Source: a virus
DNA length: 21,188 bases
IMG/VR virus record: IMGVR_UViG_3300037189_013284
Location: 1-21,188 of that record
Direction: 5' to 3' (one strand)
Shown: one piece after another, positions 1 through 21,188 of the stretch
Position numbering within the stretch: the first letter of the stretch is position 1
Layout of the letters: each line of letters starts with the position of its first letter
The notes under the pieces: generated by a model
Databases searched by the model: none
What the model was told of the DNA's origin: nothing
The model's input: only the letters and a program-made list of their open reading frames with translations
Translations under genes and position numbers: made by a program

Positions 1-1693
1 CGGCCCAGTAGACCCCGAAGTCAACACGGCTATAGCCCAGTGGGCAGCGGTTGTCACCTTCGCCCACCGGCTTCGCTGGCGTGCCCCCGCCGTCCGGTGG
101 AGGCTGGGCCGTGGGTGAGCGGTCGGGCGTCTCGCTGCGATCAAAGCCGCCGCCCTGCCCGCCTGCCCCAGGTTTGGTGGGGTTGGTGGGGGCACTGAAG
201 GGGGGGCGTGGGCTGGGGCCTGGGCCGCCTGGCGGGCTGGGGCCTGGGCCGCCTGGCGGGCGGCTGGTGTCGGTTGCCCGCTCGAACTCATCACATGAGG
301 CCGTCTGCTGGCTGGGCAGGATCACGCCCGGCACCGTGGCCTCGGCCACCGCCAGGGCCAGCAGTGAGCGGCCCTGGTTGTCAACAGGGAAGTGCTCCAG
401 GCCCCACGATTCTTCCCCCGACAGCGAGCGGCCGATGCTGACGATCTCGTACCACTCGTTAATGGTGGCCACCTGCCGTGGTGTCTCGGCCCGCAGCTTG
501 ACCTGCACGATGTCGCCCTCTCGGGCATACCGGGATTGAATGCCAGGCCGTAGCTTGACGCTAGCCACATGGGTCCGCAGGTACCGGCAAGCGCGCTGGT
601 AATGGCCGGCGCGGGCAGCGTGCATTTCAGTGGTGCAGAACGGCGACATGTCCAGCGACTCGACAGGCGCGCCGGTTGTTTGCTGGCCCACTTCCAAGGT
701 GCGAGGGATCGGCGGCTCTAGATCATCATGCTGCTGTCGCCAGTTGACCTGATAGTTCGGCGCCTGGCTGTCGTTGCTGTAGGTCTGCTGGAATGAACCC
801 GGCACGATGCTGGCCTCATCCACCAGCCAATTAGCCGATAACCGGCCGGTGTTGATGGTGCCGTCTGCGTTGACCGGCAACAGCGGCCGGAGGCCGAGCT
901 TCCCGTGAATCTTGGTGCACCGCAGCAGGAACAGCGGCAGGATTCGCACCAGCCAGTCGCCCAGATTTGCAGGCTCTCGGATCTCACCGTTGAACCACAA
1001 CCCGTTGGCCTCGGTGAACAGGGCCGCGGCCTGGAAGCTGGGAATGTCGATCAGCCCGGCCGGAACCCGGCTGCTGCGCTCGATGGCATGAAGCACCAGA
1101 TCGGCGATGTTGTCGGACGGCCCCGCCGTCGCATCCAACAACCGGCCGCGCTCCACCGTGCGGCCTTCACGGACGAACACGTTGGCCCCCTTGTTCCAGT
1201 CATCCGAACCGCCGGGAACTGAGCTGCTGAACTCCAGGGTCGAGAGGCCGGAGTAGTCGCCGCCGCCGCCGGTGAAGCCCGGGAACGTCGGCACCTGGTA
1301 GGCCGTCTGTGCGGTGGCGAAGTTGCCCGGGTCCCAGCTGCCGGCCCTGGTGCTGTAGTTCTGGGAGAAGCGGCCACGCCGGCAGCCGCCGATGCGGAAG
1401 TCACGCACCTCAATGCCCCCCATGGGGCCATCACCCAGGATGCAGTGGTACGAGGCCGTAATGCTGCTCGGGCTGTTTTCAAAGCGGGCCTCGGTTGCCC
1501 GCGGGAACACCAGCACCCCGCCCACATTCCCGCGCCGCCGGCACCAGACCAGCGGGATCGGCTCACCGATGGCCATTGCCTGCTGCGGCTGGTCCAGCGG
1601 CCCGCTACCGGTCGCGGCGGTGGCGGCAGCCTGCGGCGCCCGCTTGCCATTAGCGGCTGAGGTGATGAAGCTGACTCTTTCCGCTTTCGTCAT
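1..1693 (-). CDS. Phage tail-tip / host-specificity-like protein (3' end cut by window edge)
   Basis: An open frame runs from an ATG at 1691-1693 to the left edge without a stop (564 codons visible). The ATG overlaps the TGA of the upstream gene as ATGA. The N-terminal ~450 residues look like a structured tail hub domain: motifs include GDGPMGGIEVRDFRIGG, EANGLWFNGEI, LRPLLPVNADG and FCTTEMHAARAGHYQRACR. These resemble tail-tip proteins of cyanobacterial siphoviruses that sit where lambda gpJ does; this is recalled, not searched. The last ~100 visible residues change to a Pro/Gly-rich linker (PPGGPGPSP repeated) and then a domain ending in LGYSRVDFGVYWA. As the last visible gene after the tape measure and distal tail genes, it should form the tail tip that contacts the host. 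The C-terminal, possibly receptor-binding, part lies outside the window. Confidence 0.8.
   Translation of the reverse strand, partial: MTKAERVSFITSAANGKRAPQAAATAATGSGPLDQPQQAMAIGEPIPLVWCRRRGNVGGVLVFPRATEARFENSPSSITASYHCILGDGPMGGIEVRDFRIGGCRRGRFSQNYSTRAGSWDPGNFATAQTAYQVPTFPGFTGGGGDYSGLSTLEFSSSVPGGSDDWNKGANVFVREGRTVERGRLLDATAGPSDNIADLVLHAIERSSRVPAGLIDIPSFQAAALFTEANGLWFNGEIREPANLGDWLVRILPLFLLRCTKIHGKLGLRPLLPVNADGTINTGRLSANWLVDEASIVPGSFQQTYSNDSQAPNYQVNWRQQHDDLEPPIPRTLEVGQQTTGAPVESLDMSPFCTTEMHAARAGHYQRACRYLRTHVASVKLRPGIQSRYAREGDIVQVKLRAETPRQVATINEWYEIVSIGRSLSGEESWGLEHFPVDNQGRSLLALAVAEATVPGVILPSQQTASCDEFERATDTSRPPGGPGPSPPGGPGPSPRPPFSAPTNPTKPGAGGQGGGFDRSETPDRSPTAQPPPDGGGTPAKPVGEGDNRCPLGYSRVDFGVYWA
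211..258. repeat. Two exact 24-bp tandem copies in the tail-tip linker
   Basis: A GC-rich 24-bp unit at 211-234 is repeated exactly at 235-258. It lies in frame in the tail-tip gene and encodes the Gly/Pro/Ser-rich linker repeat. Replication slippage is the simplest origin. A 33-bp stretch that includes the first copy (205-237) also occurs, inverted, in the nuclease gene at 20056-20088. Confidence 0.95.
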
Positions 1694-2163
1694 AGCCGGC
1701 ACGGTACCCCGATCAGCCTGGTGGTGGCCAACAGCGGCGGGAACTGCGCGCCGACCGGCAGCAACGCCGAGCCTATGCGCAGCGCCAGGGTGGTGGCGTC
1801 GCCGGTGAGGCCCACCACCTGCCCTAGGGCCGAGTCGAGCAGGGGCATTCCGGCCGGTGGGCCGCTGAGGGCAGCGGTCTCGTCGGGCTGGTAGATCCGC
1901 AGGTTGACTGCCCAGTGCAGCGCGACCGCCTGGGTAGCCAGGGCGCCCGCGTCACCTTCGCGGGGGAGTGTGATCGTGATTTGATCGGAGGCCGCGGCCG
2001 CGCCTGCGGTGAGGCCATCCCAGTTGAAGGCGAGATAGTCCCACCGCTGGCTTTCCCACGTCACGCCCGCGTCGATCCAGTGGTTCTGCCAGCGCCGGTA
2101 GATGGTGCCATTGCCGTCGCTCAGCTCCAGTAGGGCGGCTTGTGCGGCGGGGAGGGATGCCAC
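1690..2163 (-). CDS. Distal/minor tail protein (unassigned family)
   Basis: This 157-aa protein lies between the tape measure and the tail-tip gene, where lambda-type phages carry minor or distal tail proteins. It has a run of aromatic residues (YRRWQNHWIDAGVTWESQRWDYLAFNWDG) followed by alternating hydrophobic segments typical of a beta-rich structural protein. I could not place it in a named family. The start is GTG at 2161-2163 because a perfect AGGAGG lies 9 nt upstream. A TTG at 2167-2169 would give a 4-nt overlap with the tape-measure stop but only 3 nt from the Shine-Dalgarno, so it is less likely. The stop overlaps the tail-tip ATG. The role as a tail-tip ring component is inferred from position. 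Confidence 0.7.
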   Translation of the reverse strand: MASLPAAQAALLELSDGNGTIYRRWQNHWIDAGVTWESQRWDYLAFNWDGLTAGAAAASDQITITLPREGDAGALATQAVALHWAVNLRIYQPDETAALSGPPAGMPLLDSALGQVVGLTGDATTLALRIGSALLPVGAQFPPLLATTRLIGVPCRL

Positions 2164-2165
2164 GA

Positions 2166-4334
2166 TCAAGCACCTCCTAGCGCCATGCGGCCGGCAGGGC
2201 TGGCCACGATGCCAAGCGCCTGATCCACAGCCATCGCCATCCCTCGCTCCAGGTCATCCATGGAAACCCACCGCGAACCGTCCGCCTGCTGCAGCACCGG
2301 GCCGGTCTGAATGGTGATACCCGGGCGGCCACCGGCCTGGCCCCGGGTGTGATCGATCACCGTTTCCCTCGGGTGGAGCATCGCCATGAAGCCGCCTTGC
2401 CCGTCGATGCCACCGGCCCTGGGGCCGTTGCCCGTGTACCCGCCGCCGGCGAATTGGGGGATAGGAACTGTGGGGCCGTTGCCCGTGTACCCGCCGCCGG
2501 CGAATTGGGGGATAGGAACTGTGGGGACGAACGGCAAACCCGGCAGCCCGACGGCGGAGGCTAATCGGTTGACTTGCCCAATGAAGTTATTAACAATCCC
2601 AATCAAGCCATTTACCCCGCTGGCTGCCCAGCTCAGGGCAGCATTGATACCAGTCCGGAGCATATTGGGGATTGCCATGAATGCGTCCCGAACGGCGTTG
2701 CCGATGCTGCCCAAGATATTGCCAGCACCATCAGCCAGGCCGCCTATCAGCTTGCCCAAGTCATTAAAGCGATCACCCAGCCACTTCCAAAGCGCGGCAA
2801 TTCCCTCCTTCATCAAGTCGCCAATGGCAGCCATCCCAGCCCCGATAGCCTTTGCAAGGCTGACAAGAAACGCCCCGATCTTGTCGCGGAAGCTGTAGAT
2901 CAAAACGCCTACCGCAATCAAAGCCGCGCCAATAACAAGCGGCCAACCGATAATGGCGGCGGCAAACGTGCCAAGCGCGGCGATCATGGGGCCGATGGCC
3001 CCAAGCCAACCAGCAATCGTGGCAGCAAAGGCAGCCCCTTGAATGGCCAGGATGATTCCCTGCACGGCGCCAAAGCCAGCGGCCACCGCTGCGATGATCG
3101 GCAGCAATACGACAATGCCAGCGACAAGTGCAGTAATGCTAACTACTATTGCGGCCAATGCTGGGTTAGCGGCGAGGAAGCCAGCAAATGCCTCAATTAC
3201 AGGCATCACAACATTAAGCAGCGCAGTCATACCAGGAAGCAGGGCATTACCTATTGAAATGCCAATGCGCTCCATTGAATTGGTCAGGCTTTCTAGAGTG
3301 CCTTGAAATGTATTTTTTGATTTTTCAAAATCTTTATCAATCACGCCGGCTGCGTTTGCTGCATCGGTTTTTAGCTTTCCAAATTCTTCCCTGTATTTCA
3401 TAAGCGACATAAGCGCCAGCTTTGCCTCTTTATCTCCGAAGATTTGACCTAGCTTAAACACATCGCCGCCGGTAACCCGCTGCAGCTCTTCCAAGGCGGC
3501 TTCCATGGGGTTGATTCCGTTTGCCTTCGCGCTCTTTAACACCTCTTCAATGTTGACGCCAAAGGCCTTGAAGTTCTTTACCGCATCTGGCGCGGTCATT
3601 TTCAACATTGCATCGGTTAGCCTGGTTGCCGATTGCGCCGCGTCGGGTGCGTCCTTTCTAACCATCTGCATCATTGCCGCTAGGCTTATAGCCCCTTCCT
3701 TGCCTTCAATCCCAAGCGTCCCGGCCGCTGCTGCGATTGTTGGCATATATTGCGCCATATCTTTTAGCTCAAATGCCCCCTGCTTGCCGGCAAAAGCTAG
3801 CGCGTCAAATGTTTCCTTTAATTCTGAAGGCTTAATTTTCAAAGCGTTCTGCAACTGAAATCCCGTTTTTGTTACGTCTAGCAAATCCGAATTGGTAGCG
3901 GTTGCGACTTTGCCAAGGGCTTCCATTGATGCGGTTGCATCCTTAAGGCTAAGGCCAGCCCCCACCAAATCCTGCACGCCACGAGCTAGCTTCTCTGGCG
4001 CCAAGTTGGTCATGTCCCTGCTAGACAGTTTCAGCAGTTCATCTGACAGCTTCTGCAGCTCCTGCGTTCCCGCCCCAGAGGTCTTGCCAATCTCGGATAG
4101 AACGCCCTGGAAGGCCGACGCCTTCGCCACCGATCCAGCCAACGCCGCGCCAACACCTGCCGCGGCAACGGCCATGCTTTGCCATGTTGCGCTGCTGGTC
4201 ACACTAGAGAACGTGACCTTTGCATCCTTGCCGGCTTGCTCTACTTTCTTAAGCGAACCCGCCAGACCATAAACCTGCTCTTCGCCGAATACCTTGGCGG
4301 TCACTCTCAGGATGGCGTCGAGGTTAGCGGCCAT
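2166..4334 (-). CDS. Tail tape measure protein
   Basis: This is the largest tail gene (722 aa from the preferred start). The N-terminal part looks like the TP901-type tape-measure core: helical, with segments such as FQGVLSEIGKTSGAGTQELQ, AQYMPTIAAAAGTLG and LQRVTGGDVFKLGQIFGDKEAKLAL. A long hydrophobic region follows at roughly residues 385-500, as is usual for tape measures. A Gly-rich part with a duplicated segment (PTVPIPQFAGGGYTGNG) and the common LHPRETVIDH motif lie near the C-terminus. It sets tail length and is carried in the tail lumen; at ~0.15 nm per residue the tail would be about 110 nm, which is an inference. The ATG at 4332-4334 is preferred; a TTG at 4353-4355 would add 7 residues and overlap the GT gene further. 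Base composition over about 2580-4320 is clearly more AT-rich than its neighbours. Confidence 0.93.
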   Translation of the reverse strand: MAANLDAILRVTAKVFGEEQVYGLAGSLKKVEQAGKDAKVTFSSVTSSATWQSMAVAAAGVGAALAGSVAKASAFQGVLSEIGKTSGAGTQELQKLSDELLKLSSRDMTNLAPEKLARGVQDLVGAGLSLKDATASMEALGKVATATNSDLLDVTKTGFQLQNALKIKPSELKETFDALAFAGKQGAFELKDMAQYMPTIAAAAGTLGIEGKEGAISLAAMMQMVRKDAPDAAQSATRLTDAMLKMTAPDAVKNFKAFGVNIEEVLKSAKANGINPMEAALEELQRVTGGDVFKLGQIFGDKEAKLALMSLMKYREEFGKLKTDAANAAGVIDKDFEKSKNTFQGTLESLTNSMERIGISIGNALLPGMTALLNVVMPVIEAFAGFLAANPALAAIVVSITALVAGIVVLLPIIAAVAAGFGAVQGIILAIQGAAFAATIAGWLGAIGPMIAALGTFAAAIIGWPLVIGAALIAVGVLIYSFRDKIGAFLVSLAKAIGAGMAAIGDLMKEGIAALWKWLGDRFNDLGKLIGGLADGAGNILGSIGNAVRDAFMAIPNMLRTGINAALSWAASGVNGLIGIVNNFIGQVNRLASAVGLPGLPFVPTVPIPQFAGGGYTGNGPTVPIPQFAGGGYTGNGPRAGGIDGQGGFMAMLHPRETVIDHTRGQAGGRPGITIQTGPVLQQADGSRWVSMDDLERGMAMAVDQALGIVASPAGRMALGGA
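2173..2178 (-). promoter_or_regulatory. Shine-Dalgarno AGGAGG for the distal tail gene
   Basis: This perfect AGGAGG on the minus strand lies inside the 3' end of the tape-measure gene. It is 9 nt from GTG (2161-2163) and 3 nt from TTG (2167-2169), so it favours the GTG as start of the distal tail protein. Most other genes in the operon lack so strong a site and probably rely on overlap coupling. Confidence 0.7.
2420..2526. repeat. Perfect 51-bp tandem duplication in the tape measure gene
   Basis: A 51-bp unit at 2420-2470 is followed by an identical copy at 2471-2521 and the first bases of a third (2522-2526). It is in frame and duplicates 17 residues around PIPQFAGGGYTGNG. There is no divergence between copies, so the duplication is recent or kept homogeneous. 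Confidence 0.97.
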
Positions 4335-4689
4335 TGGGCTTAGGTTGGTTGGCAATTACAGCGGCCTCGATGACGCGCACGTCGTCAAGCACCTCAAGCA
4401 ATCGGGCCGGATCTGGCACCATCAGTCTACCGACGCTCACCAGCCCGGTACGGCTCAGCCCCAGCAGCTGGCCCGTCATTTGATTAACGCTCCAGTCAGT
4501 GTCACACCGCAGGAACAGCACCACCGCATCCCAGCAATCCGGCAGCACCTCAAAGTGCTCTTCCTGCCGCGCAGCGCCTTGAATCCAGCCTTCCGGTGGG
4601 GTGATGCCCAGGCCGGCCGCTGACTCAAGCAACCGGTCAGGATCGCCCACCTCTACCGGGCGGAGCCAATACCGCGCGGCTTCACGAAG
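4324..4689 (-). CDS. Frameshift extension (T part) of the G/GT tail assembly chaperone
   Basis: This frame is probably expressed only as the C-terminal part of a fusion made by -1 frameshifting at 4689-4695. It follows the upstream chaperone in the same way that lambda T follows G. After the slip it reads LREAARYWLRPVEVGDPDRLL and continues without a stop for 121 residues, giving a ~258-aa fusion. The body (CWDAVVLFLRCDTDWSVNQMTGQLLGL, LDDVRVIEAAV) resembles the DUF1799-type proteins found between the tail chaperone and tape measure. A GTG at 4648-4650 could in principle start a separate 108-aa protein, but the conserved-looking stretch EAARYWLRPVE lies upstream of it and is available only through the fusion. 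The stop overlaps the tape-measure start. Confidence 0.82.
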   Translation of the reverse strand, partial: LREAARYWLRPVEVGDPDRLLESAAGLGITPPEGWIQGAARQEEHFEVLPDCWDAVVLFLRCDTDWSVNQMTGQLLGLSRTGLVSVGRLMVPDPARLLEVLDDVRVIEAAVIANQPKPNGR

Positions 4690-5099
4690 TTTTTTGCTTT
4701 GGCCTCACCATTGGTGGCGGTGTTGTACGCCTTCACGATGCACATGGCAACGCCAGGGGCATTGATGAATGCCTCTTTGTTGTCACTGGTGAAAGGCACC
4801 GGTGAGCCGTCTTCATGGAGCAGGGCGTTAGCCCCAGCCGTATCCCAGCCGACCACGATTGCAGAGGCGATACTTACATCATCAGCGGCCTGCTCAGTGT
4901 CTTCCTCGAAAAATTGACCGTTAGTGATCTTGGAGGCTTTGATAGCCAGCTCGGCCGCCAATGCGTTGTACTCCGACCGCTTCATCTGCCGGAAGTGCAG
5001 GTTTACTACCTGCTCCTCAGTGTCGCCGCCATCTTGGGCAACGTGGATTGAAACGGGCCAGACCAAAGGAGCGGCCGAAGACTTGAGAACGAAAGCCAT
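4653..5099 (-). CDS. Tail assembly chaperone (lambda gpG-like)
   Basis: A 148-aa protein directly between the tail tube and tape measure genes, the universal place for tail assembly chaperones. It is mixed alpha/beta with segments such as VNLHFRQMKRSEYNALAAELA, SIASAIVVGWD and VPFTSDNKEAFINAPGVAMCIVKAYNTA, which match the usual chaperone pattern (a central 'V.GW.' followed by a short loop and a helix ending in a basic tail). It is expected to coat the tape measure and recruit tube subunits in the cytoplasm, and to be absent from the finished virion. The canonical slippery heptamer A AAA AAC lies 12 codons before its stop, so two products are expected: this short form and a longer GT form. Confidence 0.85.
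   Translation of the reverse strand: MAFVLKSSAAPLVWPVSIHVAQDGGDTEEQVVNLHFRQMKRSEYNALAAELAIKASKITNGQFFEEDTEQAADDVSIASAIVVGWDTAGANALLHEDGSPVPFTSDNKEAFINAPGVAMCIVKAYNTATNGEAKAKNFVKPRGIGSAR
4689..4695 (-). other. Programmed -1 ribosomal frameshift site (A AAA AAC)
   Basis: On the minus strand the heptamer AAAAAAC is in the exact X XXY YYZ register: zero-frame codons are GCA AAA AAC, with the first A being the third base of GCA. Slipping back one base puts ribosomes into the T frame, which stays open for 121 codons. The register, location near the end of the chaperone gene and direction of shift all match the conserved tail-chaperone frameshift known from lambda and many other tailed phages. Confidence 0.85.
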
Positions 5100-5131
5100 G
5101 AATTAGAAGAGGTGTGGTGGTGTGGTGTCGC

Positions 5132-5152
5132 CGTGATGATCAAGTCATCACG
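5132..5152 (-). terminator. Hairpin around the tail-tube stop codon
   Basis: CGTGATGA (5132-5139) and TCATCACG (5145-5152) form a perfect 8-bp stem with a 5-base loop. The TGA of the tail tube gene lies at the loop. No U-tract follows, so this is not a classic intrinsic terminator. It could lower read-through to the chaperone and tape measure, or protect the 3' end of the tail-tube message. That role is inferred. Confidence 0.4.
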
Positions 5153-6078
5153 ATGTTAAACTCCTGATTGGCCGCTGAGGCTACTTGAGTGAAGGGGATC
5201 TTATAGCCCCGCTTGCCATCCAGATCGACCACCTCAATAGCGCCGAACTGGATGCTCGGGTGGTTAAGGGTGACGATATTGCCGGCGCCACCGTTCACCG
5301 GGATGATCAGCGCGCCAAGGGTGCTGGCGGTCGCTGCGGTAAAGGGGTTATAGGTGGCCAGGGCGGTGGCCGAAATTGTGATGCTGCCGCTCACCGTGCG
5401 ATCCTGGATTGCCACCTCAGGGGTGCAGCCGGCGTAATCGTAGAACTGCGTCGTGTTCGCCACCTCCACCTCATACTCAGCCACGCAGACGGCAACACCG
5501 CCCAGCGTCACCGTGCCAGCCGCCAGGCCGGCCGAGTTGAACGCCACAGGGTTGGCCTGCGCGGGGAAGGTGGGGGTCAGGTTGGCGGTATCGCTGGGGG
5601 CCTGGTAGATCCCCATGATGGTGGCGCTGGCCTCCAGGAAACCGCCAGCCTGTGCGCTGATCTTGAATGACGAAGCCCGGCAGCCGACACCCATGTACCG
5701 CTGGCCGTCGATGAAGCTAGCGACCGTGTAGGTGGTAGCCGGAGCGGGCCAGGCCAACGAGTAGGTAACGCTGGTGCTGGCGACAATGGCCTTGTTGAAT
5801 CCGGCCATCAGTAGGAGCTTATCCACGCCCCCGGCGGTGCCAGCGGTGCCGCTGCCAGCGAACTCAAACGGGATCTCGAACCCGATCTTGCGCTCCACCA
5901 TGGCAGCCGCCTTGACCGGGCCAGGCCGGGGGCCCAGCACTGTGCGCTCAAGGACCGTGAAATCCTGCACGGTGGGGGTGAATGCGCCCACTTGGATGGC
6001 ATCGCTACCGGCGAGGGTTTCAGCTGTTCCGCTTGTCGCCTCGGCCTTCACGCAAACGATCTGATCTCTGAAGGCCAT
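5140..6078 (-). CDS. Major tail tube protein
   Basis: A 312-aa protein upstream of the tail chaperone pair. It has the architecture of siphovirus tail-tube proteins: an N-terminal segment like 'AEATSGTAETLAGSDAIQVGAFTPT', an extended loop (ERTVLGPRPGPVKAAAMVER), an 'EIPFEFAGSG' strand and then a long series of beta strands with Gly/Ala/Thr-rich turns. About 310 residues is longer than lambda V and may include an extra Ig-like or surface domain in the second half (GTVTLGGVAVCVAEYEVEV onwards); that is a guess. It polymerises around the tape measure to form the tail tube. The ATG has a good Shine-Dalgarno (GAGGAA, 7-nt spacer), one of the strongest in the window, fitting a protein needed in many copies. 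Confidence 0.85.
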   Translation of the reverse strand: MAFRDQIVCVKAEATSGTAETLAGSDAIQVGAFTPTVQDFTVLERTVLGPRPGPVKAAAMVERKIGFEIPFEFAGSGTAGTAGGVDKLLLMAGFNKAIVASTSVTYSLAWPAPATTYTVASFIDGQRYMGVGCRASSFKISAQAGGFLEASATIMGIYQAPSDTANLTPTFPAQANPVAFNSAGLAAGTVTLGGVAVCVAEYEVEVANTTQFYDYAGCTPEVAIQDRTVSGSITISATALATYNPFTAATASTLGALIIPVNGGAGNIVTLNHPSIQFGAIEVVDLDGKRGYKIPFTQVASAANQEFNIVMT

Positions 6079-6190
6079 CGGTGGATTCCTCGGGAGCGGT
6101 GGTAGGGGCGGGGTCGGGGGTCACAGGGAGCCAGGATTTACCATCCTCGGAAAGGATGAACTCACCCGGGCCAGAAGGTAGGTCGATCAT
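6020..6190 (-). CDS. Small hypothetical protein overlapping the tail tube start
   Basis: This 56-codon frame begins with MIDLPSGPGEFILSEDGKSW. Its ATG overlaps the TGA of the tail terminator gene as ATGA, the same coupling used elsewhere in the operon. It overlaps the first 59 nt of the tail-tube gene in another frame, and the last ~20 residues (rich in Arg, Asp and Glu) are probably constrained by that overlap. The first ~25 residues look like a real protein with alternating hydrophobic residues. I do not recognise a family. It could be a leader that couples translation of the terminator to the tube. Confidence 0.5.
   Translation of the reverse strand: MIDLPSGPGEFILSEDGKSWLPVTPDPAPTTAPEESTDGLQRSDRLREGRGDKRNS
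6086..6091 (-). promoter_or_regulatory. Shine-Dalgarno GAGGAA for the tail tube gene
   Basis: GAGGAA on the minus strand ends 7 nt before the ATG at 6076-6078. It lies inside the overlapping 56-codon ORF upstream. It supports the chosen start and suggests independent, efficient initiation of the tube protein. Confidence 0.6.
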
Positions 6191-6621
6191 TGAAGCTCTA
6201 CATCCTCCTGCCGGGTTCTGTACTGGACAGAGTAGCGGCACTGGAGAGCACAGCCCTTCACGCCGCTTTCCGGTTGGCGGCTGATTGATTTCGTATCCAT
6301 GGCCAAGCCGCCGATGGTCCGATCAGCCATGATCCTCCCGTGCAGCTCCACGTAATACGGGTCCAACAGATCCCACCCTGGCGGGTCCTCCGGTGACCTC
6401 GGGCAGTACAGCGTCACCAGGATCGGCAGGTAGGACACCACGTCACAAGTGCGGGTTTCGTTGTCCACGCCGCCGGCTGCTTCCTCCCACTCCAGCATCA
6501 GCACCACGCCATCAGGGCGGCTCACCAACCTGGCGGGATCATCCACGAACACGTCAACGCCTGGCACGTCGGCGAGCGTGGTTGACAGGGCTGTCAGGAT
6601 CTGCGCGGCGATGCTGCTCAT
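6187..6621 (-). CDS. Putative tail terminator / tail completion protein (gpU-like position)
   Basis: A 144-aa protein immediately before the tail tube gene, where lambda carries U. It begins with a helix (SSIAAQILTALSTTLADVPGVDVFVDD), then strands around VVLMLEWEEAA and SYLPILVTLYC, and ends with RYSVQYRTRQEDVE, the type of C-terminal strand common in terminator proteins. These proteins form a hexameric ring that stops tube growth and joins the tail to the head. The assignment rests on size, predicted fold and location; I cannot confirm homology. It has 4-nt overlaps on both sides. Confidence 0.6.
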   Translation of the reverse strand: MSSIAAQILTALSTTLADVPGVDVFVDDPARLVSRPDGVVLMLEWEEAAGGVDNETRTCDVVSYLPILVTLYCPRSPEDPPGWDLLDPYYVELHGRIMADRTIGGLAMDTKSISRQPESGVKGCALQCRYSVQYRTRQEDVELQ

Positions 6622-6833
6622 GGGGTCTGCTCGGGAGTGGCGTCAGATCGGCGGCGGCGCTGCAGCGGCCCCATGCGGGCCATCAGGTTATGGGCCAGCG
6701 GCGCCACAGGAGAGGGCACCAGCACGCCTAGGGCCACGTTCCAGCGGTTGTCACAGGCTTGCCAGGGGCTGGGTGCCCGGTACTCACAGATGCCCACGTA
6801 GGCGACCAGTAGCAGGGGCGTTGCCCAGATCAT
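6618..6833 (-). CDS. Small membrane protein, unknown function
   Basis: A 71-aa protein with a hydrophobic N-terminus (MIWATPLLLVAYVGICEY) that could be a transmembrane segment or uncleaved signal, and a second weakly hydrophobic stretch (WNVALGVLVPSPVAPLAHNL). Two cysteines (16 and 27) lie close together around a PSPWQACDNRW motif, and the C-terminus is short and Arg-rich. It is joined to both neighbours by ATGA overlaps and is the last of three small membrane proteins. Small membrane proteins in phages are often holins or lysis regulators, but this is a guess from size and cassette structure. No endolysin gene is visible nearby. Confidence 0.65.
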   Translation of the reverse strand: MIWATPLLLVAYVGICEYRAPSPWQACDNRWNVALGVLVPSPVAPLAHNLMARMGPLQRRRRSDATPEQTP

Positions 6834-7132
6834 CGGCCTCGCCGCTCCATGATGTCCACCCTAGCTTTGGTGATTCCGTGGTCAACTCGTACCGTGTTGA
6901 CTTCCTCTGCCATTCGCTCGATTTTGCTTGTCTGCGCTGCGTCGGATTTAAGGATGGTCTGGATATGTTGCTGGATTAGCTGCTGTGTGCTCCACATATT
7001 GAGGCTCGTTCCGATCATCACCAGGCAGGTGCTAGCTACCACCATCGGCAGCGCCGATCGGACCATGTCGGCTATGGCCTGCGGGTTGTCGTCGGGCGCC
7101 ATCGCCAGGTTGCGCAGGTCTGCTGCAGTCAT
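6830..7132 (-). CDS. Small membrane protein with C-terminal coiled coil
   Basis: A 100-aa protein with one clear hydrophobic segment at about residues 28-46 (ALPMVVASTCLVMIGTSLN). A charged heptad-like helix follows (QQLIQQHIQTILKSDAAQTSKIERMAEEVNTVRVDHGITKARVDIMERRGR). The topology suggests a membrane anchor with a coiled coil on one side. Its upstream neighbour has the reverse layout (coiled coil first, membrane segment last), so the two may pair across or along the membrane. Translation is coupled by ATGA overlaps to both neighbours. Holin-, spanin- or anchor-like roles are possible; none is shown by the sequence. Confidence 0.65.
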   Translation of the reverse strand: MTAADLRNLAMAPDDNPQAIADMVRSALPMVVASTCLVMIGTSLNMWSTQQLIQQHIQTILKSDAAQTSKIERMAEEVNTVRVDHGITKARVDIMERRGR

Positions 7133-7548
7133 GCTACCGAGATGATGCGTTCCACAGGCGGCGGCGGCGGTACGTGGCTGGTCTTCTGTCCCATCAGCCG
7201 GCCCGCTACCGCCGCCGCTACCGCTGCCAGCAAGATCCCGCCGATGCCGGCCATTAGCGCGGTCTGCGCCAGCCTCTCCCTGTGTGTGCCTTGCATGTTT
7301 TCGATAGCAGTGATTCGGCTATCCATCCGCTCGTGATCAATGGCCGATAACCGGGCCTCAAATTGCCGCTGTCGATCAAACAAGATATTAACGTCGCCCA
7401 CCAACTGCCGCTGGACTTCCTGCCGTTCGGTGAGGATGGCGCTGAGCGTGTTCAACTGGCCCGTGAGCTGCGCGAACAGCGTGCCCATCTCGCCACGAAG
7501 GCTCTGAATCTCTGCGCGGATCTCGCTGCTGTCATCCATATCAGGCAT
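7129..7548 (-). CDS. Coiled-coil protein with C-terminal membrane segment
   Basis: This 139-aa protein starts at ATG 7546-7548 (GTG at 7549-7551 directly before it is an alternative). Residues ~8-90 form a long polar helix with heptad spacing (IRAEIQSLRGEMGTLFAQLTGQLNTLSAIL). A hydrophobic segment follows at about residues 100-118 (MAGIGGILLAAVAAAVAG), then a short tail with five prolines. It resembles the small phage proteins with coiled coil plus transmembrane anchor often seen near lysis genes, but no named family could be assigned. It begins a three-gene overlapping cassette and is preceded by a 79-nt gap, the only real break between 9.3 and 6.1 kb, so it may have its own expression signal. 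Confidence 0.65.
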   Translation of the reverse strand: MPDMDDSSEIRAEIQSLRGEMGTLFAQLTGQLNTLSAILTERQEVQRQLVGDVNILFDRQRQFEARLSAIDHERMDSRITAIENMQGTHRERLAQTALMAGIGGILLAAVAAAVAGRLMGQKTSHVPPPPPVERIISVA

Positions 7549-7627
7549 CACTGCTGCCGATCATCCTGCGTCCATTGTGGCATCCCTGGTGTGATTTGCC
7601 TCACGGATACGGCAGCGGTGCTGTGCA
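7549..7627. other. Short gap before the membrane-protein cassette
   Basis: This 79-nt stretch separates the stop of the 111-aa gene from the first gene of the membrane cassette. I see no strong promoter, terminator hairpin or Shine-Dalgarno in it. It is notable only because the surrounding genes all overlap. Confidence 0.4.
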
Positions 7628-7963
7628 TCAGCTGATCTCATCAGACGCGGGCGGCAGGCGGGAGACGAAATCGGCCCAGGACACTACCAGCACCTCAGCG
7701 GCCATCGCACGATCCAGCGGCTGGAAGATGGGCAGGAAAATGCCATTCGCCTCCGTCAAGATGTCAGCGCCAATGCCGAAGGGTGGCCAGCCGCTGACCT
7801 GCACTGGCTCGATTCGGTGGCGCATATCTGGGGCCTGCGCCGCGGCCACCGCAGCCGCCACCTCTGCCGGCAGCAGCAGGGCATGGCCACGGGCGTCCCA
7901 GCCGTCTGGCAGGTGGCCGCCGCCGAGGGCCAGCAGATCGGCCAAGGTTTGGGGCTGGCTCAT
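7628..7963 (-). CDS. Hypothetical protein (111 aa)
   Basis: The protein starts MSQPQTLADLLALGGGHLPDGW; its ATG overlaps the TGA of the upstream gene (ATGA), which decides the start. It is soluble, rich in Ala, Leu and Pro, with a central EPVQVSGWPPFGIGADILTEANGIFLP segment and a C-terminal helix. I do not recognise a family. It follows the LamG-like protein directly, so it could be its chaperone or partner; that is inferred from coupling alone. Confidence 0.6.
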   Translation of the reverse strand: MSQPQTLADLLALGGGHLPDGWDARGHALLLPAEVAAAVAAAQAPDMRHRIEPVQVSGWPPFGIGADILTEANGIFLPIFQPLDRAMAAEVLVVSWADFVSRLPPASDEIS

Positions 7964-8805
7964 GGGATGACAGCTTGGAGGGTGGCGAACAACTGATCTT
8001 GCAAGGACTGCAGAACAGCGAGATTTAGGTTTTCTCCTACGTGATAGAACGGGCACCGCATATTCGCGTAAACGTCAATCGTGCTGTTGCTGGTGTTGTT
8101 CCTGGCAAACAAAAAGATATTGCCGGCGCCCGACGCCTGCGAAGTGAAGGATATTGTTTCGTTCGTGTTGCTGAACCGGGTTATGTAGTTTGCTGCTGTG
8201 CCGCGGCTAAGACCGATAAATCCTGTGACACCGACAGTGCCCCTGGTGGCGGTTACGGCACTGTCTGACCTAGATCGCATTGGGCTGGTAGCTGATGTCG
8301 AAGTGGGGCTTACAAATGCGGCCGTTTGTCCTGTAGTCGGCCCACCCCCCATAGCCATCGTGCCCGTTGTGCCACTGGCGATGTAATAGGCAATGGACTG
8401 GCTATTCTGCGGGTCCGCCGTATTCGCCCTGTTTGTGTCTAGGTATTTGGTCGCATTCGCAGGGTCCCCTAATCCCAGCTTGCGGTCATAATCTCCGGCC
8501 ACAAAGTTCACGTTGGTCGGCGCAGTGCCAACCACAGGCACCAGGCAACCGGGCAATGTGTTCGTCCCAGCCAGGATGACGTGGGATTTGATGACACTGG
8601 CGGCTTGAGAAACTACGCCGCCGCTGGTGCCCAGCAGCTGCGCCGAGATCAAACCGCTCAAGTAGGTGTTGATGCCATTTGTTACGCCACGACTCAGGCC
8701 CTCACCATCGGCCGCGCGCACCCTGTCCAGGTAGTCTCGCACCGCCGACCCATAGAACAGGCCGGGCCTCCCCAGCGCCAGCGAACGGGCCAGCGGTCGC
8801 CTCAC
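7960..8805 (-). CDS. Putative virion protein with LamG/jelly-roll-like C-terminal half
   Basis: The 281-aa protein starts at GTG 8803-8805, which overlaps the TGA of the upstream gene as GTGA; an in-frame upstream extension would run inside that gene and is rejected. An N-terminal helical part (LFYGSAVRDYLDRVRAADG, NGINTYLSGLISAQLL) precedes a beta-rich region. Motifs such as VPVVGTAPTNVNFVAGDYDRK, LGDPANATKYLDTNRANTADPQ, TGFIGLSRGTAANYITRF and FYHVGENLNLAVLQSLQDQL resemble LamG-like modules of cyanophage tail or surface proteins (recalled, not searched). A surface adhesin or decoration role is likely but unproven. It lies between the head-tail connector and the tail terminator, an unusual place for an adhesin. 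Confidence 0.68.
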   Translation of the reverse strand: MRRPLARSLALGRPGLFYGSAVRDYLDRVRAADGEGLSRGVTNGINTYLSGLISAQLLGTSGGVVSQAASVIKSHVILAGTNTLPGCLVPVVGTAPTNVNFVAGDYDRKLGLGDPANATKYLDTNRANTADPQNSQSIAYYIASGTTGTMAMGGGPTTGQTAAFVSPTSTSATSPMRSRSDSAVTATRGTVGVTGFIGLSRGTAANYITRFSNTNETISFTSQASGAGNIFLFARNNTSNSTIDVYANMRCPFYHVGENLNLAVLQSLQDQLFATLQAVIP

Positions 8806-9308
8806 ATCCCCGCCTCCACGAACCGGGCCCGGATCTGATGCACTGTGCCACTCGCCGGAGTCCAGCCGCCCAGCGCCTGCAGCTGCACAAACAGGTTGGT
8901 AGTGCCGGCCGCTACGGGCAGCAGCAGCCCGCAATAGGTCAGCTGTGAAGCGATGGTGTCGCCTAGGTCAGTCGCGGTCGGAAGGTCCACCGATCCACGC
9001 CAGCGGGTGCGATCAGCCGAAACCAGGTTGAAGGCTTCGTTATCCAGAATCGCGGCCGGAGTTGCATCGTAAAAATGCAACCGAAAGCCGCTCATTCCTG
9101 ATGGCACATCGCTGCGGTACATGAGCAGCTGTACTTCCTGCAGCATCACGAATCGATCGGATTGCGTGACACCTTCCAGCAAGTGGATCGCGCTGCCAGC
9201 ATTGGCAGGCGTGGTGCCATCAGCCGCGCCGATCACATCCCCGGCCGTGTAGGCGGTCGTATTGCTCGGCCTGGCGAAGGTGACAGATGTGATCGCAGCG
9301 AGGGCCAT
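8802..9308 (-). CDS. Putative structural protein (168 aa, beta-rich)
   Basis: A single-domain beta-rich protein with motifs FARPSNTTAYTAGDVIGAADG, FRLHFYDATP and LQALGGWTPASGTVHQIRARFVEAGM. I recall similar proteins in phage and prophage structural clusters, usually unannotated. It has no membrane segment. It follows the FII-like connector by 4 nt and overlaps the LamG-like gene as GTGA, so the two are probably co-translated. It may decorate the head or neck. Confidence 0.65.
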   Translation of the reverse strand: MALAAITSVTFARPSNTTAYTAGDVIGAADGTTPANAGSAIHLLEGVTQSDRFVMLQEVQLLMYRSDVPSGMSGFRLHFYDATPAAILDNEAFNLVSADRTRWRGSVDLPTATDLGDTIASQLTYCGLLLPVAAGTTNLFVQLQALGGWTPASGTVHQIRARFVEAGM

Positions 9309-9312
9309 GGGG

Positions 9313-9594
9313 TCAGACCTTGACGAGGGGAACGGTTACAAAGGCCCCATCATCGATGGGTGTGGGCTTGTTTTCTACAGTGTAGGCAGTTCCGTCAACA
9401 GTCACCGTATCGCCGTAGCTGAGGCTGCCGAACTTCGATGCTTCGCATGTGATGGCGTAGTCGATCAGCATCATCTCGCCGCCTAGGGCAAGCTCACCCG
9501 GCTGCTCGAAGATACCCAGGCCAGAAACGGCGCCAGCTGTGACACTGACGCCGTGGTCTGACAAGTAGAGGGTGAGATCCTCTGTTATCGCCAT
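9313..9594 (-). CDS. Head-tail connector (lambda FII-like)
   Basis: A 93-aa protein in the FII position. The pattern fits FII-type joining proteins: an N-terminal 'ITEDLTLYLSDHGVSVTAG' helix and strand, a central segment GIFEQPGELALGGEMMLIDYAITCEASKFGSLSYGDTVTV, and a closing 'DGTAYTVENKPTPIDDGAFVTVPL' hairpin. FII binds the filled head and makes the site to which the tail docks. Its ATG overlaps the previous stop as TGATG. Confidence comes from size, motif order and lambda synteny. Confidence 0.75.
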   Translation of the reverse strand: MAITEDLTLYLSDHGVSVTAGAVSGLGIFEQPGELALGGEMMLIDYAITCEASKFGSLSYGDTVTVDGTAYTVENKPTPIDDGAFVTVPLVKV

Positions 9595-9986
9595 CAGTCG
9601 TACTTCTTCAGCGCGAAGCCAACGACCGAGTAGATGGTGGTACCGCTGGCGGCGATGGAGCCGACGAACCGGATATACCGGCGCAGATCATCACTATTCA
9701 GCACCAGAGCCTGGCGAGAGGCGGCCTGAGCGACAGCGGTGAAGCCGCCGCCGGTCACGTCATCCCACACCGAGCTGCCGTCTCTATTCAGGCTGTGCTG
9801 GATTTTGCCGGTCATCGTGCCGGAAGAGGCAGCGGCGCCTGAATCCAGCAAAATGAGAATGTCTCCCTCGAAATCCTTCAGGTCGGCGATGTTGGTGGTA
9901 GCGCCGGTGAAGGTGGCGGATTCGGAAGCCACCGGATGAAGCGGGAAGCTCTGCAGCTTCTCCAGTGCGTACTGAGTGAGTCCCAT
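9594..9986 (-). CDS. Putative head/decoration protein (130 aa)
   Basis: A small beta-rich protein: TFTGATTNIADLKDFEGDILILLDSG, then a strand pattern with GKIQHSLNRDGSSVWDDVTGGGF and a closing 'LRRYIRFVGSIAASGTTIYSVVGFALKKYD'. This layout ('kiqhS.DG..w.dv...f....l....rYiR....i.G') is common in small head-associated proteins encoded just after the major capsid gene. A decoration or head-stabilising role is likely, but a connector role cannot be ruled out. It starts 2 nt after the stop of the preceding small gene. Confidence 0.6.
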   Translation of the reverse strand: MGLTQYALEKLQSFPLHPVASESATFTGATTNIADLKDFEGDILILLDSGAAASSGTMTGKIQHSLNRDGSSVWDDVTGGGFTAVAQAASRQALVLNSDDLRRYIRFVGSIAASGTTIYSVVGFALKKYD

Positions 9987-9988
9987 GA

Positions 9989-10195
9989 TTAGGAAAGGGG
10001 GCGGGGTTTGCGGGGTCGAGGGCGAACCTCGGGGGTTGATTCAATGGCGGCTGAGGTGAGATCCTGATGCGCCGGCCGGGCCCTCTTCATGGCCACCAGA
10101 ATGGCAGCGTCAGAATCGCTGGCCTCGATCACCTGGCCCACCCTCGCGGGTGAGCCGGCAATGCTGGTCTGCTTCAGGATCTCGATTCTCATCAT
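9989..10195 (-). CDS. Small head-region protein (68 aa)
   Basis: Coupled to the capsid stop as TGATGATG; either of two adjacent ATGs could be used. The first ~40 residues (IEILKQTSIAGSPARVGQVIEASDSDAAILVAMKRARPA) match the short SH3-like pattern often found beside capsid genes ('G..... GqVie.....A..Li..g.A'). The C-terminus is basic and Pro-rich (VRPRPRKPRPLS). Function is unknown; location suggests head completion or scaffolding. Confidence 0.6.
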   Translation of the reverse strand: MMRIEILKQTSIAGSPARVGQVIEASDSDAAILVAMKRARPAHQDLTSAAIESTPEVRPRPRKPRPLS

Positions 10196-12438
10196 CAGAG
10201 GGTGTTGTTACCGCGGCAGAAACATTCGGGATAGCGGACGGCTACATCCACATCCTGGAAGGCGGTTACCCGCACGCCGCCGGACGTATCCAGGGCGTAG
10301 GGATTGACCTGCAGGGTGATAGCGCCCCACATGCCCATAATCATCGTGTTCCACACGCCCAGCCAGACATCATTGGACTCCACCTGATTGGAGCGAACGA
10401 CCGAATAGCTGTTCACCGTGCCGCCGGGCTCAAGGATGAATTGAGCCGTGCCGGATGCCTTCTCGGTGGTCTTGAATCCACCGTACCGGGTGGCGTTTGT
10501 CAGATAGGAGATGGCGGCAATATCGGCATTGTCGGCCGCAATCTGCGTTTCCATCTCAACGATCTCTGCATAGGTCGGAGCGTTGGCAGCGAAGTCCACC
10601 GTATTGATGCCGGTGATATTCTTCAGGCCCTGCGGCTGGCTGGTGGAGCCGGTGCCGTAAAGGGCGGCCCGGTCGATCTCCAGTGCCATCACCGTTACCA
10701 GCTCATTGCGGACAAAGGTTTCCACATCGATGGAGCTTTGCAGCAGTAGCCGGCGGCTGTATTCGGTGTACGCGCCAAGGGTCTTGGGAGTGAGATTCAC
10801 CTGGCCCACGGTCGGGCTAGATTCGGTGCTCGTGCTCTTCTCGGCCAGCCAGTAGGCGGTAGCGCCGGTGAGCTGCTTGGGGATGGCCACGGGGCCGCTG
10901 AGGCCGGTCAGGGTGGTAACGCCCAGGGTGGTCAACGCCAGCCGGTTGCGGAGCAGCTCGATGAAGCTGCCGGGCCGCGCGTCGGTAAACACCATGTCGC
11001 CGCCACCGCTGGGCAGCCCAACGGTGAGGTCCCGCTTCAGCACGTCGTGAGGAACATGGAACCCATCACGATCCACCCCCATGCGGGCAGCGGTGGCTTC
11101 GCTCACCTCGCGCTCAAAGGCGGCTTCACGTTGCATCGCCGCATCCTGAGGGAATGCCTGCGCACGGATGGCGCGCAAAAAGCTGTAGCTGCGGGCCTCG
11201 CGCTCGCTCAGGCCGATGTCAGCCGAACCACCAGCGATGGGCTGGGCGGCAGCGGCTGCCGGCTGGGCGGGTTGCTTGGTGCGCTTGGCGATGGTGCCGA
11301 GCACGCTCCGCATTGCATCGGCTTCGGATGCACCGGAGGCGATCAGATCGCCGGCCAAGTCATCGGCGCCGTGCTCGCGGGTAAGGCTGGTGATCGCCGC
11401 GATGCGGCTGCGCTCAGCGGTCACGGCATCGGCCGCAGCCGCCGCCCGCTCCTGGGTCAGGTCGAGGGATTCCATGGTTGTGGATTTGGGAGGGGTTGAG
11501 GTTGCGGCCGGGGCCGCTGAATCAATCGGGCCCAGGCTTCGCCCGATCCCGATTGATTGATCTGCTGGCACGCTCACTACCGACACCTCCATCGGCTGCC
11601 ACGAAGTAGCAACGATAGAGCCGTCGGATCGCTGGTCTACGTCGTTGATCGAGTAGCCAACCGAGACATTCCGAAGGATGCCATCACGAATGTCAGCCAG
11701 CTTCTCCTCGGCGAATGCGCTACGGGAGAAGCGAACCGACACCATGCCGCGCTTCTTTGTGCCATCGATCCAGCCACGCTCGACAACTCCCAGCACCTGA
11801 TCCGGGTTGTGATTCCAGAGCAGGGGAGCGCCGTCGTTCAGGCGGCTAAGGTCCACCGATTCGGCAGCGTGGCTCAACACCTCGCTGCCAAACCATCGCT
11901 CTACAGGGGCTTCGCTGGAAAACGAAAACTCAAGCGAGCGGGATTCCTCGCTCACTGCCGCCGCATCAAACGATGCGATGCGGCGCAGCGGGTCGCGGTT
12001 GTAGTCGCGGACTTGCACGGCAGAGCTTGGGATTACAGGCAGAGTAGCGGGATTATTGTTTTCGCCTGTTGCCTCATGGCCCAGCCCGGCACGATCCTGC
12101 GCGGCCTTGATCCTGGAGGCTCTGGCATCGGCCCAGCTTTGCCCGGGGTCGCCACCCCATGCCGCCCATGCCACGCGGCCGGGTGATGGGTAGCCATCCT
12201 CACCAGGGCTGAATCCTTCGCCGGCCTTGTCCACCTCATGGCGGGCGAACCATGCCGCCATGGTGATCACCGTGTCGGGGCTCAGCTCATCACCGCTCAG
12301 GATCTGGCTGGCCCTGGCAGCCGCCACCTCGGTGCCGCCCTGCTGGCCCTCGGCCTTCCACTCCCGGTAGCGGCGAGCCTCGGCCTGCATCGCCTCGGTC
12401 GGCTGCAGATCGATCTCAACCCCGTTGACGGTGGCCAT
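10195..12438 (-). CDS. Fused prohead protease and major capsid protein (with N-terminal accessory domain)
   Basis: A 747-aa polyprotein with four regions. Residues ~10-115: a compact domain with SPDTVITMAAWFARHEVDK, GEDGYPSPGRVAWAAWGGD and SWADARA, a module I have seen appended to other phage proteins. Residues ~165-305: an HK97/U35-type prohead protease with His210 in LLWNHN and Ser259 in RNVSVGYSI, plus MEVSVVSVPAD near 283. Residues ~322-470: a helical Ala/Glu-rich part like a delta/scaffold domain (TMESLDLTQERAAAAADAV). Residues ~470-747: an HK97-fold capsid (ARPGSFIELLRNRLAL, AIPKQLTGATAYWLAEK, EIDRAALYGTG, QPQGLKNITG). The protease would be expected to cut itself and the scaffold away during maturation. 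The gene overlaps the portal stop by 1 nt (TGATG) and no separate capsid or protease gene exists in the window. Confidence 0.9.
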   Translation of the reverse strand: MATVNGVEIDLQPTEAMQAEARRYREWKAEGQQGGTEVAAARASQILSGDELSPDTVITMAAWFARHEVDKAGEGFSPGEDGYPSPGRVAWAAWGGDPGQSWADARASRIKAAQDRAGLGHEATGENNNPATLPVIPSSAVQVRDYNRDPLRRIASFDAAAVSEESRSLEFSFSSEAPVERWFGSEVLSHAAESVDLSRLNDGAPLLWNHNPDQVLGVVERGWIDGTKKRGMVSVRFSRSAFAEEKLADIRDGILRNVSVGYSINDVDQRSDGSIVATSWQPMEVSVVSVPADQSIGIGRSLGPIDSAAPAATSTPPKSTTMESLDLTQERAAAAADAVTAERSRIAAITSLTREHGADDLAGDLIASGASEADAMRSVLGTIAKRTKQPAQPAAAAAQPIAGGSADIGLSEREARSYSFLRAIRAQAFPQDAAMQREAAFEREVSEATAARMGVDRDGFHVPHDVLKRDLTVGLPSGGGDMVFTDARPGSFIELLRNRLALTTLGVTTLTGLSGPVAIPKQLTGATAYWLAEKSTSTESSPTVGQVNLTPKTLGAYTEYSRRLLLQSSIDVETFVRNELVTVMALEIDRAALYGTGSTSQPQGLKNITGINTVDFAANAPTYAEIVEMETQIAADNADIAAISYLTNATRYGGFKTTEKASGTAQFILEPGGTVNSYSVVRSNQVESNDVWLGVWNTMIMGMWGAITLQVNPYALDTSGGVRVTAFQDVDVAVRYPECFCRGNNTL

Positions 12439-14075
12439 CAGCTGGCGTCCTCCATGGCGTCTTCCTCCATGGCGTCTTCCTGCTCATCCTCGGCCGTGCC
12501 CTCCTGCTCGCCTGGGCTGTCATCCTCCACCGCTTCGCCGCTGGATTCAGCCTCGGCTGCTGTGTCATCAGGCGCGTAGGCATCCTGCGGAATGATGGAG
12601 CCAGGCGGCCTGGCCTGCGTGATGCCGGCGTTGCTGACCTTGCCCGCGTCAATGTCAAGCGTCAGCCCCAGCTCCTGCGCCCGTGCGCGCTCATCCGCCA
12701 GGGCCTGCAGCACATCCTCCAGGTCGGCGCCGCCAGCAGCCACCACGTCGGCCTGTGTCTTGAATCCACACCGCACGGCGTCTTTATAGGCCGCCACCTC
12801 GCGGGCCGGATCAACCCATTCCCAGCCCCGCGGGAACCACCGCACGGATTCGTAGCGGTCGGGGAATGTGTCGTAGCCGGGCAGGGACAGCGCGCCGGCC
12901 GCCACGCCGGCCGCCATCCATCGCTCGAAGATCGGGCGCAGCAGGTGATCGATCAGATAATCCTGGAGCGTCTTCCAGTTCTCACGATCCTCCAGCAGGC
13001 TTAGCCGCGAGCTGCTGTAGTTGGATTGACTGAAATCACGGCTAACCGTTTCGTAGCTGCAGCCGATGGCAGCAGCAACGGCCCGCAGCATCGCCCGAAG
13101 GAATGGTTCGAATTGCCCGTCAGGCGCATCCAGCTGCGGCACCGTGACAGATTCACCGGCCGCCAGGTACTTGAATACGCCCGGCTCGAAGTTGCTGACC
13201 CGCTCGCCGTCGTAGACCTCATCCCCCTGTAGCTCACCTTCAGAGCTGGTGATGAATCCCATAAGGCTCGAACTGGCTCGGGCCCGCACCACCTCGGCCT
13301 CCTCATACCCCGCCAGGTGGTGGAGCCGCTTCACAGCAGCGGACAGCCACGGCACGCCGCGGGTCTGCCCCGGTCGCTCGGTGATCAGCAGATGAATGAT
13401 CTCATCGGCCGGCACCTCGCGGACCTCGTGGCCGATCCCGTTCACGATGTCGCCAGGGTGCCGACTGCGAAACGCATAGCTCACGGGCCGGCCCCACCGG
13501 TTGACCTTCACGCCCATGCGCCACTCATTGCCCTGCGCGTCGGGGCCAGAACTCTTGCCTTCGTCGCAGTAGTCGGCCTCGATGATCTCCAGGCCAAGCG
13601 GAATTGCGCCGCCGTCGAATGCTTCAGGAACGATCCTGATGAACACCTCTCCGCTCTCGGCCATGGCGCACACCGCCAGCCGGCAAACCTCAGGGAACGA
13701 CAGGCGGCCCGCGGCATGGCAGATGCTCGGCCGGCACCATCGGGCCCATGCGCCCTCGATGACCCCATTCAGCCGCTGATCCAGCCGGCCCGCGCCGCGC
13801 AGCATCGGCACCCGCGCCTGCATCCTGATGCCACGCCCGACCACATTAGCGCCAATGGCGCGGATCGCCTGGCGCGCGTACGGGTTGTCCCGCACCAGCT
13901 GGCGCGAGCGGTTTCGCAGCCGCACCAGGCTGCCATCGATCTCCGCATCCGCGCTGGTGGAGCCCGTCACCCAGTCCGCCGTGAGGCGGGACATCATCGC
14001 GCCTTCGTAGGCGCGGCGCCGCGGCGCCGCCGGGGCGGGCTTGGCGATCTTGCCGCTGCGCTTCGCCTTGCCCAT
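12438..14075 (-). CDS. Portal protein (lambda gpB-like)
   Basis: A 545-aa protein of the lambda-type portal family. Typical segments are LRNRSRQLVRDNPYARQAIRAIGANVVGRGI, the ESGEVFIRIVPEAF strand, GLEIIEADYCDE, DEIIHLLITERPGQTRGVPWLSAAVKRLHHL and AAAIGCSYETVSRDFSQSNYSSSRLSLLEDRENW. It forms the dodecameric ring through which TerL pumps DNA. The last ~45 residues are a highly acidic tail with repeated EEDAM units, which could help scaffold or capsid interactions, or be a disordered extension. It is joined by 1-nt TGATG overlaps to the gpW-like gene upstream and the protease-capsid gene downstream. Confidence 0.93.
   Translation of the reverse strand: MGKAKRSGKIAKPAPAAPRRRAYEGAMMSRLTADWVTGSTSADAEIDGSLVRLRNRSRQLVRDNPYARQAIRAIGANVVGRGIRMQARVPMLRGAGRLDQRLNGVIEGAWARWCRPSICHAAGRLSFPEVCRLAVCAMAESGEVFIRIVPEAFDGGAIPLGLEIIEADYCDEGKSSGPDAQGNEWRMGVKVNRWGRPVSYAFRSRHPGDIVNGIGHEVREVPADEIIHLLITERPGQTRGVPWLSAAVKRLHHLAGYEEAEVVRARASSSLMGFITSSEGELQGDEVYDGERVSNFEPGVFKYLAAGESVTVPQLDAPDGQFEPFLRAMLRAVAAAIGCSYETVSRDFSQSNYSSSRLSLLEDRENWKTLQDYLIDHLLRPIFERWMAAGVAAGALSLPGYDTFPDRYESVRWFPRGWEWVDPAREVAAYKDAVRCGFKTQADVVAAGGADLEDVLQALADERARAQELGLTLDIDAGKVSNAGITQARPPGSIIPQDAYAPDDTAAEAESSGEAVEDDSPGEQEGTAEDEQEDAMEEDAMEDAS
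12451..12480. repeat. 15-bp tandem repeat in the acidic tail of the portal gene
   Basis: TCCATGGCGTCTTCC occurs twice in tandem (12451-12465, 12466-12480). In the minus-strand gene it encodes the repeated EEDAM residues next to the C-terminus. It probably arose by slippage and could vary in copy number among relatives. Confidence 0.9.
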
Positions 14076-14647
14076 CAGCCGAACCTCACGAACAGGTTAT
14101 GCGGGTTGCCGAGGCCCGCGGCGATCTTCTCGGCCACGGTCTCACGGGCCACGATCGCCCGCAGATCTGCCCGCCACTTGATCAGCTCGCTTAGATCCTG
14201 AGAGGTGAAAGATCGGCTGCCGATGGTGTACGACTTGGCGTTTTTACTGACCAGGGTGCGGATCGCCAGTTCGACCGCATCTAGATCCTGCTGCGCTTGG
14301 CTTCGGCCATCAAAGCTGGCGGCCGTGCCCGTATAGCTCAGGTTCGGCAGCGCCTCGAAGGTGCCCGATCCCACCGTGATCACCACCGCGCCGCTGGTGA
14401 TCCTTGATTGCCACGACCACAAGCCAGGATCAAACCCGGCCGTTGTGGTGGCGCTAATGCTCATCAGCCAGCCGCCATCACTGCGGGCTGTGCCCGTCAC
14501 AGTGGCCGCTTCGCTGGCCTTGGGAAACCTCAGGTAGCTAACGAACGACCACGCGGCGGACGTTGCTACGTTGCCGCCTAGGTCAACCTGCGGCGGTTCG
14601 ATCCACTGGGCAGTGTCACCCGCTCGAATAGTCGCCGGAACGGTCAT
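14075..14647 (-). CDS. gpW-like head-tail protein with extra N-terminal beta domain
   Basis: A 190-aa protein exactly between terL and portal, where lambda W lies. The C-terminal ~85 residues (QQDLDAVELAIRTLVSKNAKSYTIGSRSFTSQDLSELIKWRADLRAIVARE) match the gpW pattern of two helices around a 'y.i..R.ft..dL.el..wr..l' hairpin. Lambda gpW is only 68 aa; the extra N-terminal ~105 residues (PATIRAGDTAQWIEPPQVDLGG, AWSFVSYLRFP, WSWQSRITSGAVVITVGSG) look like an Ig-like beta domain. gpW stabilises packaged DNA and joins the portal to later connectors. A 39-nt gap separates it from terL. Confidence 0.75.
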   Translation of the reverse strand: MTVPATIRAGDTAQWIEPPQVDLGGNVATSAAWSFVSYLRFPKASEAATVTGTARSDGGWLMSISATTTAGFDPGLWSWQSRITSGAVVITVGSGTFEALPNLSYTGTAASFDGRSQAQQDLDAVELAIRTLVSKNAKSYTIGSRSFTSQDLSELIKWRADLRAIVARETVAEKIAAGLGNPHNLFVRFG

Positions 14648-14686
14648 TGCATCGCCTACCTACCGGCAGAGTAGCGGCGCCACAGA

Positions 14687-16600
14687 TCACCAGCTCCCGA
14701 CGAATCCGCCGGATCGCGGCGCCGGCTGTGGCCTTGGGCGGGGCCGCTGCTGTTCGGGCAGCTTGCCTAGGCTCGCCTCGATCTGATCCCACATGGTCGC
14801 CCGGTTGTAGCGCCTAGCCACCAGCTGGAGGGCGGCATAGGCCATCCTGGTGCAGTCGCCGCCTTCGTCATGCGATCCCGCAGGCATCTCCCAGCGATAG
14901 CTCACTTGCCCCCTGTCGCGCTTCGGAATGCGCTTCCATGGGAACAGCTCCGCCAGGAATTCATCCGAGCTGGCCACGCCTAGATGCAGATACCCCGGCC
15001 CCGGGGTGTCGATTCTCAGCCGGGTCTGCAGCTGCTTAATGCTCGCGTCATAGCCCAGCTCATACAGCAGCACGCCACGCGCCTGCTTGCCGCTTACGCC
15101 CTTGTTGCGCCTGTCCACCTCCACCGGTGCACCCTTGCCGATCAGCACCTTCCCCTGAACGCCAGATCCCTTCATCGGCACCCACAGCCCGCCGCGGCCC
15201 ATGCACCACTTCCGCATCTCATATGAAGGGCTGCCGCCATCATCAATCCCGCCGATCTTCATTCGCAGTTCGGTGCCATCCTGCCGGCGCCATCGAGTAC
15301 CCGCCACCGCATCAAGCTGATTCAACGTGTCGGCGTGCTCCGGGTCGCCGTCAATTTCAAAATGCCCCAGGTGCCAACCTTCCTCCCCGCGGCCCCATCC
15401 CCAGATCGTTACCACCAGCCGCTCATCCGTGGTGCCGCCGCCGCCCTGCCGGTCCACCCCGGCGGTGATCATCAGCACGCCATCAGGCACCACGCCATCG
15501 GCGTACCCATTCCCGGCCGACACGTCCGCGCGGCGCTTCTCCAGTTCGTCGCCGGTGAGCTTCGTAGTGATCGTGTCTTCCCATGGTTCCCCCAGCACCG
15601 TGTTATGGAACGCCTGCATGGCGTCTGGGTCGCCTTTCTGCATTGCCTGCAGGGCTTCGGCGTGCTCCCGCACCAAGACGGCCCAGTCGGCCGCAGGGCT
15701 GTAGCTGTAGGCCGCCCAGATATGGAAGCTCACTAGCCCGGGCTGCTGGCTTACCGCCGTTGCTCGCCACTCGCCGCGCTCCACCATCCATCGCTTTTTG
15801 CTGTGTGGGATTGGCTCGGCGCAGTTCTCGCATTCGTACCGGCCGGCATTCTCGCCCTCGCGGATCATCTGCTCCCACCTCAATACCTGCATCACCTGGC
15901 AGAAAGGGCACGGCACATAGAAGCGCCGCTGATCACCACGCAGAAACCACTCCTCAGTCTTGCCTCCCTTGAAGATCGGAGTACCACCTAATCCAATCTT
16001 TCGATCCCAATAGTAGTCCGCCCGATTGCGGCCTAGCTTGATCGGGTCGCCTTCGTCCAGCTTCGGGTAAGCGTCCGGCTCATCAAATAGAACCACCTTC
16101 CGCGACTTGCGCCGGAAGCTGCGACCGCTTGCGGCGTTCACAATATCAATCAGCCCACCATTAGACAGCTGTTTCAGCAGAATCGTATTACTCGCAGTGT
16201 TCCTAGCTTTGCTCTCTGAGATCAACCCACGCAAGCACGGCGTATCCTCAAACAGTGCCTTTACCTCTTCCTTGCTATATCCCTCTGCGTCTTCTTTAAC
16301 CGGTTGCACAATCATCACCGGGCACGGGTCCTGGTGGCTGAACTGCTGAATCACAACGCCCAGCATCTTCGTCCAGCCGATCCGCGCGCTCTTCATTATC
16401 GCCACCGTCTCAACCGTTGGATCGGTGAACGAATCGAGGATCTGCCGCTGGTATGGCAGTGTTTTCCACCTTCCCTTCTCTGCCGCGTTGCCGGTCATAA
16501 CCGCGAACTCATCCGCGTAGTCGCTCAGTCGCAGCCGCGGCGGTGGCTTGAAGCCCCCCAGGATCTGCGCCATCAACTCCCCCACGTCGGCCGTGATCAC
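14687..16600 (-). CDS. Terminase large subunit (lambda gpA family)
   Basis: A 637-aa DNA-packaging motor. The ATPase part has the gpA-type adenine/Walker A region (LPYQRQILDSF and MKSARIGWTK, Lys70-Lys78) and Walker B KVVLFDEPD (168-176). A Cys4 zinc-finger-like insert follows (CPFC at 231-234, CENC at 257-260). The nuclease part has the expected acidic positions: Asp383 in TAGVDRQG, Asp453/Asp454 in GGIDDGG and Asp582 in HDEGGDC. It would cut concatemers and pump DNA into the prohead with TerS. The GTG start (16598-16600) overlaps the TerS stop as GTGA. Length is close to lambda gpA (641 aa). Confidence 0.96.
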   Translation of the reverse strand: MITADVGELMAQILGGFKPPPRLRLSDYADEFAVMTGNAAEKGRWKTLPYQRQILDSFTDPTVETVAIMKSARIGWTKMLGVVIQQFSHQDPCPVMIVQPVKEDAEGYSKEEVKALFEDTPCLRGLISESKARNTASNTILLKQLSNGGLIDIVNAASGRSFRRKSRKVVLFDEPDAYPKLDEGDPIKLGRNRADYYWDRKIGLGGTPIFKGGKTEEWFLRGDQRRFYVPCPFCQVMQVLRWEQMIREGENAGRYECENCAEPIPHSKKRWMVERGEWRATAVSQQPGLVSFHIWAAYSYSPAADWAVLVREHAEALQAMQKGDPDAMQAFHNTVLGEPWEDTITTKLTGDELEKRRADVSAGNGYADGVVPDGVLMITAGVDRQGGGGTTDERLVVTIWGWGRGEEGWHLGHFEIDGDPEHADTLNQLDAVAGTRWRRQDGTELRMKIGGIDDGGSPSYEMRKWCMGRGGLWVPMKGSGVQGKVLIGKGAPVEVDRRNKGVSGKQARGVLLYELGYDASIKQLQTRLRIDTPGPGYLHLGVASSDEFLAELFPWKRIPKRDRGQVSYRWEMPAGSHDEGGDCTRMAYAALQLVARRYNRATMWDQIEASLGKLPEQQRPRPRPQPAPRSGGFVGSW

Positions 16601-17154
16601 GCCCGCACCTCCCCAGCCGCCAGCTCATCCAACGCATCGCGGATCAGCGCCGTCAGTAGCTCCACCTCCTCCAAGTCCAAATGAGGAATCCGCTGCTTCG
16701 CCGTGCTCGGCACCCCCAACAGCCGCGTGCGGGTGATGTTGACGGCCTGGCCCCAGGCCAGCTTTACATCCTCGCGGCGCAACAGCTCGCGCTCCTTCTC
16801 CTGTCGTGCCAGCTCAGCGAGCAGTCGCTTCTCGCGCTCATGCCTGGCGCGCTCATCGTTGTAGTCGGGCACCTCGCCATCAGCAGCGCGCGGGCGTTGC
16901 GGCGCCGCTGGGGCCGCTGGGGTTGGCTCTGGTGGCGCCTGGCGCACGGCGGCCGGCCGCAGCGGCCGTGGAGCGCTGTTGGTCTGCCTACGGCTGATCT
17001 GTCCCCACAGCTCCTCCAACCCCTCGCGCTGTATCAGCCGGGTGCCATTCGGCCCCGGCTCGGTCGGCAGCTCGCCTGACCGGATCTTCCTGTAGACGCT
17101 GCCTCGGCTCTTGAAACCGAGCACAGTTGCCGCCTGATCAACCGTGATCAGCAC
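16597..17154 (-). CDS. Terminase small subunit (Nu1-like)
   Basis: A 185-aa protein directly upstream of and overlapping terL. Residues 1-50 are a winged-helix DNA-binding domain with a MerR/excisionase-like recognition helix (VDQAATVLGFKSRGSVYRKIRSGELP). A Pro/Ala linker (about 58-92) leads to a charged helical C-terminus (NDERARHEREKRLLAELARQEKERELLRRED, then QAVNITRTRLLGVPSTAKQRIPHLDLEE), the arrangement of lambda gpNu1 and relatives. It recognises the packaging site and recruits TerL. An in-frame TGA lies just upstream of the GTG at 17152-17154, so a longer start is ruled out. Immediately upstream is a cluster of TGTCACA inverted repeats, a good candidate for its binding site. Confidence 0.88.
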   Translation of the reverse strand: MLITVDQAATVLGFKSRGSVYRKIRSGELPTEPGPNGTRLIQREGLEELWGQISRRQTNSAPRPLRPAAVRQAPPEPTPAAPAAPQRPRAADGEVPDYNDERARHEREKRLLAELARQEKERELLRREDVKLAWGQAVNITRTRLLGVPSTAKQRIPHLDLEEVELLTALIRDALDELAAGEVRA

Positions 17155-17372
17155 CTGAAACGCTTGTCACACTTGGCTGTCACATTAGCGGCGACTGTGA
17201 CAAGCTAATGTGACAAACCCGGCCTAGGGAGGGGAAAATCCTGTCCTGACCTAGCTTGTCACACTCTTTTGACACCGTTATCAAGATAGAAACCGTGGTT
17301 TGAATACACCTCAAAATCAGGAGGCCAAGAAGGACCCAAAATTTTCTCCAACTTGTTACCCTCTACTTATAC
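17155..17372 (-). promoter_or_regulatory. Non-coding region before terS: candidate packaging site or operator
   Basis: This 218-bp gap is more AT-rich than most of the window and lies between the virion-type gene and terS. The terS-proximal half carries five TGTCACA/TGTGACA cores (listed separately). In lambda-type phages the cos site, including binding sites for the small terminase, lies just upstream of the terminase genes, so this is the expected place. It could equally be a promoter-operator region for the late operon, as no other sizeable gap exists upstream of it for 3 kb. I see no convincing -35/-10 pair. Confidence 0.55.
17162..17276. repeat. Nested inverted repeats of TGTCACA upstream of terS
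   Basis: Exact elements: GCTTGTCACA (17162-17171); TGTCACATTAGC (17178-17189) with its perfect 12-bp inverse GCTAATGTGACA (17204-17215); TGTGACAAGCTA (17196-17207) with its perfect 12-bp inverse TAGCTTGTCACA (17252-17263). A half-match TTGACACC lies at 17269-17276. Two different 12-bp inverted repeats share an overlapping central arm, so alternative hairpins or paired protein sites are possible. Confidence 0.9.
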
Positions 17373-18263
17373 CTATCGTTTGCGTTTTAAGTTTCTATCC
17401 AGCGCGGCCATAAAGTGCTGACGAAATACTCTATTGTATTCCTTTAAGGCAATGCCCTTAATGTCATATCTCCTTTCGTAGTTTGGTTGATCAACAACAT
17501 TAAGAACTCGTGTGAACTTCCTCCGATAACCGATAGTCTGCGGCCGGCCACGCTTGCCGCTGCCTTTGCCTGTCCCGCCCTTCGGCCCTGGGCCAGTGCG
17601 GACGGCTACGGCTATTGGCTCGGCACCAAGCTGCCAGCGGCTTGGTCCGGTGCCGTCGGATCGGAGCATGAAGAAATCCCTTTCGCGGCGCTTAGCGCCA
17701 CTGCGGCCACGCGAGCCAGGATCTGCGCCTCGGGTGGCGTTGGCGGTGTAGCCCGCATCAGAGAAGGCCCGCAGCCTGGAGAGGACCTGGGTGTACTGCG
17801 GCCCCTTGAGGTTGCCGTAGCGGTCCAGCTTGAGGCCGCGGCCAGTGGGCGTGATGAACTGATCCGGCCCGATCAACCCGGCCCGCCTCAGCTTGACTTC
17901 GGTGGACTTGGGCCCCCGATCCCCGCCACGGGATTGCAGCTCCATGTAACGGCCCGAGGGTGTGCCGCCTGACTGTGGGTTGAATCCTGCCCCGGTGTTC
18001 AGCCTCTCCCCGTAGTTGAAGCCGACATAGCTAGACAGGTTCTCAGGCTTAGCGAATGAGGCCACCAGGCCGCGCCGTGTCCAGGCCACAGGGCCCCCTT
18101 GGATCTTGGGTAGCACCTGCCGTCTCAACGCTTCCTTGGCGTCCTTGGCGCTGCTGCTCATAGCGCGCGCCGTTGTCCAACCCAGCTCCCCATGGGCCGC
18201 GGCCACCCATCGGGCCATGGCGCTCACCTGGCTGGCGTCAACCTCAACCGTCAGCAGGCTCAC
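17373..18263 (-). CDS. Virion-type protein of unknown function
   Basis: A 296-aa protein that I recognise only by pattern. It starts at GTG 18261-18263. The N-terminal helix (ARWVAAAHGELGWTTARAMSSSAKDAKEALRRQVLPK) and the conserved-looking block GRYMELQSRGGDRGPKSTEVKLRRAGLIG, LDRYGNLKGPQYTQVLSRL and C-terminal RRYDIKGIALKEYNRVFRQHFMAALDRNLKR resemble a widespread but uncharacterised phage protein usually found among head/tail genes. A gpZ-like minor tail role has been proposed for similar-looking proteins, but I cannot support it here. Lys/Arg-rich, with a Gly-rich linker (GPGPKGGTGKGSGKRG). Its location before terS and next to ruvC is unusual. The last ~150 nt of the gene are markedly AT-rich. 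Confidence 0.7.
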   Translation of the reverse strand: MSLLTVEVDASQVSAMARWVAAAHGELGWTTARAMSSSAKDAKEALRRQVLPKIQGGPVAWTRRGLVASFAKPENLSSYVGFNYGERLNTGAGFNPQSGGTPSGRYMELQSRGGDRGPKSTEVKLRRAGLIGPDQFITPTGRGLKLDRYGNLKGPQYTQVLSRLRAFSDAGYTANATRGADPGSRGRSGAKRRERDFFMLRSDGTGPSRWQLGAEPIAVAVRTGPGPKGGTGKGSGKRGRPQTIGYRRKFTRVLNVVDQPNYERRYDIKGIALKEYNRVFRQHFMAALDRNLKRKR

Positions 18264-18317
18264 GATCTACGGGCCGGACATGCAATACATGTTGCCCGGG
18301 ATTCAGGGTGCAGCGCA

Positions 18318-18788
18318 TTATCCGGCCTGCCTGCTGCCGTAGGCCGCAAGCAGGGCGGCCTCAGCAATGCCATCATCCCCGCGCCGCGGCCACCAGTGAG
18401 AGGAAGAGGGAAGCAGCCTGGAGGCGATCGCCACGGCTGCCGCCTTGTCACTGGGCACGCCCATAGCGCGCTTCCAGACGGCGGGCCGCGCGACGGTGAC
18501 CGGCACGCCGCTGGCCTGCAGGAAGCCCAGCAGGGCGCCGTAGTTCTGGCCGGTGCGGAAGCTGGAGGCCACGCCTTGGCGGGGCATACTCTGTTGCTGC
18601 TCCACCCATGCGTGGCTGGGGGCCCAGTCCCGAAGGAGAGCACCGAGGCGGGCTAGATCGATCTCTCCTTTGCCGGCCACCTTCACCACCGGCATGGCGG
18701 CGGCTTGGATGATGGCTCCGCTGTGGAGCAGGGCCAAGCCGCCGGACAGGCCGGGGTCAATGCCGAGGATGCGGGCCTCACGGCTCAC
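18318..18788 (-). CDS. RuvC-like Holliday junction resolvase
   Basis: A 156-aa RNase H-fold nuclease. The start is GTG 18786-18788, overlapping the upstream TGA as GTGA; longer in-frame starts would lie inside that gene. Catalytic residues are in place: Asp11 in GIDPGLSGG, Glu63 in WVEQQQSMPRQG, and Asp138/Asp139 in RRGDDGIAEAALLA. The GQNYGALLGFL and PAVWKRAMG segments fit the phage RuvC branch. It would cleave four-way junctions or branched replication products, needed before packaging. It is a little shorter than bacterial RuvC (~170 aa). It is the last of a run of overlapping short genes and is followed by a 54-nt gap. Confidence 0.88.
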   Translation of the reverse strand: MSREARILGIDPGLSGGLALLHSGAIIQAAAMPVVKVAGKGEIDLARLGALLRDWAPSHAWVEQQQSMPRQGVASSFRTGQNYGALLGFLQASGVPVTVARPAVWKRAMGVPSDKAAAVAIASRLLPSSSHWWPRRGDDGIAEAALLAAYGSRQAG

Positions 18789-19009
18789 GGCTGCCCACCC
18801 CAGGAGATCCGCAGGAACCGGGCCACCGAATCGCGGCGCAGGTGAAGGCGTGAGCCCCGGCCGCTGAGGGGCTGGAGGCAGGCCAGGCCTTCCCCCACGC
18901 CACGGCGCACGCGGTAGCGCCGGCCCTCCAATGCCCACACGTCACCGACGCGGAAGCGATCAGGGCGGGGGGCCTGGGGATCGATGGCGGTGAAGGCCGA
19001 GCAGGTCAT
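18785..19009 (-). CDS. Hypothetical protein (74 aa)
   Basis: Starts MTCSAFTAIDPQ; ATGA overlap with the previous stop decides the start. It contains RPDRFRVGDVWALEGRRYRVRRGVGEGLACLQPLSG, which reads like a small beta-barrel (SH3-like) with many arginines. No family recognised. Overlap with ruvC (GTGA) suggests it is co-translated and may be an accessory to it, or a nucleic-acid binding protein. Confidence 0.6.
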   Translation of the reverse strand: MTCSAFTAIDPQAPRPDRFRVGDVWALEGRRYRVRRGVGEGLACLQPLSGRGSRLHLRRDSVARFLRISWGGQP

Positions 19010-19278
19010 GCGCTGGCCTCGATGGCGCGGCGAAGGGAAGGCCAGCTGGTGGCGCCCCATTCGTGCGCGTGCTCAAGGGTCGCCAGGATGCAGATACGCT
19101 CCTCCTGCTTTCCCTGTTGCCTGCCGGCCTGGTAGGCATCCTCGGCTGTTTGGCATGCCATGGCCTCGCGGGCGGCTTCGGCCAGCTCCTGCGCGGCCAG
19201 GCGGTCGGACTCCAGGGCGGCGGCGGCCTGCTCGATGAAAGGAAGCAGGCGGCGCATGGTCGGGTTGGTGGCGCTCAC
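19006..19278 (-). CDS. Hypothetical helical protein (90 aa)
   Basis: Predicted to be almost wholly alpha-helical and Ala/Glu/Arg-rich (LLPFIEQAAAALESDRLAAQELAEAAREAMACQTAEDAYQAGRQQGKQEERICILATLEHAHEWG). No family recognised. ATGA overlaps on both sides place it in a five-gene translationally coupled run from 19842 to 18318. Confidence 0.6.
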   Translation of the reverse strand: MSATNPTMRRLLPFIEQAAAALESDRLAAQELAEAAREAMACQTAEDAYQAGRQQGKQEERICILATLEHAHEWGATSWPSLRRAIEASA

Positions 19279-19502
19279 GGCTTGCCCTCCGCGCCACGAA
19301 AGAGGAAGGCCACGGCCTCCTCGCAGGTGAGCGGCCGGCCTGCGGCCTGCTCGTGGGCGATCAGCTCAGCGGCTGCGTGCGCGAGCACAGCAGCGGCGGC
19401 GGACTGCATCCATTGGTCACTGATGCCGGCGGCATCGAGCGCTTCGGCAAGGGCCACGGTGGAGCGGCCGAGTAGTGATTCGTTGGCGGTGGTGATGTCC
19501 AT
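19275..19502 (-). CDS. Hypothetical protein (75 aa)
   Basis: Starts at MDITTANESLLGRSTVALAEAL, 4 nt after the previous stop. A longer in-frame version would overlap the upstream gene by ~170 nt and has a shadow-like composition, so it is rejected. The visible protein is helical and Ala-rich, with GRPLTCEEAVAFLFRGAEG near the end. No family recognised. Confidence 0.6.
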   Translation of the reverse strand: MDITTANESLLGRSTVALAEALDAAGISDQWMQSAAAAVLAHAAAELIAHEQAAGRPLTCEEAVAFLFRGAEGKP

Positions 19503-19506
19503 GGGG

Positions 19507-19842
19507 TCAAAACTTCGGGGGTTTGATTGTCCAGAATGGAGCGCCAGTCTTGAGGGTTGCGCTGCCGTTGCCTTCTGCCGTCTTTTTGGCAGTCTTAAGG
19601 ATGGCTTCAATCTCCTTGATGTCTTCGGGGTAGCTCCAAGATGTGCGGCCGGCGCAATAGCTAAAGCTCCAGTCATTGTGGCTGAAGCCGCCTTGGTCTA
19701 CCTCGCCAGCTTCGGCCAGCTGATCTAACCGATCCAGCAGAGCTGCGTCGATGGCTTGCAGCCGGGCGATGGCGGCCCGGTTGGTAGTGATCATATTGAG
19801 GATTGCATCAGCGCCCAACTGGCTGTAGTCAAGGTCAGCCAT
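19507..19842 (-). CDS. Hypothetical protein (111 aa), cyanophage-like
   Basis: An N-terminal helical half (ADAILNMITTNRAAIARLQAIDAALLDRLDQLAEAGEVDQGGF) leads to a C-terminal block SHNDWSFSYCAGRTSWSYPEDIKEIEAILKTAKKTAEGNGSATLKTG and WTIKPPK. The 'W.ysypedi...e...k.ak..e...G.a......fW.i..p' layout looks conserved and I associate it, without proof, with cyanobacterial phages and prophages. Function unknown. Its start overlaps the stop of the small membrane ORF by 8 nt. Confidence 0.72.
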   Translation of the reverse strand: MADLDYSQLGADAILNMITTNRAAIARLQAIDAALLDRLDQLAEAGEVDQGGFSHNDWSFSYCAGRTSWSYPEDIKEIEAILKTAKKTAEGNGSATLKTGAPFWTIKPPKF

Positions 19843-20014
19843 GAATGACTGCCGCGAAGATGGCCAGGAAGAACAGGAACAGGGCTAGGTCACCTGTCCG
19901 CTGTGGATTAATACGAAGCATGGCTGTAGGTGTGGTGTTGCGCCGGCAGGATTGACCCACCAGCCCGCCAACCTTACAACATGAGTAAGGCCCGCTGTGG
20001 TGGGTCTGTCGCAT
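19835..20014 (-). CDS. Small ORF with C-terminal membrane segment
   Basis: Two possible starts: ATG 20012-20014, 4 nt after the nuclease stop, giving 59 aa with a Cys-containing N-terminus (SCCKVGGLVGQSCRR); or ATG 19919-19921, giving 28 aa. Both end with a clear hydrophobic segment (LALFLFFLAIFAAVIHG). Neither has a good Shine-Dalgarno. The 8-nt overlap with the next gene suggests it could be real or simply a coupling leader. A hairpin (19954-20006) lies inside the longer version. Confidence 0.4.
   Translation of the reverse strand: MRQTHHSGPYSCCKVGGLVGQSCRRNTTPTAMLRINPQRTGDLALFLFFLAIFAAVIHG
19954..20006. repeat. 9-bp inverted repeat downstream of the nuclease gene
   Basis: GACCCACCA (19954-19962) pairs perfectly with TGGTGGGTC (19998-20006) across a 35-nt loop, with three further bases (AGC/GCT) pairable after a small bulge. 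No U-tract follows on either strand. It may be a weak attenuator after the nuclease gene. Confidence 0.45.
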
Positions 20015-20018
20015 TCGT

Positions 20019-20828
20019 TCACAGGCTGATGCCAGCCCGGCCGCCGGGGTGAAGCGCCCGCCAGGCGGCCCAGGCCCCAGCCCACGCCAGCAGGCACTTG
20101 GAGCGGCTGTAGAGGGGGGAGAAGGCCGTCCGGCCGGGCCGGGCCCAGAGGGTCTGGCCGTAGTCATACCAGAGGCCGTGGGTCGCCTCCAGGGCCATGT
20201 AGCCCCCCAGCTGGGCAGCGGTGCTGTAGGTGCTCCCCGCCTCACCCAACGTCTTCAGATCGGCCAGCACCCTGGGAGGCCCCTCAGAGGCCCAGGGAGG
20301 CCGCTGAGGCGTCGGCAGCGTGTCATCCACGTAGGCGAAGTCGAACGTGCCTGCTACGCGGCGCCTGAGGCAGCAGGTGGGCCGTTCGCTGGCGATCACC
20401 TCCACCAGGTCCCACCGAGGGTCGGTGATCAGCGGCTTGATCCAGTCCCGGTAGTCGCCGGCCTCCAGTTCCTGCAGCTCAGCCGCGCCGGCGCCATCGT
20501 TGCCGGGGCGGCGGAGACCCAGGAACAGCTCCAGTGCCCGGTGTGTCTGGTTGCCGCGGGGTTCCCAGGTGGCGCGGGTGGCCTCGATGCGGCCCAGGGC
20601 GTAGGGCGATTTATGCACCGACAGAACGCCGGTGACGCTCACCGGGAACTCCACCTCCCCCAGCCAGTACCGGTGTTCGGGGTCGCGGCGGTGGAGGCCG
20701 GGAATGGGCGGGAGCCAGGGGGTGGGGGCGGCTGTGGTGGCGGCTTGGGGCATGGCGGGGTGATGCGTGGTGGTGGTGCGTGGTGGTGCGACGGATCGGG
20801 GGCTGATCACCCGTTGCTGTGATCTCAT
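20019..20828 (-). CDS. PD-(D/E)XK (RecB-like) nuclease
   Basis: A protein of 269 aa from ATG 20826-20828, or 244 aa from ATG 20751-20753 (the residues between are low-complexity, Thr/Pro/His-rich). The RecB-type nuclease motifs are in order: His97 in GNQTHRALE, Glu148 in VIASERP, Asp163 in GTFDFAYV, Asp190-x-Lys192 in LADLKTLG, and the Q206xxxY210 motif in AAQLGGYMAL. This is the set found in phage Cas4/RecB-family exonucleases. It probably processes DNA ends for recombination or replication, perhaps working with the RuvC-like enzyme downstream. No helicase domain is present. A recombinase or single-strand-annealing partner may lie to the right of the window. Part of its 3' end matches the tail-tip linker repeat over 33 bp in inverse orientation. 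Confidence 0.85.
   Translation of the reverse strand: MRSQQRVISPRSVAPPRTTTTHHPAMPQAATTAAPTPWLPPIPGLHRRDPEHRYWLGEVEFPVSVTGVLSVHKSPYALGRIEATRATWEPRGNQTHRALELFLGLRRPGNDGAGAAELQELEAGDYRDWIKPLITDPRWDLVEVIASERPTCCLRRRVAGTFDFAYVDDTLPTPQRPPWASEGPPRVLADLKTLGEAGSTYSTAAQLGGYMALEATHGLWYDYGQTLWARPGRTAFSPLYSRSKCLLAWAGAWAAWRALHPGGRAGISL
20056..20088. repeat. 33-bp sequence shared, inverted, with the tail-tip gene (205-237)
   Basis: An exact GC-rich 33-bp match links this site and 205-237 on opposite strands. In the nuclease it encodes part of AWAGAWAAWRA; in the tail-tip gene it encodes Pro/Gly/Ser linker residues in another frame. The core contains the palindrome CCGCCAGGCGG. Confidence 0.9.
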
Positions 20829-21008
20829 CTACGGATCACGAGACGCAGTACGAGACAGGCCCGGAACGTTGGCTAGCGGCGAATGTTGGCCGCTCTGTTG
20901 GCGGCTTGCCAACATTCAGATTCGTTCCAGCGCAAGAGGTTTGTGGCGAATGTTGGCTTGTTGGCTATGTTGGCTGCTTCCGGGTGTGTGTATCCGTGTG
21001 AACGTCCC

Positions 21009-21050
<42 letters not shown>

Positions 21051-21067
21051 ACAACCAACATACCAAC

Positions 21068-21090
21068 ATATATATATATATATACATATA
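21068..21090. repeat. TA-rich dinucleotide run
   Basis: An alternating AT stretch (21068-21084), interrupted by C at 21085, continues to 21090. It is the most AT-rich, easily melted DNA in the window, next to repeat copies. That pairing (AT-rich plus iterated sites) is what one expects at a replication origin or strongly regulated promoter. Confidence 0.85.
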
Positions 21091-21188
21091 TCCCTTACGG
21101 GGACTGGGTTTTTGAATGTTGGCCCGCGACCAACATTCAGCCAACACAGCCAACATTCCCGCCAGCGCTCCGACGGGCCGCAGGAGAG

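Follow-up and report, generated by a model that had tools for sequence, protein, structure and literature searches.

The cos site of phage lambda consists of cosQ, cosN, I2, and cosB in this order and is served by Nu1 and gpA, the small (TerS) and large (TerL) terminase subunits. In lambda, 21, and N15, the packaging specificity is set by the TerS recognition helix together with cosB, and cosQ and cosN are shared (PMC4669245). N15 has a simple cosB lacking an IHF site and still belongs to the lambda-type cos family (PMC4669245). Gram-negative PICIs hijack packaging through Rpp, keeping cosQ and cosN for TerL and replacing cosB to suit a different DNA-binding domain (PMC6739421). The closest isolate to the virus studied here is Synechococcus phage S-LBS1 (MG271909), whose TerL is 76% identical and whose TerS is 72% identical in its C-terminal half, and which was reported as headful by PhageTerm (PMC6157547).

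The window, meaning the whole stretch of DNA analysed here, is an entire virus record of 21,188 nt. Judged from its sequence, five TGTCACA/TGTGACA cores sit between terS (start at 17154) and a complete lambda-type cos, and this array very probably constitutes the cosB of the site. The lambda-type cos itself is already known; new here are the heptamer cosB sequence and its symmetric layout. The repeated exchange of cosB and the TerS winged-helix (wHTH) domain as a cassette is the more interesting part.

The probable cos region upstream of terS

A 218-bp intergenic region holding the array separates terS (16597–17154) from a gene for a minor tail protein (phrog_1924, 17373–18263), both on the minus strand, as are terL and the cos elements described below. 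Along the packaging strand, R1 (TGTGACA, 17165–17171) ends 10 nt ahead of the terS start codon and is accompanied by R2 (TGTGACA, 17178–17184), R3 (TGTCACA, 17196–17202), R4 (TGTCACA, 17209–17215), and R5 (TGTGACA, 17257–17263), which is nearest to cosN. On the plus strand, R1, R2, and R5 read TGTCACA, and R3 and R4 read TGTGACA. All five are exact copies, as the initial annotation had claimed, and the two interlocking inverted repeats that it described, with central arms sharing four bases, are likewise present. One repeat pairs TGTCACATTAGC (17178–17189) with GCTAATGTGACA (17204–17215) over 12 nt (100%), while the other pairs 17193–17207 with 17252–17266 over 15 nt (93%) and includes TGTGACAAGCTA and TAGCTTGTCACA; the central arms overlap at 17204–17207. 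Nine heptamer cores occur across the whole window against 1.7 expected, a number attained in 0 of 100 shuffles, and five or more copies of any 7-mer appeared in 4 of 5000 dinucleotide shuffles of the 218-bp region. Because the positions flanking the core carry at most 0.6 bit (150 exact cores from 43 unique upstream regions of relatives), the conserved unit is the 7-bp heptamer only, the 12-bp arm extension being mostly peculiar to this phage. The relatives retain the symmetric >> << order of the cores with differing gaps (6-11-6, 4-11-4, 7-7-6, and 4-8-4), and most of them have a degenerate TGCGACA/TGTGACA at the R5 position.

The feature reaches past the interval of the initial annotation, extending to cosN (17299–17310) and cosQ (17331–17337). 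The cosQ-like heptamer GGGTCCT lies 27 nt ahead of the predicted nick, and the same heptamer is found in the right end of lambda (NC_001416). The cosN element, mapped from relatives by alignment, would yield the 12-nt 5′ cohesive end GGTGTATTCAAA, with the left virion end starting at 17310 in the minus-strand reading. Between cosN and the array, a degenerate palindrome, TTGATAACGGTGTCAA (17269–17284; consensus TTGAGAACNNTTCTCAA), occupies the position of lambda I2. This palindrome-like element is common to wHTH types A and B, and CTAGCG..CAGG is found in place of TTGAGAACNNTTCTCAA in the L203-like loci. The window contig reads through cos, and cosQ is present in nearly all relatives whose contigs do so. 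Where the array adjoins terS, the order is cosQ, about 27 nt, cosN, the TTGAGAAC..GTTCTCAA palindrome, one core, 30–59 nt, the >> << quartet, and terS.

This region resembles lambda cos in its order and spacing, in the GGGTCCT cosQ, in the 12-nt 5′ cohesive end, and in the TerS-binding repeats (here putative) that face both ways within the cosN–terS interval. The distance from cosQ to the nick is 30 nt in lambda and 27 nt here, and that from cosN to terS is 190 bp in lambda and approximately 145–160 bp here. Unlike lambda, which has three longer R sequences (R3, R2, and R1) around an IHF site, the present region has 7-bp TGTCACA cores, four of them forming a symmetric >> << quartet and one lying close to cosN. 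The cohesive-end sequence also differs, and the TTGAGAAC..GTTCTCAA palindrome stands at the I2 position. Even when up to 3 mismatches were allowed, the vicinity of cos gave no match to the lambda-type R sequence CGTTTCCTTTCTC, and the IHF site WATCAANNNNTTR is absent from the window. The R sequences differ among lambda, 21, and N15 and are allele-specific rather than family-defining.

The 185-residue product of terS matches HTH_17 (2.5e-7) and phrog_57 (4.8e-19), the PHROG that also contains lambda Nu1 (1.3e-76). An AlphaFold2 model predicts a confident wHTH at residues 1–58 (pLDDT approximately 86; coding positions ~16981–17154), followed by a helical second half that probably binds TerL. In a Foldseek search, the best matches of the wHTH were MerR/BldC/RacA-type wHTH proteins, and a viral packaging-motor domain (7lwr) appeared at rank 31 with a target TM of 0.70. 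Searching the PDB by sequence with a profile of TerS gave no relevant match and none to Nu1. The shared PHROG, the predicted N-terminal wHTH, and the modelled helical C-terminal half place this protein in the lambda Nu1 small terminase family, and the five cores represent candidate cosB sites that match its DNA-binding domain. Downstream of the array region lie terL (14687–16600), encoding a 637-residue lambda gpA-type ATPase and nuclease (PF05876, 1.1e-56; PF20454, 3.8e-63), a portal gene, and a capsid/protease fusion. The minor tail gene is the last gene ahead of the predicted right virion end; in L203 and L221–L232, the gene before cosQ is a homologue or counterpart of it.

Several relatives show variants of this region. 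An HNH endonuclease gene encoding roughly 270 residues lies inside cos in type-B relatives (L225, 2228–3040; L233, the left end of G021), with cosN and the first R site on one side and the remaining R sites on the other; this arrangement probably recurs in many type-B loci. The contigs of the type C relatives L040 and L044 start with a cosN-like sequence, and no clear array was found in these two. A search of host genomes yielded a single distant relative, in a proteobacterial (Hyphomonadaceae) MAG (L202), in which GGGTCC followed by the cosN-like sequence GAGGTTATTCGAATCGC lies upstream of a terS/terL relative without a TGTCACA array.

Fixed contig ends at cosN in relatives

Contig coordinates were tabulated for 78 terL-selected loci, and in 66 of them the contig terminates upstream of terL. 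Of these 66 ends, 20 fall at cosN, within 1–2 nt of the position equal to 17310 in the window; with ends spread evenly over a few kilobases, we estimate that a fraction of one end would be expected there. These 20 contigs start with the GGT of cosN, 25–27 nt ahead of the half-palindrome. The 41,987-bp contig G021 carries GCTGCCAAGTAG at both termini, a 12-nt terminal repeat located exactly at cosN. Its right end consists of GGGTCC, 22 nt, and GCTGCCAAGTAG, which places GGGTCC 28 nt ahead of the nick. Filled-in 5′ cohesive ends produce an overlap of 12–13 nt between the left and right ends, and the terminal repeat of G021 is as expected from such ends. A cosQ–cosN pattern scan identified three other contigs with right ends exactly 13 nt beyond the nick, at GGTGTATTCGAAC, and two scans via the tail genes found no further right ends. 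The 44,450-bp contig G001 starts at cosN and stops within a run of C residues shortly before cosQ. The initial annotation had anticipated virion ends near 17155–17372, which is borne out in the relatives by the contig ends at the equivalent of 17310 and by the 12-nt terminal repeat there. These ends indicate a staggered cut with 12-nt 5′ cohesive ends in the relatives, and the alignment suggests the same cut for the window.

S-LBS1 differs from the window in its TerS wHTH and has a TGCCTAACC array, with no TGTCACA array, ahead of terS. No cosQ–cosN arrangement was found at the four GGGTCC sites listed for this phage. The last ~125 nt of its record (L002, 34263 and 34517) are repeated 254 bp earlier, which may be an assembly overlap or a real repeat, and about ten TGCCTAACC repeats lie at that end ahead of terS, despite the headful report.

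Exchange of the array together with the TerS winged-helix domain

The TerL search recovered 80 related loci. Where the TerS of a locus aligns over the N-terminal domain, cores almost always sit immediately ahead of terS; the other loci lack them there. The initial annotation had named relatives with the same terS and no repeats as evidence against its proposal; among the terL-selected loci, two or more TGTCACA cores precede terS in 15 of 16 with a type-A wHTH, compared with 0 of 30 with a type-B wHTH (Fisher, 3e-11). GGTTGC repeats occupy the same place in 29 of the 30 type-B loci and in none of the 16 type-A loci, and the final GGTTGCA of type B abuts the terS ATG. On the TerL tree, the two wHTH types are interleaved with 14 type changes, and the array and the domain type are concordant in all 10 independent pairs on supported branches.

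Seven sister pairs differ in cosB and the wHTH, yet most of them share 87–98% DNA identity from mid-terS onward (76% in one pair). In L038/L027 (98% DNA identity) and L132/L010, the identity begins at approximately TerS codons 85–105 and continues through terL. In L132/L010, L016/L037, and L057/L003, the identity is restored at cosN on the other side of the differing cosB and wHTH. L203 retains the tail gene, cosQ, and cosN of the window, with 88.5% DNA identity up to window position 17284, beyond which the array consists of CCATAACC repeats, TerS is a different one, and the N-terminal half of TerL has diverged, before identity returns at 15543. Over window positions 15543–17284, the N-terminal half of TerL is thus swapped along with TerS and cosB, and the nuclease half is kept. 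The concordance shows co-exchange, and the invariance of the cores points to a functional role; since the array and the wHTH are adjacent and movable in one recombination event, their joint inheritance could partly reflect hitchhiking. Taken together, the proposal of a cosB-like small-terminase binding array at the packaging site is supported, as the array tracks the TerS wHTH and lies beside the contig ends of relatives. Further arrays, such as GTTAAC-like repeats, were assessed by visual inspection only.

The heptamer also occurs outside this setting. When the entire viral collection was scanned independently for loci with three cores in the order of the array, at least 118 matched; of the 118 examined, 48 carry a TerS relative and 70 do not. 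Since arrays occur without TerS, the heptamer alone is not diagnostic. The TerS-free arrays (L084, L158, L173, L089, L187, L100, L106, L114, and others) are well above the chance estimate of about 3, so the heptamer probably serves other proteins as well. In L156 (~1890–1990), a TGTCACA array is directly followed by an ORF whose start resembles that of a wHTH protein, and a distant terL is found 1.5 kb away; possibly a second phage group shares the layout described here.

Competing explanations, packaging model, and significance

The initial annotation considered an operator of the late operon as the main alternative, whereby a phage repressor or activator on TGTCACA would control terS–terL transcription. 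The proximity of R1, and of the type-B GGTTGCA, to the terS start means that any protein bound there would sit on the leader, and the arrays in phages without this TerS also fit such a role. However, the motif follows the TerS DNA-binding domain, the array holds a fixed place beside the physical genome end, and the sole sigma-70 match in the region is weak and on the other strand; a promoter and terminator scan of the region found nothing convincing. Operator control is accordingly improbable as the main role and possible as a secondary one, and TerS autoregulation, a special case of it, is compatible with the assignment as cosB.

Still less probable is a pac site of a headful phage, at which TerS would bind and cutting would be imprecise. 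The headful call for S-LBS1, with its 76% identical TerL, favours this possibility and counts against the cosB assignment, although the TerS wHTH and the array of that phage differ. Headful phages yield scattered, variable genome ends, whereas the contig ends of the relatives are fixed at cosN, they agree to the nucleotide from one contig to another, left and right alike, with an overlap of 12–13 nt, and cosQ is conserved. The suggestion that the repeats form alternative DNA or RNA hairpins, such as an attenuator or a replication structure, was dropped as the least likely of all. The transcribed strand does fold strongly (−48.7 kcal/mol, z = −5.1), but any such inverted repeat folds well, conservation of the arms stops at the 7-bp core, the gaps vary, type-B relatives replace the sequence altogether, and no covariation was seen outside the heptamers.

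We therefore return to the cosB assignment and propose the following model. Winged-helix dimers of the Nu1-like TerS would bind the heptamer half-sites, namely the >> << quartet beside terS and the one core near cosN, and the bound TerS would position TerL on cosN (17299–17310). TerL would then introduce staggered nicks that generate 12-nt 5′ cohesive ends, and packaging would begin rightward through terS. At the incoming end, the cosQ element (17331–17337) would serve to terminate packaging. The array and the start of terS, which encodes the wHTH, would form one exchangeable specificity cassette, flanked on one side by the conserved cosN and on the other by the half of TerS that probably binds TerL.

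The logic is that of the lambda, 21, and N15 alleles, in which a shared cosQ/cosN is combined with differing cosB sites matched to the TerS recognition helix. Unlike in those phages, several alleles occur here in one close phage group, of which TGTCACA, GGTTGCA, and CCATAACC are clear and others are likely, and the TGTCACA/GGTTGCA type is inferred to have changed 14 times on the TerL tree. By analogy, the exchanges between the window and L203 and within the sister pairs can be regarded as a natural counterpart of the lambda/21/N15 specificity experiments. PICI Rpp hijacking similarly retains cosQ and cosN for TerL and replaces cosB, but here the swapped domain is part of TerS itself, encoded by the phage. 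Neither a satellite nor an Rpp was found here: a search for satellites with an array and no TerS gave 70 matches, and none of those listed shows both cosQ and the palindrome.

In a group of lambda-like phages that are uncultivated and probably infect cyanobacteria, these findings fix where packaging starts and where the genome ends lie. The many natural matched pairs of a TerS recognition domain and its target heptamer provide a decoding set for TerS–DNA recognition that is unobtainable from lambda, 21, and N15 alone. Tentatively, and with more doubt than confidence, we suggest that cosB and the TerS wHTH form a hypervariable, often exchanged packaging-specificity locus in a large aquatic lambda-like phage group. 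Cos/TerL hardware that is otherwise interchangeable would there be combined with incompatible specificities, of which there would be at least three and probably over six. Such diversity might be maintained because it stops a phage's capsids from being filled with the genomes of co-infecting phages or with packaging pirates (satellites). With the repeated exchange of the cassette, the question of why phages diversify their packaging specificity becomes directly testable.
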